Shown here piece after piece: positions 1-64,000 of a stretch of 64,000 bases of DNA. This DNA is from Candidatus Marinarcus aquaticus. GTDB lineage: Bacteria > Campylobacterota > Campylobacteria > Campylobacterales > Arcobacteraceae. The translations under genes were made by a program, and so were the position numbers. The notes under the pieces are model-generated. The model saw only the letters and a program-made list of their open reading frames with translations, had not been told where the DNA came from and ran no database searches. Each line of letters starts with the position of its first letter. The stretch's first letter is position 1. The DNA is taken from NCBI RefSeq assembly GCF_004116335.1, contig NZ_PDKN01000001.1:434001-498000 (forward strand). The letters run 5' to 3'.

Positions 1-52
1 TGTGATAAAGCAATTCGTATCACATTGTTTGATAAAAATTAAAGGAAAAAAG

Positions 53-2380
53 ATGTTGAAAAAATTAACAATAAAAATGAAATTGATATTGTCATTTTCT
101 ATTATGGTCGTTTTGATTCTCTTCCTTGCTGTTTACAGTATTCATGGGATTGATAAATCAAGTGATGGCTTTTCAAACTACAGAACAATGGCAAAAAATA
201 GCCTTATAGCAAGTCGTGTTCAAGCCAATGTTTTAACGATGAGACTCAATGTATTAAATTATCTTAATCAAAAATCTCAACAAGATATTGATGGGTTTAA
301 TACATATTATGAAAGAAGTTTGGAGTTTGTTGAAACAGCAAAAAAGGATATTTTTGACACTCAACAACAAGCAAATTTATTAAAAATAGAAAAAGACTTA
401 AATGTTTATCGAGATAACTTTGCTAAAGTGGTTGAGTATATGAAACAAAGAGACGAACTCAAAGAGAATATTTTAGATGTTGAAGGCAAACAAATCGAAC
501 AAAATTTAACCTCTATTGTTAAAAGTGCTCAACAAAGTAATCAGCTTGCATCAGGCTTAAAGGTGGCAGAGTCGCTTAGAACCTTTTTGCTTACACGATT
601 ATATACGATGAAATTTTTAGAATCCAACGATAAAATCGATTATGAGCGTGTGCATGAAGAGTTTAAAATATTGCATGATGAGCTTTTAACAGTAGAAAAA
701 ATGCTTGTTTCAAAAGAACATAAAACAATGATACAGGAGTCTATGAATAGCATTAAAACCTATCAAAAAGCAGTTCAATCAATTTATGAAACGATTAATG
801 CACGCAATAAAATCATTGATGAATCATTGTCTGTCATTGGTACGACAATAGCTGACTTAAGTGAAGATATAAAACTCTCTATTAAAAAAGAACAAGATCA
901 AATTGGGCCACAAATAGCCAAAGATAATGCTCAATTAGAGTTGCTTATTATGATTATTTCTGTGATTGTATTGCTCTTTGCTGTTACCTTATCAATTGCA
1001 TTACCTCGCAATATATCGCATTTATTAAGTACATTTCAAAATGGATTAATGAACTTCTTCAAATATTTAAATCGTGAAAATGCAACTGCTGAAATGATTC
1101 CTCTTGAAGGAGAGGATGAGTTCAGTAAAATGTCAGCTGTTGTTAATGAGAACATAGAAAAAACAAAAAAAGGTATTGAAGAGGACAGAAAACTGATTGA
1201 TGAAACCATTGCGGTGTTATCTGAGTTTGAACAAGGGGATCTGTGTCAGCGACTGAATTTAAGTGTTGCGAATCCTGCCTTGATGCAACTTAAAGATGTG
1301 TTGAATAAGATGGCCGATAATTTAGAGAATAATATTGAGAATGTACTGAATATTCTAGAACAGTATTCACAATACAACTATCTAAATAAGATATCAACCG
1401 GTCATTTAAAAGAACACCTATTAAAATTGGCAAGTGGGGTGAACTCTTTAGGAGACTCTATTACACAAATGCTTGTTGAAAACAAACAAAATGGATTGAC
1501 GTTGGATGACAGTTCGCATGTTTTATTAAGCAATGTGGATAAACTCAACGCCAGTTCCAATGAGGCCGCTTCTTCACTTGAAGAGACGGCAGCTGCTCTT
1601 GAACAAATTACAAGTAATGTTCGTTTAAATACAGAAAACATCGCACAAATGTCAACACTCTCTGAAGGTGTGACCTCGTCTGCAAAACAGGGTGAAAAAT
1701 TGGCTAACCAAACCAATACTTCAATGGATGAAATCAATGAGCAAGTTGAATTGATTAATGAAGCGATATCGGTCATAGATCAAATCGCATTTCAAACCAA
1801 TATTCTCTCGCTTAATGCAGCCGTTGAAGCAGCCACTGCAGGTGAAGCAGGAAAAGGGTTTGCAGTGGTTGCACAAGAGGTTCGTAATCTTGCTTCAAGA
1901 AGTGCTGAAGCTGCTGATGAAATTAAATCACTTGTAGAGAGTGCTACTTCAAAAGCAAATCATGGTAAGAGCATGGCGGGAAATATGATTGAAGGGTATA
2001 AAACACTCAATGATAATATCATGAAAACCATTGGTTTAATCTCTGATATTGAAAATGCTTCTAAAGAGCAACTTGCAGGTATTGAACAAATCAATGATGC
2101 CGTTAATGAGTTGGATCAACAAACACAACAAAATGCGATGGTCGCTTCACAAACCAGAGATATTGCGGTATTAACCGATGAGATTGCAAAACTCATTGTT
2201 AATGATGCTAATGCCAAAGAGTTTGGTGGAAAAAATGAAGTGAAAGCTCGATCCATTCAAAAAAACAATGAACAACTAGAGTCCCAGAAAAGTCAACCTG
2301 AACAACGACAAACCAATAGTGAGAAACTTGAGAGTAAAAAAGTCTCTTCTGGCTCAAAAGAGGAATGGGAGAGCTTTTAA
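53..2380 (+). CDS. Methyl-accepting chemotaxis protein
   Basis: Transmembrane chemoreceptor of 775 aa that signals to the CheA-CheW array. A first membrane helix lies at about residues 5-28, followed by a long helical periplasmic domain, a second membrane helix near 295-317, a HAMP-like linker and the cytoplasmic signalling helices. The hairpin tip is clear at about 575-616 ([14 protein letters not shown], then [15 protein letters not shown]). The protein ends in EWESF, resembling the NWETF tether that recruits CheR/CheB. I place the start at ATG 53, which has AAAGGA just upstream, rather than the GTG at position 2. The ligand is unknown. Confidence 0.95.
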
Positions 2381-2386
2381 AGCTCT
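2370..2386 (+). terminator. Weak hairpin at end of chemoreceptor gene
   Basis: A 7-bp perfect stem (AGAGCTT / AAGCTCT) with a 3-base loop overlaps the stop codon. It is followed by a short T-containing stretch rather than a long T run, so it is only a possible weak terminator. Confidence 0.35.
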
Positions 2387-2511
2387 TCTGTTTAGAACTA
2401 TTGTATCTGATACTATCTATTACTTATTTGTAATCAAACTGTCTCTTAACTGACTCTTTTTTGTAACTATCACACTTTATGATTTCATGCAAATAGATCA
2501 AAAGGAAAAAG

Positions 2512-3531
2512 ATGGCAAAAAGAGTATTCATCATTGAGTATGCAAAAGGGAGTGATAAAGGCTTTGATGGTTTTAGACCAGATAGCAAACCAATATTGCA
2601 AGCAATTGAACAAGAGACGAAGTATAAAACGGAGATTGTTTTTTACAAACCCAATAAGAAGTATGAATTGCTTGATTACTTAAAAGAGAATGCTCACTCA
2701 GTAATAAGCCGTATTAATCCAGGTAACTTAAAAGAGGTAGACGAGTACTTTCAGTTTTTAAAAGCATTAGGGAACTATGGCGTGATTGTACATACGCACC
2801 CTGATGTGATGATCAATTTAGACTTTAAAGATATATTAGCCAAACTCAAAGATACGAAGTTGGGAGATAAACAAACAGAGTTCTATCATACGTATGGTGA
2901 GTTTGTTACACGTTTTCCTTCATTGTTAAAAGAGTATGGTATACGTGTATTAAAAACAAACTATGGTTCAACAGGAGAAGGCGTATATTTAGTCAGTCTG
3001 AAAGATGATGGTTCAATTGTATCTACTGAAGCTGTAAACAATGATAAGTACTACTATGAGAACATGCAAGAGTTTTTAACGGCTTTTGAAAGAAAGTTTG
3101 AAGAAGAGAGTGAAAACGCTGCCTACTTTAAAGGAAAAGTAGGGTTTGTAAACTGTCGTTACCTTCCAAGAATTTGTGAAGGAGAGGTTCGAGTATTATT
3201 GGTCAATGATAAGATTATCTCAGTGGTACATAAAAAACCTCAAGAAGGACAATTTTCTGCCACACTCTTTTCAGGTGCAAAGTATAAGTATGAATCTCCT
3301 GATGAACCAAAGTGGAAAGATGTGGTTAAGCTGACACAAAAAGGTCTTAAAGATATCAAACCATTTTTACATGGACAAAACTACCCAATACTTTGGACCA
3401 TGGATTATATTTTAGATTATGATAAAGAGGGGAATGATGTCTATGTCTTGTCTGAAATTAACTGTTCATGTGTGGGAATCTCTACAGAGCTACAATATGC
3501 TAAAGAGGTGGCAAAAGTCTTTAAAAAGTAG
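2512..3531 (+). CDS. Cj0069-like conserved protein, possible ATP-grasp type
   Basis: A 339-aa soluble protein resembling the Campylobacter Cj0069 family. The N-terminal third looks like an alpha/beta nucleotide-binding region. The segment LKTNYGSTGEGVYLV (about residues 146-160) and a later acidic LSEINCSCVGIS motif near the C-terminus suggest the glycine-rich loop and metal-binding end of an ATP-grasp ligase. That fold assignment is inference, and the substrate is unknown. The ATG at 2512 follows a good ribosome site (AAAAGGAAAAAG). The gene stands alone between the chemoreceptor and a small unknown gene. Confidence 0.75.
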   Translation: MAKRVFIIEYAKGSDKGFDGFRPDSKPILQAIEQETKYKTEIVFYKPNKKYELLDYLKENAHSVISRINPGNLKEVDEYFQFLKALGNYGVIVHTHPDVMINLDFKDILAKLKDTKLGDKQTEFYHTYGEFVTRFPSLLKEYGIRVLKTNYGSTGEGVYLVSLKDDGSIVSTEAVNNDKYYYENMQEFLTAFERKFEEESENAAYFKGKVGFVNCRYLPRICEGEVRVLLVNDKIISVVHKKPQEGQFSATLFSGAKYKYESPDEPKWKDVVKLTQKGLKDIKPFLHGQNYPILWTMDYILDYDKEGNDVYVLSEINCSCVGISTELQYAKEVAKVFKK

Positions 3532-3590
3532 TGTTTAAAATATTTTAAAAAAAGCTATTGTACAATACTTGCATAAGATAAGGATTGATA

Positions 3591-4121
3591 ATGAATGACA
3601 GATTACATGAAATTATTGGGCAAGTAGCTATTTTACATGAACATTTTGAAAACAGAAAAGAACTGCACAATTTAGAGCTCATTGAGAAGCGTCTTGAAGA
3701 GGTAGATGAAGATGTTAAAGAGCACTATCTTACGCTTCTTATGCAGTACTATTTTCAAAGCAATGACTTGGTCAACCTGCAAGCACTCTTGTTGCAAGGA
3801 TTTAAATTTGATATGCGTTTTGAAGATATTAAAGAGGCATTTATCCACATTCAAAGTGAAGAGAATGTCATAGAGTTTTTTGAAGACCAAGTCGTGATGT
3901 TAAAAGATGAGATCGATGAGGTGCAACTTGAACAGATGTACAACTATTACCATAAGCACCCTTTGTATCAAATCTTTTTAAAAACACCACTGAATTTAAT
4001 TAAACGTAATCGTTATGTGTGTGCAAAAGCTTATAAAAGCCAACAAGGTTTTGCAAAGTTTTTTCTCAATAAAGACCTGCTGGAATCTTTACAAAAAGAT
4101 ATGCCATTTTTATTAAAATAA
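3591..4121 (+). CDS. Hypothetical protein
   Basis: A 176-aa soluble, acidic, predominantly helical protein with no signal peptide or membrane segment and no motif that I recognise. Start chosen at ATG 3591, about 7 bases after AAGGA; an in-frame TTG six bases earlier is less likely. A TACAAT hexamer at 3561-3566 could be its -10 box. It ends one base before the convergent minus-strand gene, so the two may share a termination region. Confidence 0.7.
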   Translation: MNDRLHEIIGQVAILHEHFENRKELHNLELIEKRLEEVDEDVKEHYLTLLMQYYFQSNDLVNLQALLLQGFKFDMRFEDIKEAFIHIQSEENVIEFFEDQVVMLKDEIDEVQLEQMYNYYHKHPLYQIFLKTPLNLIKRNRYVCAKAYKSQQGFAKFFLNKDLLESLQKDMPFLLK

Positions 4122-4122
4122 C

Positions 4123-4770
4123 TCACAACTTGAAGTAGAGATTTTTTAAAATCTCTATTTGCTGATGTAGTACATAATTGTATTTAAACTCACACTCTTT
4201 TAAGTAATAAAAGAAGTTCTCTTCGCTGATCCCTTTGTATTTTTTTAGATTCTGCTCCAAATAGGCCCAAAAGACTTTCAACGGTGTTTTGTAGGCATTT
4301 TGTGATTGCAATTTGTGCCAAGATAAATAACGTTCAAAACTGTCATCATGCTCTTGTAATGCACTTTTTGAAAGCTTGGGCATTAAAAGTGTGAAGATGG
4401 TTTGATTGCTGTAAAAGCCAATGATATTAACTGCTTCATACAACGATTTTCTTTTTCTGTTTTTTTGACGTTGTGTAAAGTAGTAGTGCTCCTCATAGGA
4501 GTTTTCGGTGTGGATTTGTTGTTCGTAAACCTCTTGTGCATGCTTGGCGATGAGTTTGCGAAAGAGTGCATAGCGGTTTGCTACGGTGCGATAATTAACT
4601 TTTAATAGTTGAGCACTTTGTTGGGCATTGATATTACTGCAAAAGAGATGTATCACTTCACAATCCATGTTCTGTTTTTTAAGTGAAAACTTCGTTTTGC
4701 AAGAGGCACATTTAAAGTAATCATTGCTTAGAGAATAGAGATGGGTCATGTTACATTTTGGGCAGTTCAT
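4123..4770 (-). CDS. Transposase-like zinc-ribbon protein (IS1595/ISXO2-related, probably inactive)
   Basis: A 215-aa protein beginning with a zinc ribbon (C3-x2-C6, C21-x2-C24), then a helix-turn-helix-like stretch (SAQLLKVNYRTVANRYALFRKL), and ending with YYLKECEFKYNYV. That ending matches the typical YLNEFxFRYN tail of IS1595-family (ISXO2-like) transposases. The middle region is much shorter than in the family (about 300 aa) and the acidic catalytic triad is not recognisable. No terminal inverted repeats or target duplication are seen around it. It may be a degenerate or domesticated transposase acting as a DNA-binding protein; function unknown. Confidence 0.65.
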   Translation of the reverse strand: MNCPKCNMTHLYSLSNDYFKCASCKTKFSLKKQNMDCEVIHLFCSNINAQQSAQLLKVNYRTVANRYALFRKLIAKHAQEVYEQQIHTENSYEEHYYFTQRQKNRKRKSLYEAVNIIGFYSNQTIFTLLMPKLSKSALQEHDDSFERYLSWHKLQSQNAYKTPLKVFWAYLEQNLKKYKGISEENFFYYLKECEFKYNYVLHQQIEILKNLYFKL

Positions 4771-4775
4771 AAATG

Positions 4776-4784
4776 ATTATACCA
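4776..4784 (-). promoter_or_regulatory. Extended -10 promoter, possibly leaderless
   Basis: Read on the minus strand the sequence is TGGTATAAT, a perfect extended -10 element, ending only 5 bases before the ATG of the transposase-like gene at 4770. Transcription would start at or next to the start codon, and no ribosome-binding site is visible. Confidence 0.5.
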
Positions 4785-4888
4785 TTTTAGTTCTAAAAAT
4801 ACATAAGCGTAAAGAAAAATAATATCTTTTTTAAGTAAGTTGTTCTACACTTTTACAAAATGAATTCATATATACAAAAGGAAGACAC

Positions 4889-5683
4889 ATGTGCAAAGAT
4901 TGCGGTTGCAGTATTACTGACCATCATCACCACGACCATGACCATGAACACCATCATCATGACCATGACCATCACTCTCATGAGCACCAAAATGCTCACG
5001 AAACCTTACACCATAATCCACAACTGAATGACTCAAAAACCATCTCAGTGATTAAGAAGATTTTGGATAAAAATGACCATGAAGCAGCACATAACCGTGC
5101 ACATTTCGATAACCATAAAGTTTTGGGTATTAACCTGATGTCCAGTCCAGGAAGTGGAAAGACAACCCTACTTGAACATTTAGCTGATATTGCTGATTTT
5201 AAGTTTGGTGTGGTTGAAGGGGATTTAGAGACAAATAAAGACGCCGACAGATTGATTAAAAAAGGCATCAAAGCTGTACAAATTCAAACAGGAAGTGCCT
5301 GTCACTTGGATGCTTTTATGGTGCATAAAGGTCTGCATGATATGCCTTTAGATGATTTGGATGTATGTTTTGTTGAGAATGTTGGAAACTTAGTTTGTCC
5401 TGCAAGTTATGATGTGGGAACACATTTGAATATTGTACTAGTAAGCATCCCTGAAGGTGAAGATAAAATCATCAAATACCCAGTTATGTTCAGAAGTGCT
5501 GATTTGATTTTAATCACTAAAACCGATTTATTGCCTCATTTTGATTATGACATTGAAGCAGAGAAAGCCAATGCCAGAAAACTCAAACCCAATGTGGATA
5601 TCTTAGAAGTATCAACCAAAGATGAAAAAAGTCTTCAACGTGTAGTTGACTGGATTAAATTTAAAATGAATCATCGAGGATAG
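4889..5683 (+). CDS. hypB: Hydrogenase nickel incorporation protein HypB
   Basis: GTPase (264 aa) that delivers nickel to the NiFe-hydrogenase large subunit together with HypA. The N-terminus carries CxxCGC, then a histidine-rich tract (18 His in the first 45 residues) suited to nickel storage or sequestration. The G domain follows, with P-loop SSPGSGKTTL near residue 89, ETNKDADRL, the metal site GSACHLD, and the TKTDLL specificity motif. It starts the cluster hypB-hypC-hypD, with 3-base gaps between genes. SD AAAGGAAG precedes ATG 4889. hypF and hydrogenase structural genes are not in the window. Confidence 0.97.
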   Translation: MCKDCGCSITDHHHHDHDHEHHHHDHDHHSHEHQNAHETLHHNPQLNDSKTISVIKKILDKNDHEAAHNRAHFDNHKVLGINLMSSPGSGKTTLLEHLADIADFKFGVVEGDLETNKDADRLIKKGIKAVQIQTGSACHLDAFMVHKGLHDMPLDDLDVCFVENVGNLVCPASYDVGTHLNIVLVSIPEGEDKIIKYPVMFRSADLILITKTDLLPHFDYDIEAEKANARKLKPNVDILEVSTKDEKSLQRVVDWIKFKMNHRG

Positions 5684-5686
5684 AGT

Positions 5687-5971
5687 ATGTGCCTTTCAAT
5701 ACCTTCAAAAATTACTAAGATTGATAAAGAGACCAATATTGCTACTGTTGATACCATGGGAGTAGAGAGAGAAGCCAGCTTGGATTTGATTGACCAAGAG
5801 GTTCAAATTGGGGATTATGTTTTGATTCACATTGGATTTGCCATGAATAAAATCGATGAAGAGGATGCATTAGAGAGTCTGAAAATCTATCGTGAAATCA
5901 TTGATAAAATGGAAGAAGAAGACCGTCTGGCTGCCATAGCTGAGTCGGACAACTGCCCAAGCAGAGCATAA
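5687..5971 (+). CDS. hypC: Hydrogenase assembly chaperone HypC
   Basis: Small chaperone (94 aa, family about 75-95) that works with HypD in assembling the Fe(CN)2CO centre and carries it to the hydrogenase large subunit. It begins MCLSIPSKI, with the invariant Cys2, and continues as an OB-fold-like beta domain (GDYVLIHIGFAMNKIDEEDA). It starts 3 bases after hypB ends and ends 3 bases before hypD starts, so it is co-transcribed. Confidence 0.96.
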   Translation: MCLSIPSKITKIDKETNIATVDTMGVEREASLDLIDQEVQIGDYVLIHIGFAMNKIDEEDALESLKIYREIIDKMEEEDRLAAIAESDNCPSRA

Positions 5972-5974
5972 CGT

Positions 5975-7096
5975 ATGAGCGAATTAAAGTTAAAAGATCT
6001 CTATGATGGTTTCAGAGACCCGCAAGCCATTCAAGCCTTGGCGAAACTCATTGACCAAGAGGCACAAAAACTCAACAAATCGATTGGCATTATGGAGGTA
6101 TGTGGCGGGCATACGCACTCTATTATGAAGTTTGGTTTAAACCAACTCTTGCCTAAAAGCATACGTTTTATTCATGGTCCGGGGTGTCCTGTTTGTGTGA
6201 TGCCAAAAGAGAGAATTGACCATGCGTATGCACTTTCGATGCAAGATGGCGTGATTTTAGTTACATTGGGTGATATGATAAAAGTACCAGGAAGTAAAGG
6301 AAGTCTTCAAGATGCCAGGGCCAATGGTGCAGATGTTCGATTTGTTTACTCTCCGATGGAGTGTATTAAAATTGCTTTAGAAAACCCCGATAAAAAAGTC
6401 ATCTTTTTTGCCATTGGATTTGAGACCACGACTCCTATGACCAGTGCATTGATTCATCAAGTATTGAATAAAAAAATCACTAATATTCTCTTTCATATCA
6501 ATCACATCACCGTACCTGAGCCTATGAGAGTCTTGCTGGATGATGAAAACAGTATTGATGCTTTTATAGGGCCCAGTCATGTCAGTGTAATCACTGGAAG
6601 TAAAATCTATGAAGAGTTTCCACGAGATTATGGCAAACCTGTTGTTGTAAGTGGCTTTGAACCTGTGGATGTGATGCAATCGGTGTTGATGATTTTAAAA
6701 CAGTTCAATGAAAACCGATGCGAACTGGAAACGCAATATACAAGAAGTGTGACACGTGATGGAAACTTTCAAGCACAAAAACTCAATGAACTTTACTTTA
6801 CAAAGCGTGAGCATTTCAGATGGAGGGGTATCGGAGATATCCCAAGCAGTGCTTACAGACTAAAAGATGAGTTTTCCAACATTGATGCAGAAGTCATTTA
6901 TAAAGATATCTTACCCAATGAGAGTATTGATGACCATAAACTTTGTATTTGTGGCGATATTTTAAAAGGCAAAGCCAATCCCAAAGATTGTAAAGTTTTT
7001 GGAAAAGGGTGCAATCCAAGTAATCCATTGGGAAGCTGTATGGTGAGTAGTGAAGGGGCTTGCAGTGCTTATTATAAATACGGAAATCTCATCTAA
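5975..7096 (+). CDS. hypD: Hydrogenase formation protein HypD
   Basis: Iron-sulfur scaffold (373 aa) on which the Fe(CN)2CO group is assembled, with HypC and HypE. Characteristic motifs are visible: CGGHTH near residue 43, GPGCPVC near 70, and the GFETTTP loop. The C-terminal cysteine cluster (CICGDILKG, DCKVFGKGC, GSCMVSSEGACSAYY) ligates the 4Fe-4S cluster. Third gene of the hypBCD run, immediately downstream of hypC. Confidence 0.97.
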   Translation: MSELKLKDLYDGFRDPQAIQALAKLIDQEAQKLNKSIGIMEVCGGHTHSIMKFGLNQLLPKSIRFIHGPGCPVCVMPKERIDHAYALSMQDGVILVTLGDMIKVPGSKGSLQDARANGADVRFVYSPMECIKIALENPDKKVIFFAIGFETTTPMTSALIHQVLNKKITNILFHINHITVPEPMRVLLDDENSIDAFIGPSHVSVITGSKIYEEFPRDYGKPVVVSGFEPVDVMQSVLMILKQFNENRCELETQYTRSVTRDGNFQAQKLNELYFTKREHFRWRGIGDIPSSAYRLKDEFSNIDAEVIYKDILPNESIDDHKLCICGDILKGKANPKDCKVFGKGCNPSNPLGSCMVSSEGACSAYYKYGNLI

Positions 7097-7157
7097 AGTG
7101 CATCTTTGAATAGGTTCTGTTTTTTGATACAATTAAAAAAAAATATTGAGGTGTAAA

Positions 7158-8021
7158 ATGGCTGACTTAATAAAAACTATTGGATTTATAGGCGTTGGTG
7201 TAATGGGAAAATCAATGGTGAGAAACCTTATGAAAAAAGGTTACCGTGTCACTATTTATGCTCGAACTAAAGAGAAAGTTCAAGATGTTATTGATGATGG
7301 AGCGCTGTTTTGTGAAAGCATCAAAGCATGTGTAAAGAACAAAGATGCTGTGATTACGATTGTTGGATATCCTAAAGATGTGGAGGAGGTTTATTTTTCA
7401 CAAGAGGGTGTACTCAACAGTGCAGCAAAGGGTACCTATTTGATTGATATGACCACAACAACTCCAAGTCTCTCTGTTAAAATCAGTGAAGAGGCACAAA
7501 CAAAAGGATTAAAAGCTTTAGATGCGCCTGTTTCAGGTGGAGATACGGGTGCTTTAAATGCCACTCTTTCTATCATGGTAGGTGGAGATAAAACGGACTT
7601 TGAAACGTGTAAACCTGTGTTTGAAGCCATGGGTACAACCATCATTTATGAAGGTCAAGCAGGAAGTGGTCAACACACCAAAATGGCCAATCAAATTGCT
7701 ATTGCAGGCATTATGGCAGGTGTGAGTGAAGCCATTGCTTATGGAAACAAAGTTGGTTTAGATATTCCAACCATGATAGACAGCATTAAAAATGGTGCAG
7801 CACAAAGTTGGCATATGACAAACAATGCTCCAAAGATGCACAAAAGAGAGTTTGAACCGGGATTTTATATCAAGCACATGGTGAAAGATTTAAAAATTGC
7901 CAATGAAGAGGTAGCAAATCTCAAAGTCTTAGAGGACGTTTTAGAGATGTATGAGACCTTAGAAAAAAAAGGTGATGGTGATTTAGGGACACAAGCACTC
8001 TGTAAATATTATGAAAAGTAA
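7158..8021 (+). CDS. NAD(P)-dependent beta-hydroxyacid dehydrogenase (3-hydroxyisobutyrate dehydrogenase family)
   Basis: A 287-aa cytosolic oxidoreductase. The Rossmann motif GFIGVGVMGKSMVRNL is at the N-terminus. The family signature DAPVSGGDTGALNATLSIMVGG is mid-protein, and QHTKMANQ contains the expected catalytic lysine. Family members oxidise 3-hydroxyisobutyrate, tartronate semialdehyde or succinic semialdehyde; the substrate here cannot be told. It sits between hypD and hypE on the same strand (12-base gap to hypE), so it is probably co-transcribed with hydrogenase maturation genes. Start chosen at ATG 7158 after GAGG; an in-frame TTG at 7146 is less likely. Confidence 0.9.
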   Translation: MADLIKTIGFIGVGVMGKSMVRNLMKKGYRVTIYARTKEKVQDVIDDGALFCESIKACVKNKDAVITIVGYPKDVEEVYFSQEGVLNSAAKGTYLIDMTTTTPSLSVKISEEAQTKGLKALDAPVSGGDTGALNATLSIMVGGDKTDFETCKPVFEAMGTTIIYEGQAGSGQHTKMANQIAIAGIMAGVSEAIAYGNKVGLDIPTMIDSIKNGAAQSWHMTNNAPKMHKREFEPGFYIKHMVKDLKIANEEVANLKVLEDVLEMYETLEKKGDGDLGTQALCKYYEK

Positions 8022-8033
8022 AGTAGGAAAAGA

Positions 8034-9032
8034 ATGACAAAAACAATCACACTTGCGCATGGTAATGGTGGACAAGAGAACAATGAACTCATTGGCTCAA
8101 TTTTTTATAAAGCATTTAAAAATGATATTTTAGCCAAAAGCGAAGATGCAGCAGTAATTGAAAATGGCAAATTGGCGTTTTCAACGGACTCTTTTACGGT
8201 AAGTCCTCTTGAGTTTCCAGGGGCTGATATTGGAAAATTAGCTGTATGTGGTACATGTAATGATTTAGCCATGATGGGCGCACAACCTAAATACATGACC
8301 TGTTCAGTCATTATTGAAGAGGGGTTTGAAGTTGAAACACTCAATCGAATCGTTCAATCCATGAAAGAGGAGCTTGCTAAAAATGGTGCTAAGGTTGTAA
8401 GTGGGGATACAAAAGTAGTACCCAAAGGCAGTGTGGATAAAATCTTTATCAATACCACGGGTATTGGTGAAATCAAAAAATCAGGTATCTCTTCAAACAG
8501 TATTACAAGCGGTGATGTGATTTTAGTCTCAAACTCTATTGGTCAACATGGGGCGACTATTTTTGCTGCACGAGAAGGGATTGATATGAGCTCTAACTTA
8601 CAATCTGATTGTGCTTCATTGTGGCCAGTGGTTGAAAAACTTATTGATAGTGGGGTTCAAATAACAGCTTTACGAGATGCCACACGAGGTGGAGTGAATG
8701 CAGTTTTAAATGAGTGGGCAAATCAGTCCAATGTTTGTATAGAAGTTGAAGAGACAAAAGTGCCTGTGTGTGATGAAGTGAATGGTATTTGTGAACTGCT
8801 TGGTTTTGAAGCCATGAGTTTGGCTAATGAGGGTACGTTTGTTTTAGCCATACCCAAAGAGGATGCTCAAAAAGCTTTAGAGGTTCTTCACAGTTGTGAA
8901 GTTGCTAAAGAGGCGGCAATGATTGGAACGGTCACACACCAATATGATAAAAAAGTGGTACTGCACTCAGCGTGGGGAACAAAACGATTTTTAGAGACAC
9001 CTACGGGAGAACTCTTGCCACGAATTTGCTGA
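8034..9032 (+). CDS. hypE: Hydrogenase expression/formation protein HypE
   Basis: Dehydratase (332 aa) that converts the thiocarbamate on its C-terminal cysteine to thiocyanate, the source of hydrogenase cyanide ligands. It has the AIR-synthase-like fold with AHGNGGQENNELI at the start, FSTDSFTVSP, DLAMMGAQP, SGDTKVV and RDATRGGVNAVL. It ends in PRIC, placing the essential cysteine at the last residue. SD TAGGAAAAG precedes ATG 8034; hypA follows 30 bases downstream. Confidence 0.97.
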   Translation: MTKTITLAHGNGGQENNELIGSIFYKAFKNDILAKSEDAAVIENGKLAFSTDSFTVSPLEFPGADIGKLAVCGTCNDLAMMGAQPKYMTCSVIIEEGFEVETLNRIVQSMKEELAKNGAKVVSGDTKVVPKGSVDKIFINTTGIGEIKKSGISSNSITSGDVILVSNSIGQHGATIFAAREGIDMSSNLQSDCASLWPVVEKLIDSGVQITALRDATRGGVNAVLNEWANQSNVCIEVEETKVPVCDEVNGICELLGFEAMSLANEGTFVLAIPKEDAQKALEVLHSCEVAKEAAMIGTVTHQYDKKVVLHSAWGTKRFLETPTGELLPRIC

Positions 9033-9062
9033 TAGAATTTGTACGTTTAAAAAAGGATAAGA

Positions 9063-9404
9063 ATGCATGAATACTCAATTGTTCAATCGCTCTTAGAGAG
9101 TTGTGAAGAGCATGCTAAAGCCAATGATGCGCAATCAATCTCAAAAGTGGTGGTAAAAATCGGCGTATTAAGTGGAGTTGAACCCGATTTACTTGAAACT
9201 GCTTTTAACACGTTTAAAGAAAAGACCATTTGTCATAATGCTGATTTTATTATAAATGTCCAAGATATTGTCATAAAATGCCATGATTGTAATACCACCT
9301 CGACCTTGAAAAAACGAGAGTTTCATTGTCCCAAATGTCAAAGTATTAATATAGATGTCACGGATGGGGAAGAGATGTATTTAATGTCCTTAGAGATGGA
9401 GTAA
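9063..9404 (+). CDS. hypA: Hydrogenase nickel incorporation protein HypA
   Basis: Nickel metallochaperone (113 aa). It begins MHEYSIV, with the His2 nickel ligand, and has the zinc site CHDC near residue 74 paired with CPKC near 90. It works with HypB, encoded at the other end of the cluster. The gene order hypB-C-D-(dehydrogenase)-E-A ends here. SD AAGGATAAG precedes the ATG. Confidence 0.96.
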   Translation: MHEYSIVQSLLESCEEHAKANDAQSISKVVVKIGVLSGVEPDLLETAFNTFKEKTICHNADFIINVQDIVIKCHDCNTTSTLKKREFHCPKCQSINIDVTDGEEMYLMSLEME

Positions 9405-9460
9405 AGTTTTAAATAATTTTTGGCTATAGTTCTCTAAAATTTTATATGCAAAGGAAGCTA

Positions 9461-10099
9461 ATGTTGCCTATTGAAGAATACACAAAAATATTTTTTGGTG
9501 TGTTGGCCATTATGGGACCTTTTTCTGCTTTGCCAATATTTGTGAATTTAACCGTTGGAAAATCAACTCAAGAGAAAAATCAATTGGCATTGCACGCCTC
9601 TTTTGCAGGTTGGATCATTGCGTTATGTTCTGTTTGGTTAGGAAATTCAATTTTAAATTTTTTCAATATCTCCATTCCCGCGTTTAAAGTTGCAGGGGGA
9701 ATACTGCTTTTGACCTTGGCAATTAATATGATCAATGCAAAAATCCCTGGAGCCAAACAGACCCCAGAAGAGCTAAGTGAAGCGAAAATATCCAATCGAG
9801 ACTTAGCAATTGTTCCTTTAGCAATTCCTTTGATGATGGGCCCAGGTGCTATTTCTACTGTGATTGTTTTTTCTCATTATGGAAAAGCTATTGGACACTT
9901 ATTTATGATGAGTGCTATTGTGAGTGTTTTGGTTTTGTACATATTCATATCACTCAGAGCGGCGGCTTACTTATCGGCAAAATTGGGACTCATTGGTATT
10001 AATGTGATTTCAAGAATCATGGGATTGATTTTGGCTTCTATAGCCGTGGAGTTTATGGCAAGTGGTTTAATACAACTTTTTCCCGTTTTAGCAGGTTGA
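9461..10099 (+). CDS. MarC family integral membrane protein
   Basis: A 212-aa inner-membrane protein with about six hydrophobic helices. It has the family opening (FFGVLAIMGPFSALPIFVNLT) and the conserved AIPLMMGPGAISTVIV segment, where the family motif is PLAxPLLxGPGAI. The function of MarC/YhgN/SnatA proteins is largely unresolved; some are linked to amino-acid transport. ATG 9461 is chosen because AAGGAAG lies just upstream; an upstream in-frame ATG at 9446 has no such site. It appears separately transcribed from hypA. Confidence 0.9.
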   Translation: MLPIEEYTKIFFGVLAIMGPFSALPIFVNLTVGKSTQEKNQLALHASFAGWIIALCSVWLGNSILNFFNISIPAFKVAGGILLLTLAINMINAKIPGAKQTPEELSEAKISNRDLAIVPLAIPLMMGPGAISTVIVFSHYGKAIGHLFMMSAIVSVLVLYIFISLRAAAYLSAKLGLIGINVISRIMGLILASIAVEFMASGLIQLFPVLAG

Positions 10100-10171
10100 T
10101 TTACATTTGATTAACCCTTGCCAACTATAATTAAGGCAAAAATTTAAAAACTATTTATAGGAAAACAACAT

Positions 10172-10573
10172 ATGTTATTAATGCAATTACGATCAAATGA
10201 GAAGTTTGCCTTTTTAGAATTGGCACATCATTTGGCCAGAGTAGATGGCAATTATGGAGAGAATGAGTACGATATTATCCAAGAGTATTGTGCAGAGATG
10301 GGTATTGATGACATGATAGAGTATGATGAAGAGTCATTTGAATTAGAATCACTGTTAAAAGAGTTTAAAGCCAAAAAGAGTCAAAAAATACTGCTTTTAG
10401 AGTTGATGATTTTGGTGCATGCGGATGATAAATTTCATTTCAAAGAGGATGAATTGGTCAATAAAATTGCAGAGTTTTATAAAATGGACAAACAAATTTT
10501 AGAACACTACTCTTCTTGGGGAAAAGCAGTCACGGCACTTTATAATCAAGGAAAACTTTTCTTAGAAGAGTAG
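10172..10573 (+). CDS. TerB-like helical protein
   Basis: A 133-aa soluble all-helical protein. Two similar segments, FLELAHHLARVDGNYGENEYDII and LLELMILVHADDKFHFKEDELV, match the duplicated acidic A/D-x-DG/DK pattern of TerB/DjlA-like domains, which bind divalent metals. The gene is monocistronic or leads the small genes that follow. Function unknown. Confidence 0.65.
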   Translation: MLLMQLRSNEKFAFLELAHHLARVDGNYGENEYDIIQEYCAEMGIDDMIEYDEESFELESLLKEFKAKKSQKILLLELMILVHADDKFHFKEDELVNKIAEFYKMDKQILEHYSSWGKAVTALYNQGKLFLEE

Positions 10574-10645
10574 AGTCAAAAAATTATTTTTTTAAATTAT
10601 ATCTTATTTATGTGATGATTTATGCTATTTTAGGTAGAATATCGA

Positions 10646-10840
10646 ATGGATATAATACAAAAGTTAAACGCACAAGTTGAAAAAATCAATAAAGAATTTG
10701 AAGCATTAAAGTATGAAAACGACTCTTTAAAACGGCAAGTAGAAGAGTTGAAAAATAGAAATGATGAACATGTGCGTAACAGTCAAGATTTGCTTTTAAA
10801 AATCGACAGTACACTTGCGTTAAAAGGTAAAGGCAATTGA
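10646..10840 (+). CDS. Small coiled-coil protein
   Basis: A 64-aa protein that is almost entirely heptad-like (QKLNAQVEKINKEFEALKYENDSL...), with a short flexible tail. It resembles ZapB-type division coiled coils only in general character; there is no specific match. Its stop overlaps the TTG start of the next small gene (TTGA), indicating translational coupling. First gene of an apparent unit reaching to priA. Confidence 0.6.
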   Translation: MDIIQKLNAQVEKINKEFEALKYENDSLKRQVEELKNRNDEHVRNSQDLLLKIDSTLALKGKGN

Positions 10841-11046
10841 AAAAGAAAATGACATTTCACATCAATAATATGGCGTATACCATCAACGTAGATGAAACCT
10901 TAGAACCAGATATCATTAAATTTTTATCGCAAGAGACTCATATCAATACACAAGAACTTCTTTTAGCCTATATCCGACGTACACAAGAGTTTTATAATTT
11001 TAAAAAAGAGATTGAAACCATTTCAGAAAAACTGCCTAAAGTGTGA
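10837..11046 (+). CDS. Small hypothetical protein
   Basis: A 69-aa soluble protein (MKKKMTFHINNMAYTINVDE...) with no motif that I recognise. The TTG at 10837 overlaps the preceding stop codon and has AAAGG just upstream; ATG 10849 is an alternative start. Its TGA stop shares a base with the ATG of the pseudopilin gene, so it lies within an overlapping gene chain. Confidence 0.55.
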   Translation: MKKKMTFHINNMAYTINVDETLEPDIIKFLSQETHINTQELLLAYIRRTQEFYNFKKEIETISEKLPKV

Positions 11047-11501
11047 TGAAAAAAGCCTTTTCCCTACTTGAAATCATCTTTGTATTGGTTATCATTGCTT
11101 TGATATTCACTTTTGCCATTCGAAACAATCAAGCATTTTTTTCCAATTCAACCATGATAAAAATTAAAAGCGATGTGGCACTGATTCGAAGTGCCATCGC
11201 TTCAAAAGTGCATGCACGTATGCTCAAAGCACAAGAGCAGTTTCCTCAACGCTTGGATGATGCAGCACTCAATACAGAAGGTGCACTTTTGTTTAGTGGC
11301 ATAAAAGGTGAAAAGTTGTTAGATTATCCCTTGGTATCCACCAGTTCTTATGAGAGACAAATAGGGCAGTGGAGCAAAAAAACTCAAAAGAGTTATGAGG
11401 TATGGATCAATAAAGAGGAGTCAGTGCAGTTTACTTATGACTCCAATAAAGGAACGTTTGAGTGCGACTACACTCAAAACAGTTGCAAGGAAGTTGATTG
11501 A
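11046..11501 (+). CDS. Type II/IV pseudopilin-like protein
   Basis: A 151-aa protein with a prepilin-type leader: MKKAFSLLEIIFVLVIIALIF, with cleavage expected before the Phe of AFSLLE and the family Glu at mature position 5. The rest is a short globular domain with two cysteines near the C-terminus (ECDYTQNSC). It could be a minor pilin or secretion pseudopilin; no pilus assembly genes are adjacent. ATG 11046 overlaps the previous stop by one base, and its own stop overlaps the priA start. Confidence 0.8.
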   Translation: MKKAFSLLEIIFVLVIIALIFTFAIRNNQAFFSNSTMIKIKSDVALIRSAIASKVHARMLKAQEQFPQRLDDAALNTEGALLFSGIKGEKLLDYPLVSTSSYERQIGQWSKKTQKSYEVWINKEESVQFTYDSNKGTFECDYTQNSCKEVD

Positions 11502-13348
11502 GTCAAATATTTTATTATGAAATTGCACTGTTAAAATCCCCGCTAGAACCTTTAACGTATGAGTTTAACGAACCTTTGAACTTGGGACAAAAAGTAAGAG
11601 TGAAATTAGCACGTCGTAAAAACCTTATGGATGGAGTTGTTGTAAAAGAGGTGCCACAACCTGATTTTAAATGCTCAATTATTGAAGAGGTGAGTGAAGC
11701 GTATTATGATACTACGATGCTTCAAACAGCTAAGTTTATTGCTTCTTATTATATTTGTTCATTGGGCGAAGCATTGAGTCTTTATACGCCATTTAACCAA
11801 ACACCTAGTGTGGTATCAAAAACGTTTGAAAGTAAGATTGAACTCTCAAATGAACAAGAAAAAGCCTTTGAGTTTTTAGAACAAAATAAACAGGCACTTC
11901 TGTTTGCAAACACCGGAAGTGGTAAGACTGAAATTTACATCAAAACCATTGAAAAACATCTCAATGAGAACCAACAAGCCATCTTACTTATGCCTGAAAT
12001 CTCTTTAACACCTCAAATGCAAAAACGTTTGGAGAAGGTTTTTGGAGATGCCGTTGCGATTTGGCACTCCAAAGTAACCAAAAAACGAAAAGAACAGATC
12101 ATTGAAGGGTTGCATAATGGAGAAATCAAGCTCATTGCTGGTGCACGTTCAGCTCTTTTTTTGCCTTACAGTCGTTTGGGTTTGATTATGGTGGATGAAG
12201 AGCATGATGAGTCCTATAAATCCGATCAAAAACCGCGACTCAATGTCAAGGATTTAACGATTTACATGGCCAAACAGTTTGGCTATCAGTTGATTTTAGG
12301 AAGTGCAACGCCTTCGATCTCCTCTTTTCATAAGTTGCCTTATATCAGAATCACTAAGACCTATTTTCAAAGCCAAAAAGTGTTGACTTTTTATGATTCA
12401 CAGTTTGCACTCAATGATGAAGTCAAAGATAAAATCACGCGAGTTTTACAACAAAACCAACAGGTGATTGTTTTTTTGCCAACGCGTGCAAACTATAAGT
12501 ATCAAGTCTGCTCTTCATGTGGGAAAAGTGTGGAGTGTCCCTATTGTTCTGTCTCTATGAGTTTGCATAAAAATGCTTTAGCCTTGAAGTGTCATTATTG
12601 TGGTTATACCCAACAAATACCACAAAGCTGCCCTTCTTGTGGTACAGGTATTATCCACAATCTGCGTGTGGGTACAGCACAAATTGAAGAGGAGTTGCAA
12701 ACCCTTTTTGCAAGCAAGACGGTTATGCGGTTTGACCGTGACTCAATTACGACTGACAGTAAACTCAAAGCCGTACTCAATGATTTTAATGATGAAAAAA
12801 TTGATATTTTAGTGGGAACACAAATGCTCTCTAAAGGGCACGATTATCATAACGTAACCCTTGCAATTGTTTTGGGCATTGATTCCATTTTAAATATGAA
12901 TTCGTATAAAGCCAGAGAACGAGCATTGTCTTTGCTCATACAGATTGCAGGACGAAGTGGACGTAAAGGGTTTGGCGAGGTGATGGTACAAACCAAAAAT
13001 GCAGATTTCTTTGAGTATTACATGCAAGAGAATGATTATGAACAGTTCTTAAAAGATGAATTAGTGTTTCGTGAAGATTTGTACCCTCCCTTTTTTAAAA
13101 TGGCCAAAGTAGTGTTTGCGCATACCAATGGCTTAAAAGCGAAAGAAGAAATGCAGTATTATGTGAAACAGTTTGCAGTCATTAAAGAGGTTGAAGTGGT
13201 GGGTTCAGGTGAGAGCGCGGTGTTTAAAATTGCCAATAAGTACCGTTATGAAATTATTTTACGCTCATCTAATATCAAAGCCTTAATCCAGACACTGCAC
13301 AGTGTCACTTCGGCAATGGCTGTCATTGATATGGACACCATAAAATAA
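11498..13348 (+). CDS. priA: Primosomal protein N' (PriA helicase)
   Basis: Replication-restart helicase (616 aa) that recognises abandoned forks and reloads the replisome. An N-terminal DNA-binding region precedes Walker A FANTGSGKTEIY (about residue 138) and Walker B VDEEHDES. The zinc-binding cluster has four CxxC pairs (CSSC, CPYC, CHYC, CPSC). Helicase motifs follow: GTQMLSKGHDYHNV and IQIAGRSGRKGFGEVMVQT. Translation begins at a TTG overlapping the preceding stop (TTGA), with a strong GCAAGGAAG site 5 bases upstream. The length is slightly short of E. coli PriA (732). Confidence 0.96.
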   Translation: MSQIFYYEIALLKSPLEPLTYEFNEPLNLGQKVRVKLARRKNLMDGVVVKEVPQPDFKCSIIEEVSEAYYDTTMLQTAKFIASYYICSLGEALSLYTPFNQTPSVVSKTFESKIELSNEQEKAFEFLEQNKQALLFANTGSGKTEIYIKTIEKHLNENQQAILLMPEISLTPQMQKRLEKVFGDAVAIWHSKVTKKRKEQIIEGLHNGEIKLIAGARSALFLPYSRLGLIMVDEEHDESYKSDQKPRLNVKDLTIYMAKQFGYQLILGSATPSISSFHKLPYIRITKTYFQSQKVLTFYDSQFALNDEVKDKITRVLQQNQQVIVFLPTRANYKYQVCSSCGKSVECPYCSVSMSLHKNALALKCHYCGYTQQIPQSCPSCGTGIIHNLRVGTAQIEEELQTLFASKTVMRFDRDSITTDSKLKAVLNDFNDEKIDILVGTQMLSKGHDYHNVTLAIVLGIDSILNMNSYKARERALSLLIQIAGRSGRKGFGEVMVQTKNADFFEYYMQENDYEQFLKDELVFREDLYPPFFKMAKVVFAHTNGLKAKEEMQYYVKQFAVIKEVEVVGSGESAVFKIANKYRYEIILRSSNIKALIQTLHSVTSAMAVIDMDTIK

Positions 13349-13428
13349 AAATATTTTATAAACCATTTGAGTTTATATTCTCTTAAAAGAGAATTGGATA
13401 AAATTCGCAAAATCTATAAAGGAAACTT

Positions 13429-14616
13429 ATGATATTTACTAAAGAAGAATTCAAAGCAAAAGTAGAAGAGATTCAATCTCAAAGCTGGTACAGAAACCCT
13501 ATTGGGTTTGGTTTAGCAAGAGTTGATCGAGGACAAAAAAATCCTGAAAAAATTTTACAAGCTACTTTTCCTGTTGTAAACTGGGAAGAAAATTATGGAA
13601 GTGCAGCAGTGTTTTTAAATGCACTTAAAGAAGCAGGTGCAGCTGTCGATACAACAAAAACAGAACTTGTATGTGAAGTGAGTGATGCATTTGTAGAGAG
13701 TTGTATCGAAACATTCAGACCATATATTCCTGAAGCAAAAGGTGAAGAGCATAAAAATGTTCAAGTACTTTCTCAATTGGCTTCATTGCCTTTATCATCT
13801 GGTTTGAATGCTGACAATTTCAAAGTGGTATTTATTTTTGAAGATGCGGTGGTTGAATCAGTTGAAGCAGCATACTTAAAACTGTATGCACTTTCATCTG
13901 GAAAAGCAAAATTAAGAAGTTTAAACCTCAATGGTATTTTTGGTGCACTTCATAACTGCGCATGGACTGGTTCAACTCCAATTGAGTTAGATTGGTTAAG
14001 AGAGAATGAAATTGCTCTTAAATTGTCAAACAAATACCCTGAAATCACAATGGTAGATAAATTCCCAAGATTCCTATCTCACGTTATTCCTGCAGATAAC
14101 ACAAGAATTTTAGAGACATCAAAAGTACGATTTGGTGCACAATTAGCTGCAGGAACTACGGTAATGCCAGGTGCTGCATATATCAACTTTAATGCGGGTA
14201 CTGAAGGTGTTGTTATGGTTGAAGGACGAATCTCTTCTTCAGCTGTTGTGGGTGCTGGATCAGACGTTGGTGGTGGAGCATCTATTCTTGGTGTTCTTTC
14301 AGGAACAGACGGAGTGCCTGTATCAATTGGTGAAAACACACTTCTTGGAGCTAACTCTTGTACAGGTACAGCAATCGGTGATGGTTGTATTTTAGATGCG
14401 GGTGTAACTATTTTACCAGGAACAAAAATCACACTTTCTGAAAAAGCAGTGGCTGCTATTCAAGAGATTAATCCAGACAAAGAGATCAAACCATTGATGA
14501 GAGGTATGGATTTCTTAGGTGTGAATGGGGTTCACTTCAGACAAAACTCTGTAAATGGTCAAATCATTGCAATGAGAAGTACGCGAGAAATAAAACTCAA
14601 CGCTGATTTACACTAA
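13429..14616 (+). CDS. dapD: 2,3,4,5-tetrahydropyridine-2,6-dicarboxylate N-succinyltransferase
   Basis: Succinyltransferase (395 aa) of the lysine/diaminopimelate pathway, supplying peptidoglycan. The C-terminal part shows left-handed beta-helix hexapeptide character (GAQLAAGTTVMPGAAYINFNAG, VVGAGSDVGGGASILGVLSG, GENTLLGANSCTGTAIGDGC). The protein is longer than the 274-aa E. coli enzyme, as in the long DapD class of Campylobacterota and Actinobacteria. Monocistronic, with its own terminator. Confidence 0.93.
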   Translation: MIFTKEEFKAKVEEIQSQSWYRNPIGFGLARVDRGQKNPEKILQATFPVVNWEENYGSAAVFLNALKEAGAAVDTTKTELVCEVSDAFVESCIETFRPYIPEAKGEEHKNVQVLSQLASLPLSSGLNADNFKVVFIFEDAVVESVEAAYLKLYALSSGKAKLRSLNLNGIFGALHNCAWTGSTPIELDWLRENEIALKLSNKYPEITMVDKFPRFLSHVIPADNTRILETSKVRFGAQLAAGTTVMPGAAYINFNAGTEGVVMVEGRISSSAVVGAGSDVGGGASILGVLSGTDGVPVSIGENTLLGANSCTGTAIGDGCILDAGVTILPGTKITLSEKAVAAIQEINPDKEIKPLMRGMDFLGVNGVHFRQNSVNGQIIAMRSTREIKLNADLH

Positions 14617-14638
14617 TCACTCTTAGTTATGCTGTTTT

Positions 14639-14669
14639 AAAAGGTACTGCTTTGGCAGTGCCTTTTTTT
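14639..14669 (+). terminator. Rho-independent terminator of dapD
   Basis: A 12-bp stem (AAAAGGTACTGC / GCAGTGCCTTTT, one T-G pair) with a TTTG loop runs into seven T residues, 22 bases after the dapD stop. Confidence 0.9.
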
Positions 14670-14778
14670 ATATCTAAAAAATTATGTAACAAAATAATGG
14701 ATTAGGTTATATCCATTCTTTAGCTAACTTGCATTATAATATAACTAAATTTGTGACAAAAAATGAAAGGGTTTATTT

Positions 14779-16254
14779 ATGAGAATGATTCTATTTGGAG
14801 TATCATGTGCAGCACTTTTACTCACTGGTTGCAGTAATAAAAATTTGGAACAAGGCAGCGCACAACAAATAGCCAATATCAATCAATCGGATGAAAAAAA
14901 TAATTTGGCTTTACACGATGCCATTCGAGCCAAAGATGCAAAGAGTGCGCAACTGTTGATTCAAGCCAATGCCAACATTGATATAAAAGATGAATTTGGA
15001 AATACCCCTTTACATTTAACGGCTGTTTATAACCAAGAAGAGATTGCAAAAGCTTTGATTCAAAAGAGCGCAACGGTGAACACTCAAGACAATTATGGGG
15101 ATACACCACTCATTGATGCTACACGAAACAATTATTTTAAAATAGCACGTCTTTTAGTCTGTAATGATGCACAAAGAGGTGCCCAAGATAAAAACGGTCT
15201 GACTCCTTTACATTACGCTTCACAAGTAAAAAATGCCGATATGGTTGAGTTGCTTTTGAGTTCAAACTTGGATGTTTTTTGTCAAGATACACTTATAATT
15301 GAGATGAACGCGTTAGAAGACTCTACACAAAAAAGTGTTCAAATTTGTGGAACGCTTAAAGAAGGAGTAGCATCTAAGATTACAGTGGATATTACCACCG
15401 CCATGAATGAACCCGTACAAACATTGGATGCAACCATCAACAGTGAAGAGAAGTTATGGTGTACTCCTATGAGCAATGAATTGCCTTTAGAAACATACAA
15501 CATCAAAGCAGTTGCAGTGGATAAAGCCGAACACAGCAGTGAAGTAACAAGCACGCTTAATATTATTGAGAATATTTCACTGCCAGAAGCCTTCAATGAA
15601 CCCGCAATGGATGTCTCAAATGAAGCAAACACCGATATTACAAATGAAACTGCAAACACGACTCTTTCAGATGAGATATATGTTTCGTTAAACACGGCAT
15701 TGGCTGAGGATTTAAAAACGTGGGATGCTTCATTTGATAAAGAGAGTTTGAGTATTGTATTTAATGCAAAAAATACCTTCTTTGAGAGAGGATACTCGCA
15801 AATTCCTGCAGTGTATCAAGAGTTACTTGCTGAGTTCTTCCCCAAACTCATTGCTGGGTTAAAACCCTTTGAAGGAAGAGTAAAAGTGCTTATACAAGGA
15901 CACAGTTCTTCGACATTTGATTCAACCAATGATGAAAACATTAAATTCATGAAAAATGAAATTCTTTCACAAAAAAGAGCACAAAATGTGTATGATTATC
16001 TGAAAGCTTTACAGAATGATGTGATCATCAACAATCAAGCATTTATTGAAAAAGATGTTACCCCTATTGCCAAATCATCACTGCAAACGGCTAAAAATGA
16101 AGATTTAAGTGAAAATTTTGAGCATTCTAGACGAGTTGATTTTAAAATTGAAGTTTTAAACGAAGAGACAAAACTTCCTGAAGGTTTTGAACCAGTCGCT
16201 CCTTCAAAAGCTGATGAAGCCACGGGTATTGAGGAGATTGATCTGCTTCAATAA
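14779..16254 (+). CDS. Ankyrin-repeat lipoprotein with OmpA-like C-terminal domain
   Basis: A 491-aa envelope protein. The signal peptide ends in lipobox LLLTGC. Three to four ankyrin repeats follow (NTPLHLTAVYNQEEIAKALI; DTPLIDATRNNYFKIARLLV; LTPLHYASQVKNADMVELLL) at about residues 45-165. A beta-rich linker separates them from an OmpA/Pal-like peptidoglycan-binding domain near 330-470 (VLIQGHSSS, SQKRAQNVYDYLKAL, SRRVDFKIEV). It is probably anchored in the outer membrane and tethered to the wall. It converges on the envC-like gene, with adjacent stops. Confidence 0.85.
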   Translation: MRMILFGVSCAALLLTGCSNKNLEQGSAQQIANINQSDEKNNLALHDAIRAKDAKSAQLLIQANANIDIKDEFGNTPLHLTAVYNQEEIAKALIQKSATVNTQDNYGDTPLIDATRNNYFKIARLLVCNDAQRGAQDKNGLTPLHYASQVKNADMVELLLSSNLDVFCQDTLIIEMNALEDSTQKSVQICGTLKEGVASKITVDITTAMNEPVQTLDATINSEEKLWCTPMSNELPLETYNIKAVAVDKAEHSSEVTSTLNIIENISLPEAFNEPAMDVSNEANTDITNETANTTLSDEIYVSLNTALAEDLKTWDASFDKESLSIVFNAKNTFFERGYSQIPAVYQELLAEFFPKLIAGLKPFEGRVKVLIQGHSSSTFDSTNDENIKFMKNEILSQKRAQNVYDYLKALQNDVIINNQAFIEKDVTPIAKSSLQTAKNEDLSENFEHSRRVDFKIEVLNEETKLPEGFEPVAPSKADEATGIEEIDLLQ

Positions 16255-17523
16255 TCAGTTAAAGAGGTCTTGTGGATTGATATGAGCGCTGTTTTTGGTT
16301 GCTTGGAATGTTAAGCTGTCATCTACTCGCCCAACCACATACCCTTTTTGAATCCATTTTCCCACTTTAATCGTTGGAGAGATTTGGTCTAAGTGTGAGT
16401 AAATAGTATGCAGACCATTTTTGTGTTGAACAATCACCACATTTTCCAACATCCCTGAATCTTTTTTAGCATAGACCACTTTTCCATTAAGTACACTGAA
16501 AACTTTCGCTTTGGGTTGTTTTGATTTCATCACCACAGATTCATTAAAGAGTTTGATTTTATAGACTGGATCATAATACTTTCCAAACTTCTTTGTGATG
16601 GTATATGATTTCAAAGGTGCGATGGTTTTACTGCCTCGATAGTGACCAATTTTAACCCCTGCCGTGGATGAACCAATCATTCTTACATCTAAATCAATAT
16701 TATTGGCAAATCGTTTTTGTGAGGAAGCAGAAGATTTGGCCATCTCTTGTTCTCGTTTTCTTTTTTCCAATGCCAGTTTTCGTTCACGCTCTTTTTGTTT
16801 GGCAATCTCCTCTTTTTTAAGAATGTTCAATTTTCCCAAAAGGTTTGAAAGAGATTGTTGCTTTTTGATGCTTTTTTTAAGTTCATATTGATACGCTGTG
16901 TGTTTCTTTTGTAAAGAGGCAATTGCATTTTCTTGTTTGGCTTGTAGGTTGGACAAGTTCTTTTTTCGTTTGGTTTCAATGGCAATAAACTGTTGCAGTT
17001 TATCAATGGCTTTTTCATTTTTAACTTTATCTTGTGAAACTTGCAGATACTCTTTATTGAGTTGGATAATCTCATCTTTAGAGTTTTCTGAAAGCACTTG
17101 ATACAACTCAGCATCAATGAGTTCATTAAGAGATTTTTTTGAAGCCAGATTTAAAGCAAAAGCCCAAGAGAAATCTTCTGTAATGAGGTTGATAATGCGC
17201 TCTTCTTTTCGTGCTTTCTCTTTTTTTAACTCTTCGGCTTTGACTTCAAGATGGCTCAGTTCATTTTTAGTTTTTTCAAGTTTATCTTTTTGTTGTACGA
17301 TGATACGAGAAATGACACTCATTTTTTTTTCAAGTTTTTTAAGACTGTTGGTTTGTGTACGAATCTCATTTGAGAGTTTTCTGATTTGATACTCGGTTTG
17401 CTTTTTATGTTGAGAATTTTTTTCAAGTATTTTTTTATTGTTGTCAATTTTTTTCTCTATATTTGATACAGAGGCATTCGATATTTGAAAGGCAATCAGC
17501 GGTAATAGGAACAACAGTCTCAT
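16255..17523 (-). CDS. EnvC-like murein hydrolase activator (degenerate LytM domain)
   Basis: A 422-aa periplasmic protein: signal peptide, long coiled coil (about 20-270), then a C-terminal M23/LytM-type domain. In true LytM peptidases, zinc is held by HxxxD and HxH. Here the first site reads KIKLFNESVVM and the last reads LTFQATKN, so most ligands are missing; only the SHL-containing strand survives. This matches EnvC-type activators, which switch on amidases rather than cutting. The start codon overlaps the ftsX stop, and the gene order ftsE-ftsX-envC supports a divisome role under FtsEX control. Confidence 0.88.
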   Translation of the reverse strand: MRLLFLLPLIAFQISNASVSNIEKKIDNNKKILEKNSQHKKQTEYQIRKLSNEIRTQTNSLKKLEKKMSVISRIIVQQKDKLEKTKNELSHLEVKAEELKKEKARKEERIINLITEDFSWAFALNLASKKSLNELIDAELYQVLSENSKDEIIQLNKEYLQVSQDKVKNEKAIDKLQQFIAIETKRKKNLSNLQAKQENAIASLQKKHTAYQYELKKSIKKQQSLSNLLGKLNILKKEEIAKQKERERKLALEKRKREQEMAKSSASSQKRFANNIDLDVRMIGSSTAGVKIGHYRGSKTIAPLKSYTITKKFGKYYDPVYKIKLFNESVVMKSKQPKAKVFSVLNGKVVYAKKDSGMLENVVIVQHKNGLHTIYSHLDQISPTIKVGKWIQKGYVVGRVDDSLTFQATKNSAHINPQDLFN

Positions 17524-18338
17524 GATTTCTTTAACTTATATTTAAATAACACCCCAATAATTGTGGTTAAGGAGATGACCATTGACATGACAAACAACAG
17601 TGCAATCTCTTTATCCAATGTTGGATCAATATCAATGATTGATGCCAGCTCTGGCGGAAAGATAACATTCAGATTGTTAAACGCAAAAATCAGCAGACCT
17701 GTTACAATAAAAAAGGCAATCAAGGCACCAATAAGGGCATGTTTAATTACCATTGAAGCACTGTAGATAATTGAAGCTCCATGAAGTTGCATGATGCTGA
17801 TTTTCTCTTGATGTTCATAAAACCATATTTGTATCTGCTTCGAAAATAAAATTATAGCAAACAGCAGTGAAATAACAAAGAAAACAATGATAATATTTTG
17901 ATTTAACACCAACAATGAAAAGATTTTATTATGGTCTTTTGAGAAGATTTCAATCTTTTTAATGTTGGGAATTTCTCCCAGCTCTTTTTTTATGGTTTCT
18001 AACTCTGAGGTTGTGGGAAAGGTTTCTAAGTGAATTGTGTAAAAGAATGGCAGTCGTTGTTTGAGTAAAAACATAGAGTTATCTGAAAGCGAATCTTTGA
18101 CTTTATCTATGATTTTGCTTTTATCTAAAGTTACAATCTTTTTAACATCAATGCCTGCAAGTGAGTTGATGTCATCTTTAACTAAAGGTGTGTTGGTAAT
18201 AACCACAATGGAGTAGTCATCTGATATTTTGGTTTTATAGTTGGTGATGACCTCTTCGGTGAACATGTACATTGAAAAGGTGACCAACATCACCGTCAAT
18301 GGAATGACAAAAGAGAAGATATTTTTAACAGACTTCAT
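17520..18338 (-). CDS. ftsX: Cell-division protein FtsX
   Basis: Permease-like subunit (272 aa) of the FtsEX complex, which transmits ATP-driven changes across the inner membrane to a periplasmic hydrolase activator. One N-terminal membrane helix is followed by a periplasmic domain of about 110 residues and three C-terminal helices, the normal FtsX topology. It overlaps ftsE by 14 bases and the envC-like gene by 4, so the three are translationally coupled. Confidence 0.9.
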   Translation of the reverse strand: MKSVKNIFSFVIPLTVMLVTFSMYMFTEEVITNYKTKISDDYSIVVITNTPLVKDDINSLAGIDVKKIVTLDKSKIIDKVKDSLSDNSMFLLKQRLPFFYTIHLETFPTTSELETIKKELGEIPNIKKIEIFSKDHNKIFSLLVLNQNIIIVFFVISLLFAIILFSKQIQIWFYEHQEKISIMQLHGASIIYSASMVIKHALIGALIAFFIVTGLLIFAFNNLNVIFPPELASIIDIDPTLDKEIALLFVMSMVISLTTIIGVLFKYKLKKS

Positions 18339-18987
18339 AAATCACTCCATCTTCAATTGAGAGTTGTCGAAAGGCTATTCCAAAGTTTTTAGGCACGCGG
18401 TGCGTTACAACTACAATGGTAATTCCAAGTTGTTCATTGGCATTTTTAAGCAAATTCCAGACCAAATCTGCTGAGTAGTCATCCAAATTTCCTGTTGGTT
18501 CATCGGCGATGATGATTTTTGGATTGTGTGCTAAAGCCCTTGCAACGGCAACTCGTTGTTGTTCACCCCCACTTAATTCACTTGGGTAAAAGCCTTCACG
18601 GTGTGAGAGTTTAACGTGAGAGAGAAGCTTGATGGCTTGTTGTTTTGAAACATCATTGGAGTAACCATTGATTTTCAAGGGCAACATGATGTTTTCTTCA
18701 ATGGTCCACTCTTTTACCAATTTATAATCTTGGAAAATAACCCCAATATTTTTACGAACATCACGAAGTATTTTACTTCGAGGTGAAGACATATCATGAC
18801 CATCAATGATCAGTTTACCATGTTTTAAAGCGATATCTCCATAAAACGATTTTAACAGAGTAGATTTGCCACTACCACTGGCTCCTCCAATAAAAACGAA
18901 CTCTTTTGGTCGAATATGGAAAGCACCTTTTTTGATAATAAAACGGTTTTCATCGTATGAAAGATAAATCTCTTTAGCATTAATCAT
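18325..18987 (-). CDS. ftsE: Cell-division ATP-binding protein FtsE
   Basis: Cytoplasmic ABC ATPase (220 aa) partnered with FtsX. Walker [15 protein letters not shown]-loop VIFQDYKLV, signature [15 protein letters not shown], Walker [13 protein letters not shown] and the switch histidine VVVTHR are all present. It overlaps trmB by 8 bases upstream and ftsX by 14 downstream. Confidence 0.93.
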
Positions 18988-20170
18988 GGGTCAATATCTC
19001 TTTTATTTTTTTATGTGCATGAATATTGGCACTGCTTGGCACGGGATTGCCTTGGAAATAGTACGCTTTTCCATTGTCTATTTTGATATATTTGGTCAAA
19101 GGACGGTTAAAACTTCCTAGCGTTAATTGAATTAAACCACTCTTTTCATCGATTTCAAAGATATCTTCGACATGCACCACATAATCCTCTTCAACAATTG
19201 CTTTAGAAGGAATGTTGTTTTTGATGTAGTTAAAATCAAGCTCTTTATCAAAATTGAAATCTTTATCGATGGTAATTTCTTCATCCATTTGTTGACACTC
19301 TAAGACCACATCATAGATATGTTTGCCTTGTTTTTTCCATCGATCTTCATATTTACTTGAAACTTTCAGATCTTTATTAATATCAATGGTGATTCTGCCT
19401 TTAGGAAGATGCGTGAGCAAGTCAGTACAGTAATCAAAATATTTACGACTATCGGTTCTTAGTTCCAGTGTTCCACCTATATTGAGTATTCGTAAGGCTT
19501 CATTGATGAACTCAGTACTATAAACACGGCGGTGTGGCTTCTTATCCCAAGGTACAGGGAAGTGTACAAAGATTTTGCTCACTGAGTTTGATTTGATAAA
19601 CTCCATGAACAATCGCGCATCATAGTTCACGGCTAAGATGTTGGTTAAGCCTTGAATTTTTACTTGCTTAAGCATCTGCTCTATGGAGGGTGTATGAATC
19701 TCTAAACCAATAAATTGCACATCGAGGTTCTCTTTTGCTTGGTGTAAAAGGTGTCGACCGCTTCCAAATCCAATCTCAATTTGAATCTCTTTTGTTGTAT
19801 CAAACTCATTGACAAAGTAGTCAATCTCTTTAAGATACTCTTTTTGTGGTTCAACTTTTTGAGAGAAGTTTTGCGTGTTTGCAAACTCTATGTGCGCTTC
19901 TGTGGCTTTTGCATAAGCATTGATGGCATCTTTTACAATGGTTACGGGTGTAACACGGGTTACTTTATCGGCTTTTAAAAGTTGATGCTCTTTTTTCTCT
20001 TTGAGTGTAAGTAAAAACTCTTTGTTGTCATGGGTAATACCGATTTTGTATTCGGTTTTTCTTGGTTTTTGGGTGAAATTATATGATGCAGCAATAAAGT
20101 TAAAAGCAACCCCATCACATTGTGATGGGAGCTCTAACGTTTTGCTTTTACTGAAAACTATATGGGGCAT
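18980..20170 (-). CDS. trmB: tRNA (guanine-N7-)-methyltransferase
   Basis: SAM-dependent enzyme that makes m7G46 in tRNA. The SAM loop EIGFGSGRHLLHQAKE is preceded by about 130 extra N-terminal residues and followed by VHFPVPWDKKPHRRVYS, the TrmB-specific motif. About 100 extra C-terminal residues bring it to 396 aa against 239 in E. coli. I regard this long architecture as characteristic of Campylobacterota. It sits 8 bases downstream of the Fn3 lipoprotein gene and overlaps ftsE. Confidence 0.92.
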   Translation of the reverse strand: MPHIVFSKSKTLELPSQCDGVAFNFIAASYNFTQKPRKTEYKIGITHDNKEFLLTLKEKKEHQLLKADKVTRVTPVTIVKDAINAYAKATEAHIEFANTQNFSQKVEPQKEYLKEIDYFVNEFDTTKEIQIEIGFGSGRHLLHQAKENLDVQFIGLEIHTPSIEQMLKQVKIQGLTNILAVNYDARLFMEFIKSNSVSKIFVHFPVPWDKKPHRRVYSTEFINEALRILNIGGTLELRTDSRKYFDYCTDLLTHLPKGRITIDINKDLKVSSKYEDRWKKQGKHIYDVVLECQQMDEEITIDKDFNFDKELDFNYIKNNIPSKAIVEEDYVVHVEDIFEIDEKSGLIQLTLGSFNRPLTKYIKIDNGKAYYFQGNPVPSSANIHAHKKIKEILTHD

Positions 20171-20178
20171 TGGTTGTA

Positions 20179-21453
20179 CTATTTCTCACTTAATTTTGGA
20201 AGTGTCAATGAAACAGCTTCTGTTTTATCAGATGGAATACCGTTTTCATCGATTGATTGTAATGCATAGGTATATTCGATACCTCGTACAATATCCCTGT
20301 CTTCAAATCGTAAATCATTGACCCCAGAGATTTTAATGGTTTTAGAGCTCATAAAGCCTTCCTTAACTGTTTTATATACGGTGTATGAGACTGCTCTGCT
20401 GTCACCGCTTTGCCAGTTTAAAATCGCTTTTTCACCTTGGATTTGTGCTAAAGTAATGATGGGTTTATTCAACTTTGGAAGTGTACTACCCATCGTTGAG
20501 TTCATTAAAAGAGCACTCTCTAAGTTATCTTTATCCACAGCTGTTACTTTATAGAATCGGTGTTTTCCATCTTCATTGATCACATCTTCATAGGTTGTTG
20601 CGGTATTAGGGAATTTTTTAAGAATATCAAAACTTCCATCCGCACTGTTGTTATAGTACAAATTGTAACCAATCACATCTTCTGTTGGTGATGGCTCCCA
20701 AGTTACAATGATTTTTCTTGGTAAATCATTGGTGGCGTGTACTTTGTTTGCTGGAAGTGGCAGAGGTTTTGTTTGTGCTCGTACAATTTCACTTGGCATG
20801 GATTTAATGCCATCAAAAGTAACCGCCGTTAATCGGTACATATAGACCACATTGTCTTTGAGTTTTGTATCAATATACTCCACTTGAAGTCGTCCATCAA
20901 GTGTCGCTATCTCTTCCCATTTGGCTGTTGTAGGAGTGGTTCTCTCTAAAATATAGGCTTTAATTCGTTCACTTTCATGTGGTCGCCACAATATTTTCAC
21001 TTGTCGTGGCATGTTACTGATCGCTTGAATAAAAGAGACAGGTGCTGGTACAGGAAGTGTTTGTGCACTGTATGCTGTGGTTGGTTTTGATTCACTGGAT
21101 TGTGGCGTTGCACTGGCAATGGCATAAAGGTATCGTGAGTTAGGCTCTAACTTTGTGTCCACGTAGTGTGTGGCGTATCGGTTGGGTACAAATGTGATTC
21201 GTTTGAGTTTTTGTCCCTCTTCATTCATGTTTGCTCTGTAAACATAATATCCATTTACACGTAGGTCATCCACTTTTTGCCACTCAAAGGCAATGGCTGT
21301 AATATCAGGAATCGTTCGAATAGAGTTTGAATCTACAGCTTCTAAAGTGTTATCAATTCGTGGTTTTGATGGCTCAGTTAAATTGGTTGTTGTACACCCA
21401 CTAATGAGCAGAACTAAAAGAATTGATGATGTAAGTTTGATTAATTTTGTCAC
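20179..21453 (-). CDS. Fibronectin type III repeat lipoprotein
   Basis: A 424-aa secreted lipoprotein with lipobox LLISGC, followed by four Fn3-like beta-sandwich repeats (recurring PxxxxIxWxxSxxxxVxGYxxY patterns and tyrosine-corner motifs such as YLYAIAS, YMYRLTA, HRFYKVTA, YTYALQS). No catalytic motif is seen; it probably acts as an envelope scaffold or adhesin. It begins at a GTG with GGAGG immediately upstream, inside the 3' end of the pseudouridine synthase gene (53-base overlap). trmB follows 8 bases later. Confidence 0.85.
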   Translation of the reverse strand: MTKLIKLTSSILLVLLISGCTTTNLTEPSKPRIDNTLEAVDSNSIRTIPDITAIAFEWQKVDDLRVNGYYVYRANMNEEGQKLKRITFVPNRYATHYVDTKLEPNSRYLYAIASATPQSSESKPTTAYSAQTLPVPAPVSFIQAISNMPRQVKILWRPHESERIKAYILERTTPTTAKWEEIATLDGRLQVEYIDTKLKDNVVYMYRLTAVTFDGIKSMPSEIVRAQTKPLPLPANKVHATNDLPRKIIVTWEPSPTEDVIGYNLYYNNSADGSFDILKKFPNTATTYEDVINEDGKHRFYKVTAVDKDNLESALLMNSTMGSTLPKLNKPIITLAQIQGEKAILNWQSGDSRAVSYTVYKTVKEGFMSSKTIKISGVNDLRFEDRDIVRGIEYTYALQSIDENGIPSDKTEAVSLTLPKLSEK

Positions 21454-22363
21454 AAATTTCCTCCGTGTTAAAGTTATTTTCTAAAAATGTGGTCATGTCA
21501 TTTTCTAATGGAGCTGTAAAGTTCATCTCTCTTTTTGTCAATGGATGAATCAAATACAGAGAATATGCATGCAAGTATACTCTATTTATTTTATTGAATT
21601 CACCCTTAAAACCATATAAATTATCCCCTAAAATATGCCTATTTATAGAGCTTAGATGCACTCTTATTTGATGTGTTCTGCCTGTAAAAAGTTTGGCACT
21701 GATAAGTTCATATTTTTCATTTTTTGAAAGCGCCATTTTATTAAAGGCAGACTTTGCAAATCGTCCGTTTTCAACCACACCCATTTTTAATCGGTTATGA
21801 GGATTTCTTCCTATGGGTTTTTCAATAATCACATTTTCTTTGAGTGGTAAATCAATGATGGCTAAATAGTATCGACCCATCGATTTGTCTTGAAGTTGCT
21901 CACTTAAAAACTGGTGGGCTTCATTGGTTTTTGCTACCACCATCACACCACTGGTACCTTTATCTAAACGATGCACAATTCCGTGTCGCTCTTCTCCACT
22001 GATGGTAGAAAGAGAGATGTTTTGATGTTTGAGCCAATCCACAAGTGTGGGTTCACTGACACTTGGGGCATCATGCACAATCAGATTGGATGGTTTATTG
22101 ATGACCAGTATTGAGTCATCTTCATAGAGTATTTCAACATCAAAGTCAATTGCTTGGGCCTCTTTTTTCTCTACTTGCGGAAATGTTACATCTACACTTT
22201 GTTCCTCTTTGAGTTTGAGTCCTGTTTTGGTGCAGATTTTGCCATCAACTTTGACACACTCTTTTTTAATAAGTTGTTCAATTTGATTTCGTGTTTCATC
22301 CAATTGTAAAGAAAGAAACTTATCCAGTCGATTGGGGCTTGAAACAATAAAGTTTTTATTCAT
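21401..22363 (-). CDS. RluA/RluD family pseudouridine synthase
   Basis: A 320-aa RNA-modifying enzyme that isomerises uridine to pseudouridine in rRNA (RluD type) or tRNA. An N-terminal S4 RNA-binding domain (RLDKFLSLQLDETRNQIEQLIKK) is followed by the catalytic motif HRLDKGTSGVMVVAKT, with the essential Asp in RLD, and FTGRTHQIRVHL. The specific target cannot be assigned. First gene of the long minus-strand chain down to the envC-like gene, and divergent from rodA. Confidence 0.9.
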   Translation of the reverse strand: MNKNFIVSSPNRLDKFLSLQLDETRNQIEQLIKKECVKVDGKICTKTGLKLKEEQSVDVTFPQVEKKEAQAIDFDVEILYEDDSILVINKPSNLIVHDAPSVSEPTLVDWLKHQNISLSTISGEERHGIVHRLDKGTSGVMVVAKTNEAHQFLSEQLQDKSMGRYYLAIIDLPLKENVIIEKPIGRNPHNRLKMGVVENGRFAKSAFNKMALSKNEKYELISAKLFTGRTHQIRVHLSSINRHILGDNLYGFKGEFNKINRVYLHAYSLYLIHPLTKREMNFTAPLENDMTTFLENNFNTEEICDKINQTYIINSFSSAH

Positions 22364-22382
22364 ATTTTGCTACTCTTTCACT

Positions 22383-23489
22383 ATGCGATTATTTGATAAA
22401 AGAATTATTTCACATTTTGATCATATTTTAGTATTTTTAGTATTGCCACTGATTTTTTTGTCACATCATTTAATCAATGAAACAAATGAAATCTTAGCAC
22501 AAAAACAGTTAATATACTTTTCGATATCGGCGATACTGTTTATATTTGTATTTTTTTTGCCCATACGAAATAACTTACGAATCATCCCCTTTTTTTATTG
22601 GATAGGAATTATTCTTTTGTTGGCTGTTGAGTTTGTGGGAGTCACTAAACTTGGAGCTACACGTTGGTTGCCCATACCCTTTGTGAATGCCACCTTGCAA
22701 CCCTCAGAGTTAATCAAACCCATTTTTCTTCTTATGATTGGGTATTTGGTCTATCAAAACCCACCACCCAAAGGGGGGTATAAACTTAAAGAGTTTATTC
22801 ATATTTCGTTTTATATTCTGCTTCCCTTTGTATTGATTGCCAAAGAGCCAGATTTGGGAACGGCACTTGTTCTTTTATTAGTGGGGTATGGTACGCTTTT
22901 TGTCGTGGGTGTGCGTTGGAAGATTTGGGCGACTATTTTTATTGTGATAGCATTGGCATCCCCTTTAATTTACACCTATTTAATCAAAGATTATCAGAAA
23001 AAAAGAATCACTGATTTTATTTCAGATGAACCCAGTTATCACGTACAGCAATCGATCATTGCCATTGGTTCAGGTGGATTGTTTGGGAAAGACCAAGAAG
23101 ATGCCACACAAACGCAGTTGAAGTTTTTGCCTATTGCAACGAGTGATTTTATCTTTGCGTATTATGTTGAACGATATGGTTTTATAGGAGCATTGGGATT
23201 GATTCTGATTTATTTGTTGCTCATAACACACCTGCTTTCTATGAACTACTCCTCCAAAGATGACTATCTTGTACGGGCCTTTGCTTCAGGTTTAGGGCTA
23301 CTGATATTTTTTAATATGAGCATCAATATTTTAATGGTCTTAGGGTTTGCTCCTGTAGTAGGGCTTCCTTTGCCTATTTTTTCTTATGGAGGAAGTTCGT
23401 TTATCACCTTTATTGTAATTATGGCAATTTTAGAAAACTTGTTGGCATTCAGATATAAAGATTTGTATAACTACGAACGAAAGTTATAA
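22383..23489 (+). CDS. rodA: Rod-shape determining protein RodA (SEDS glycosyltransferase)
   Basis: A polytopic membrane protein (368 aa, about 10 helices) of the SEDS family, which polymerises peptidoglycan glycan strands with a partner class B PBP during elongation. SEDS features visible are KEPDLGTALVLL, DFIFAYYVERYGFIGAL and the C-terminal GLPLPIFSYGGSSFI signature. The start is ATG 22383; upstream in-frame codons run into the divergent gene. It overlaps the convergent SpoIIAA-like gene by 6 bases. Confidence 0.92.
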   Translation: MRLFDKRIISHFDHILVFLVLPLIFLSHHLINETNEILAQKQLIYFSISAILFIFVFFLPIRNNLRIIPFFYWIGIILLLAVEFVGVTKLGATRWLPIPFVNATLQPSELIKPIFLLMIGYLVYQNPPPKGGYKLKEFIHISFYILLPFVLIAKEPDLGTALVLLLVGYGTLFVVGVRWKIWATIFIVIALASPLIYTYLIKDYQKKRITDFISDEPSYHVQQSIIAIGSGGLFGKDQEDATQTQLKFLPIATSDFIFAYYVERYGFIGALGLILIYLLLITHLLSMNYSSKDDYLVRAFASGLGLLIFFNMSINILMVLGFAPVVGLPLPIFSYGGSSFITFIVIMAILENLLAFRYKDLYNYERKL

Positions 23490-23873
23490 CTCTAACCAAA
23501 GCATCGCTTCTGAGATATCTTCAAAATATTGCATATCTGCACATGTAAACCAGTTGGATATTTTAATTAAGCGCTCTTCCCACTCTTTACTTCCAACATA
23601 AGCTACTTTAATAAACTCTTTGTTGTGTTTTAATCCCAGTTTTAAATCATCCCATGCAGCATGTAAATCCCAACCATCAAAATCACGTGCATCAATCAAG
23701 GCTTTAATTTGAGCTTGCTGAACGCCTTGTACAGCATTATCCAACAATGGTGTTATGATTTCATAATCCTCGTGTGTCAGTCTACCTTTAATGACCAATT
23801 TCATATAAAACTCATTGTTGAGACGATGTAAACCAATACTTAAACCGTGTTCTAGTACAGAATTGCTCATCAT
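23484..23873 (-). CDS. SpoIIAA-like (STAS/SEC14-fold) protein
   Basis: A 129-aa soluble protein matching the SpoIIAA-like family: a beta-rich N-terminal half (FYMKLVIKGRLTHEDYEIITPLLD), then ALIDARDFDGWDLHAAWDDLKLGLKHNKEFIKVAYVG. Members are small single-domain proteins of unknown role, sometimes tied to lipid or carrier binding. It overlaps the 3' end of rodA tail to tail. Confidence 0.8.
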   Translation of the reverse strand: MMSNSVLEHGLSIGLHRLNNEFYMKLVIKGRLTHEDYEIITPLLDNAVQGVQQAQIKALIDARDFDGWDLHAAWDDLKLGLKHNKEFIKVAYVGSKEWEERLIKISNWFTCADMQYFEDISEAMLWLEL

Positions 23874-23888
23874 AACTCCTTTTTTGTG

Positions 23889-24677
23889 TTAATAAAAGTT
23901 TCCAAAATAGTTGACATAAATTTTTATTTTTGTGGGTTCTTTAGGTCTTGGATAATCTTTATACGCAATTTTTATGGTCTCAATCGTGTTTTCATCCAGT
24001 GAAGTGGAACCAGAAGAACTGCTCAATCTTAAATCTGAGATATCTCCATTGGGATAGAGTATGAACTCTACGATATTGGTTCCTTGTTGTTTTAAACGTA
24101 TGGCCAAATAGGGGTATCGTAAATAGTGCTCTGTGATGCGCCCAATATCCCGTAAGTTGTTTTTTAAAAATATTTTCTGAACTTCTGTAAAAGAGTTGTA
24201 CTCTTCTCCATAGAGTTTAAGATAACTTTTAGTGATTTGATCGAGCATATTATAGTCCATATTGGGTGCAACCATGTAATCAGAGAGATTCTCTTTTTGA
24301 AGTTTTTTTTGAGCTTTTTGCAAATCAGTTTGGGCTTTGTTAGGCAGTGGCTTCATGTAGTTTGGAATGGCTTCAGATTTAACCGTGGGTTTAGGTACCG
24401 TTTTTTTTGCCTCTTTAACCACCGGTCGTTTGGGCTGTGGTTTTTGTTCTTTTACTTTTTTAAGTGGCTTTGGAGGTTCTTTTTTTTCAACTGCTTTTTT
24501 AGGTTCAGGCTCTTTTTTGGCTTGTTGCAGTTTGACAAAACGTACATTGGAAGCTTGAACTTTTTTATCTGCTTTATTTTGTGCAGAGTCTTTATTGACT
24601 GGTGTCACTTTATAGTTGGATAAAAAAAGAATATGAATAATTATTGATAAAATAAGTGCATATATGAGGTTTTTCAT
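23889..24677 (-). CDS. TonB C-terminal domain protein
   Basis: A 262-aa energy-transducing protein with one N-terminal membrane anchor (LIYALILSIIIHILFLSNY). A Lys/Pro/Glu-rich periplasm-spanning stretch (about 45-115) follows, and then a TonB C-terminal fold ending in YPRPKEPTKIKIYVNYF. No exbB/exbD are adjacent, unlike the tonB at 60.8 kb. ATG 24677 is chosen because the hydrophobic anchor then sits at the N-terminus; the open frame extends further upstream into the hemL leader region. Divergent from hemL. Confidence 0.83.
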   Translation of the reverse strand: MKNLIYALILSIIIHILFLSNYKVTPVNKDSAQNKADKKVQASNVRFVKLQQAKKEPEPKKAVEKKEPPKPLKKVKEQKPQPKRPVVKEAKKTVPKPTVKSEAIPNYMKPLPNKAQTDLQKAQKKLQKENLSDYMVAPNMDYNMLDQITKSYLKLYGEEYNSFTEVQKIFLKNNLRDIGRITEHYLRYPYLAIRLKQQGTNIVEFILYPNGDISDLRLSSSSGSTSLDENTIETIKIAYKDYPRPKEPTKIKIYVNYFGNFY

Positions 24678-24774
24678 GGGTAGATTATAGTACAATGTTG
24701 CTTTTAAATTACTCCAAGACACAAAGAAAATTCTTAAAGTGATGGAGAGAAAAACTATTAATAGGATTAAAATG

Positions 24775-26055
24775 ATGTATGATAAATCGCTCAAAGCATA
24801 TGAAGAAGCACAATCAGTTATTCCAGGTGGAGTTGACTCACCTGTAAGAGCATTCAAAAGTGTAGGAGGAGTACCTCCTTTTATTGACCGAGGTGAAGGA
24901 TCATATTTAGTTGATATTGATGGAAACAGATATTTGGATTTTGTTCAAAGTTGGGGACCTCTTATTTTTGGACACTGTGATAAAGATATTGAAGAAGCTG
25001 TTTTAAACACAGTGAAAAAAGGGTTGAGTTTTGGTGCACCCACAGAACTTGAAACAAAGCTTGCAGCTGAAATTGTTGAGATGTATGAGAACATCGATAA
25101 AGTTCGATTTGTAAGTTCTGGAACAGAAGCAACCATGTCTGCTATCAGACTTGCTCGTGGGGTAACAGGGAAAAATGACATCATTAAATTTGAAGGGTGT
25201 TATCACGGGCACTCGGATTCACTTTTAGTACAAGCAGGTTCAGGTCTTGCGACCTTTGGAGCACCAAGCTCTCCAGGTGTGCCAGCAGACTTAACCAAAC
25301 ACACCCTTTTATGTGAGTACAACAACATTGAGAATTTAAAAAAATGTTTTAAAGACTCAAACGATATTGCGTGTATCATCATTGAACCCATTGCAGGAAA
25401 CATGGGATTAGTTCCAGCAACTAAAGAGTTTTTACAAACGTGTCGAGAGCTGTGTGATGCCCATGGTGCATTGTTGATTTTTGATGAAGTCATGTCAGGC
25501 TTCAGAGCTTCATTAACTGGAGCACATGGATTAGTTGAGCAAAATGCAGATATCATTACTTTTGGTAAAGTGATTGGTGCCGGGATGCCTGTTGGAGCGT
25601 TTGCAGCTTCTAAAGCCATCATGTCTCACTTAAGCCCAGAAGGTACGGTGTATCAAGCAGGGACACTCAGCGGTAATCCAGTAGCCATGGCGGCAGGACT
25701 TGTGAGTTTACGAAAACTAAAAAGTAACCCATCTGTTTACACTGAGCTAGAAGCGAAATCTCAACGATTGGTCAATGGACTTAAAGAAGCAGCAACAAAA
25801 CACAATATTCCTTTACAAGTTGGAACACGAGGAAGCATGTTTGGCTTTTTCTTTTGTGAGAAGATGCCCAATAACTTCAAAGAAGTAGGGGAGTGTGACT
25901 TCGAACGATTTGCAACTTTCCACCAAGAGATGTTAAAACGAGGTTTCTATTTTGCGTGCAGTCAGTATGAAGTTGGATTTATGTGTACAACCATTACCAA
26001 TGATGAAATTGATGCATGCATCACTGCAGCCGATGAAATTATGGAGACTTTATGA
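24775..26055 (+). CDS. hemL: Glutamate-1-semialdehyde 2,1-aminomutase
   Basis: PLP enzyme (426 aa) that makes 5-aminolevulinate in the C5 haem pathway. Visible motifs are [52 protein letters not shown] and [16 protein letters not shown], which holds the PLP lysine. ATG 24775 (or the ATG 3 bases before it) follows AGGATT. The stop overlaps the AtpZ-like start (ATGA), so the downstream membrane genes are coupled to it. Confidence 0.96.
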
Positions 26056-26366
26056 GTAACGAAGAAGTAAACAAAAAACCCAAACACCAAGATAAGATTC
26101 AAGCCCTTGACTCTTTGTCTTTAGGTATTTCTATGGTTGTAGCCGTTGCTATGGGTGTAGGTATTGGAATGCTTTTAAAAGATTGGACGGGACAAACTTG
26201 GACGTTGTGGCTGGGAGTATTTTGGGGATTGGCAGCTGCGGGATTAAATATCTACAAAGCCTATAAACGAGCTCAAAAAACCTATGAAGGTTTAGAAAAT
26301 GATCCTCGATATGCCCACCGAGCTAAATATGGTGATAACGATAAAGATGACGACGACGATTATTAA
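26052..26366 (+). CDS. AtpZ/AtpI family membrane protein
   Basis: A 104-aa protein with two transmembrane helices ([17 protein letters not shown] and [18 protein letters not shown]) separated by KDWTG, as in the AtpZ/AtpI (ATPase gene 1) family that assists assembly or Mg/Ca transport of F-type ATP synthase. The tail is highly acidic and ends in a run of Asp. It overlaps hemL by 4 bases and the next gene by 20. No atp genes are nearby. Confidence 0.82.
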
Positions 26367-26901
26367 GCAATTTGTAAAAATTTACCTTATCTTAGATGTG
26401 GCAGTGATACTTGTTTGTATCATTGCCAATAACTATTTGTGGCTTTTAAATACACAAGTGGCATTTATATCTGCCATGTTAATCACTTTGGGTTCATTTT
26501 GGGGATATAAAAAAAATATTCAAAATCGTCTTAAAGGGGTAGAGACATCAAACAATGCTTTGGATGAGCAAGATGCGATTGATAAAATTGATGACCCTTT
26601 TGATTTATACTCTGAGATTAATGAAGAAAAAGAGCAGTACTCCGCTTCTGAAATCAAAGAGATCATCACACAAGAGAAGAAGAAAATCAAACAACACAGC
26701 ATTAAAAATGCCATTTTTTCTGCCAGTGGTTTTGCATCAGTCTATCGTATTCTAGGATACATGGTTTTGATTTTTGGATTTTTTGCTTTAAATAACAATG
26801 GCTTATTACATGTCTTTGCATATATTGCAGGGCTTCTTACAGTCACCCTTGCAACACTTGCTGTGAATCTCAGTTCAAAATCAGTGGCAGATCAATCGTA
26901 G
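26347..26901 (+). CDS. Hypothetical membrane protein
   Basis: A 184-aa inner-membrane protein with two N-terminal hydrophobic helices, a charged cytoplasmic middle (about 65-125) and two C-terminal helices. ATG 26347 lies inside the end of the AtpZ-like gene, 20 bases before that gene ends, so it is read in another frame through the Asp-coding repeat. It follows hemL and AtpZ and may help the same membrane process. Its 3' end overlaps the convergent PAS-like gene by 32 bases. Confidence 0.75.
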   Translation: MTTTIIKQFVKIYLILDVAVILVCIIANNYLWLLNTQVAFISAMLITLGSFWGYKKNIQNRLKGVETSNNALDEQDAIDKIDDPFDLYSEINEEKEQYSASEIKEIITQEKKKIKQHSIKNAIFSASGFASVYRILGYMVLIFGFFALNNNGLLHVFAYIAGLLTVTLATLAVNLSSKSVADQS

Positions 26902-27556
26902 CTTTTTTATCTTCAATGGTTAAAATGTAAGAGGAGTTTGAAGCATTATCCAGACTCTCTTGGAAGTTTAATTCACCATCACTGATAATCTCAATAGATA
27001 TCAGGGAGTACTTCTCATTATCAATTCGGATATACTCACCGATTTTTAGTTTGATGGATGTGGTGATAATCGTGCACTCATCAAATGATTCATAAATTTT
27101 TCCTATGACCTTTAGAAGCTCTGGAACCATCATTTTAAATTCAGGAATCGAGGGGTCATAGTTTTTAATGAAATTAATCTCTTTTTTGGTTTTTTGAGTA
27201 CTGATGTTCAAATCAACAATCGTAAAGATATTAGCAATCTCTCCATTTTTAGTAGAGATTTTATTCTCTTTTTTCACCATGGTTGATTTGTAGAGCTTGA
27301 TATGAAGTTCATCTTCATTTTCATAGCCCACAGTGATGGCATAAAATACATAGTTCTTTATAGGAAGATTGATGTAAGTTGTATTAAAGCCGTACGTCGC
27401 AGGCGCATATTTTATTGCGATATCGTATAGCTCTTTAGCGTCTATACGATTGAGCAAGAACTGCGCTTCTGCGTTTGAGTAAAGAAGTTTACCCGTATTC
27501 GAAAATGTAATTATCGGGTTTAGATCAAGTTCAACCCAGTTTTCAAAAAAATTCAT
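26870..27556 (-). CDS. PAS-like hypothetical protein
   Basis: A 228-aa soluble protein. The N-terminal 85 residues look like a PAS fold (LNPIITFSNTGKLLYSNAEAQFLLNRIDAKELYDIA, then YVFYAITVGYENEDELHIKLYK). The rest is a beta-rich region without recognisable output domain. It starts 9 bases downstream of the rpoD stop on the same strand and is probably co-transcribed with it. I cannot name a function; a sensory or anti-sigma-like role would be speculation. Confidence 0.65.
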   Translation of the reverse strand: MNFFENWVELDLNPIITFSNTGKLLYSNAEAQFLLNRIDAKELYDIAIKYAPATYGFNTTYINLPIKNYVFYAITVGYENEDELHIKLYKSTMVKKENKISTKNGEIANIFTIVDLNISTQKTKKEINFIKNYDPSIPEFKMMVPELLKVIGKIYESFDECTIITTSIKLKIGEYIRIDNEKYSLISIEIISDGELNFQESLDNASNSSYILTIEDKKATIDLPLILN

Positions 27557-27565
27557 ATATTAAAA

Positions 27566-29431
27566 TTAACTCTCTACGTAATTTTTTAAATTTTTACCAA
27601 CTTTAGGGTGTTTTAACTTCTTAATTGCACGTGATTCTATCTGTCTTACACGCTCTCTGGTAACCGTAAGCTCTTTTCCAATCTCTTCAAGTGTTCGGTC
27701 ACTCTCATCATCCATAAGACCAAATCTCATTCTAACAACGGCTTGCTCTCGTTCATTCAATTGTCCAAGGATTTGATCAATTTGATTTTGTAAATCCTCT
27801 TTCATGATGTTATCAACGGGAGTTGGTGCTTTTTCATCTGGAACGAAGTCACCAAATTTACCATCATCATCAGACCCAATAGGTGCTTCAAGAGAAACCG
27901 GCTCTTTCGTGATTTTAATAACTTGTTTGACTTTATCCACTGGAAGACCCACTTCTTTTGCGATATCTTCTACATCGGGTTCTTTACCGTTCTCTTGGAT
28001 TCCTTTTCGGATGATTTTATTAATACGGTTAATGGTTTCAATCATGTGAATTGGAATACGAATGGTTCGTGCTTGGTCTGCAATCGCACGTGAGATGGCT
28101 TGTCGAATCCACCACGTTGCATACGTAGAGAATTTGTACCCTTTTTTGTATTCAAACTTATCCACGGCTTTCATTAATCCAATGTTTCCTTCTTGAATCA
28201 AGTCCAAAAATGGCAAGCCTCGGTTGGTGTAACGTTTCGCAATAGAAACAACGAGTCGTAAGTTTGATTTGGCCATACGTGTTTTGGCTTCATCGGTGAT
28301 TTTTTTACCCCGTTTAATCTGTTCTAAAACATCTTTTAACTCTTCAGGTTCTAAATCAAAGCCACCTTTACTCGCCTCTTTTGTTTGGAACAACTTCTTG
28401 ATTTCCATATAGGTAGAAACCATCGTTGCTTCAGGTACAGAAGCTGTAATTTGTGCTTTTGATAAGTTAATAATATTATCTAAAAGCTTTTGGTGGTTTT
28501 TCTCCAGAGTTTCGTTAAACAGTGGAAGTTTGTACTCCAATCGTTTGAGTTCTGAATCAAACCCAGTGTCAGATTTAAGTGCCGTTTCCATCGCTTTTAC
28601 GATCTCTGTAATGAGTTTAGACGTTGGTCCTAAATCAATCAATGCCTCTTTTAAGATCTTCTTTTTAAAGGCAATTGCAAGTTCGTGTTGCATGACATCT
28701 ACTTCATCGTTTGCGTCATATTCTGGCTCTTTTGCAATGAATTTCATCCAATCTTTTTTTGCTTTTTCTAACACTTTAAACGATGCAATAATTGCTTCCG
28801 CTCGTTTGTCAAGTTTCTTTTGTTTTTTAGAATCTTCTGGATTTTCATCATCATCGATATCGTCATCATCGTCGCTGTCGTTATCGTCATCAGAGTCATC
28901 ATCATTGTCTTCATCATCGAAGTTTTTAAAGAGCTCTTTTACTTTTCTCTCTCTGTTTACAAGAGGTTCTTTGTACTCTAAAATAAAATCGATTAAGTAT
29001 GGAACAGAGCAGATGGCATCTAAAATAACATCTTCACCTGTTTCAATTTTTTTTGAGATTTCAATCTCTTCCTCTTTCGTTAAAAGAGGGATTTGTCCCA
29101 TTTCACGTAAGTACATACGTACGGGTGAATCAGAACGACTCCACTCTAACAGCTCTTTATTTTTCAAAAGGTCGTAAACGTTATCTTCATTCTCTTTTTT
29201 GTTTCGTAAATCTTCTTTTCTTTTTGCTTCAGCTGCATTCATTCGTTTGGCTTGTTCTTGAGAAGAGATGAGTGTTACATTAAACAGTTGAACCAGTGCT
29301 AAAAGTTTTTTAACATTTGCACCTGATGGAGCCTTGGGAAAAATTTTGATTATCTTTTCATAGGTAAGTACTGAGTCTTTGTTATCTTTAACGATAGACT
29401 CGATTGCTTTATTTATGTCTTTAACTGCCAT
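27566..29431 (-). CDS. rpoD: Housekeeping sigma factor RpoD (sigma-70)
   Basis: Primary sigma factor (621 aa). It has region 1.1, region 1.2 ([21 protein letters not shown]) and region 2 ([41 protein letters not shown]...[12 protein letters not shown]). Regions 3 and 4 end in [30 protein letters not shown]. Between 1.2 and 2 lies a non-conserved insert containing an extreme acidic tract (22 Asp/Glu in residues 172-200). Divergent from leuD. Confidence 0.97.
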
Positions 29432-29616
29432 TCGTTATAAGTACCTCTCTTTAATAATGGGCTATATTATACCGAAATTCCCTAAAAAAATGATTAATTT
29501 GACTCGCTTAATAAATTATTTTTTAAATTTTAGGTACAATACGGTTCTTAAAAACAATATTTACGTTAGGAAAGTCGCTGTTTTAGGCGATTATAACTGG
29601 TTTAAAAAGGCAAAAT

Positions 29617-30117
29617 ATGAATAAAATTACAGGTAAAGTTTGGAATTTTGGAGCGAATATTGATACAGATATTATTATTGCTGCAAGATATTTAAACAGT
29701 TCAGATCCTGAGCACTTGGCAAAATATGTTATGGAAGATGCAGATCCTGATTTTCCTAAAAAACTCAGCAAGGGTGATATTATTGTGGCCGGTGAAAACT
29801 TTGGTTGTGGAAGTTCAAGAGAACACGCGCCAATCGCATTGAAAGCTGCTGGTGTTGCCGCAGTTGTTGCACCATCTTTTGCACGAATTTTTTACAGAAA
29901 TGCATTTAATATGGGATTACCAATCTTTGAACTCCCAGAGTCTTTAGAGATTAAAGAGGGAGAGACCATCTCTATAGATTTAGATGCAGGTGAAATTACC
30001 AACAATACAACCAACAAAACATACAAGTTTATTCCCATTCCAGACTTCATGCAAGAACTGATTGCAACGGGTGGATTAATCAACTATGCAAAAGCAGAAA
30101 TGTCAAAAGGAAACTGA
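29617..30117 (+). CDS. leuD: 3-isopropylmalate dehydratase small subunit
   Basis: Small subunit (166 aa) of isopropylmalate isomerase in leucine synthesis; it forms the substrate-specificity half with LeuC. It begins [21 protein letters not shown], with the family motif [27 protein letters not shown]. The length matches the short archaeal/epsilon-type LeuD. leuB follows 2 bases downstream; leuC is not in the window. Confidence 0.93.
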
Positions 30118-30119
30118 GC

Positions 30120-31190
30120 ATGAAAACATATAATATTTCAATTATCAAAGGTGATGGAATTGGTCCAGAAATTGTCGATGAGGCGATTAAAGTTTTAGAT
30201 GCAGTTTCATACGCGTGTGGCTTTACATTGAACTACACAGAGTATTTAATGGGTGGTATTGCGATTGATGTGACTGGAAAACCTCTTCCTGATGAGACAG
30301 TAAAAGGTGTTTTAAACTCAGATGCGTGTCTGTTTGGTGCTATTGGTGGAGAAAAATGGGACACTTTACCAAGAGATTTACGACCTGAAACAGGGCTTTT
30401 AAACTTCAGAGAAGCAATGGGGGTGTATGCAAACCTGCGACCAGCTATTATTTATGATGAGTTAGTGAATGCTTCAACATTGAAACCTGAAGTAATTGAG
30501 GGTGTCGATATCATGGTGGTTCGAGAGCTTATTGGTGGAATTTACTTTGGTAAGCCAAGAGAGAATGATGGATTTAAAGCATTCAATACCATGGTATATA
30601 CAAAACCAGAGATTGAAAGAATCGGTAAAACTGCATTTGATTTAGCAATGAAGCGAGACAAACGTGTGTGTTCAGTGGATAAAGCAAACGTTCTTGAAGT
30701 GTCTCAACTGTGGAGAGATACCATGGAAGAGATTGCCAAAGATTACCCAGAAGTAGAGTTAACACACATGTATGTTGACAATGCGGCAATGCAATTAGTT
30801 CGTAACCCAAAACAGTTTGATGTAATCGTTACTGGAAACATTTTTGGAGACATTTTATCGGATACTGCTTCTATGGTGGTGGGCTCTATTGGATTGTTAC
30901 CATCTGCTTCAACAGGGGATAAAACAGCTATTTATGAACCAATTCATGGTTCAGCTCCTGATATTGCAGGGCAAGGAATTGCCAATCCAATCGCAACGAT
31001 TGAGAGTGCAGGAATGATGCTAAGATACTCTTTAGGTGAAGAAGAGGCTGCCAATATGATTGATGCAGCAATTAAACGAGCACTTAAAGAAGGGTACCGA
31101 ACAAAAGACATCGCTTCTTATGATGCAAAATCAGTGGTTACAACAACAGAAATGGGCGATGTAATCGCAAACTTCATTAACAAAAAATAG
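30120..31190 (+). CDS. leuB: 3-isopropylmalate dehydrogenase
   Basis: NAD-dependent decarboxylating dehydrogenase (356 aa) of leucine synthesis. Motifs are [19 protein letters not shown], the [11 protein letters not shown] segment, [41 protein letters not shown] and the C-terminal [19 protein letters not shown]. It lies directly after leuD (2-base gap) and is closed by a strong terminator. Confidence 0.96.
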
Positions 31191-31209
31191 GCTATACACT
31201 TCACTTTTT

Positions 31210-31233
31210 ACAGAGCAAATTTATTTGCTCTGT
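31210..31233 (+). terminator. Rho-independent terminator of leuDB
   Basis: A perfect 10-bp stem (ACAGAGCAAA / TTTGCTCTGT) with a 4-base loop, followed by TTGCCTTTTTTC, 20 bases after the leuB stop. Confidence 0.88.
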
Positions 31234-31298
31234 TTGCCTTTTTTCTTTTTTACTTCTCATCACTTTTAAGTCGTATCATGTTAAAATAAATTACTATG

Positions 31299-31320
31299 TA
31301 TAATAATGAATATCATTCAT
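31299..31320 (+). promoter_or_regulatory. Promoter -10 with overlapping Fur-like palindrome
   Basis: TATAAT at 31299-31304 is followed at once by the perfect inverted repeat ATGAAT-ATC-ATTCAT (31306-31320). With its left flank this agrees at about 13 of 18 positions with the classical Fur consensus. It lies where transcription of the DHH gene (start 31371) should begin. Fur binding is inference. Confidence 0.4.
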
Positions 31321-31370
31321 AGAAAGAGAAATATCAACGATTAGTTTTAAAAAAGCATTTGGAGTTTTTC

Positions 31371-32300
31371 ATGGCTGAGAAAAAGTTTAGACTTGTTACA
31401 CGAAGCGATATGGATGGTTTAGTGTGTGGAACACTGCTTAAGTATTTGAACATTGTCAATGAGATTATTTTCGTACATCCCAAAGATATGCAAGATGGCA
31501 AAATTGAGATTACAGGCGATGACATCACAACCAACTTGCCCTATGTAAAAGGGGTACATATTGCCTTTGACCACCATTTCAGTGAAACATTAAGAAATGA
31601 AAAAGTAGACAATCACATCATTGACCCCGACGCACCAAGTGCAGCACAAGTGGTGTATGACTATTATGGGGGAAAAGAGAAATTTCCTGCCAATTTTGAC
31701 GCCATGATGGCTGCAGCCAATAAAGCCGATGCAGCACGATTCTCAAAAGAGGATATTTTAAATCCACAAGGCTGGGACCTGCTTAGCTTCTTGATGGATT
31801 CTCGAACAGGTCTTGGAAGATTCCGAGAGTTCAGAGTCTCTAACTACCAACTTATGATGGACTTGATTGACTACTGTGCTGACCATAGCATCGAAGATAT
31901 CTTACAACTGCCCGATGTAAAAGAACGCGTGGATTTGTATTTTAAATACAAAGAGGAGTTTGAAGAACAACTCAAACGTTGCTCAACGATGTATGAAAAT
32001 CTTATTATCATCGATTACCGAAATGAAGAGATCATCTATCCTGGAAACCGTTTCTTAATCTATGCCATGTACCCTCAAACCAATATCTCTATTCATGCGG
32101 TGTGGGGAAAAGATAAACAAAATGTGGTTTACAGTACAGGAAAGTCCATCATCAATAAAACGTCAAAAACCAATGTTGGAGAGCTGATGCTTTCTTATGG
32201 TGGCGGGGGACACCATGCTGCGGGCGGTTGTCAAATTGAACACGATAAAGCCGATGCGGTCTTGCAAGAGTTAATCAAAAAAATCAATCAGGACGGATAA
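31371..32300 (+). CDS. DHH/DHHA1 family phosphoesterase
   Basis: A 309-aa cytosolic phosphoesterase. The N-terminus has the DHH-type motifs TRSDMDGLVCGTLL and AFDHHFSE. The C-terminus has a DHHA1 domain with GELMLSYGGGGHHAAGGCQIE, which binds nucleic-acid or polyphosphate substrate. Relatives are exopolyphosphatases, nanoRNases (NrnA) or cyclic-dinucleotide phosphodiesterases; the substrate here is unresolved. ATG 31371 follows GGAG. The tautomerase gene begins 2 bases after its stop. Confidence 0.85.
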   Translation: MAEKKFRLVTRSDMDGLVCGTLLKYLNIVNEIIFVHPKDMQDGKIEITGDDITTNLPYVKGVHIAFDHHFSETLRNEKVDNHIIDPDAPSAAQVVYDYYGGKEKFPANFDAMMAAANKADAARFSKEDILNPQGWDLLSFLMDSRTGLGRFREFRVSNYQLMMDLIDYCADHSIEDILQLPDVKERVDLYFKYKEEFEEQLKRCSTMYENLIIIDYRNEEIIYPGNRFLIYAMYPQTNISIHAVWGKDKQNVVYSTGKSIINKTSKTNVGELMLSYGGGGHHAAGGCQIEHDKADAVLQELIKKINQDG

Positions 32301-32301
32301 A

Positions 32302-32517
32302 ATGCCTATTATTAATATAACCATGACACACGAAGATGGTGGTGCAACCAAAGAGCAAAAAGAGCAATTGGCATACAAAATGACATCTGTGTTTGATGAA
32401 GTCTTTGGACGTGGTGGTAAAAGTGCCGTGGTGGTAATCAACGAAGTTTCAACAGACAATTACGCCATTGGCGGTAAAACCATCACGGATATCCGAAAAG
32501 AGCAAAAAACGAGTTAA
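32302..32517 (+). CDS. 4-oxalocrotonate tautomerase family protein
   Basis: A 71-aa small tautomerase. It begins MPIINITMT, so Pro becomes the N-terminal catalytic base after Met removal, and it contains the family segment EQLAYKMTSVFDEVFGRG. No aromatic degradation genes are nearby, so the physiological substrate is unknown. It is probably translated with the DHH gene, 2 bases upstream. Confidence 0.85.
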   Translation: MPIINITMTHEDGGATKEQKEQLAYKMTSVFDEVFGRGGKSAVVVINEVSTDNYAIGGKTITDIRKEQKTS

Positions 32518-32518
32518 A

Positions 32519-32902
32519 CTAACTCGTTGGTGCTTCCAATTTTGTTAAAAGCTGTTCAAAAAAAGGCTTGAATGCTTTGAGTTTGAGCTTTGACTCTCTT
32601 TGTTTCTCTCCCCAAACACTCTCTGGGAAATAAGCATCCTCTTTAAATCGAGCCATGATATGAAAATGTACATGCGGCACATAGTTCCCAAATGAAGCAA
32701 TGTTAATCTTCTCTGGTTCAAAGTATTCCAACATCTCTTTTTCAATGATATCCAGTGTTTGGAATATCTCTAAACGTGTTCTCATATCACATTGGCTGAA
32801 CTCTTTATAAGGTTCTTGCGTGAAGATTTTCAGCCATGGCAGTTCGTTATTTTCTATTTTAATTTTAATAAACTCATTTTCATACAGTAATTGTTCTTTC
32901 AT
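32519..32902 (-). CDS. HIT family hydrolase
   Basis: A 127-aa nucleotide hydrolase or transferase of the histidine-triad family. The triad motif reads HVHFHIMARF near residue 77, with the third position altered from the usual HxHxHxx. The N-terminal beta-strands (LPWLKIFTQEPYKEFSQC) resemble diadenosine-polyphosphate hydrolase-like HIT proteins. It follows the large HD-GYP gene on the same strand, 9 bases downstream. Confidence 0.8.
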   Translation of the reverse strand: MKEQLLYENEFIKIKIENNELPWLKIFTQEPYKEFSQCDMRTRLEIFQTLDIIEKEMLEYFEPEKINIASFGNYVPHVHFHIMARFKEDAYFPESVWGEKQRESKLKLKAFKPFFEQLLTKLEAPTS

Positions 32903-32911
32903 GCGTACTCC

Positions 32912-35272
32912 TTATAGTTGTTCAAAGTCAACCGTGACTTCATCCATTTGACTCTCTTTGAGATTCATTTTTGCATACTCCATGTGTAACCCTTTGCTTA
33001 CGAAGAATTTAATAATATCTTTATCCAACTCTTGATCTTTTGCCATAAATGAAAGGATTCTCAAACTCTGATTGAGCGAGTTAGCATCTTTGTATGGTCG
33101 GTCATGTGCGGTCAAAGCTTCAAAGATATCGGCAACCGCTAAGATTCTTGCCTCAAAAGTGATTTCATCACCTTTAAGGTTAAATGGATATCCTCCACCA
33201 CAAATTTTTTCATGGTGACCACCTGCAATCATTGGCACACGTTTAAGCTTTTTAGGAAATGGCAGTGATTCAAGCATCTTTATAGAGATAAGTGCGTGGT
33301 TGTTAATGACATGTCGCTCTTCGTTGGTGAGTGTCCCTTTTCGAATGGAGAGGTTATAGACTTCATTTTCACTTAACAGTGGTCGATCTTCACCATTAAT
33401 CGTAACAGTGCGTTGTGCAATTTGTTCAATACGTGCCAAATCCTCATCTTTCATAAACTCTCCACCCACGTTTGATTGTTTGATAAAGGCAAACTCTTCA
33501 TCAAGTGTTTGAAGGGTTTTTTGGTATGATTTTTCATCGATGTTGCCTTTAAGCAGTTCAATGTGCTGTTGGGTTTTAAGCAGTTCAAAACGGGTTTGGA
33601 TTTCAGAGATTCTGTCATGAATGGTTTGCAGTTTTCGTGCTTTATCAACCACATATTCAGGTGTAGTGATTTTTCCAATATCGTGCATCCACGCCGCAAT
33701 TTTAATCTCTTTGATTTCATCTTCGTTGAAAAATTTATCTTTATAAACTCCATCATCTTCATTAATTGCATTGACAATCATTTCAGATATTTGTGCCACA
33801 CGTCCAATATGACCCCCTGTGTAAGGAGATTTCTCATCAATAGCTGCAGCAATAGATTTCATAAAGGAGTTCAATAACCCTTCTAACCCATCAATAAGCT
33901 GTCGGTTTGAAATCGAGATGGCTGCTTGTGAGGCCATGGATTGAATAAGCTTTTCATCATCTCGAGTGTAAGTGATGGTTTCACCTTTTGCATCTTTTTT
34001 ATTAAGCAGTTGTAAAACACCAATAACATCGCCTTCGTGACCAATCATGGGAACAACCAGCATTGACTTAGTACGATACCCTGTGCTTTTATCAAAGTTT
34101 TTGGTTCCTTCAAAGTTAAAACCCACTTCATTGTACACATCATGGATATTAATCAGTTTATTCTCCAAAGCACACAGAGCGGCTACCATCTGTTTATTGG
34201 GCTTATCATCAATATAAAGTGGCAACGCTGGCCATGTGATTTCGTCTTGTGTTCCACCCATTTTGATGTTCAAGGAATCGGTTTGTACCACAGTAAATTG
34301 AAGGTGATTATCCTCTTCATCCATTAAATACAATGTTCCTGCATCCGAATCGGTGAAGTTTTTAGCTGCAATTAAAATTTTTTCCATAAGAACATCAAAG
34401 TTCTTTTCACTTGTAAGAGAGTGTCCAATCTCAATGAGTTCTTTAATATCTTTGGGTTTGACGCCACACTCATTGATGATGGGCTCTTGATTGGTTAAAT
34501 CAATGATGTCCCCATCTTTTAAAATCATGCCATCATTTAAAAGCAGTTCTAAATCATTGATTTCATTGGTGATGGTGTCATAAAAAGAGGGTTTGAGATG
34601 ATTCACATAAATGCGTACATCTTCTCTTTTTAATAAACTCAATTGTTCTTTTAAAAGTGCAGGAGTGAGGTGTTTGCTTGCAAGGGCAAGTTGTTTAAAT
34701 GAAGATGGAAATGAAACATCAAAAATGGCAGATTTGATGATATTGTTACTATTAATCTCTTCGATCAAGGGGTCACACAAGTACGTATCCGAACTAAAAA
34801 GTGTCGCGACACCATTTTTTGTAATCACATAACCACAACTTGATTCGGTGTGGTTATTCTCTATGGCTTTTAGTGAGCAGTTCTCAAAAGTAATCGTTTC
34901 ACCCAATTCAATGGGTTTAAAAACAATGGCATTGTGTTGTTTGTTAATAAGTTCAATTTTGGTAAAATCAGGCCATATATCATTGTTTAAAATGTATTGA
35001 TGCAGATCATCAAGGGTTTTTTGTCGACCATAAATATAAAGAGGTGTTTGTCGATGAGTAAAAAAAGTATCTATAAAAAATGGTATATCAATAAGATGGT
35101 CTAAATGGGAGTGCGAAAGAAATATGTGATTGATATATTTAGCATCATCGCCAAGGCCTGCAAGAATATTACCTGCATCAATTAAGATGTGTTTGTCTAT
35201 CTGTAGACAGGTGGAATTAAAATTGACCCCTTTGCTTCCAAAGGCCCCCAATATTTTAATGGTATTGCTCAT
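32912..35272 (-). CDS. Metallo-beta-lactamase/GAF/HD-GYP multi-domain phosphodiesterase
   Basis: A 786-aa soluble signalling protein with three modules. The N-terminal metallo-beta-lactamase fold (about 1-265) has a binuclear metal site (H54, H56, D58, H59, H141, D162, H225) and resembles class II cyclic-nucleotide phosphodiesterases. A GAF sensor domain follows at about 275-455. The C-terminal HD-GYP domain (about 465-750) has HDIGK at 530-534 and HHEKxxGGGYP, the signature of cyclic-di-GMP phosphodiesterases. ATG 35272 follows AAGGAG. Ligand and substrate are unproven. Confidence 0.85.
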   Translation of the reverse strand: MSNTIKILGAFGSKGVNFNSTCLQIDKHILIDAGNILAGLGDDAKYINHIFLSHSHLDHLIDIPFFIDTFFTHRQTPLYIYGRQKTLDDLHQYILNNDIWPDFTKIELINKQHNAIVFKPIELGETITFENCSLKAIENNHTESSCGYVITKNGVATLFSSDTYLCDPLIEEINSNNIIKSAIFDVSFPSSFKQLALASKHLTPALLKEQLSLLKREDVRIYVNHLKPSFYDTITNEINDLELLLNDGMILKDGDIIDLTNQEPIINECGVKPKDIKELIEIGHSLTSEKNFDVLMEKILIAAKNFTDSDAGTLYLMDEEDNHLQFTVVQTDSLNIKMGGTQDEITWPALPLYIDDKPNKQMVAALCALENKLINIHDVYNEVGFNFEGTKNFDKSTGYRTKSMLVVPMIGHEGDVIGVLQLLNKKDAKGETITYTRDDEKLIQSMASQAAISISNRQLIDGLEGLLNSFMKSIAAAIDEKSPYTGGHIGRVAQISEMIVNAINEDDGVYKDKFFNEDEIKEIKIAAWMHDIGKITTPEYVVDKARKLQTIHDRISEIQTRFELLKTQQHIELLKGNIDEKSYQKTLQTLDEEFAFIKQSNVGGEFMKDEDLARIEQIAQRTVTINGEDRPLLSENEVYNLSIRKGTLTNEERHVINNHALISIKMLESLPFPKKLKRVPMIAGGHHEKICGGGYPFNLKGDEITFEARILAVADIFEALTAHDRPYKDANSLNQSLRILSFMAKDQELDKDIIKFFVSKGLHMEYAKMNLKESQMDEVTVDFEQL

Positions 35273-35365
35273 TTTAGCTGCTCCTTGCATACATAGTTCT
35301 ATTCTAGCAAAAAAAATATTAATTTATTAAACGCATTATTCAAGATTCTTTAAGCAAAAATTTAT

Positions 35366-35371
35366 TATAAT
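35366..35371 (+). promoter_or_regulatory. -10 box ahead of structured leader or small RNA
   Basis: TATAAT in a very AT-rich context with no clear -35, as is usual for Campylobacterota promoters. Transcription would begin at about 35378, in front of the structured segment that precedes rpmJ. Confidence 0.5.
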
Positions 35372-35572
35372 CCAACTCCATTTTTCAACCATTGAAGAAT
35401 TTTTTATTAAATACTTGTGTGTTTTATAAAGAGTTGGTAAGGAGCAAAAAAGTGAGGGTACTTGAAGCAGATGCTCAGGTAGTACGCTTGTTTTGTTCTG
35501 ACCTTTGGTTTGCTTACAGCTTACATTAAATGTCGGTGCGAAGCATAAAAAAGTGATACACTTCACTTTTTT
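35372..35572 (+). ncRNA. Candidate structured RNA or attenuator leader upstream of rpmJ
   Basis: This gap of over 300 bases contains no credible gene but several complementary segments: CCAACTC (35372-35378) with GAGTTGG (35431-35437), and GTACT (35458-35462) with AGTAC (35481-35485), the latter enclosing AGCA/TGCT. It ends in a terminator hairpin (35547-35572). The 10-mer AAAAAAGTGA occurs twice (35446-35455 and 35547-35556), and either copy can pair with TCACTTTTTT at 35563-35572, so two exclusive folds are possible. It could be a small RNA or an attenuator of the ribosomal operon. No match to 4.5S RNA is seen; 6S RNA is not excluded. Confidence 0.45.
35547..35572 (+). terminator. Intrinsic terminator hairpin before rpmJ
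   Basis: A perfect 10-bp stem (AAAAAAGTGA / TCACTTTTTT) with loop TACACT, the 3' arm being itself the start of a seven-T run. It lies 52 bases before the rpmJ start, inside the likely leader. Confidence 0.7.
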
Positions 35573-35623
35573 TAGGGCTTCTTGCCTGTTGGAAAATGAC
35601 AATAAACACAAAGGAAAGCAACA

Positions 35624-35737
35624 ATGAAAGTTAGAGCTTCGGTTAAAAAGATGTGTGACAAGTGTAAAATTGTCAAAAGAAGAGGAATCGTAAGAGTGAT
35701 CTGCGAAACTAAAAAACACAAACAAAGACAAGGATAA
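35624..35737 (+). CDS. rpmJ: 50S ribosomal protein L36
   Basis: A 37-aa ribosomal protein ([20 protein letters not shown]..., ending KKHKQRQG) with part of the zinc-ribbon pattern CDKC. It starts at ATG 35624 after AAAGGAAAG. It leads rpmJ-rpsM-rpsK-rpsD-rpoA-rplQ, detached here from secY/infA because the gene upstream is divergent. Confidence 0.96.
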
Positions 35738-35743
35738 AAAGAC

Positions 35744-36112
35744 ATGGCAAGAATCGCAGGTGTTGATTTACCAAACAAAAAAAGAATGGAGTACGCATTA
35801 ACGTACATTTACGGAATTGGTTTACACAATTCAAGATTAATCTTAGATGCTGTTGGAATTGATTACAACAAAAGAGCTCACGAGTTAACAGAAGATGAAG
35901 CAGCGAACATTCGTAAAGAGATCCAAGAAAACTACATGGTAGAAGGGGATTTAAGAAAGAAAGTTGCTATGGATATTAAAGCTTTAATGGATTTAGGTTC
36001 ATACAGAGGTTTAAGACACAGAAAAGGTTTACCTTGTAGAGGGCAAAAGACTAAAACTAATGCTCGAACTAGAAAAGGTAAAAAGAAAACTGTTGGTGCA
36101 GCAGCGAAGTAA
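35744..36112 (+). CDS. rpsM: 30S ribosomal protein S13
   Basis: A 122-aa small-subunit head protein contacting the P-site tRNA and the 50S bridge. Recognised by [53 protein letters not shown] and the basic tail. It starts 6 bases after rpmJ. Confidence 0.98.
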
Positions 36113-36121
36113 GGATAACTG

Positions 36122-36514
36122 ATGGCAAAAAGAAAAGTAACTAGAAAAAAAGTAGTAAAAAAGAATATTGCTGACGGTATCGTACACATTGCAGCAACGT
36201 TTAACAACACAATGGTAACTGTTACTGATGCAGCTGGTAATGCGATCGCATGGTCAAGTGCTGGTAACTTAGGGTTCAAAGGGAGCAAAAAATCTACTCC
36301 ATTCGCAGCACAACAAGCTGTTGAAGATGCTATGAATAAAGCAATGGAACATGGTATTAAAAACGTAGGTATCAAAGTTCAAGGGCCAGGTTCTGGACGA
36401 GACACTGCAGTTAAATCAATTGGTGCAATTGATGGTATCACTGTTAAATGGTTCAAGGACGTTACACCATTACCACATAATGGTTGTAGACCTCCTAAGA
36501 GAAGAAGAGTGTAA
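36122..36514 (+). CDS. rpsK: 30S ribosomal protein S11
   Basis: A 130-aa small-subunit platform protein. Conserved segments are [42 protein letters not shown] and the end [18 protein letters not shown]. Internal gene of the alpha-type operon. Confidence 0.98.
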
Positions 36515-36524
36515 GGAGTAGGTA

Positions 36525-37151
36525 ATGGCAAGATATAGAGGACCAGTAGAAAAAATCGAAAGAAGATTGGATGCAGACCTTGGATTAAAAGGTGAGAGAA
36601 GACTTAACGGAAAATCTGCATTAGAAAAAAGACCTTTCCCTCCAGGACAACACGGACAAAGAAGAACGAAAATCTCTGAGTACGGTTTACAATTAAGAGA
36701 GAAACAAAAAGCAAAATACCTTTACGGTGTTTCTGAAAAACAATTCAGAAAATACTTTAAAGAAGCAGCACGAAGAGAAGGTAACACAGGGGCAAACCTT
36801 ATTACTTTAATCGAGCAAAGATTAGACAACGTTGTTTATAGAATGGGATTTGCTACAACTCGAGCAAATGCACGACAATTTACAACTCACGGACACGTTT
36901 TAGTAGATGGTAAAAAAGTTGATATTCCTTCTTTCATCGTTAAACCAGGTCAAAAAGTTGAAATCAAAGAAAAATCTAAATCTAATCCACAAGTTGCAAG
37001 AGCACTTGAATTAACTAACCAAACGGGTATGGTTGAATGGGTTGATGTAGATAAAGATAAAGTATTTGGTATCTTTACAAGAATTCCAACAAGAGAAGAA
37101 GTTGTTATTCCAGTTGAAGAAAGATTAATCGTAGAGTTATATTCTAAATAA
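36525..37151 (+). CDS. rpsD: 30S ribosomal protein S4
   Basis: A 208-aa primary 16S rRNA-binding protein. It opens [23 protein letters not shown] and contains an S4 domain ([33 protein letters not shown]). In E. coli, S4 represses its own operon through the leader; whether it does so here through the leader before rpmJ is open. Confidence 0.98.
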
Positions 37152-37169
37152 TAAAGCATAAGGCAGCAT

Positions 37170-38168
37170 ATGAAGAAATTCGCAGATACACCGTTTTTAC
37201 CAACAGAAGTTGAAATCGAGGCCATTAGTGACACGCAAGCAAAAGTAACAGCTTATCCATTTGAAAGTGGGTTTGCTATTACTTTAGCGCACCCTTTAAG
37301 AAGACTTCTTCTTTCAAGTTCAGTTGGTTACGCACCAATTGCGGTGAAAATTGAGGGTGCAAGTCATGAATTTGACTCGTTACGAGGTATGCTTGAAGAT
37401 ATTGCTATTTTTATTATTAATCTTAAGAACATTAAATTTAAAATTACTAGTGATGAAGAGCAAGTCGTTGCTGAATACTCTTTTGACGGACCAAAAGAGA
37501 TTAAAGGTGCAGATTTAGCTAACGCTGATGTTGAGATTGTTAGCCCAGATGTACACTTAGCAACTATCAACAGTGACTGTAATCTTACATTCTCAGTGAT
37601 CATTCAAAAAGGTATTGGTTATATGCCTTCAGAAGATATCAGAGAGATTGTAAGCAACGATTACATTCCAATTGATGCATTCTTTACACCAGTTAAAAAA
37701 GTGGTTTACAACATTGAAAAAATGTTGGTTGAAGACAACCCTAACTATGAAAAAGCGGTATTTGATATTCAAACAAATGGACAAATTTCTCCAATCGATG
37801 CATTCAAAGAGTCTGTATCAGTTATGTATTCTCAAATGTCGGTTTTCAATAAAGTATTTGATCTATCAGAAGTAACGGTAAGTGAGAGTGGTGAAGAGCC
37901 AACTGAGTTAAAAGATTTGGTTGTTAAGATTGAAGACTTAAACTTAAGTGCTCGAAGCTTCAACTCTTTAGACAGATCAGGGTTAAAATTCTTAGGTGAG
38001 TTAGTACTTATGAGTGAAGTGGAAGTTAAGAACATCAAAAATCTTGGTAAAAAATCATTCGATGAAATTGCTGAGAAACTTGAGTCACTTGGTTTCCCAA
38101 TCGAAGAGACACTTCCAGAAAATATCGCATCAGCTTTACGAAGAAAGCTTGAGCAGTTAAAAGCATAA
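37170..38168 (+). CDS. rpoA: DNA-directed RNA polymerase alpha subunit
   Basis: A 332-aa RNA polymerase assembly subunit. N-terminal dimerisation domain (FAITLAHPLRRLLLSSSVGYAPIAVKIEG), then a flexible linker and a C-terminal domain with helix-hairpin-helix segments (LNLSARSFNSLDRSGLKFLGEL, IKNLGKKSFDEIAEKLESLGF) that contacts UP elements and activators. It follows rpsD in the conserved order. Confidence 0.98.
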   Translation: MKKFADTPFLPTEVEIEAISDTQAKVTAYPFESGFAITLAHPLRRLLLSSSVGYAPIAVKIEGASHEFDSLRGMLEDIAIFIINLKNIKFKITSDEEQVVAEYSFDGPKEIKGADLANADVEIVSPDVHLATINSDCNLTFSVIIQKGIGYMPSEDIREIVSNDYIPIDAFFTPVKKVVYNIEKMLVEDNPNYEKAVFDIQTNGQISPIDAFKESVSVMYSQMSVFNKVFDLSEVTVSESGEEPTELKDLVVKIEDLNLSARSFNSLDRSGLKFLGELVLMSEVEVKNIKNLGKKSFDEIAEKLESLGFPIEETLPENIASALRRKLEQLKA

Positions 38169-38180
38169 TAAAGGTTTAAT

Positions 38181-38531
38181 ATGAGACATAAGCACGGATA
38201 TAGAAAGTTAAACAGAACTTCTTCTCATAGAAAAGCATTGTTAAAAAACTTAGCAATCGCTATCATTGAGAGAGAAAAAATTGAAACAACAGTTCCAAAA
38301 GCAAAAGAGTTAAAAAGATACATTGAGAGATTAGTGACTACTGCTAGAAATGCAGATTTCAACACTCACAGAGCAGTGTTTGCATTACTACAAGATAAAG
38401 AAGCAACTAAAAAATTGATCAATGAAATTGCACCAAAGTATGTTGACAGAAACGGTGGATACACATCAATTATCAAAACTCGAATCAGACGAGGGGATGC
38501 TACACCAATGGCATTCATTTCATTCGTATAA
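38181..38531 (+). CDS. rplQ: 50S ribosomal protein L17
   Basis: A 116-aa large-subunit protein ([24 protein letters not shown]..., [25 protein letters not shown]). Last gene of the ribosomal operon, followed by a strong terminator. Confidence 0.98.
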
Positions 38532-38547
38532 TTTTTTTACGAATTTG

Positions 38548-38580
38548 AAAAAAGGTCAAAGCGGTGCTTTGGCCTTTTTT
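38548..38580 (+). terminator. Rho-independent terminator of the rpmJ-rplQ operon
   Basis: A 15-bp stem (AAAAAAGGTCAAAGC / GCTTTGGCCTTTTTT, one T-G pair) with loop GGT and a T run, 17 bases after the rplQ stop. Confidence 0.93.
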
Positions 38581-38724
38581 TGTACCCAAAAAATGCCGAC
38601 TACTCTGAAAAAGGCCAGAGTTTTTTAGGCTGATTTTTAATGAATTTTATAGTATAATATTGCCTTGTTTAATAAGTCATATCACCTACTAAATATGACT
38701 CAGAGTGAAAGATAGGAGCATTCA

Positions 38725-40089
38725 TTGATCACATTAAAAGAAGCACTTGCTCTAAGCAGCAGTGAAATTGAGAGTTTAAGAGACGAACTAAAAGAAAAAA
38801 TCAAAAACAATAAAGAGCTGGGTGCGTATATTGAGCAGTTAACGAACCAAGACTTAAATGAGTCAGGTAGCGGTATTCCTATTGCTATTAAAGATAATAT
38901 CAATGTAAAAAACTGGGAAATCACTTGCGCCAGTAATATTTTAAAAGGGTACATCTCTCCTTATAACGCAACGGTAATCAATAAACTACACGAAGCAGGG
39001 TTAGCACCATTAGGTAAAACCAACATGGACGAACTTGCAATGGGAAGTTCCACGGAGACTTCTTGTTATGGTAAGACGTTAAATCCAATCAACACTTTAA
39101 AAGTTCCAGGTGGAAGTTCTGGTGGAAGTGCCGCAGCTGTAGCAGCTGGACTTGCAGTGGCTGCACTGGGTACGGATACGGGTGGAAGTATTCGACAACC
39201 AGCAGCATACTGTGGTTGCGTGGGAATGAAACCAACCTATGGTCGAGTTTCTCGATACGGGATTGCCGCATACTCTTCGTCACTTGATCAAGTGGGACCT
39301 ATCACACAAAATGTAGAAGATGCCGCAATTTTATACGACATCATAGCAGGGCATGATCCAATGGACTCAACCTCTTCAAACCAAACATCACCGGCAGTTG
39401 CACCTAATTTAAACCCAAATAGAAAGTTGACCATTGCAGTGATTGATAACTTCATTGAACAAGCCAGTGATGATATCAAAGAGGGACACCAAAAAGCTGT
39501 TGAAGCGTTAGAAGCAGCTGGGCATACCATTATTCACAAAAACATGGTAGATACCTCTAAGATTTTATCTTCATACTATATCGTTGCAACGGCTGAAGCT
39601 TCAGCCAACTTCTCACGACTTGATGGTGTTCGATACGGAAACCGAAAAGGTGAGGGTGGTTTAAAAGAGATGTATGTTAAAACCAAATCAGAAGGATTTG
39701 GACAAGAGGTACAAAAAAGAATTATGTTGGGGTCATTTGTTCTTAGTTCAGGATACTATGACGCTTATTATATCAAAGCACAAAAAGTGCGACACTTAAT
39801 CAAAGATGAGTATGAAGCCATTTTTAAAGAAGCCGATTTAATCCTCTCTCCAGTAGCTCCTACAACTGCTCCTGAGTTTGGAAGCTTCAAAACCTCATTG
39901 GAGATGTACTTAAGTGATATTTATACCATTTCCGTGAACCTTGCTGGGTTGCCTGCATTGTCATTGCCAGTGGCAAAAAACAGTGAAGGAATGCCAGTAG
40001 GACTTCAATTAATAGGGCGTGCATTTGACGAACAAACCGTGTTTGATGGTGCATTAAGTTTAGAACAACAAGTCAATTATACAAAATAA
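38725..40089 (+). CDS. gatA: Aspartyl/glutamyl-tRNA amidotransferase subunit A
   Basis: Amidase subunit (454 aa) of GatCAB, which converts misacylated Glu-tRNA(Gln) and/or Asp-tRNA(Asn). The amidase signature has the catalytic Lys in PIAIKDNI, and GGSSGGSAAAVAAGL with GTDTGGSIRQPAAYCG supplies the serines. It starts at TTG 38725, with a TAGGAGC site 9 bases upstream. guaB follows 10 bases after the stop; gatB and gatC are elsewhere. Confidence 0.95.
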   Translation: MITLKEALALSSSEIESLRDELKEKIKNNKELGAYIEQLTNQDLNESGSGIPIAIKDNINVKNWEITCASNILKGYISPYNATVINKLHEAGLAPLGKTNMDELAMGSSTETSCYGKTLNPINTLKVPGGSSGGSAAAVAAGLAVAALGTDTGGSIRQPAAYCGCVGMKPTYGRVSRYGIAAYSSSLDQVGPITQNVEDAAILYDIIAGHDPMDSTSSNQTSPAVAPNLNPNRKLTIAVIDNFIEQASDDIKEGHQKAVEALEAAGHTIIHKNMVDTSKILSSYYIVATAEASANFSRLDGVRYGNRKGEGGLKEMYVKTKSEGFGQEVQKRIMLGSFVLSSGYYDAYYIKAQKVRHLIKDEYEAIFKEADLILSPVAPTTAPEFGSFKTSLEMYLSDIYTISVNLAGLPALSLPVAKNSEGMPVGLQLIGRAFDEQTVFDGALSLEQQVNYTK

Positions 40090-40096
40090 GGGATAG

Positions 40097-41543
<1,447 letters not shown>

Positions 41544-41545
<2 letters not shown>

Positions 41546-41666
41546 GAAGCTTTAGCTTTTTAAATATTCTACGTTCACCTTCCTTTTTAGAGACAGTCAC
41601 TTACTTCAGTAAGCTTCTGCCTCTAAAAACTTGTCTGCCTTGACTCTTTAAATTCTAAAGCTTCTT
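41544..41666. repeat. Structured inverted-repeat element after guaB
   Basis: Outer 12-bp arms AAGAAGCTTTAG (41544-41555) and CTAAAGCTTCTT (41655-41666) enclose a second nested palindrome: TTTTTAGAG / CTCTAAAAA around CAG / CTG around CTTACT-TC-AGTAAG. The right edge runs into GTGTTTTAATTTTTT, so it may be an elaborate guaB terminator. No flanking target duplication is seen. The rest of the gap to 41889 is AT-rich, with no gene. Confidence 0.5.
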
Positions 41667-41889
41667 GTGTTTTAATTTTTTGACTTACCTAAATTTAGAA
41701 TTTCAAACATCTCTTTTAAATACTATAGAGATATGAACTATACTCGAAAATTGAAATATTTATTTGTAATATTATTTATACTGACACCCTAATTATAGGC
41801 TTTATAGAAAATGTTATGTTATCGAGATATTTAAGTAATAAATATATATAATGTATGTTTAATAAATAGTTATATCAATAAGGGAAAAA

Positions 41890-43491
41890 ATGCTACCAAT
41901 TAAAAATCTAGATTTTGGTTTTTCAGATGCAGAAAACTATAAAAGACGGGAGAACAAGGAACGTTTCAACAAAATCTTTATAAAAAATGAATTTCTTGAA
42001 ACTTTAGTTTCTCCTTCAATATCTTTTTTGATTGGGGAAAAAGGTACTGGCAAAACCGCATATGCTGTTTACTTGTCTAATAACAATTACAAAAACTCAC
42101 TTGGATCTATCCGATATATTAGAGAAACAGAATACCAAAAATTTATTACATTAAAAAAAGAAAAAAAACTTGGACTTTCTGATTATGCTTCCATCTGGAA
42201 AGTGATTATCTATCTATTGATTTCAAATAGAATTTATGAGAAAGAAGGAACAGTAGAGTTTTTCAAACGCTTTGGAAAATTTAAAGCTTTAAAAGATGCT
42301 ATTGATGAGTATTATTATAAAGCTTTTTCACCTGAAATAATACAAGCTTTACAATTCGTGCAAGAGTCAAAAATTGCAGCTGAGTTATTAGCAAAATATG
42401 CAAAAGCTTCTGGTGAAGAAAAAGAAACATTTACTTTTTCGGAAAGCAGATTTCAGACGAATCTATTCTATATTCAAAAGAAGTTTGAATCTGCATTGTC
42501 TCAAATAAGACTTGAACACAATCACATCCTATTTATAGATGGCATCGATATCAGACCATCTTCCATCCCGTATGACGACTACTTAGAATGTATCAAAGGA
42601 CTTGCTAATGCAGTCTGGGAAATAAACAACGATTTTTTTCCTACAATTAAAGGAGGCAAAGGTAGATTAAGAACTGTTTTATTAATTAGACCAGATATTT
42701 TTATTTCACTTGGACTTCAAAATCAGAATACAAAAATCCGTGATAATTCTGTTTTTCTTGATTGGAGAACAAATTACCCAAATCATCGAAACTCAAAAAT
42801 TTTTGAAGTTTCTAACCATCTTCTAGCAGAACAAAGTAATCAAGAGCTAAAACCCGACAATGTTGATTTGTTATGGGATTATTACTTTAATTGGAATGCT
42901 CCGAATGTAAAGGATGAATATTCAATACCAACATCATTTATTGCCTTCCTAAGGTGGTCATATTATCGTCCAAGAGATATTGTCACTATGCTATCCATCA
43001 TGCAAGAAGTAGTTCTCGAAAAAAATGTATCAAAACAAGTTTTTGAATATAAAGACTTTGATAATGTAGAGTTCAAAAGACGATACTCAAGCTATTTATT
43101 AGGTGAGCTAAAAGATCATTTGACATTTTATTATTCCGAAGAAGATTATGAAATATTCTTGAAGTTTTTTGAATTTCTAGAAGGTAAAAATACATTTTCT
43201 TACGATGTTTATACAGATACTTTTAATAAATTTATGGAATATGGAAACTCGATTAGCATTGATATACCGAGATTTATGTTAACAGCAAATGATTTTTTAC
43301 AATTTCTCTATGATTTAAATATTATTTCCTATATTGAAACTCCTGAATTCGATATGCCTTATATCAGATGGTGTTTTAGAGAAAGAAGTTATTCGAACAT
43401 TATGCCTAAGGTCAAGGAGAATGTTGATTATCAAATTTTTTATGGTCTATATAAAGCCTTGAATGTTGGTCAAGAATTCACGAAGCTATAA
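41890..43491 (+). CDS. P-loop ATPase, Sll1717-like family
   Basis: A 533-aa soluble ATPase. Walker A GEKGTGKT is at residues 49-56 and Walker B HILFIDGID at 212-220. A long helical C-terminal half lacks recognisable DNA-binding or nuclease motifs. The pattern fits the stand-alone P-loop ATPases related to Sll1717, some of which occur in defence or mobile regions; the exact role is unknown. SD AAGGG precedes ATG 41890. It stands alone, with an inverted-repeat element before it and its own strong terminator after it, consistent with a horizontally gained single-gene cargo. Confidence 0.7.
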   Translation: MLPIKNLDFGFSDAENYKRRENKERFNKIFIKNEFLETLVSPSISFLIGEKGTGKTAYAVYLSNNNYKNSLGSIRYIRETEYQKFITLKKEKKLGLSDYASIWKVIIYLLISNRIYEKEGTVEFFKRFGKFKALKDAIDEYYYKAFSPEIIQALQFVQESKIAAELLAKYAKASGEEKETFTFSESRFQTNLFYIQKKFESALSQIRLEHNHILFIDGIDIRPSSIPYDDYLECIKGLANAVWEINNDFFPTIKGGKGRLRTVLLIRPDIFISLGLQNQNTKIRDNSVFLDWRTNYPNHRNSKIFEVSNHLLAEQSNQELKPDNVDLLWDYYFNWNAPNVKDEYSIPTSFIAFLRWSYYRPRDIVTMLSIMQEVVLEKNVSKQVFEYKDFDNVEFKRRYSSYLLGELKDHLTFYYSEEDYEIFLKFFEFLEGKNTFSYDVYTDTFNKFMEYGNSISIDIPRFMLTANDFLQFLYDLNIISYIETPEFDMPYIRWCFRERSYSNIMPKVKENVDYQIFYGLYKALNVGQEFTKL

Positions 43492-43501
43492 CAAATCAGA
43501 G

Positions 43502-43538
43502 GAGCCAATAAATTACCCTGTGGGCAATTTATTGGCTC
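43502..43538 (+). terminator. Strong terminator-like hairpin after the P-loop ATPase gene
   Basis: Perfect 13-bp arms GAGCCAATAAATT / AATTTATTGGCTC, with an inner CCC-TGT-GGG extension, lie 10 bases after the stop and are followed by ATTTTAAA. The symmetry means it could act on both strands. Confidence 0.8.
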
Positions 43539-43636
43539 ATTTTAAACCTTATTTTATGGATATAAAAATTATGGCAAACTTTTAGATTACTCAAATCATG
43601 AAATAAAAAAACTTATCAATTGATATTAAAATAGCA

Positions 43637-43665
43637 TTGACATTTTCATATTTTTGTTATAAAAT
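43637..43665 (+). promoter_or_regulatory. Sigma-70 promoter of the Thr leader/ThrRS unit
   Basis: Consensus -35 TTGACA (43637-43642), 17-base spacer, then TAAAAT (43660-43665), or TATAAA two bases earlier. It predicts a start near 43672 and a 5' leader of about 23 bases before the small Thr-rich reading frame. Confidence 0.7.
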
Positions 43666-43694
43666 TTCGTCATCTTAATACAAAAGGAATAATT

Positions 43695-43760
43695 ATGAAA
43701 ATCGTAATTTCAAAAAACTTTAACGCGACCATTATTCCTACGACCACCCTTACATTTTAA
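43695..43760 (+). CDS. Threonine-rich leader peptide (candidate attenuator)
   Basis: A 21-codon frame with a good ribosome site (AAAGGAAT, 43683-43690). The peptide's second half reads NATIIPTTTLTF: 5 Thr and 2 of its Ile clustered within the last ten residues, encoded by ACC, ACG, ACC, ACC and ACA. It precedes a threonyl-tRNA synthetase gene, as expected for ribosome-stalling control by charged tRNA-Thr (compare the E. coli thr operon leader). An all-AT hairpin (arms 43759-43768 and 43775-43784) begins at the stop codon and would be blocked by a stalled ribosome. I see no classical terminator with a T run. Confidence 0.7.
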   Translation: MKIVISKNFNATIIPTTTLTF

Positions 43761-43784
43761 TAATTAAATAAATTTTTAATTATT
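43759..43784 (+). promoter_or_regulatory. Hairpin abutting the Thr leader stop codon
   Basis: Perfect 10-bp AT-only stem (AATAATTAAA / TTTAATTATT) with a 6-base loop, starting within the leader stop codon. Further downstream, a 6-bp stem AAAGAG-AAT-CTCTTT and a 5-bp stem CACTC-TATAT-GAGTG lie before the ThrRS gene. These are possible alternative folds; the mechanism is unresolved. Confidence 0.4.
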
Positions 43785-43987
43785 CTCGTAAAAAATCAAA
43801 CTGTTTAAAATATTTATTATTGTTATTATTTCTTTAAAGAGAATCTCTTTATAAATTCTGGCACTCTATATGAGTGACAAGTATGTATATATGAGTATTC
43901 TTTAATTACTTACACTAAATTTGTGAAATATAACAACATATAAAGTATTTAAAATCAATATTAATTGCAAATTTAAAAGGTATTATT

Positions 43988-45199
43988 ATGCAAAAAATGA
44001 ATGATATGGATCATAGGATATTAGGAAAAAAGTTAGAGTTGTTTATGTTTAGTGAGTTAAGTCCAGGAATGGCTTTTTGGTTACCGCAAGGGTCAAAATT
44101 GAAAAATAATCTAAAAAATATAATTTATAAATCTCATATACTAAGAGATTATGAATATGTAGAATCACCTGCAATGATGGAAGATAAGATGTGGAAAATA
44201 TCTGGACACTATGAAAACTACAAAGAAAACATGTTCCCTTCCATTGTTGAAAAAAAAGATTATTTGTTAAAACCAATGAATTGTCCAATGCATATTTTAA
44301 TGTATCAAAATAGTAAAAAATCTTATAAGGAATTACCTATAAGATATTTTGAGTTTGGGCAAGTTCATAGAAATGAATTAAGTGGAGTTTTGCACGGTTT
44401 ATTTAGAGTTAGGGAGTTTGTTCAAGATGATTCACATATTATATGTATGCCAGAACAATTGGAAAATGAGATTTTATCAATACTTGATTTTATAAAATCT
44501 TTATTGAGTTTCTTTGATTTTGAATATAGAATAGATTTTTCTTCAAGACCTGATAAGTCAATAGGAAGTGATGAAAACTGGGAAAAGGCTGAGAACTCAA
44601 TAAAAAATGCTTTGTCAAAATTTGGACAAGAATACCAACTAAATGAAGGTGATGGGGCCTTTTATGGACCAAAAATCGATATTAAAATCAAAGATATACA
44701 TAAAAGAGAGTGGCAACTTGGTAGTATTCAAGTAGATTATAACTTACCCCAAAGATTCAATATGAAATATATTGATAATGAAGGTAAAGAGAAACAACCT
44801 ATAATTATTCATAGAGCTATATTAGGGAGTATAGAAAGATTTATAGGTATTTTACTGGAACATTATAAAGGTGTTTTACCTGTTTGTATCTCACCAAATC
44901 AATTAGCCATTGTGCCTATAGCTTCTAATAGTCAATCCCAAATGCAATATATTGAAAAATTTAAAAAAGAGTTATTATTACATAATATAAATGTAAAAAT
45001 ATACAACTCTGATGATTCTTTAAATAGAAGAATTAAAAACTCTGAAAATGACAAGAACCCTTTAATATGTGTAGTTGGTGATAATGAAGTCAGAGAAAAT
45101 AGTTTAAATATCAGAGATAAATTAAAAAAAGAGAATTATCAAGTTTCTTTAAATAGTTTTATAGAATATTTAAAAAATGAGATGGATGTGGTAGTATAA
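43988..45199 (+). CDS. Threonyl-tRNA synthetase lacking TGS and editing domains
   Basis: A 403-aa class II synthetase that begins where the catalytic core of full ThrRS begins (DHRILGKKLELF, near E. coli residue 243 of 642). Motif 2 (FEFGQVHRNE...FRVREFVQDDSH) and motif 3 (HRAILGSIERFIGIL) are intact, as are the three zinc ligands C99, H150 and H275. An anticodon-binding domain fills about 300-403. The N-terminal TGS and editing domains are absent, so Ser-tRNA(Thr) could not be proofread by this protein. All 16 Arg codons are AGA/AGG. It is preceded by a Thr-rich leader and is probably acquired and additional to a full-length thrS outside the window. Confidence 0.88.
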   Translation: MQKMNDMDHRILGKKLELFMFSELSPGMAFWLPQGSKLKNNLKNIIYKSHILRDYEYVESPAMMEDKMWKISGHYENYKENMFPSIVEKKDYLLKPMNCPMHILMYQNSKKSYKELPIRYFEFGQVHRNELSGVLHGLFRVREFVQDDSHIICMPEQLENEILSILDFIKSLLSFFDFEYRIDFSSRPDKSIGSDENWEKAENSIKNALSKFGQEYQLNEGDGAFYGPKIDIKIKDIHKREWQLGSIQVDYNLPQRFNMKYIDNEGKEKQPIIIHRAILGSIERFIGILLEHYKGVLPVCISPNQLAIVPIASNSQSQMQYIEKFKKELLLHNINVKIYNSDDSLNRRIKNSENDKNPLICVVGDNEVRENSLNIRDKLKKENYQVSLNSFIEYLKNEMDVVV

Positions 45200-45263
45200 A
45201 AAGATAACAAGTGACCAACGGATTTGTATATCATTCAGTGTTATAAAAAGAGATCGATTGAAG

Positions 45264-46343
45264 TCACTTGTTCCTTGCTTCACTCTTTATTAAGATTTTT
45301 ACAACCACCGTTGTTCCAATGTTTTCTTGGCTTTCATAGTGAATGGTTGCGCCCAAAAGTTCTAAAATTCTTTTTACGATGGAGAGTCCAAGACCACTTC
45401 CTTGTTTTTTATGGGATTCATCACCTTGGTAAAACTTATCAAAAATCTTTGCAATTTTTCCACTCTTAATCCCAATACCTTCATCTTTGATTCTAACAAT
45501 AAGTTCATCTTCTTTTACGTATTCATCGATGTAAATTGTACTATTGACAGAAGAGTATTTCATGGCATTGTCAATGAGATTCATCCAAACATGCATCAAA
45601 AGTGATTTATCCGATTCTACAACTACATTACAAAGGTTTAAATCAAATTTTTGATTACGGTCACTCCACTTTTGTGATAGTACAATCACTGCACGTCGTA
45701 TTTGTTCATCTACTCTAATCATGTCTTTTTTTGAGATAATTTGTTGATTATCTAAGCGCGACATTTGGAGCATATCTTCACAAAGTAATGACAAGCGTCT
45801 GGATTCTTGATGTATGAGTTCCAAATACTCTTTTTGCTTTTGTATTTCAAGTGGCGCATCTAATAACAATTCAGCAAAACCTGTGATTGCCGTAACAGGT
45901 GTTTTTATTTCATGGGATACATTACTCATAAAGTCTTTACGCATGTAATCCATACCAGAGAGTTCTTCTACCATTTTATTTACATTTGAAGAGAGTTCAT
46001 CAAGTTCATGGGCATAAAGATGATTTTTCATCTCTCTTTTTTTACGGTAAACTCTTGCAGTAAAATCCCCTTGGGCAATTTTATTCACAGTTAAATTTAA
46101 TGCTTCAACAGGTTTCAATAAATGTCCTGAACCGATGTATAAGGCAATAGCACCAATAATCATCGTCAAAGCACAAACCAGTAGACTCATAATAATCCCT
46201 GAGAAAAAGGTAATTGGTCCGTGATAAAACAACCAAGTACCAGTAATAACTATACCACATGCAATAAGACAAGAAACGAATAAAGTGGCAATAGAAATAA
46301 AAGAGATAAAAGAGCGAAGGTGCATTATATATTTCTTTTTCAT
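45264..46343 (-). CDS. Sensor histidine kinase
   Basis: A 359-aa membrane kinase with two adjacent N-terminal helices and almost no periplasmic loop, a HAMP domain (LLKPVEALNLTVNKIAQGDF), H-box SNVSHEIKTPVTA, N-box NLIDNAMKYS, G1 DEGIGI and G2 GSGLGLSIV. The small loop suggests sensing within the membrane or cytoplasm. I prefer ATG 46343, which has AAAGGAAACC upstream; an ATG at 46379 overlapping the regulator stop (ATGA) has no ribosome site. The partner regulator gene lies directly upstream. Confidence 0.9.
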   Translation of the reverse strand: MKKKYIMHLRSFISFISIATLFVSCLIACGIVITGTWLFYHGPITFFSGIIMSLLVCALTMIIGAIALYIGSGHLLKPVEALNLTVNKIAQGDFTARVYRKKREMKNHLYAHELDELSSNVNKMVEELSGMDYMRKDFMSNVSHEIKTPVTAITGFAELLLDAPLEIQKQKEYLELIHQESRRLSLLCEDMLQMSRLDNQQIISKKDMIRVDEQIRRAVIVLSQKWSDRNQKFDLNLCNVVVESDKSLLMHVWMNLIDNAMKYSSVNSTIYIDEYVKEDELIVRIKDEGIGIKSGKIAKIFDKFYQGDESHKKQGSGLGLSIVKRILELLGATIHYESQENIGTTVVVKILIKSEARNK

Positions 46344-46375
46344 GGTTTCCTTTTTAAATTTTATTTCATCATTTT

Positions 46376-47068
46376 TCATTTGTTATTATCTGTGAAATGG
46401 TATTTTGCCTTGTACCCAAGCCCTCTTATAGTTACAATCTCAAAATCCTGACATGATTCAAATTTGCGACGAAGTTTTTTGATATGAGAATCAACAGTTC
46501 GTTCATCTGCTTCTGATTCTACACCCCAAATTTCATTCATAATTTCATATCGAGTAAAAATTTTATCGGGATAGCTGAGTAAAAGAAAGAGTAGATAAAA
46601 CTCTTTAGGGGGAAGGTCGTATTCTTTAGAGTCAATATTTATTTTTAATGCCTTGTAATCTAGAAAACTCTTTCCTATAATTAATTTATTTTCATTCGCT
46701 ATCTTTGCTCTTCGCAGAAGTGCGTTTACTCTAAGAACCATCTCTTTTAGTTGAATAGGTTTAATCATATAATCGTCTGTTCCAAGTCTAAATCCCTTTT
46801 CAATATCTTCCATTTGATTTTTTGCCGTAATCATCAGAATAGGGAAGGAAGGTGCTGTCTTTCTAATCTCTTGTATAAGTTCATAACCATTTATTTTTGG
46901 CATCATAATATCTGAGATGACTAAGTCAACATATGTCGTATCCAAAATTTCTAAGGCCTCTTCACCATCAAATGCCGAAATAGTCTTGAAGTTTTCTTGT
47001 TTTAATTTCGTACATATCATCTTATTTAATGTCTCATCATCTTCAGCAACCAATATAGAAAACATCAT
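46376..47068 (-). CDS. OmpR-family response regulator
   Basis: A 230-aa DNA-binding regulator. The receiver domain has acidic pocket EDD, phospho-acceptor Asp in VISDIMMP, and conserved Thr/Lys (MITAKN, DDYMIKPI). A winged-helix output domain follows (PPKEFYLLFLLLSYPDKIFTRYEIMNEIWG...RTVDSHIKKLRRKF...TIRGLGYK). It is co-transcribed with the histidine kinase gene. Targets are unknown; the adjacent small sensor and membrane genes upstream are candidates. Confidence 0.93.
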   Translation of the reverse strand: MMFSILVAEDDETLNKMICTKLKQENFKTISAFDGEEALEILDTTYVDLVISDIMMPKINGYELIQEIRKTAPSFPILMITAKNQMEDIEKGFRLGTDDYMIKPIQLKEMVLRVNALLRRAKIANENKLIIGKSFLDYKALKINIDSKEYDLPPKEFYLLFLLLSYPDKIFTRYEIMNEIWGVESEADERTVDSHIKKLRRKFESCQDFEIVTIRGLGYKAKYHFTDNNK

Positions 47069-47185
47069 TTTACCTTATATCTAAGATATTCCTTTTGGAA
47101 AATTATATCACACTTCCTTCTCTTAATACAAACCATATCTTTGAAGGTTTTATGTAGTATAACTCTCCAAGAAAAAGGAATTTAT

Positions 47186-47557
47186 TTACAATGCAACTTT
47201 GTGCATGGAACCTTTGTCTGGCATAGTATTATAATTTATAGTTGCACCCACTCCAAAATGAATAAAGAGTTCAGGATAACCATCAACGGGGAGCCAATAA
47301 GAGATAATCTCTTTTTCTGCATATTTTGCTTTTTTGAATGTCGCTTCTTGTGAACGTAATGCTTTATTGGCTAAACAACCTTTGTGTGCTTCAGGTGCAC
47401 CATGAGTAACACAATTCATTCCTTTTTCTAATCCAACTACTTTACACGCTGTATTTGTAGCAATGACTTCTTTGCTTTTATGAACAAGTGTTGCAGGCTC
47501 AGGAAAATTTCCCCACATCAGATCAAAAGCCTCAATTATTTTTGAATCAACCATCAT
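47186..47557 (-). CDS. Small PAS-like protein with conserved cysteines
   Basis: A 123-aa soluble protein. The segment PEPATLVHKSKEVIATNTACKVVGLEKGMNC resembles the start of a PAS domain, and three cysteines (TACKVV, MNCVTHG, KGCLANKA) give it a possible metal, haem or redox site. No output domain. It lies 13 bases downstream of the 58-aa membrane protein gene and upstream of the two-component genes on the same strand. A sensory role is inference. Confidence 0.6.
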   Translation of the reverse strand: MMVDSKIIEAFDLMWGNFPEPATLVHKSKEVIATNTACKVVGLEKGMNCVTHGAPEAHKGCLANKALRSQEATFKKAKYAEKEIISYWLPVDGYPELFIHFGVGATINYNTMPDKGSMHKVAL

Positions 47558-47570
47558 TATCTATCCTTTC

Positions 47571-47747
47571 TTAAGTGTATTGCACAATAAATGTTGCGAC
47601 ACACAAAATAACTGCACTTGCACCCATAATCAAATGGCATTTTCGAAGCCACGGTGCTTTTGAACCAAAAAACATGAAAGCTCCTGTAATTCCTGCTATT
47701 GCTATTGCCAAACGAAACAATACATCCAGTATCAAATCCAGTGTCAT
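47571..47747 (-). CDS. Small membrane protein
   Basis: A 58-aa protein with two transmembrane helices (LDVLFRLAIAIAGITGAFMFF and IMGASAVILCVATFIVQ) joined by a short basic loop (GSKAPWLRKCHL). ATG 47747 is chosen for its AAGGAG site; the open frame extends further upstream without one. No recognised family. Same strand as the PAS-like and two-component genes that follow. Confidence 0.6.
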   Translation of the reverse strand: MTLDLILDVLFRLAIAIAGITGAFMFFGSKAPWLRKCHLIMGASAVILCVATFIVQYT

Positions 47748-47949
47748 TTCTTCTCCTTGTATATAATATTTTGCCAATCGAATAATGACAACCTTCATGT
47801 AGATATCTATTTGAACGTTCATTCTCTTTTGACAATACGAAGTATACATTTTGAATATGGTCTGAATGTGTCCAACAATAAATAAATGGTTTTTCTCTTG
47901 TAATATATATTTTTTATTTCTATTTCAGCTTTAGTGTATTAAACTTCTG

Positions 47950-47975
47950 TAATATTACTTGACTAAACAGTCAAG
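47950..47975 (+). promoter_or_regulatory. Promoter with palindromic operator before the cupin gene
   Basis: TAATAT (47950-47955) is a plausible -10. The perfect inverted repeat CTTGACT-AAAC-AGTCAAG (47958-47975) covers the expected transcription start and ends 15 bases before ATG 47991. Such a 7-4-7 palindrome is typical of a TetR/MarR-type repressor site; the regulator is not identified. Confidence 0.5.
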
Positions 47976-47990
47976 AGAAGGAGTTTTAAA

Positions 47991-48443
47991 ATGAAAACAA
48001 TAACAAAAATAAAAGAAGACAAAAACTACACTGCTGTAGATTTAGGTAAACTTGAAGATTTGATGGAATACTCTTTAATTCATAAAGTCAATAAACAAAA
48101 AATAGAAGGTAAGGTGTTTTTAAAAGAGGCAATACACTCAACGGGTACTGAGATATCGTTTAATTCACTGGCTCCTAAAACAGAACAACCATATTTTCAC
48201 ATTCATTATAAAAATGAGGAGACGTATATCATCTTAAAAGGGTATGGTTTCTTTCAAGTCGATGGTGAGTGTTTTGAAATACAAGAAGGCTCCGTAATAC
48301 GCGTAGCACCTCAAGGTGTAAGAGGTATAAGAAATAATTCGGATGAAACCATGATTTATATGGTTGTGCAATCAAAAGAAAATTCATTGGAGGAGTATAC
48401 AACTGATGATGGTGAGAGAGTCAAGTTTGATCCTAAATGGTAA
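47991..48443 (+). CDS. Cupin-domain protein
   Basis: A 150-aa soluble protein with a single cupin barrel: motif 1 FHIHYKNEETYIILKGYGFF supplies HxH and Glu metal ligands, and motif 2 is GSVIRVAPQGVRGIRN, with Gln/Gly replacing the usual Pro-x-x-x-His. The substrate is unknown. SD AGAAGGAG precedes ATG 47991, and a strong palindrome overlaps the promoter, so it is likely a regulated single gene. Confidence 0.8.
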   Translation: MKTITKIKEDKNYTAVDLGKLEDLMEYSLIHKVNKQKIEGKVFLKEAIHSTGTEISFNSLAPKTEQPYFHIHYKNEETYIILKGYGFFQVDGECFEIQEGSVIRVAPQGVRGIRNNSDETMIYMVVQSKENSLEEYTTDDGERVKFDPKW

Positions 48444-48472
48444 AAAAATGTATGTTTCATACGTTAACACAT

Positions 48473-49225
48473 TTACAAAATAAGGTCATGTATTGATTCA
48501 AAAGTTTGATTGGGAGTTATTCCTTTTTCTAAGTCTGTCTCACGAAACTTTCCTGTTTTAACAAGTACAGAATAGATACCGGCTTTTTGTGCACCTTCTA
48601 TATCACTTTCGATATCATCGCCTATCATAACACACTCGTTTGGTTGCGCATTTAAAGATGCGGCTGCTAATTGGTAAAACTCTAATGAGGGTTTACCAAT
48701 GAGTTGTGCTTTTTGTCCACTGGCATACTCTAAGGCACTGACAAAACATCCTGCATCAAGGCTGAGTTCATTGTCACTGTCTTTAAAATATCGGTTATTG
48801 GCAATGGCTACAAGTTGTGCACCTTGTTGTAGTCTTCTAAAAGCATGGTTGAGGTTTTTATAACTGAAATTATCTTGTGCATCACCAACAACGACATAGT
48901 TTGTGGGATACTTTTTGAGTGAATCAAAAAAGTGTATGACATTATCTGTCAGTAAAAACTGGGCATTGCTTTGATGTTTTTGTAAAAACATCTTTGTCAT
49001 ATCCAAAGCGGTGATCACTTCATCTTCACAAATATCAAATCCAAACTCTTGAAGTTTTTGAATGACTTGTGCGCCTGTTTTTTGAGTGGTGTTAGTAATA
49101 AAACGAATAGGGTAGTGCTTTTTGATTTTAGCAACGGCTTCAACAGCACCATCTATTGGAGCATCTCCTACATACAATACGCCACCAATATCACACAGAA
49201 CTGCTTTTATATTTTTAGAAAACAT
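48473..49225 (-). CDS. HAD-superfamily hydrolase, NagD/sugar-phosphatase type
   Basis: A 250-aa HAD phosphatase with motif I CDIGGVLYVGDAPIDGA, where the usual DxD second aspartate is replaced (D-I-G), and RFITNTTQKT as motif II. A C2 cap and GKPSLEFYQLAA, then GDDIESDIEGAQKAGI (motif IV), follow. The motif I sequence is that of the TIGR01458-like (LHPP/HDHD2) subgroup. Substrate unassigned. Monocistronic. Confidence 0.82.
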   Translation of the reverse strand: MFSKNIKAVLCDIGGVLYVGDAPIDGAVEAVAKIKKHYPIRFITNTTQKTGAQVIQKLQEFGFDICEDEVITALDMTKMFLQKHQSNAQFLLTDNVIHFFDSLKKYPTNYVVVGDAQDNFSYKNLNHAFRRLQQGAQLVAIANNRYFKDSDNELSLDAGCFVSALEYASGQKAQLIGKPSLEFYQLAAASLNAQPNECVMIGDDIESDIEGAQKAGIYSVLVKTGKFRETDLEKGITPNQTFESIHDLIL

Positions 49226-49303
49226 GCTCTCTCCTTTTATAGAGAAATATCACTATTTTACCACAAGAAAGATTTTTATATTTTAGTTTCATAAATTAAA
49301 ATG

Positions 49304-49332
49304 TTTACATTATTTTTTTCAAAACTTATAAA
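49304..49332 (+). promoter_or_regulatory. Sigma-70 promoter of the small Lys-rich protein gene
   Basis: TTTACA (49304-49309), 17-base spacer, TATAAA (49327-49332). Transcription would begin near 49339, giving a 5' leader of about 73 bases whose first bases are complementary to the ribosome site (see the next entry). Confidence 0.6.
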
Positions 49333-49339
49333 AGCAGTG

Positions 49340-49407
49340 AGCCCTCAATGTATTATAAGCTTCTATTAATACGTAAATAACTATTATTTTAAAAAACAAA
49401 CAGGGCT
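49340..49407 (+). promoter_or_regulatory. Possible Shine-Dalgarno-sequestering pair
   Basis: AGCCCT at 49340-49345, at the predicted 5' end of the transcript, is a perfect complement of AGGGCT at 49402-49407, which holds the only visible ribosome site (AGGG) for ATG 49412. Pairing would hide the site. Confidence 0.4.
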
Positions 49408-49411
49408 AAGC

Positions 49412-49618
49412 ATGGCAAAAAGTCAAAACAACAACAGTGTGAAAAGTTCAAAAGTGGACCTTATTAAACTAGGAAGTAATGCAACTCCCAAAGCATTTAC
49501 AAAAGATACCACAACAGATAAACAAGTCGTCAATGCACGAAAAGCAGCCAGCCAAAACAAAGCCAAAGCGAAGAAAAAAGCCAAAATGGCAAAAGCTTCA
49601 CGAAAAAAAGCGCGATAA
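49412..49618 (+). CDS. Small lysine/alanine-rich basic protein
   Basis: A 68-aa protein with a polar N-terminal half (SQNNNSVKSSKVDLIKLGSN) and a C-terminal run of Lys, Ala and Arg (NKAKAKKKAKMAKASRKKAR). This resembles histone-H1-like or ribosome-associated tails and would be expected to bind nucleic acid. No family recognised. It has its own promoter and precedes mltC by 23 bases. Confidence 0.6.
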   Translation: MAKSQNNNSVKSSKVDLIKLGSNATPKAFTKDTTTDKQVVNARKAASQNKAKAKKKAKMAKASRKKAR

Positions 49619-49641
49619 ACTTCAAGGAGCAGTGAGCGTTA

Positions 49642-50823
49642 ATGAGACGAAAATATCTACTATTGGGCGTTGTTCTTTTTCTTTTTGCAGGGTGTACTGC
49701 AGGAGAGATGCAATCTTTTGCAACCGCCGCTTTAAGCAAAGACCCTTCACAAGCTTTCAAAGTATTAGCTAAAAATAGAGCCATAAGTTATACCGCCAAT
49801 CCCAAAAGACTTAAAAGTGACATACAAAGATTGGCCAACATCGATAAAGTATTTAAAGAGTTCATCAACAGTATCTCAAAAGAGTGGGGCGAAGAGAATG
49901 TTGAAGTGCCCAAACAAAAAGAGTATGTTAAATATATAGAGAACTATAAAAGCAGGGCGTTGATTGACTTTGACAATGGCATAGTTACAGTAGAAACACT
50001 TGAAGACAAAGAGCCTCAAAAGAGCCTTAAAAATGCCATTACCACCACTCTTTTGCTTCCTGATGATCCACGTGCAGTTGATTTGTTTGGGGCATCAAAA
50101 GTGAAACTGGGTGCTACTCCTTATCTTTTAGGGGAAGTCAAAGATGATCAAAATAAAAATATACGATATGAGTGGAGAGCTAAAAGATATGCAGATATTT
50201 TGCTAAAAAACAACTACAAACAAAAAACAATCACCAACAGTGGTAAAAAACAAACCGTCTCTTATGTTACGATTCCCATGGTAAAAGACCATGCCAATGT
50301 ACGAGTGGCAAAGTTTAAACCCTATGTTCAAAAATATGCCAAACGCTTTAACGTGAGCGAAAACCTTGTGTATGCCATCATTCAAACAGAGAGCAACTTC
50401 AACCAGTTTGCAGTCAGTAACGTCGGAGCCATTGGCTTGATGCAAGTTGTGCCAAACAGTGCAGGGAAAGATGCATATCGACATGCGAAGGGAAAAAACA
50501 TTACCCCTTCAAGAGACTATCTTTTTAACCCAGCCAATAACATAGAACTTGGCAGTGCCTATTTACAAATACTCAATGAAAAGTATCTTGATGCAATTCA
50601 AAACCCAATCTCACGAGAGTACTGTGTCATCAGTGCTTACAACACGGGAAGTGGAAATGTCTTAAAAACGTTTAGTTCCAACCGTACAACCGCAGCTAAT
50701 ATCATCAACCAAAAGAAACCATCCGAAGTGTATGAGATACTGCGAACCAAACTTCCATACACGGAGACCAGACGCTATTTGTATAAAGTGGTCAACTACA
50801 AAAAAGAGTTTGTCAATATCTAA
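49642..50823 (+). CDS. mltC: Membrane-bound lytic murein transglycosylase C
   Basis: A 393-aa outer-membrane lipoprotein (lipobox LFLFAGC) that cleaves peptidoglycan glycan strands with 1,6-anhydro product. A DUF3393-type N-terminal domain (about 55-200) precedes the SLT domain, which has the catalytic Glu in AIIQTESNFNQFAVSNVGAIGLMQVVP and the later ISAYNTGSGNV motif. Its length is close to E. coli MltC (359). Confidence 0.92.
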   Translation: MRRKYLLLGVVLFLFAGCTAGEMQSFATAALSKDPSQAFKVLAKNRAISYTANPKRLKSDIQRLANIDKVFKEFINSISKEWGEENVEVPKQKEYVKYIENYKSRALIDFDNGIVTVETLEDKEPQKSLKNAITTTLLLPDDPRAVDLFGASKVKLGATPYLLGEVKDDQNKNIRYEWRAKRYADILLKNNYKQKTITNSGKKQTVSYVTIPMVKDHANVRVAKFKPYVQKYAKRFNVSENLVYAIIQTESNFNQFAVSNVGAIGLMQVVPNSAGKDAYRHAKGKNITPSRDYLFNPANNIELGSAYLQILNEKYLDAIQNPISREYCVISAYNTGSGNVLKTFSSNRTTAANIINQKKPSEVYEILRTKLPYTETRRYLYKVVNYKKEFVNI

Positions 50824-50934
50824 AAGAGCAACGCTAAATTACAAACTGCAATATATTTTACTTCTTTTCTTGTTTTAAGCTATACTGTTTTAAATATAAC
50901 AGAGGTTAGCCCCATTAAAACAAAGGAAAGAAAC

Positions 50935-51264
50935 GTGAATGGAAACATAGAAGTCACCTACAAAGTTGTCAATCAAAATGATTTAAACCTAACAATAACA
51001 CTGCAAGAGCTTTTGAAAAATGACAAAATCATCAAAGCTATTAAGTCAGAGTTTGCCAAAGGGTATCGAAACATTGAACTTAAAACAGACTCAGAACTCT
51101 CAGACAAATTCAGACTGGAAACCACCAAAGAGCACCACAGCTTCACCGTACAAAAAGATGATTTTGCAGATATTATGTCCTTAGCAGAAGAGGATGCCAC
51201 AAGTAAAAAGCTGCTTAAAAAAGAGTGTCTGGTGGAATTGGTCGATATTAAAACGTTGGATTAA
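50935..51264 (+). CDS. Hypothetical protein
   Basis: A 109-aa soluble acidic protein (MNGNIEVTYKVVNQNDLNLTITLQELL...) with no motif that I recognise. It begins at a GTG at 50935, 9 bases after AAAGGAAAG. A single gene ahead of the DEAD-box helicase gene, with a 57-base gap. Confidence 0.65.
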   Translation: MNGNIEVTYKVVNQNDLNLTITLQELLKNDKIIKAIKSEFAKGYRNIELKTDSELSDKFRLETTKEHHSFTVQKDDFADIMSLAEEDATSKKLLKKECLVELVDIKTLD

Positions 51265-51321
51265 ATCAACCCTGAAGTGAAAGTTCCCTACAATTCTTTT
51301 ATTCAAATGACAGGAGTGGGT

Positions 51322-52539
51322 ATGCCCTTTTCAAACCTTCAGCTTTCACCTTTTTTATTAGAAGCAATCACTGAGAGTGGTTACAGCAATCCCACCCCTA
51401 TTCAAGAAAAAGTCATTCCACTTGTTCTAAAGGGCTGTGACATGATGGCACAAGCTCAAACAGGCAGTGGGAAAACGGCCTCTTTTGTTTTGCCCCTTAT
51501 TGAAAGCATACTTAAAAACAAAGCCAAAGGAAAAGCAAAGATTAAAGCGTTGGTGTTAACTCCAACCAGAGAGCTCACTCTCCAAGTGGCACAGACATTT
51601 AAGATGTTTACACAAGATGTAAAGGTTGTGAGCATCATTGGTGGGGAGAGCATTGGTGAGCAACTGCTTGAGATACAAAAAGGGTGCGATGTGGTAGTAG
51701 CCACGTCAGGGCGTCTTTTAGATGTCTTAAGTAAAAAGCAGATGAACCTCTCCTTTTTAGACTTCTTTGTCTTAGATGAAGCCGATAAGATGTTAAATCA
51801 AGGTTTTTCTGAAGAGTTGGACAGTATTTTAGAGCAAATCCCAAGCAAACGTCAAAATCTGATGTTCTCTGCCACCTATCCACCTAAGATAGTCACTATT
51901 GCTCAAAAGATTTCTAAAAATGCTGTGAAAGTGAACATCGAAGATGAAACTCCAACCGTAGAGAACATCACTCAAAGAGTCATTGAAGTGAACAAAGCCA
52001 ACCGAAGTGCACTTTTACGAAAGATTATTAAAGAGCAACAACTTAAAAGTGTGTTGGTGTTTATGTCTACAAAAAGAGCGAGTGAGAACATTGCTCAAAA
52101 GTTCAGAAATCATGGGTTTAAAGCCTACTCTTTTCATGGTGATTTAGAACAAGAGGAGCGAAATCTAACGCTTAGGGATTTTAAAAATGCAGACATCGAA
52201 ATTCTTTTTGCAACCGATATTGCGGCACGAGGATTGCACATCGAAGATATTGCTTGCGTGGTGAACTTTGACTTGCCCCGTTCAGCTTCTGATTATATCC
52301 ATAGAATTGGACGAACCGGACGATCAGGTAAAAAAGGATTGGCGATATCGTTTATTGATTATGATGATTTTGAACACTTTAAACTCATAGAAAAACGGTG
52401 CGAAGTGAAGCTTCAACGAGAACAAATAGAGGGTTTTGAACTGCAAGGAAGTGCCCCTGCAAAGAAAAAAGGCAGTGCTCCCGTAAAAGGGAAACGAAAA
52501 AGCAAAAAAGACAAACTGCGTGAAAAACAAGCAAAATAG
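51322..52539 (+). CDS. DEAD-box RNA helicase (RhlE-like)
   Basis: A 405-aa RNA helicase with the full motif set: Q motif (FLLEAITESGYSNPTPIQ), AQTGSGKT, PTRELTLQVA, ATSGRLLD, VLDEADKML, SATYP, ATDIAARGLHIEDI and HRIGRTGRSGKKG. A basic tail (APAKKKGSAPVKGKRKSKKDK) is likely to bind RNA. It is probably involved in ribosome assembly or mRNA turnover. ATG 51322 follows AGGAG; the frame extends upstream without a site. Confidence 0.93.
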   Translation: MPFSNLQLSPFLLEAITESGYSNPTPIQEKVIPLVLKGCDMMAQAQTGSGKTASFVLPLIESILKNKAKGKAKIKALVLTPTRELTLQVAQTFKMFTQDVKVVSIIGGESIGEQLLEIQKGCDVVVATSGRLLDVLSKKQMNLSFLDFFVLDEADKMLNQGFSEELDSILEQIPSKRQNLMFSATYPPKIVTIAQKISKNAVKVNIEDETPTVENITQRVIEVNKANRSALLRKIIKEQQLKSVLVFMSTKRASENIAQKFRNHGFKAYSFHGDLEQEERNLTLRDFKNADIEILFATDIAARGLHIEDIACVVNFDLPRSASDYIHRIGRTGRSGKKGLAISFIDYDDFEHFKLIEKRCEVKLQREQIEGFELQGSAPAKKKGSAPVKGKRKSKKDKLREKQAK

Positions 52540-52543
52540 TTCT

Positions 52544-52801
52544 ATGTCTTACTACGTTTATATTTTAAAGTGTTGTGATGGAACTCTCTACACAGGCATT
52601 GCAAAAGATGTGCAAAAGCGTTTAGAAGAGCATAATTCAAGCCAAAAAGGTGCCAAGTATACTAAGGCCAGACGTCCCGTAAAACTGCTTTACAGTGAAA
52701 GCTCAAAGGACAGAAGCAGTGCTTCAAAACGTGAGTATGAAATTAAGAAGCTTTCACGAACTCAAAAGTGTGCACTGATTCAAAGAAGTGAATCTGTTTG
52801 A
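52544..52801 (+). CDS. GIY-YIG domain protein (YhbQ-like)
   Basis: An 85-aa single GIY-YIG nuclease-like domain: YYVYILKCCDGTLYTGIAKDVQKRLEEHN, with the family pattern YxVY..YTG and the Arg and His positions, and ARRPVKLLYSE. Members of this UPF0213/YhbQ group have weak or uncertain nuclease activity. It starts 5 bases after the helicase stop. The ATG at 52544 is chosen; the frame extends into the helicase gene. Confidence 0.85.
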   Translation: MSYYVYILKCCDGTLYTGIAKDVQKRLEEHNSSQKGAKYTKARRPVKLLYSESSKDRSSASKREYEIKKLSRTQKCALIQRSESV

Positions 52802-52907
52802 TGACAAACTAGTAAAACGTAGGTTCATGAGACTTTAAGCCTGAAAACATATAATCCTTCATATCAGACAGTATTAAACCATCATTAAAAAAAATAAAAG
52901 AATTTAT

Positions 52908-54227
52908 ATGAACGTAACAAAAGCTAAAATATCATCTATTTTTTTTCAATATTCCATACCTTCAGTGTTGGGAATGTTGGCCATTTCATCTGCAAGTATT
53001 GTGGATGGTTTTTTTATAGGAAATTATGTCGGTAATCGTGGACTTGCTGCTATTAATATCAGTTTTCCTGTTTTCTCTTTTTTATTTGGTTTTGCATTGA
53101 TGTTATCTGTGGGTAGTAGTGTTGTATCGGGCAAATTTATTGGTGAAGGGAAGCTTTACAATGCTTCGGTGGTTTTCAGTAAAACCATAATAAGTATCAC
53201 TCTTTTTAGTTTTTTAACGTGTACGATTTTGTTTTTAAATATTGAGACCCTCTTGCATCTTTTGGGTGCCAATAAAGAGTTGACTCCCATTGCCATAGAG
53301 TATTTATCGGTTATGTTGATATTTATTCCTTTTTTGATGATTGGTGTGGTTTTAGACTATTTTGTAAGAGTCGATAACCGACCTAATCTTGCTTTTGTAG
53401 CTTTGCTTTTAAGTGCTCTTATTAATGTGGTTTTAGATTGGTTTATGATTGTCTATTTAGAAAAAGGCATCTTTGGGGCGGCATTGGCAACGGGGATTTC
53501 TCAGCTGACTTTGTTGGTCACTCTTTTACCTCACTTTTTTTCACAAAAAGCAACGTTACAGTTTGTAAAACCTGCGGGGAATTACATTCAAATCATCAAA
53601 GCGTGTTACAATGGAACATCAGAGTTTGTCAATGAAATCTCAGTAGGCATAACCACTTTGATTTTTAACTATGTGATGATACAAAATTTTGACATAGAAG
53701 GGATTGCTGCATTTACGGTGATTAATTATCTTTTAATGATTGGCATCATGATCAGTTTTGGTATCAGTGACTCTTTGCAACCCATTATCAGCAAAAACTT
53801 TGGTGCAAAAAAATATACAAGAATAGATGCGTTTTTAAAATTGGCGTTTAGGTCTACAAGTTTAGTGGGAGTCGTTATGATTGCGCTGTTGCTGTTTTTA
53901 CCTGAAACCTTAGCCAATATCTTTTTAGAAGACAACAATCTTGGCACAAAACAAATTGTTTTAAACTTTACTCTTTTTATATGGGTGGCTTTTCTTTTTA
54001 ACGGCAGAAACTTGGTCATTTCAGCATATTTAACAGCAATGCATAAACCTTTGGCTTCAATGCTTATAGCACTTTCTCGAAGTCTTGTTTTTCCTGTGAT
54101 TTTTATTCTTACGCTCCCTTTTGCATTTGGTGATAATGGAATATTTATGGCCATTCCTTTGGCAGAAGCATTGACTTTTGTAATTGCAACTGTTTTATTA
54201 AGTCAGTCTCAAAAGTTTGGAAAATAA
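52908..54227 (+). CDS. MATE family efflux transporter
   Basis: A 439-aa membrane exporter with about twelve hydrophobic helices. The N-terminal half reads FFQYSIPSVLGMLAISSASIVDGFFIGNYVGNRGLAAINISFPVF, typical of MATE cation- or H+-driven drug/metabolite exporters (DinF/NorM-like). The second half repeats the pattern (ITTLIFNYVMIQNF...ISDSLQPIISKNFGAK). Substrate unknown. Monocistronic, with a hairpin between it and the convergent gene. Confidence 0.9.
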   Translation: MNVTKAKISSIFFQYSIPSVLGMLAISSASIVDGFFIGNYVGNRGLAAINISFPVFSFLFGFALMLSVGSSVVSGKFIGEGKLYNASVVFSKTIISITLFSFLTCTILFLNIETLLHLLGANKELTPIAIEYLSVMLIFIPFLMIGVVLDYFVRVDNRPNLAFVALLLSALINVVLDWFMIVYLEKGIFGAALATGISQLTLLVTLLPHFFSQKATLQFVKPAGNYIQIIKACYNGTSEFVNEISVGITTLIFNYVMIQNFDIEGIAAFTVINYLLMIGIMISFGISDSLQPIISKNFGAKKYTRIDAFLKLAFRSTSLVGVVMIALLLFLPETLANIFLEDNNLGTKQIVLNFTLFIWVAFLFNGRNLVISAYLTAMHKPLASMLIALSRSLVFPVIFILTLPFAFGDNGIFMAIPLAEALTFVIATVLLSQSQKFGK

Positions 54228-54254
54228 AAAATGAAGTTGAATGAGTGAGTTGTG

Positions 54255-54283
54255 CTCTCTCACCTATGAAAGGTAAGGGAGAG
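54255..54283. terminator. Hairpin between convergent genes
   Basis: CTCTCTC / GGGAGAG (one T-G pair), continued by ACCT / AGGT around a 5-base loop, with two unpaired A on the 3' side. It lies between the MATE gene and the convergent hypothetical gene. There is no T run, so termination is only suggested by position. Confidence 0.4.
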
Positions 54284-54294
54284 GCAAAGAGTGA

Positions 54295-54732
54295 TTAAAG
54301 TTCAGTTTTGGCTAAGAGTGCTTTCATCAGTTCAGCTTTATTTTGTAGTTCAGCATAGCCATTATCTTTTATCCAGTTTTCAATAAACTCTGTTTTATGA
54401 GCGAGTTCTTTTTGTTTGTACGATTCTGCTTCTGCTTCTACGTCCCAATTTCCATTTTTATCAAAAAATAATTCTTGAGCATGAACACCCTCTATTATAA
54501 TTTTGGCTGGTACCATTCTGTTAAAGATGTTATAAGTGAATCCATCAAGTGCGACGGATGTGGTAGGTGGAGGAGGGGACTTTTCAGTGCTTACAACATT
54601 CATTTTTTCTTCGAAGCCAGAGAGTTCTTTCGGTGTTTTGACATCAAGTTCCATGGGATTTTCTTCAGTGGTTACGACCTTACTAAAAAACCCCGTATTA
54701 AAACTATCAACGATATCGTTAATTGAAGACAT
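54295..54732 (-). CDS. Hypothetical protein
   Basis: A 145-aa soluble protein with a low-complexity linker (SPPPPTTS, about residues 52-59) between an N-terminal acidic part and a C-terminal helical part (HKTEFIENWIKDNGYAELQNKAELMKALLAK). No signal peptide and no family recognised. SD AAAGGAG is placed correctly for ATG 54732. Convergent with the MATE gene. Confidence 0.65.
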   Translation of the reverse strand: MSSINDIVDSFNTGFFSKVVTTEENPMELDVKTPKELSGFEEKMNVVSTEKSPPPPTTSVALDGFTYNIFNRMVPAKIIIEGVHAQELFFDKNGNWDVEAEAESYKQKELAHKTEFIENWIKDNGYAELQNKAELMKALLAKTEL

Positions 54733-54968
54733 AAGAGACTCCTTTTATTACATTGTTACAAAATTATAGCAAAATAAACTTAAATCAGATTTACAATCAT
54801 CCATTTATAGGCACTTGAACAAAAAAGAAGTAAGGTAAAAACGTCACATATCTTTTAAATGTTGTCTAAAATGAGTGACTTTAAGTGCTTTATTTATACA
54901 ATACAGATTTAATAAACAGTTCGCTTTAAAATAAAATCGACACCAAGAAAATCAAACAGGAAATACTC

Positions 54969-55025
54969 ATGATTTACAAACAATCCCCTTTATACGCTCG
55001 TTTAAAAGTAAGCGTAAATAAATGA
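54969..55025 (+). CDS. Small upstream reading frame, coupled to the next gene
   Basis: An 18-codon frame (MIYKQSPLYARLKVSVNK) preceded by CAGGAAA at 54956-54962. Its TGA overlaps the ATG of the DUF1566-like gene (ATGA). The layout suggests a leader peptide or translational coupling; it could also be chance. The rest of the gap back to 54733 shows no gene. Confidence 0.35.
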   Translation: MIYKQSPLYARLKVSVNK

Positions 55026-55516
55026 AACAAGTATTGTTTTTTTGCTTCATGTTAAACACACTGCTTTTATCCAAGTGTGATACCGTAGATAGATCACGTT
55101 TTACGCTTATGGGAGAACACGTATATGATAAAAAGACACAATTGACGTGGATGCGATGCAGTGTTGGCAGTCAATGGAAAGAGGGGATTGGTTGTCAACA
55201 GATGCCAAAACTCATGAGTTTTTATGAAGCAAAAGAGGTTGAAAGCCGTTTAAAAAGTCAATGGCGTATTCCCACAATCGAAGAGTTGGAAACTATTTTT
55301 CTTGTTCAGTGTGAAAAAGATGCAATAAACACAACACTCTTTCCTGATATAAAACGTTTAGAGAGTTTTGCACCTTATTGGAGTACTACATCTGTCAAAC
55401 AATTGCCTTATTTAATCTATTATATTGATTTTATTGATAAAAACATAGATGCACACAGCAAAGGTTTTTCGATGTTCCTTCGTTTGGTCAAAAGCAATGA
55501 GTCCCATAAACAATGA
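55022..55516 (+). CDS. DUF1566 (Lcl C-terminal) domain secreted protein
   Basis: A 164-aa exported protein. The signal peptide (VLFFCFMLNTLLLSKC) may end in a lipobox-like LLSKC. The body has the DUF1566/Lcl pattern: VYDKKTQLTWMRCSVGSQW, EAKEVESRLKSQWRIPTIEELETI, then APYWSTTSV and GFSMFLRLVK. Function unknown; members are often surface-associated. The next gene starts 4 bases before its stop. Confidence 0.75.
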   Translation: MKQVLFFCFMLNTLLLSKCDTVDRSRFTLMGEHVYDKKTQLTWMRCSVGSQWKEGIGCQQMPKLMSFYEAKEVESRLKSQWRIPTIEELETIFLVQCEKDAINTTLFPDIKRLESFAPYWSTTSVKQLPYLIYYIDFIDKNIDAHSKGFSMFLRLVKSNESHKQ

Positions 55517-56130
55517 CTAAGTTACTTTGTCTTTTCTTTTTCGTTTGTAATCCTTATTTGTACGCGTACAGTGAGTTGTATGAATCAGATTTGTACTATT
55601 TAGATAAAAATGAAGTGCTGTTATATAAGATTTTAAATTGGTGGGGCATTGAATCTCATGAAGAGAGTACCGAGTTTTGTTTTAACAGTATTAAAGTCAG
55701 GAGCAATAAAACCCTTCAGGTAAGCTATGATACGCAATTAAAGACATTAAAAATAGATTCAAAAAAGAAGTTTGCGCATTTGCTCTCTGTTTTTGAGAAC
55801 AAGCATGTGTATTTAAAAAATGAATACATCAATAGCAACTATTTTCAAAAAGTCAAAGCAGAAAATATTCAAAAAATCAATACGATGCATTTAAAAAATG
55901 TCACTGTGAATGAATATGAAAAAATCAAAAAAAATCAAAAGAATCTGGCTTTTGAACTTGAAGGTAAAGTGGCAGGATTACTCTCTGGCAGTGGTAAACT
56001 CTCGCTTCATAGAAACGGTGATTTTCTACGTTCATGTCCACACAAAGAGAAAGAGACATTTGATATTGTTTTTAAGCTTTTAAATATAAAAACAAAAGAA
56101 GTTGTGGCTCAATATCTTTTAAAAGAGTAA
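55513..56130 (+). CDS. Hypothetical exported protein
   Basis: A 205-aa protein with a short N-terminal signal-like hydrophobic segment (KLLCLFFFVCNPYLYAYS) and a beta-rich remainder with many Lys and Asn. No family recognised. It overlaps the DUF1566-like gene (ATGA) and is probably made with it; the pair may be an envelope module. Confidence 0.6.
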   Translation: MTKLLCLFFFVCNPYLYAYSELYESDLYYLDKNEVLLYKILNWWGIESHEESTEFCFNSIKVRSNKTLQVSYDTQLKTLKIDSKKKFAHLLSVFENKHVYLKNEYINSNYFQKVKAENIQKINTMHLKNVTVNEYEKIKKNQKNLAFELEGKVAGLLSGSGKLSLHRNGDFLRSCPHKEKETFDIVFKLLNIKTKEVVAQYLLKE

Positions 56131-56272
56131 GGGAAATAAACAACTCTCAATTTTGATTTAAATGCGTATAAGTTAGAATTAAAAAGTTTGAACAATAATT
56201 GCCATAAAGAAACAGTGTAAGAGTGATTCAAAGATAAGTTAACAAATACAAACAAATATATAGGAACAAAAA

Positions 56273-57049
56273 ATGGATTATTTAAATATCAACAAAGAAG
56301 CATGGAACAGTAGAACAAAAGTACATATAAAATCGAAGTTTTATGATATAGAAGCGTTTAAAAAAGGGAAATGCTCATTAAACCCGATAGAACTGAAACA
56401 ACTAAGTGATGTCCAAGGAAAGTCTTTATTGCATCTGCAATGCCATTTTGGACAAGACAGTTTGTCTTGGGTCAGATTAGGAGCCCACGTTACGGGAGTA
56501 GATATCTCTTCTGAAGCCATAAAAGAGGCAAATGCACTCAAAGAGTCTTTGGGATTGGATGCCACTTTTATAGAAAGTGATGTCTGTACGTTTGGACAAA
56601 AGAATAAACAGCAATTTGATATTGTATTTACTTCGTATGGTGTGTTATCTTGGTTGGAAAACTTAAATGATTGGGCACAAACCATTGCCAATGCTTTAAA
56701 AACGGATGGGGAATTTCATCTAGTAGAGTTTCATCCCTTTTTTGATATCTTATCGGGCTATTCTTATTTTCCCAAGAGTACTCCTGATATTGAGCAAGAG
56801 GGTACGTATACAGAAAACTGCGATGGTACAGCCTCTGCGATTGTTACGTGGTCTCACTCATTGAGTGAAGTAACTACTGCTTTGATCAATGCAGGATTAC
56901 GCATTGAGTCTTTTTGTGAGTACCCGTATAGTCCATATAATTGTTTTGAGGGCTTAGAGTTTGTACCAAATTTTGGGTATCAGATGTTACACAAAGGGCA
57001 ACAGGTTCCTTTGGTGTACTCAATTAAAGCAAAGAGAGTTGCACATTAA
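56273..57049 (+). CDS. Class I SAM-dependent methyltransferase
   Basis: A 258-aa soluble enzyme. Motif I reads LLHLQCHFGQDSLSWVRLGAHVTGVDISSEAI, with the acidic ribose-binding Asp in GVD. Motif II/III segments are FDIVFTSYGVLSWLENLNDW and HLVEFHPFFDILSG. It resembles small UbiE-like methyltransferases of unknown substrate. ATATAGGAAC precedes ATG 56273. A LysE-family exporter follows 17 bases later. Confidence 0.85.
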   Translation: MDYLNINKEAWNSRTKVHIKSKFYDIEAFKKGKCSLNPIELKQLSDVQGKSLLHLQCHFGQDSLSWVRLGAHVTGVDISSEAIKEANALKESLGLDATFIESDVCTFGQKNKQQFDIVFTSYGVLSWLENLNDWAQTIANALKTDGEFHLVEFHPFFDILSGYSYFPKSTPDIEQEGTYTENCDGTASAIVTWSHSLSEVTTALINAGLRIESFCEYPYSPYNCFEGLEFVPNFGYQMLHKGQQVPLVYSIKAKRVAH

Positions 57050-57066
57050 ATATTGAGGAGTTGATG

Positions 57067-57684
57067 ATGGTTTCAATGCAGTTTTTACTCACTTCTTTGG
57101 TGGTGGTTCTTATCCCAGGTACGGGTGTATTATACACTGTATCAGCAGGTCTGTTTTTAGGTAAAAAAGCCAGTGTTTATGCTGCACTTGGTTGTACGTT
57201 TGGTATTGTTCCATCATTGCTTGCAAGTGTTTTGGGCTTAGCGGCTATTTTTCATACAAGTGTATTGGCGTTTCAAGTTATAAAATATCTGGGAGTGGTT
57301 TATTTGCTCTATCTTGCATGGATAATGTGGCGTTCATCCTCTTCTTTTGTTTTGGATGAAAACAGAAATAAAACCAACGGTGTCTCTATTGCTATAAAAG
57401 GTTTTTTAATTAATATATTAAACCCCAAACTCTCTGTTTTTTTTCTGGCTTTTCTCCCTCAATTTGTTTCAACAACTCAACAAGACCCACTTTGGGAGAT
57501 GCTTTTGTTGGGAGCTATTTTTATGTTGATGACATTGGTTGTATTTATTGTGTATGGTTTTATGGCAGGTTATTTCAGTCAACTGCTTCTTCGTTCTGAA
57601 AAATTGACATCAGCTATTCAAAAGTTTTTTGCTGGCAGTTTTGCAGTGTTGGGGTTAAAGTTGGCTTTTAGCGAACATCGATGA
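57067..57684 (+). CDS. LysE family translocator
   Basis: A 205-aa inner-membrane exporter with six hydrophobic helices. Characteristic segments are VVVLIPGTGVLYTVSAGLFLGKKASVYAALGCTFGI and GFLINILNPKLSVFFLAFLPQFV. The family exports amino acids or homoserine-lactone-like compounds (RhtB type). ATG 57067 is chosen 6 bases after GAGGAG; a TTG and another ATG lie just upstream. It may be co-transcribed with the methyltransferase. Confidence 0.88.
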   Translation: MVSMQFLLTSLVVVLIPGTGVLYTVSAGLFLGKKASVYAALGCTFGIVPSLLASVLGLAAIFHTSVLAFQVIKYLGVVYLLYLAWIMWRSSSSFVLDENRNKTNGVSIAIKGFLINILNPKLSVFFLAFLPQFVSTTQQDPLWEMLLLGAIFMLMTLVVFIVYGFMAGYFSQLLLRSEKLTSAIQKFFAGSFAVLGLKLAFSEHR

Positions 57685-58068
57685 TCAGAGTGTATTAAAA
57701 GAGTTACATAGATCTGTTAGTTCGGACATGCTTTTTTTCTCTAACTGCTCAATTGTTTGTAAAAGTTCTTCTTTGGTTTGAAACTCATATTGTTGACAAA
57801 TAGACTCAATCAGGGCGTATTTGCTCGCTTTGGAGTTTTCAATTTTCATTTGCTCTTGTTGTTTTAAAAGGCTGTTTCGTTGAGTGATGACTTTTTTAAC
57901 GTATAAATCAACGGCTTTTGCATCAAGTTTGTTGTCAACGTTAAAGATCTCTACGTCGGATAATATCATCTCCACGTCAGTTTTGATGTTTTCATAATTC
58001 ACATCTGTGTTTTTATGAATGAGTGCTTCGATTTGTTGTGTGATTCCTTCAAGTGCAGCTGTGATCAT
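57685..58068 (-). CDS. Hypothetical coiled-coil protein
   Basis: A 127-aa, largely helical acidic protein with Gln/Glu/Lys-rich heptad-like stretches (ITQRNSLLKQQEQMKIENSKASKY; KEELLQTIEQLEKKSM). No known domain. Its stop lies one base after the convergent LysE-like gene stop. Confidence 0.65.
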   Translation of the reverse strand: MITAALEGITQQIEALIHKNTDVNYENIKTDVEMILSDVEIFNVDNKLDAKAVDLYVKKVITQRNSLLKQQEQMKIENSKASKYALIESICQQYEFQTKEELLQTIEQLEKKSMSELTDLCNSFNTL

Positions 58069-58175
58069 TGTACCCCTTGTTTTGTCTTTGAGCGTCTGAT
58101 TTTATCATAAAACAAACCAAAATCTAAATGAGAAAGTGCTATGATAAATAAAATCTTATAAAGAAGTGAGCGTAT

Positions 58176-58577
58176 ATGTTAAAGAGTCTGCGATTTAATT
58201 TAGAAGACGCAAGTCAAATCATCATAGGTTCTTTTGCTTTAGCAATACCGATTTCATTTTCAGAAGAGGCATGGAGTTTAAGTGAATCCTTGCCTTTTTT
58301 TAATATCTTTTTACTCTTGCTGTTATCGTTTTGTTTTTTGAGTTTCTATGCGTATCAAAGTGTCTTTCAAGCCAACATTAAGTACAAACAAGTCGCTTTT
58401 ATCTTCAGAGTCTTTATTGCGTATTTAATGGCTTGTGTGGTTGTGGCACTGATTTTGTTGGCCATCAATAAACTGCCGCTTATTGATGAGACAATGATTG
58501 CGATAAAACGTGTGATTATCATATCCATGCCAGCATCCATGGGTGCCATTATTGTGGATGGATTTGATAAAGAGTAG
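58176..58577 (+). CDS. DUF2391-like integral membrane protein
   Basis: A 133-aa membrane protein with four helices. It opens with DASQIIIGSFALAIPISFSEEAW and closes with RVIIISMPASMGAIIVDGFDKE, the pattern of the TIGR02587/DUF2391 membrane family of unknown function. It has its own start region and is convergent with the SlyD-like gene. Confidence 0.75.
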   Translation: MLKSLRFNLEDASQIIIGSFALAIPISFSEEAWSLSESLPFFNIFLLLLLSFCFLSFYAYQSVFQANIKYKQVAFIFRVFIAYLMACVVVALILLAINKLPLIDETMIAIKRVIIISMPASMGAIIVDGFDKE

Positions 58578-58579
58578 GG

Positions 58580-58999
58580 TTACTTGATTTTATCAATGGT
58601 GACTTTAAACAGTAAGTCACACCCTGCAAGTGGATGGTTGTAATCCACACTCACATCCTCTTTGGTTACATCAATAACCGTTGCTCGAACAGGTTCTGCA
58701 TCTTCAGCCTCTCCTTCAAGTACCATGCCAATTTCTAAATCAATGCCTTCAAAATCCTCAATGGGAAGAATTTGTACGAGTGTTTCGTCGTAGTCACCAT
58801 ACGCTTCATTGGCAGGTACATTGATCTCTTTGGTTTCACCTTCATTCATGTTTTGAATTCTGTCTTCAAGTCCTGAGATGATTTGTCGTGTGCCATACAC
58901 AAACTCAATGGGTGCAGTGTCAATATTGCTGTCTATTTTTTCTCCATTGACTTTGAGTTCATAATACATGCTTACAAGTTGATTCTCTTTGATTGCCAT
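58580..58999 (-). CDS. FKBP-type peptidyl-prolyl isomerase, SlyD-like
   Basis: A 139-aa folding helper: FKBP core (VSMYYELKVNGEKIDSN, PIEFVYGTRQIISGLEDRIQNMNEGETKEINVPANEAYGDYDE), with the IF chaperone flap inserted (about 75-120). The His/Cys-rich metal-binding tail of E. coli SlyD is absent, so nickel delivery to hydrogenase seems unlikely for this copy. It may act as a general isomerase/chaperone. Confidence 0.88.
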   Translation of the reverse strand: MAIKENQLVSMYYELKVNGEKIDSNIDTAPIEFVYGTRQIISGLEDRIQNMNEGETKEINVPANEAYGDYDETLVQILPIEDFEGIDLEIGMVLEGEAEDAEPVRATVIDVTKEDVSVDYNHPLAGCDLLFKVTIDKIK

Positions 59000-59062
59000 T
59001 AATTTCCTTTTCTCATAAAATATAACTATATCAAAATAGTCTTAAGCACAACACAAAAGCAG

Positions 59063-60448
59063 TTATACTGCTTGGACTCTTTGTTGTTTGGCCCCTTTTC
59101 TATCCACACTGAAAAAAACAATAAAGTTACACAAGGTACCTATAACCAGACCATTAATACCTAAAGGAGAACTTAACAGATAGTTCCAAATAACCACTCC
59201 CAGTATGCCTGCAATTGAACCTGCAAGAAAACGTAAACGACTCACTTTTAAGCCCAATAAAGCAGAAGCTAAAGGAACCAACACTGTTGGCGCCCAAAAG
59301 TTATAGGAGTAGATAAGTATGTCCAATACACTGTCAATTGATAATGCAAAAATAACTGCAACAAGTCCTACAAAAAGGGTAATATAACGTGCCATTTTCA
59401 GTTCAGTCTCTATTGTTAAAGGCACTTTTTTTATGGGTTTAATTAAATCATTACTAAAAGCAATCGCTGCAGAGTTTAAAAAAGAGTCAGCCGATGACAT
59501 GATGATTGAAATAATGGCTGCTATGACAATACCTTGAAGCAAAGGATTCAGTGAGTTTTGTATCACATATGGCATGGCAAGGTTTGCGTTGAGTTCAGGA
59601 TTCATGGCAAGCGCAATCAGACCAATCAGTCCCGTCATTGCAAAAAAAGGAATCGAAAAAAGACCACTTAACAGTGTTCCTTGAGAGACCTTTTTTATCT
59701 CTTTCCCAATAAGCAATCGTTGTAAATAGGGTGGTACGAGGGTCTCTCCCAATAAAAAGGTTAAAAAAAAAGAGATTAAAATGAGAATACTATGTAGGTC
59801 TGTAGGCAGAGTAAGTCGTGCTTCTGGAACAGTTGCTTGTAGTACTTTCCATCCTCCCACACTCTCTAATCCAAAGTACAAAACCAAAGGCATCCCCACC
59901 GCTAAAACAATAAATTGAATAATATCGGTCCAAACAACGGCTTTCATTCCACCAATGGTGGCATAGATGATGACAATACTCATACCAATTAAAATACCAT
60001 AGGTTTTGTCAATGCCTAAGAAAAGATTGAAAATATACCCAATGGCACCAATTTGTGCGCCTAAAATACCCGCACATAAAATAAACCCAAAAACACCACT
60101 GAATATTCTGGCCTCTTTCCCATATGCTGGTTCCATGATGTCACCTACTGAGATGGCATGTTCATAGTGTTGCATATTGGGCGCAATGTATTTTGCTACA
60201 AGGATCTCTTTGAGACTAAAACCCCAAAGTGCGATTATGTTTGATACTCCAACTAAAAATACTTTTTCAGCATTTCCCATTGAAAAGCCACCACCAATAA
60301 AAGAGGCACTCAATGTTGCAAAAATAGCAAGTGTACCAAATGATTTTCCTGCAACAGCATACTCTTTCATCCCTTTTATGTTTTGTCCGGCTTTGAGACC
60401 AACCAATAACACAACAAACAAGTAGACTCCAATGATGGCATTTTGCAT
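59063..60448 (-). CDS. Sodium:solute symporter family protein
   Basis: A 461-aa membrane transporter with about 12-13 helices of the SSS (LeuT-fold) family: GKSFGTLAIFATLSASFIGGGFSMGNAEKVF, then SADSFLNSAAIAFSNDLIKP carrying the conserved Ser/Asp sodium-site region. Substrate unknown (sugars, proline, pantothenate and others in the family). Divergent from the tRNA-Ala gene. Confidence 0.88.
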   Translation of the reverse strand: MQNAIIGVYLFVVLLVGLKAGQNIKGMKEYAVAGKSFGTLAIFATLSASFIGGGFSMGNAEKVFLVGVSNIIALWGFSLKEILVAKYIAPNMQHYEHAISVGDIMEPAYGKEARIFSGVFGFILCAGILGAQIGAIGYIFNLFLGIDKTYGILIGMSIVIIYATIGGMKAVVWTDIIQFIVLAVGMPLVLYFGLESVGGWKVLQATVPEARLTLPTDLHSILILISFFLTFLLGETLVPPYLQRLLIGKEIKKVSQGTLLSGLFSIPFFAMTGLIGLIALAMNPELNANLAMPYVIQNSLNPLLQGIVIAAIISIIMSSADSFLNSAAIAFSNDLIKPIKKVPLTIETELKMARYITLFVGLVAVIFALSIDSVLDILIYSYNFWAPTVLVPLASALLGLKVSRLRFLAGSIAGILGVVIWNYLLSSPLGINGLVIGTLCNFIVFFSVDRKGAKQQRVQAV

Positions 60449-60574
60449 AACAGACCTTTATTATAGTTAAGTCAATTGTTACATAATTATGATAAAAGTA
60501 AGTAATGAGAACTATTATTTTTTTTAAATAATAGAAATTTTTTTCATTTCAAGCAAAAACAATAATTTATTTGC

Positions 60575-60580
60575 TATAAT
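60575..60580 (+). promoter_or_regulatory. -10 box of tRNA-Ala
   Basis: TATAAT, 11 bases before the mature tRNA 5' end, in an AT-rich stretch with no evident -35. Confidence 0.7.
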
Positions 60581-60591
60581 TTCATCTCTTT

Positions 60592-60667
60592 GGGGACGTA
60601 GCTCAGCTGGGAGAGCACAACGCTGGCAGCGTTGGGGTCGTCGGTTCGAACCCGATCGTCTCCACCA
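60592..60667 (+). tRNA. tRNA-Ala (GGC anticodon)
   Basis: A complete 76-base cloverleaf with encoded CCA: acceptor GGGGACG / CGTCTCC (one G-T pair), D stem GCTC / GAGC, anticodon stem CAACG / CGTTG with loop CTGGCAG (anticodon GGC at 60625-60627), and T arm GTCGG-TTCGAAC-CCGAT. It reads GCC/GCT codons. The bases after the tRNA up to 60793 contain no supportable gene. Confidence 0.96.
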
Positions 60668-60793
60668 TCATATCGACCTTTGTTACACTTTTTCCTGTTT
60701 TCTTTGGGTAACGCTATGGTAACGAAAATAGACAATCTCTTTTTTAGCCTTAATATTATCATCACTACACATATTTTTTTAAACTAATAAAAA

Positions 60794-61468
60794 CTATTCC
60801 AAGTAGTAATTAAAAGGTATACTGAGTGTTATGGGTTTTTCTGGTCGCATAAATTCTTTAGATGCCTGTTTTAAAATCTCTATACTGTTCTCATTTAATA
60901 TCTTAAAAGGTGAAGCTTCTAAGAGTTGAATATTTGAGATGGTGCCATCAGTATGAATATGAACTTGAAGTAAAACTTTTCCTTCATATCCTCTTTTTTT
61001 TGCGATGTACGGATAGTTTTTGTACTTTTTAATGGCAGCAATGATTTGTGCCAGATTATTTTTGATGTACTGTTGTTGGTAACTCTCACCGCTTTTGACT
61101 CGCTTTTGACTCTCCTCTTGTTTTTTGAGTTGTTGTTGAGGCTTGATATTTTTAGGTTCAGGTTTCTTCTTTAAATCTTCTTTTTTCAAGGGTTGCTTCT
61201 CTTCACTCTTTTTAAGCTCTTTTTTGTTGGCTTTCTTTTTAGGTTTAATCTTTTTTTGTTCAACTTGTTTGATTCGTTTTTTGCTATTGGTATGCTCTTT
61301 TTTCTCTTTCACTTTTTTAATTTGAGTGTTTTTATGAATCATACTCATGTCAATGACTACCAGATTTTTTTTCTCAAGAGATTGCTTCTCCCATTGAATG
61401 AAAGTTGCAAAGAGTGAGACATGAATAAATAGTGAGATAATAAAGGCTTTAATGGTACGTGAATTCAT
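60794..61468 (-). CDS. tonB: TonB energy-transducing protein
   Basis: A 224-aa protein: N-terminal membrane anchor (AFIISLFIHVSLFATFI), a long Lys/Glu/Pro-rich periplasmic spacer (about 45-125), and a C-terminal domain with YPYIAKKRGYEGKVLLQVHIHTDGTISNIQLLEASPFKILNENSI, the TonB fold. It transmits proton-motive force to outer-membrane receptors. Last gene of the exbB-exbD-tonB run, overlapping exbD by 4 bases. Confidence 0.93.
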   Translation of the reverse strand: MNSRTIKAFIISLFIHVSLFATFIQWEKQSLEKKNLVVIDMSMIHKNTQIKKVKEKKEHTNSKKRIKQVEQKKIKPKKKANKKELKKSEEKQPLKKEDLKKKPEPKNIKPQQQLKKQEESQKRVKSGESYQQQYIKNNLAQIIAAIKKYKNYPYIAKKRGYEGKVLLQVHIHTDGTISNIQLLEASPFKILNENSIEILKQASKEFMRPEKPITLSIPFNYYLE

Positions 61469-61845
61469 CGTTTTAACTCTGTGATAATCGATATTTTCTC
61501 TAATTTTAAGAGCTTAAATAAATCAATGATTTGTACAAAGGTTTTAAAAGGCGTATTTTCATCCGCTTTTAAAGAGAGTGGAGTCTGCTTTTCAAGTTGG
61601 GCAAGTTCTCTCTTGAGCTCATCTAAACTGAGGATATGTTTATCAAAATAGATGACACCTTTAGCATCAATTAGGATATCACGCATCTTCAGTTTGCTTG
61701 TTTGAGTCGAAGTTGCATTGGGCAATTTTAAGTCAATTTTTCCTTGTGCAATAAACGTAGAGAATGTTAACACAATCGCTAAGAGTACAAGCATGATGTC
61801 AATAAAAGGGATGACATTCATGGAATCAAACTTTTTAAGACGCAT
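61465..61845 (-). CDS. exbD: Biopolymer transport protein ExbD
   Basis: A 126-aa protein with one N-terminal membrane helix: MNVIPFIDIMLVLLAIVLTFSTFI, containing the essential membrane Asp in the PFIDIMLVLL motif. A small periplasmic domain follows. It forms the proton-driven motor with ExbB. It overlaps exbB by 11 bases and tonB by 4. Confidence 0.95.
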   Translation of the reverse strand: MRLKKFDSMNVIPFIDIMLVLLAIVLTFSTFIAQGKIDLKLPNATSTQTSKLKMRDILIDAKGVIYFDKHILSLDELKRELAQLEKQTPLSLKADENTPFKTFVQIIDLFKLLKLEKISIITELKR

Positions 61846-62263
61846 GCAAATCTTCCCAAGTCGTCATAAGCACTTCTACTTTACGTGCCAAACCGTTATA
61901 AATAACTGTGGCAAAAATTGCGACTAAAATCCCTATTGCTGTTGCTTTAAGTGCCAAAGCCAAGCCCATCATCACACTGTTGGTATCAAAGGTGCTGTTT
62001 TCTGAGATTTTATAAAAAGTAATCATGATTCCACACACCGTTCCAAACAGTCCTACATACGGAGCATTGGATGCAATCGTTGAGATGGTGGTAAGGTTAT
62101 TGGTTAAAGAGTTTTCTAATTCCCCCTTTTTTTTAAAAGATGAGACATCTAATGTGTTTAAATAGAAGTATCTCTCCAGTGCAAACCAAAGTGTTATAAA
62201 ACTCATAAAAGCTAAAACTCCTATGATACTGTACTCTACATAGAGTTTAATAGAATCAATCAT
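61835..62263 (-). CDS. exbB: Biopolymer transport protein ExbB
   Basis: A 142-aa MotA/TolQ/ExbB-family membrane protein: three helices and the hallmark TISTIASNAPYVGLFGTVCGIMITF followed by MMGLALALKATAIGILVAIFATVIYNGLARKVE. It is short compared with E. coli ExbB (244), as is common in Campylobacterota. ATG 62263 lies inside the 3' end of the molybdopterin-fold gene (8-base overlap). Confidence 0.94.
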   Translation of the reverse strand: MIDSIKLYVEYSIIGVLAFMSFITLWFALERYFYLNTLDVSSFKKKGELENSLTNNLTTISTIASNAPYVGLFGTVCGIMITFYKISENSTFDTNSVMMGLALALKATAIGILVAIFATVIYNGLARKVEVLMTTWEDLHAS

Positions 62264-62729
62264 TGTGTGTCCTTTTGAGGTACTGCACTTGTATGTTTTC
62301 CAGTGCGTAAACATGACGTGGACCTGTTAAAAAGTCTTTTTGTGAATAGAGTGAGAAGCTCTCATTTTCATACACCACAATCACACTGTTACCAATGTCG
62401 GTATTAAAGAGTTCATTGTAACTGAATGCTACGGCATAATTATCCATGGCTGTAGTTAAAATGCTGACTTGGTTTAACTTCTTTTTGCTTTGAATATCGA
62501 TGCCTGCTTTTTGTAGAAGTTGCATCAATAAAACGCCACTCACTTTTTTAGGTTCTTGTTTGACTTCTCCTGAACTACATACCACATCTACCTCTTTGAG
62601 TTGGGTTTGAGGCAGTTTAAAAAAGCTCTCTTTATTAAGTTCAAATTTATGTTTAACCACACCATCAACGCTTAACGTTGCACTAAAAGCCCAAAGGGCT
62701 AATAAGAAAAATGTAAAAATCAGTTTCAT
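62256..62729 (-). CDS. Exported oxidoreductase-like protein (molybdopterin-binding fold)
   Basis: A 157-aa protein with an N-terminal signal peptide (LIFTFFLLALWAFSATL). The body resembles the sulfite-oxidase-type molybdopterin-binding domain: LSVDGVVKHKFELNKESFFKLPQTQLKEVDVVCSSGE, then KKVSGVLLMQLLQKAGI. The cysteine in VVCSSG is in the position of the Mo-ligating Cys, but the domain is shorter than the real enzymes and the cofactor residues are not all visible, so it may be a ligand-binding derivative. It overlaps the LLM gene by 4 bases and exbB by 8. Confidence 0.7.
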   Translation of the reverse strand: MKLIFTFFLLALWAFSATLSVDGVVKHKFELNKESFFKLPQTQLKEVDVVCSSGEVKQEPKKVSGVLLMQLLQKAGIDIQSKKKLNQVSILTTAMDNYAVAFSYNELFNTDIGNSVIVVYENESFSLYSQKDFLTGPRHVYALENIQVQYLKRTHND

Positions 62730-63643
62730 AGTAATACTCCTAAAGTTTTTTCAATATCATTAGTATTGAGTTTATTCATAACAGGACGCAAAATAATATG
62801 CTCTACGCCCAGAGATTTTAAGTGATTTATTTTGCTGTGAATTTCATCAATGCTTCCAATCAAACTCTCTTCAAAAATGACTTCATTGAGTTGCTTTGGC
62901 TCATGGTTAGGATTAAACTGAGCAACCAAGGCTCGGTTTTTGTCAGTTTGTTCTTTGATACTTTGTATCACTGTTTGTTTATCATGGGTAGGACAAAATA
63001 TGCGTGCTAATATAATTTTTGGTTTTTTATTGTGTAGATGAAAGAGCTTATAGGTTAAAATCATCTGTTGAATTTCATCCAAACTCCATTTATGTCCAGC
63101 CATTAAAGGCAAATCATGTAAAGCGGCATACTGTATTACATCATCATTTAAAGAAGCTACGGAGAACTCTATGGGATGGTTGACTTGAGGTGAAAGTGTG
63201 AAAGCCTTGGTTTGATAATGTACCTTTTCATTTCGTAATATGGGTTGGATGGTATTTAAATTTTGTAACATGAAGTGTCGAGCACTCTGTTCTGTGAGGT
63301 TTAAATGTGAATTTTTAACTTCACTTCTCCCTCCCTTTGCTACACCTATATGAATCTTTCTTTGTGCAAGATGACTCAACATCGATATGTTTTCTGCTGT
63401 GTAAACAGGATCATAAAACCCCAAGAGTAAAGTAGCAACACCCAACTCTTTTTGAGTATGTTGTATTAAATGGTTAAGTATCATCAATGGCGCAGAGTTG
63501 ACTCTCATAGGATGATAGTGATGCTCTGTGACCCAAACTCTTTCAATCACCTTATCAAAGAGTTTGATAAGGTTGATTTGTTTGTTCAAAGTGGATTGGA
63601 GATTTTCTTGATGTTCAAATAGTAACAGCAGTCCGTAGGTCAT
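62726..63643 (-). CDS. LLM-class flavin-dependent oxidoreductase
   Basis: A 305-aa luciferase-like monooxygenase-family protein: WVTEHHYHPMRVNSAPLMILNHLIQHTQKELGVATLLLGFYDPVYTAENISMLSHLAQRKIHIGVAKGG shows the TIM-barrel start and the EHH motif. The ending SLGVEHIILRPVMNKLN is also typical. Members oxidise alkanesulfonates, aldehydes or other small molecules using reduced flavin. It lies between the TonB-dependent receptor gene and exbBD-tonB and is probably involved in handling the imported ligand; that is inference. Confidence 0.82.
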   Translation of the reverse strand: MTYGLLLLFEHQENLQSTLNKQINLIKLFDKVIERVWVTEHHYHPMRVNSAPLMILNHLIQHTQKELGVATLLLGFYDPVYTAENISMLSHLAQRKIHIGVAKGGRSEVKNSHLNLTEQSARHFMLQNLNTIQPILRNEKVHYQTKAFTLSPQVNHPIEFSVASLNDDVIQYAALHDLPLMAGHKWSLDEIQQMILTYKLFHLHNKKPKIILARIFCPTHDKQTVIQSIKEQTDKNRALVAQFNPNHEPKQLNEVIFEESLIGSIDEIHSKINHLKSLGVEHIILRPVMNKLNTNDIEKTLGVLL

Positions 63644-63652
63644 ACCTCTCCT

Positions 63653-64000
63653 TTAGAATGAGTATTTTAAATTGGCAAAGAACTCTCGACCTGGTTCTGG
63701 AAAACCTGCATCAAATTCATAATCTTTGTCAAATAGGTTTTTTACACCCGCTTCAAAAGAGATATCTTTATAGTCAAACATCAGTTTAGTATCTACGCGA
63801 GTAAATGCTTCAGTTTTGTAGTAGACATCATTATTTTGTGAGTATTGTCCAGTTTGATACGTTGCATTGGCATAGTAAGCTAAATTATCCATGATGTTAT
63901 ATTTGAAATATGCAAATGCAGAGTGTTTTGGAATCCCCATACGTTTGAAATCTGAGTCTTGTTTGTTTTTGATTTTCATGTAGGTGTAGTTACCTCCAAA
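63653..64000 (-). CDS. TonB-dependent receptor, C-terminal part (cut by window edge)
   Basis: The last 115 codons of an outer-membrane beta-barrel receptor; the frame is open to the window end (FGGNYTYMK...). Alternating strands (HSAFAYFKYNIMDNLAYYANATYQTG; RVDTKLMFDYKDISFEAGVKNLFDKDYEF), then the C-terminal GREFFANLKYSF with terminal Phe, are typical of the TonB-dependent receptor barrel end and BAM signal. It precedes the LLM and exbBD-tonB genes. Ligand unknown. Confidence 0.88.
   Translation of the reverse strand, partial: FGGNYTYMKIKNKQDSDFKRMGIPKHSAFAYFKYNIMDNLAYYANATYQTGQYSQNNDVYYKTEAFTRVDTKLMFDYKDISFEAGVKNLFDKDYEFDAGFPEPGREFFANLKYSF

Follow-up and report, generated by a model that had tools for sequence, protein, structure and literature searches.

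In E. coli, ribosomal protein S4 is the established repressor of the alpha operon, where a pseudoknot at the start of rpsM traps the ribosome (PMC10931766); the pseudoknot of this leader (RF00140, Alpha_RBS) embraces the rpsM ribosome binding site. In other phyla S4 is associated with several unrelated leaders (PMC7247131, PMC10931766), and those of Clostridia and Fusobacteriales (Eckert and Weinberg 2020, PMC7247131) and of rpsD in Bacilli, for which S4 autoregulation has been predicted or shown, are located before rpsM..rpsD or rpsD in these other lineages. The S15 leaders (Thermus, Bacillus; mycobacteria, PMC10931766) resemble the element described here in having a three-helix junction or pseudoknot upstream of the initiation site, which controls ribosome access, but differ from it in gene, ligand and sequence. 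None of the 20 new leaders reported in PMC7247131 is from Campylobacterota, and no ribosomal-protein leader for this phylum was found in the literature examined or in Rfam. The screen of Stav et al. (2019, PMC6429828) covered intergenic motifs of Arcobacter sp. L and left several unnamed; no rpmJ or alpha-operon leader is mentioned by name in its main text, and since an Arcobacter genome was covered the leader may be among those unnamed motifs. Nor is an alpha-operon leader named in the transcriptome study PMC3847290.

The window analysed here is the whole 64,000-nucleotide stretch of Candidatus Marinarcus aquaticus DNA, and it was compared with 104 Arcobacteraceae genomes and some 80 genomes from elsewhere in the order, the loci including Arcobacter caeni, Halarcobacter and Aliarcobacter. 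The comparison shows that the segment before rpmJ, the predicted 5' leader of rpmJ-rpsM-rpsK-rpsD-rpoA-rplQ, is the version, specific to this lineage, of a structured RNA found across the order. The features of the operon and its promoter are as follows.

35366 to 35371, + strand: -10 box TATAAT of the leader promoter, read from the sequence
35378 to 35623, + strand: leader RNA, the rpmJ 5' UTR, with its start deduced from the -10 box; conserved order-wide
35612 to 35615, + strand: Shine-Dalgarno AGGA of rpmJ, read from the sequence
35624 to 35737, + strand: rpmJ (L36)
35744 to 36112, + strand: rpsM (S13)
36122 to 36514, + strand: rpsK (S11)
36525 to 37151, + strand: rpsD (S4, the candidate ligand)
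37170 to 38168, + strand: rpoA (RNA polymerase alpha)
38181 to 38531, + strand: rplQ (L17)

The -10 box pointed out in the original prediction is present. TANAAT stands at the corresponding position in 87 of 101 Arcobacteraceae leaders, and 46 of 53 leaders from other families have it upstream. The leader precedes rpmJ in all Arcobacteraceae leaders read and in most other families, and rpsD lies downstream of it in 78 of the 78 loci checked. A search with positions 35340-35623 matched 28 of 60 related genomes in two separate pieces: one comprises the promoter and the first 70 bases, the other the 50 to 80 bases immediately preceding rpmJ. The region between them, which holds the repeats treated below, is almost absent in some relatives and exceeds 150 bases in others. 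With the 5' piece as query 84 of the 104 family genomes were matched, and reading upstream of rpmJ indicated that most of the unmatched ones have the leader as well.

The lowest-energy fold of the whole leader is exactly a three-way junction of the helices P1, P2 and P3, with the following parts.

35379 to 35389, + strand: 5' strand of P1, CATTTTTCAAC (lowest-energy fold, covariation, partner permutation)
35588 to 35598, + strand: 3' strand of P1, GTTGGAAAATG (lowest-energy fold, covariation, partner permutation)
35394 to 35399, + strand: conserved junction motif GAAGAA (alignment)
35398 to 35435, + strand: P2 hairpin with its conserved 3' flank, TAAAGAGTT (lowest-energy fold, covariation)
35436 to 35586, + strand: P3 in a long, lineage-specific version, with its first GG and last CC both invariant

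None of 200 shuffled sequences folded as well (z of -5.2 for 35371-35576 and -5.7 for the whole leader, 35372-35626). The core that the alignments show is this P1/P2/P3 junction, in which a conserved GAAGA precedes P2 and P3 has an invariant GG..CC at its base; GAAGA is near-invariant in alignment A2 and present with variation in Arcobacteraceae. In 35 Arcobacteraceae leaders, counted with the interior of P3 trimmed, 86.7% of cells were paired and 17 of 29 pairs had changed on both sides; none of 500 column shuffles reached this level, and sliding the partners lowered pairing to 48-58%. P1 is wholly rewritten yet still paired in distant members of the family, for instance as CTGTTTTCTAAT with ATTAGAAAACAG.

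The same architecture was found upstream of rpmJ in 53 leaders outside Arcobacteraceae, drawn from 80 genomes of the order. Thirty-three of these gave 91% of cells paired, with both-side changes in 19 of 24 pairs (12 of 12 in P2), again with 0 of 500 shuffles as high and with pairing falling to 35-55% upon sliding. The 3' half of the cross-family alignment A1 was poor, and pair counts were not taken from it. Among 86 representatives, the P1 strands form a duplex of -10.3 kcal/mol with their own partners vs -6.7 kcal/mol with permuted ones (0/5000 as good). The compensatory changes in relatives on which the original prediction had staked its reading are strong and affect both sides of the helices (0/500 shuffles; 0/5000 permutations).

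A covariance model, R1, built from the 33 non-Arcobacteraceae leaders alone, had matches at E<=0.001 in 153 of the 298 phylum genomes, nearly all of which gave a single match; among the genomes listed, all matches were confined to Campylobacterales, and the sole listed genome with two matches is G346, of family f10. The match stood before rpmJ in 30 of 30 inspected loci, at 114-256 bases measured from the match start. When R1 was run on 43 unseen Arcobacteraceae loci, it gave 38 matches at E<=1, covering most of these loci, the best with 35.7 bits (E 5e-7). The window leader scored 17.8 bits, with an E value of 0.02 when the window was searched and of 0.76 for the genome, so that it is not the best R1 match in either, standing second in the window to a chance match at 41499-41581. 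As R1 is weak on the window, its leader is tied to the family through DNA similarity to matching relatives. It could also be the case that an AT-rich segment such as this folds by chance and without function, all the more since a 10-nt repeat alone is not rare in it, but this is contradicted by the covariation, by the controls (0/500 and 0/5000) and by the order-wide covariance matches, and its probability is practically negligible. We consider the element almost certainly a conserved cis-leader. As a conserved RNA structure found consistently upstream of ribosomal-protein genes it is filed here as a leader of the ribosomal-protein kind, outside the S4 leader families of E. coli and Firmicutes.

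A further predicted pairing connects the loop of P2 with the translation start of rpmJ.

35415 to 35420, + strand: 5' strand of the pseudoknot, TTGTGT, in the P2 loop (permutation test, complement listing)
35606 to 35611, + strand: 3' strand of the pseudoknot, ACACAA, touching AGGA (permutation test, complement listing)

The P2 loop has its complement, in most families, immediately before the Shine-Dalgarno sequence of rpmJ, with changed letters: CCACU:AGUGG in f7, f9, f10, f20 and f22, GCACC:GGUGC in f6, GGCAC:GUGCC in f18 and GGGAA:UUCCC in f5. Covariation outside Arcobacteraceae shows this pseudoknot in most families, and in the 86 representatives own partners gave -5.5 kcal/mol vs -3.6 kcal/mol for permuted ones, with 0/5000 as good. 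Within Arcobacteraceae alone 164 of 5000 permutations were as good; about half of the leaders of this family, including that of the window, keep the pairing, and in nearly half it is weak or lost. The weaker signal there is due to the many members, mainly of one large genus, that have lost it. The E. coli leader has the operon and the candidate ligand in common with this one, and in both a pseudoknot lies at the first ribosome binding site; here the operon bears rpsD and the pseudoknot abuts the rpmJ Shine-Dalgarno sequence. On the other hand, the Campylobacterales leader has a three-way junction, stands before rpmJ, and has a pseudoknot that ends just upstream of the Shine-Dalgarno sequence. 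RF00140 gave no match at E<=1 in 16 order-level leaders, for which nothing was found in Rfam, nor at E<=10 in the window segment, where no 6S RNA or other family of Rfam 15 matched at E<=10.

Another pairing, proposed between CCAACTC (35372-35378) and GAGTTGG (35431-35437), is complementary in the window but is not conserved, GAGTTGG being constant and the other side variable in relatives. With one side invariant and the other not, both this helix and a pseudoknot idea based on it were rejected. CCAACTC separates the -10 box from the expected start point, and for that reason is probably mostly untranscribed.

The original prediction was centred on a repeat, located within the long P3.

35446 to 35455, + strand: copy 1 of AAAAAAGTGA, 5' strand of the long P3
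35547 to 35556, + strand: copy 2 of AAAAAAGTGA, forming an alternative local hairpin with the arm
35563 to 35572, + strand: shared 3' arm TCACTTTTTT, read from the sequence

The repeat is exact, both copies can pair with TCACTTTTTT, and 107 bases were counted from copy 1 to the arm, in agreement with the approximately 107 that use of the distal copy had been said to enclose. An exact 10-nt direct repeat arose in 159 of 2000 dinucleotide shuffles of 35366-35623, and one with its reverse complement also present in 3 of 2000. Copy 1 with the arm makes up the distal part of P3 in the lowest-energy fold, while copy 2 with the arm makes a weaker local hairpin. The GTACT/AGTAC pair of the original prediction is also in the lowest-energy fold, but within an insert that is absent from the other sampled genome of the genus; P3 has 151 nt in the window vs 71 nt in that genome.

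Mutually exclusive helices sharing one arm were found only in the long-P3 subset. P3 is at least 95 nt long in 25 of 99 Arcobacteraceae leaders and in 0 of 52 from other families, and species with a short P3 have no such duplication. The duplication recurs in most long-P3 Arcobacteraceae, with altered letters that still match the arm, for example AAAAAAGCAAA twice against TTTGCTTTTTT and AAAAACAAA twice against TTTTGTTTTT; the co-varying letters are GTGA in the window, GCAAA in several genera and CAAA in others. Since the letters of the repeat change together, the two copies seen in the window represent a recurring, covarying feature of the Arcobacteraceae lineage. In long-P3 leaders the pairing of copy 1 with its own 3' strand amounts to -20.5 kcal/mol vs -15.1 for swapped and -11.0 for shuffled strands. 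A U-rich local hairpin is present in 23 of 26 long-P3 leaders. The competition between two partners recurs in relatives, but a place for it and for a terminator at the core of the device is not supported; the conserved parts are the three-way junction and, chiefly outside Arcobacteraceae, the pseudoknot, neither of which the original prediction described.

These recurrent partners, together with the match of copy 1 to the arm beyond shuffles (p<0.05) in 14 of the 23 leaders with the U-rich hairpin, would suit a transcription attenuator with a ligand-dependent choice between two states: an intrinsic terminator when the arm pairs with copy 2, and an antiterminator when it pairs with copy 1. Such an arrangement is, however, missing from three quarters of Arcobacteraceae leaders and from all other families, and in the window the full-length fold strongly favours the copy 1 helix. 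The terminator to which the arm had been assigned is a weak one: the copy 2 hairpin (-8.7 kcal/mol) has only two G-C pairs in its stem, its U-run sits inside the stem rather than after a stable GC-rich one, and it was not called on the + strand by a consensus terminator scan. Attenuation is therefore improbable as the explanation of the leader, and terminator competition cannot be the general mechanism, because short-P3 species lack the duplication. The long P3 with two copies of AAAAAAGTGA appears instead as a recurrent lineage-specific addition, which might provide a kinetic or weak attenuation step.

An independent small RNA had been offered as another reading; it would start at the rpmJ promoter and stop at the U-run near 35572. 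The segment does have its own -10 box, a strong fold of 35371-35576 and a terminal U-run, but the U-run hairpin is absent from most relatives, and the 3' strands of P1 and of the pseudoknot lie beyond the U-run, beside the Shine-Dalgarno sequence. Given that the element always stands directly before rpmJ and that its 3' half abuts the ribosome binding site, we regard this reading as very unlikely.

Some other candidates within the insert were discarded: a genomic repeat (the P3 insert is single-copy in the genome), a genome-wide repeat of the terminator loop motif GAAGCAGTTC (7 copies vs 4 for the control), and a small ORF with GTG at 35454 after AAGGAG (within the insert absent from relatives). 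A stretch similar to the P3 insert (74%, E 1e-5) occurs in another genus, in L026 (G002) at about 1501-1588, antisense and just downstream of rpsG; it may reflect chance or a shared element.

Taken as a whole, we consider it rather probable that the leader is an undescribed ribosomal-protein leader acting on rpmJ translation, with S4 as the likeliest ligand, both ligand and mechanism being inferred. Translational control as such is likely. The ligand would be a ribosomal protein encoded in the operon, with S4 the best candidate; it would bind the junction and stabilise P1 and the pseudoknot, and these would then block or trap the ribosome at rpmJ, limiting its entry, with the later cistrons following the control of rpmJ by coupling. 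In long-P3 leaders the hairpin of copy 2 and the arm could form first on the nascent RNA, before the long P3 helix.

The original suggestion of an autoregulatory leader for S4 or another ribosomal protein stands as regards a real cis leader, supported by covariation, and S4 is a candidate by the position of rpsD. It is the natural one because rpsD is downstream in all the loci checked, and it is favoured because S4 represses the alpha operon in E. coli and because structurally unrelated S4 leaders precede this operon in other phyla; we give S4 a slightly better than even chance. It is possible, although it seems unlikely, that the translational regulator answers to a ligand other than S4, whether or not this is another product of the operon (S13, S11, L36 or L17): the operon opens with rpmJ and rpsM, ligand predictions of this kind vary in confidence (PMC7247131), and no clear likeness of the leader to the 16S rRNA site of S4 was found. 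The role of S4 in E. coli and its unrelated leaders in other phyla (PMC7247131, PMC10931766) argue against such a ligand. As for the rRNA site, the comparison was made with the 16S rRNA of relatives, since the draft source genome had no 16S match, and no convincing mimicry was found in the leader. GAAGA(A)UAAU is common to both RNAs, a likeness that is probably due to chance, because UAAU lies within the covarying P2. The GUAA mimic of Firmicutes and Fusobacteriales is not a consensus in the Campylobacterales leader (AUAA or GUAA in Arcobacteraceae, not retained elsewhere), and no conserved GUAA in an rRNA-site setting was found, the 3' side of P2 reading AUAAAG/GUAAAG in Arcobacteraceae only and varying elsewhere.

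A more ambitious reading, which we hold to be doubtful, is that of a hitherto undescribed, order-wide family of S4-binding leaders with its own scaffold, made up of the three-way junction and the pseudoknot at the rpmJ Shine-Dalgarno sequence, whose P3 has repeatedly been rebuilt in one lineage as a two-partner switch. If so, a duplicated 5' strand competing for one 3' strand would add a co-transcriptional decision to a translational regulator. The range of the leader, which covers most of the sampled families of an order to which Campylobacter and Arcobacter belong, makes it a ready target for studying how the dosage of 30S proteins and of RNA polymerase alpha is set in Campylobacterales. It also offers a further scaffold that may bind S4, with a dense record of covariation, and an example of a helix rebuilt using duplicated strands.

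The leader seems to be absent from families f13 (L140, L143, L150, L152, L153, L161) and f14 (L172, L181, L188, L212, L216), which lend themselves to comparison in a functional test; in f14 only about 60 bases separate infA from the rpmJ that follows it. In family f4 (L157, L169, L171, L173, L174, L175) the R1 match lies roughly 250-470 bases before rpmJ, and an extra GC-rich, structured-looking stretch separates the two. In other families (L230, L242, L144) the leader is flanked by infA on one side and rpmJ on the other, all on the same strand. The leader of the window has no infA beside it, which indicates that the operon was split in that lineage and the leader kept with rpmJ. The divergent neighbour there (32912-35290, - strand) encodes a 792-aa fusion of metallo-beta-lactamase-like (PDEase_II-like), GAF and HD/HD_5 (HD-GYP-type) domains, a set that looks uncommon beside a ribosomal operon, and several related loci (L002, L005, L016) have neighbours of similar appearance.
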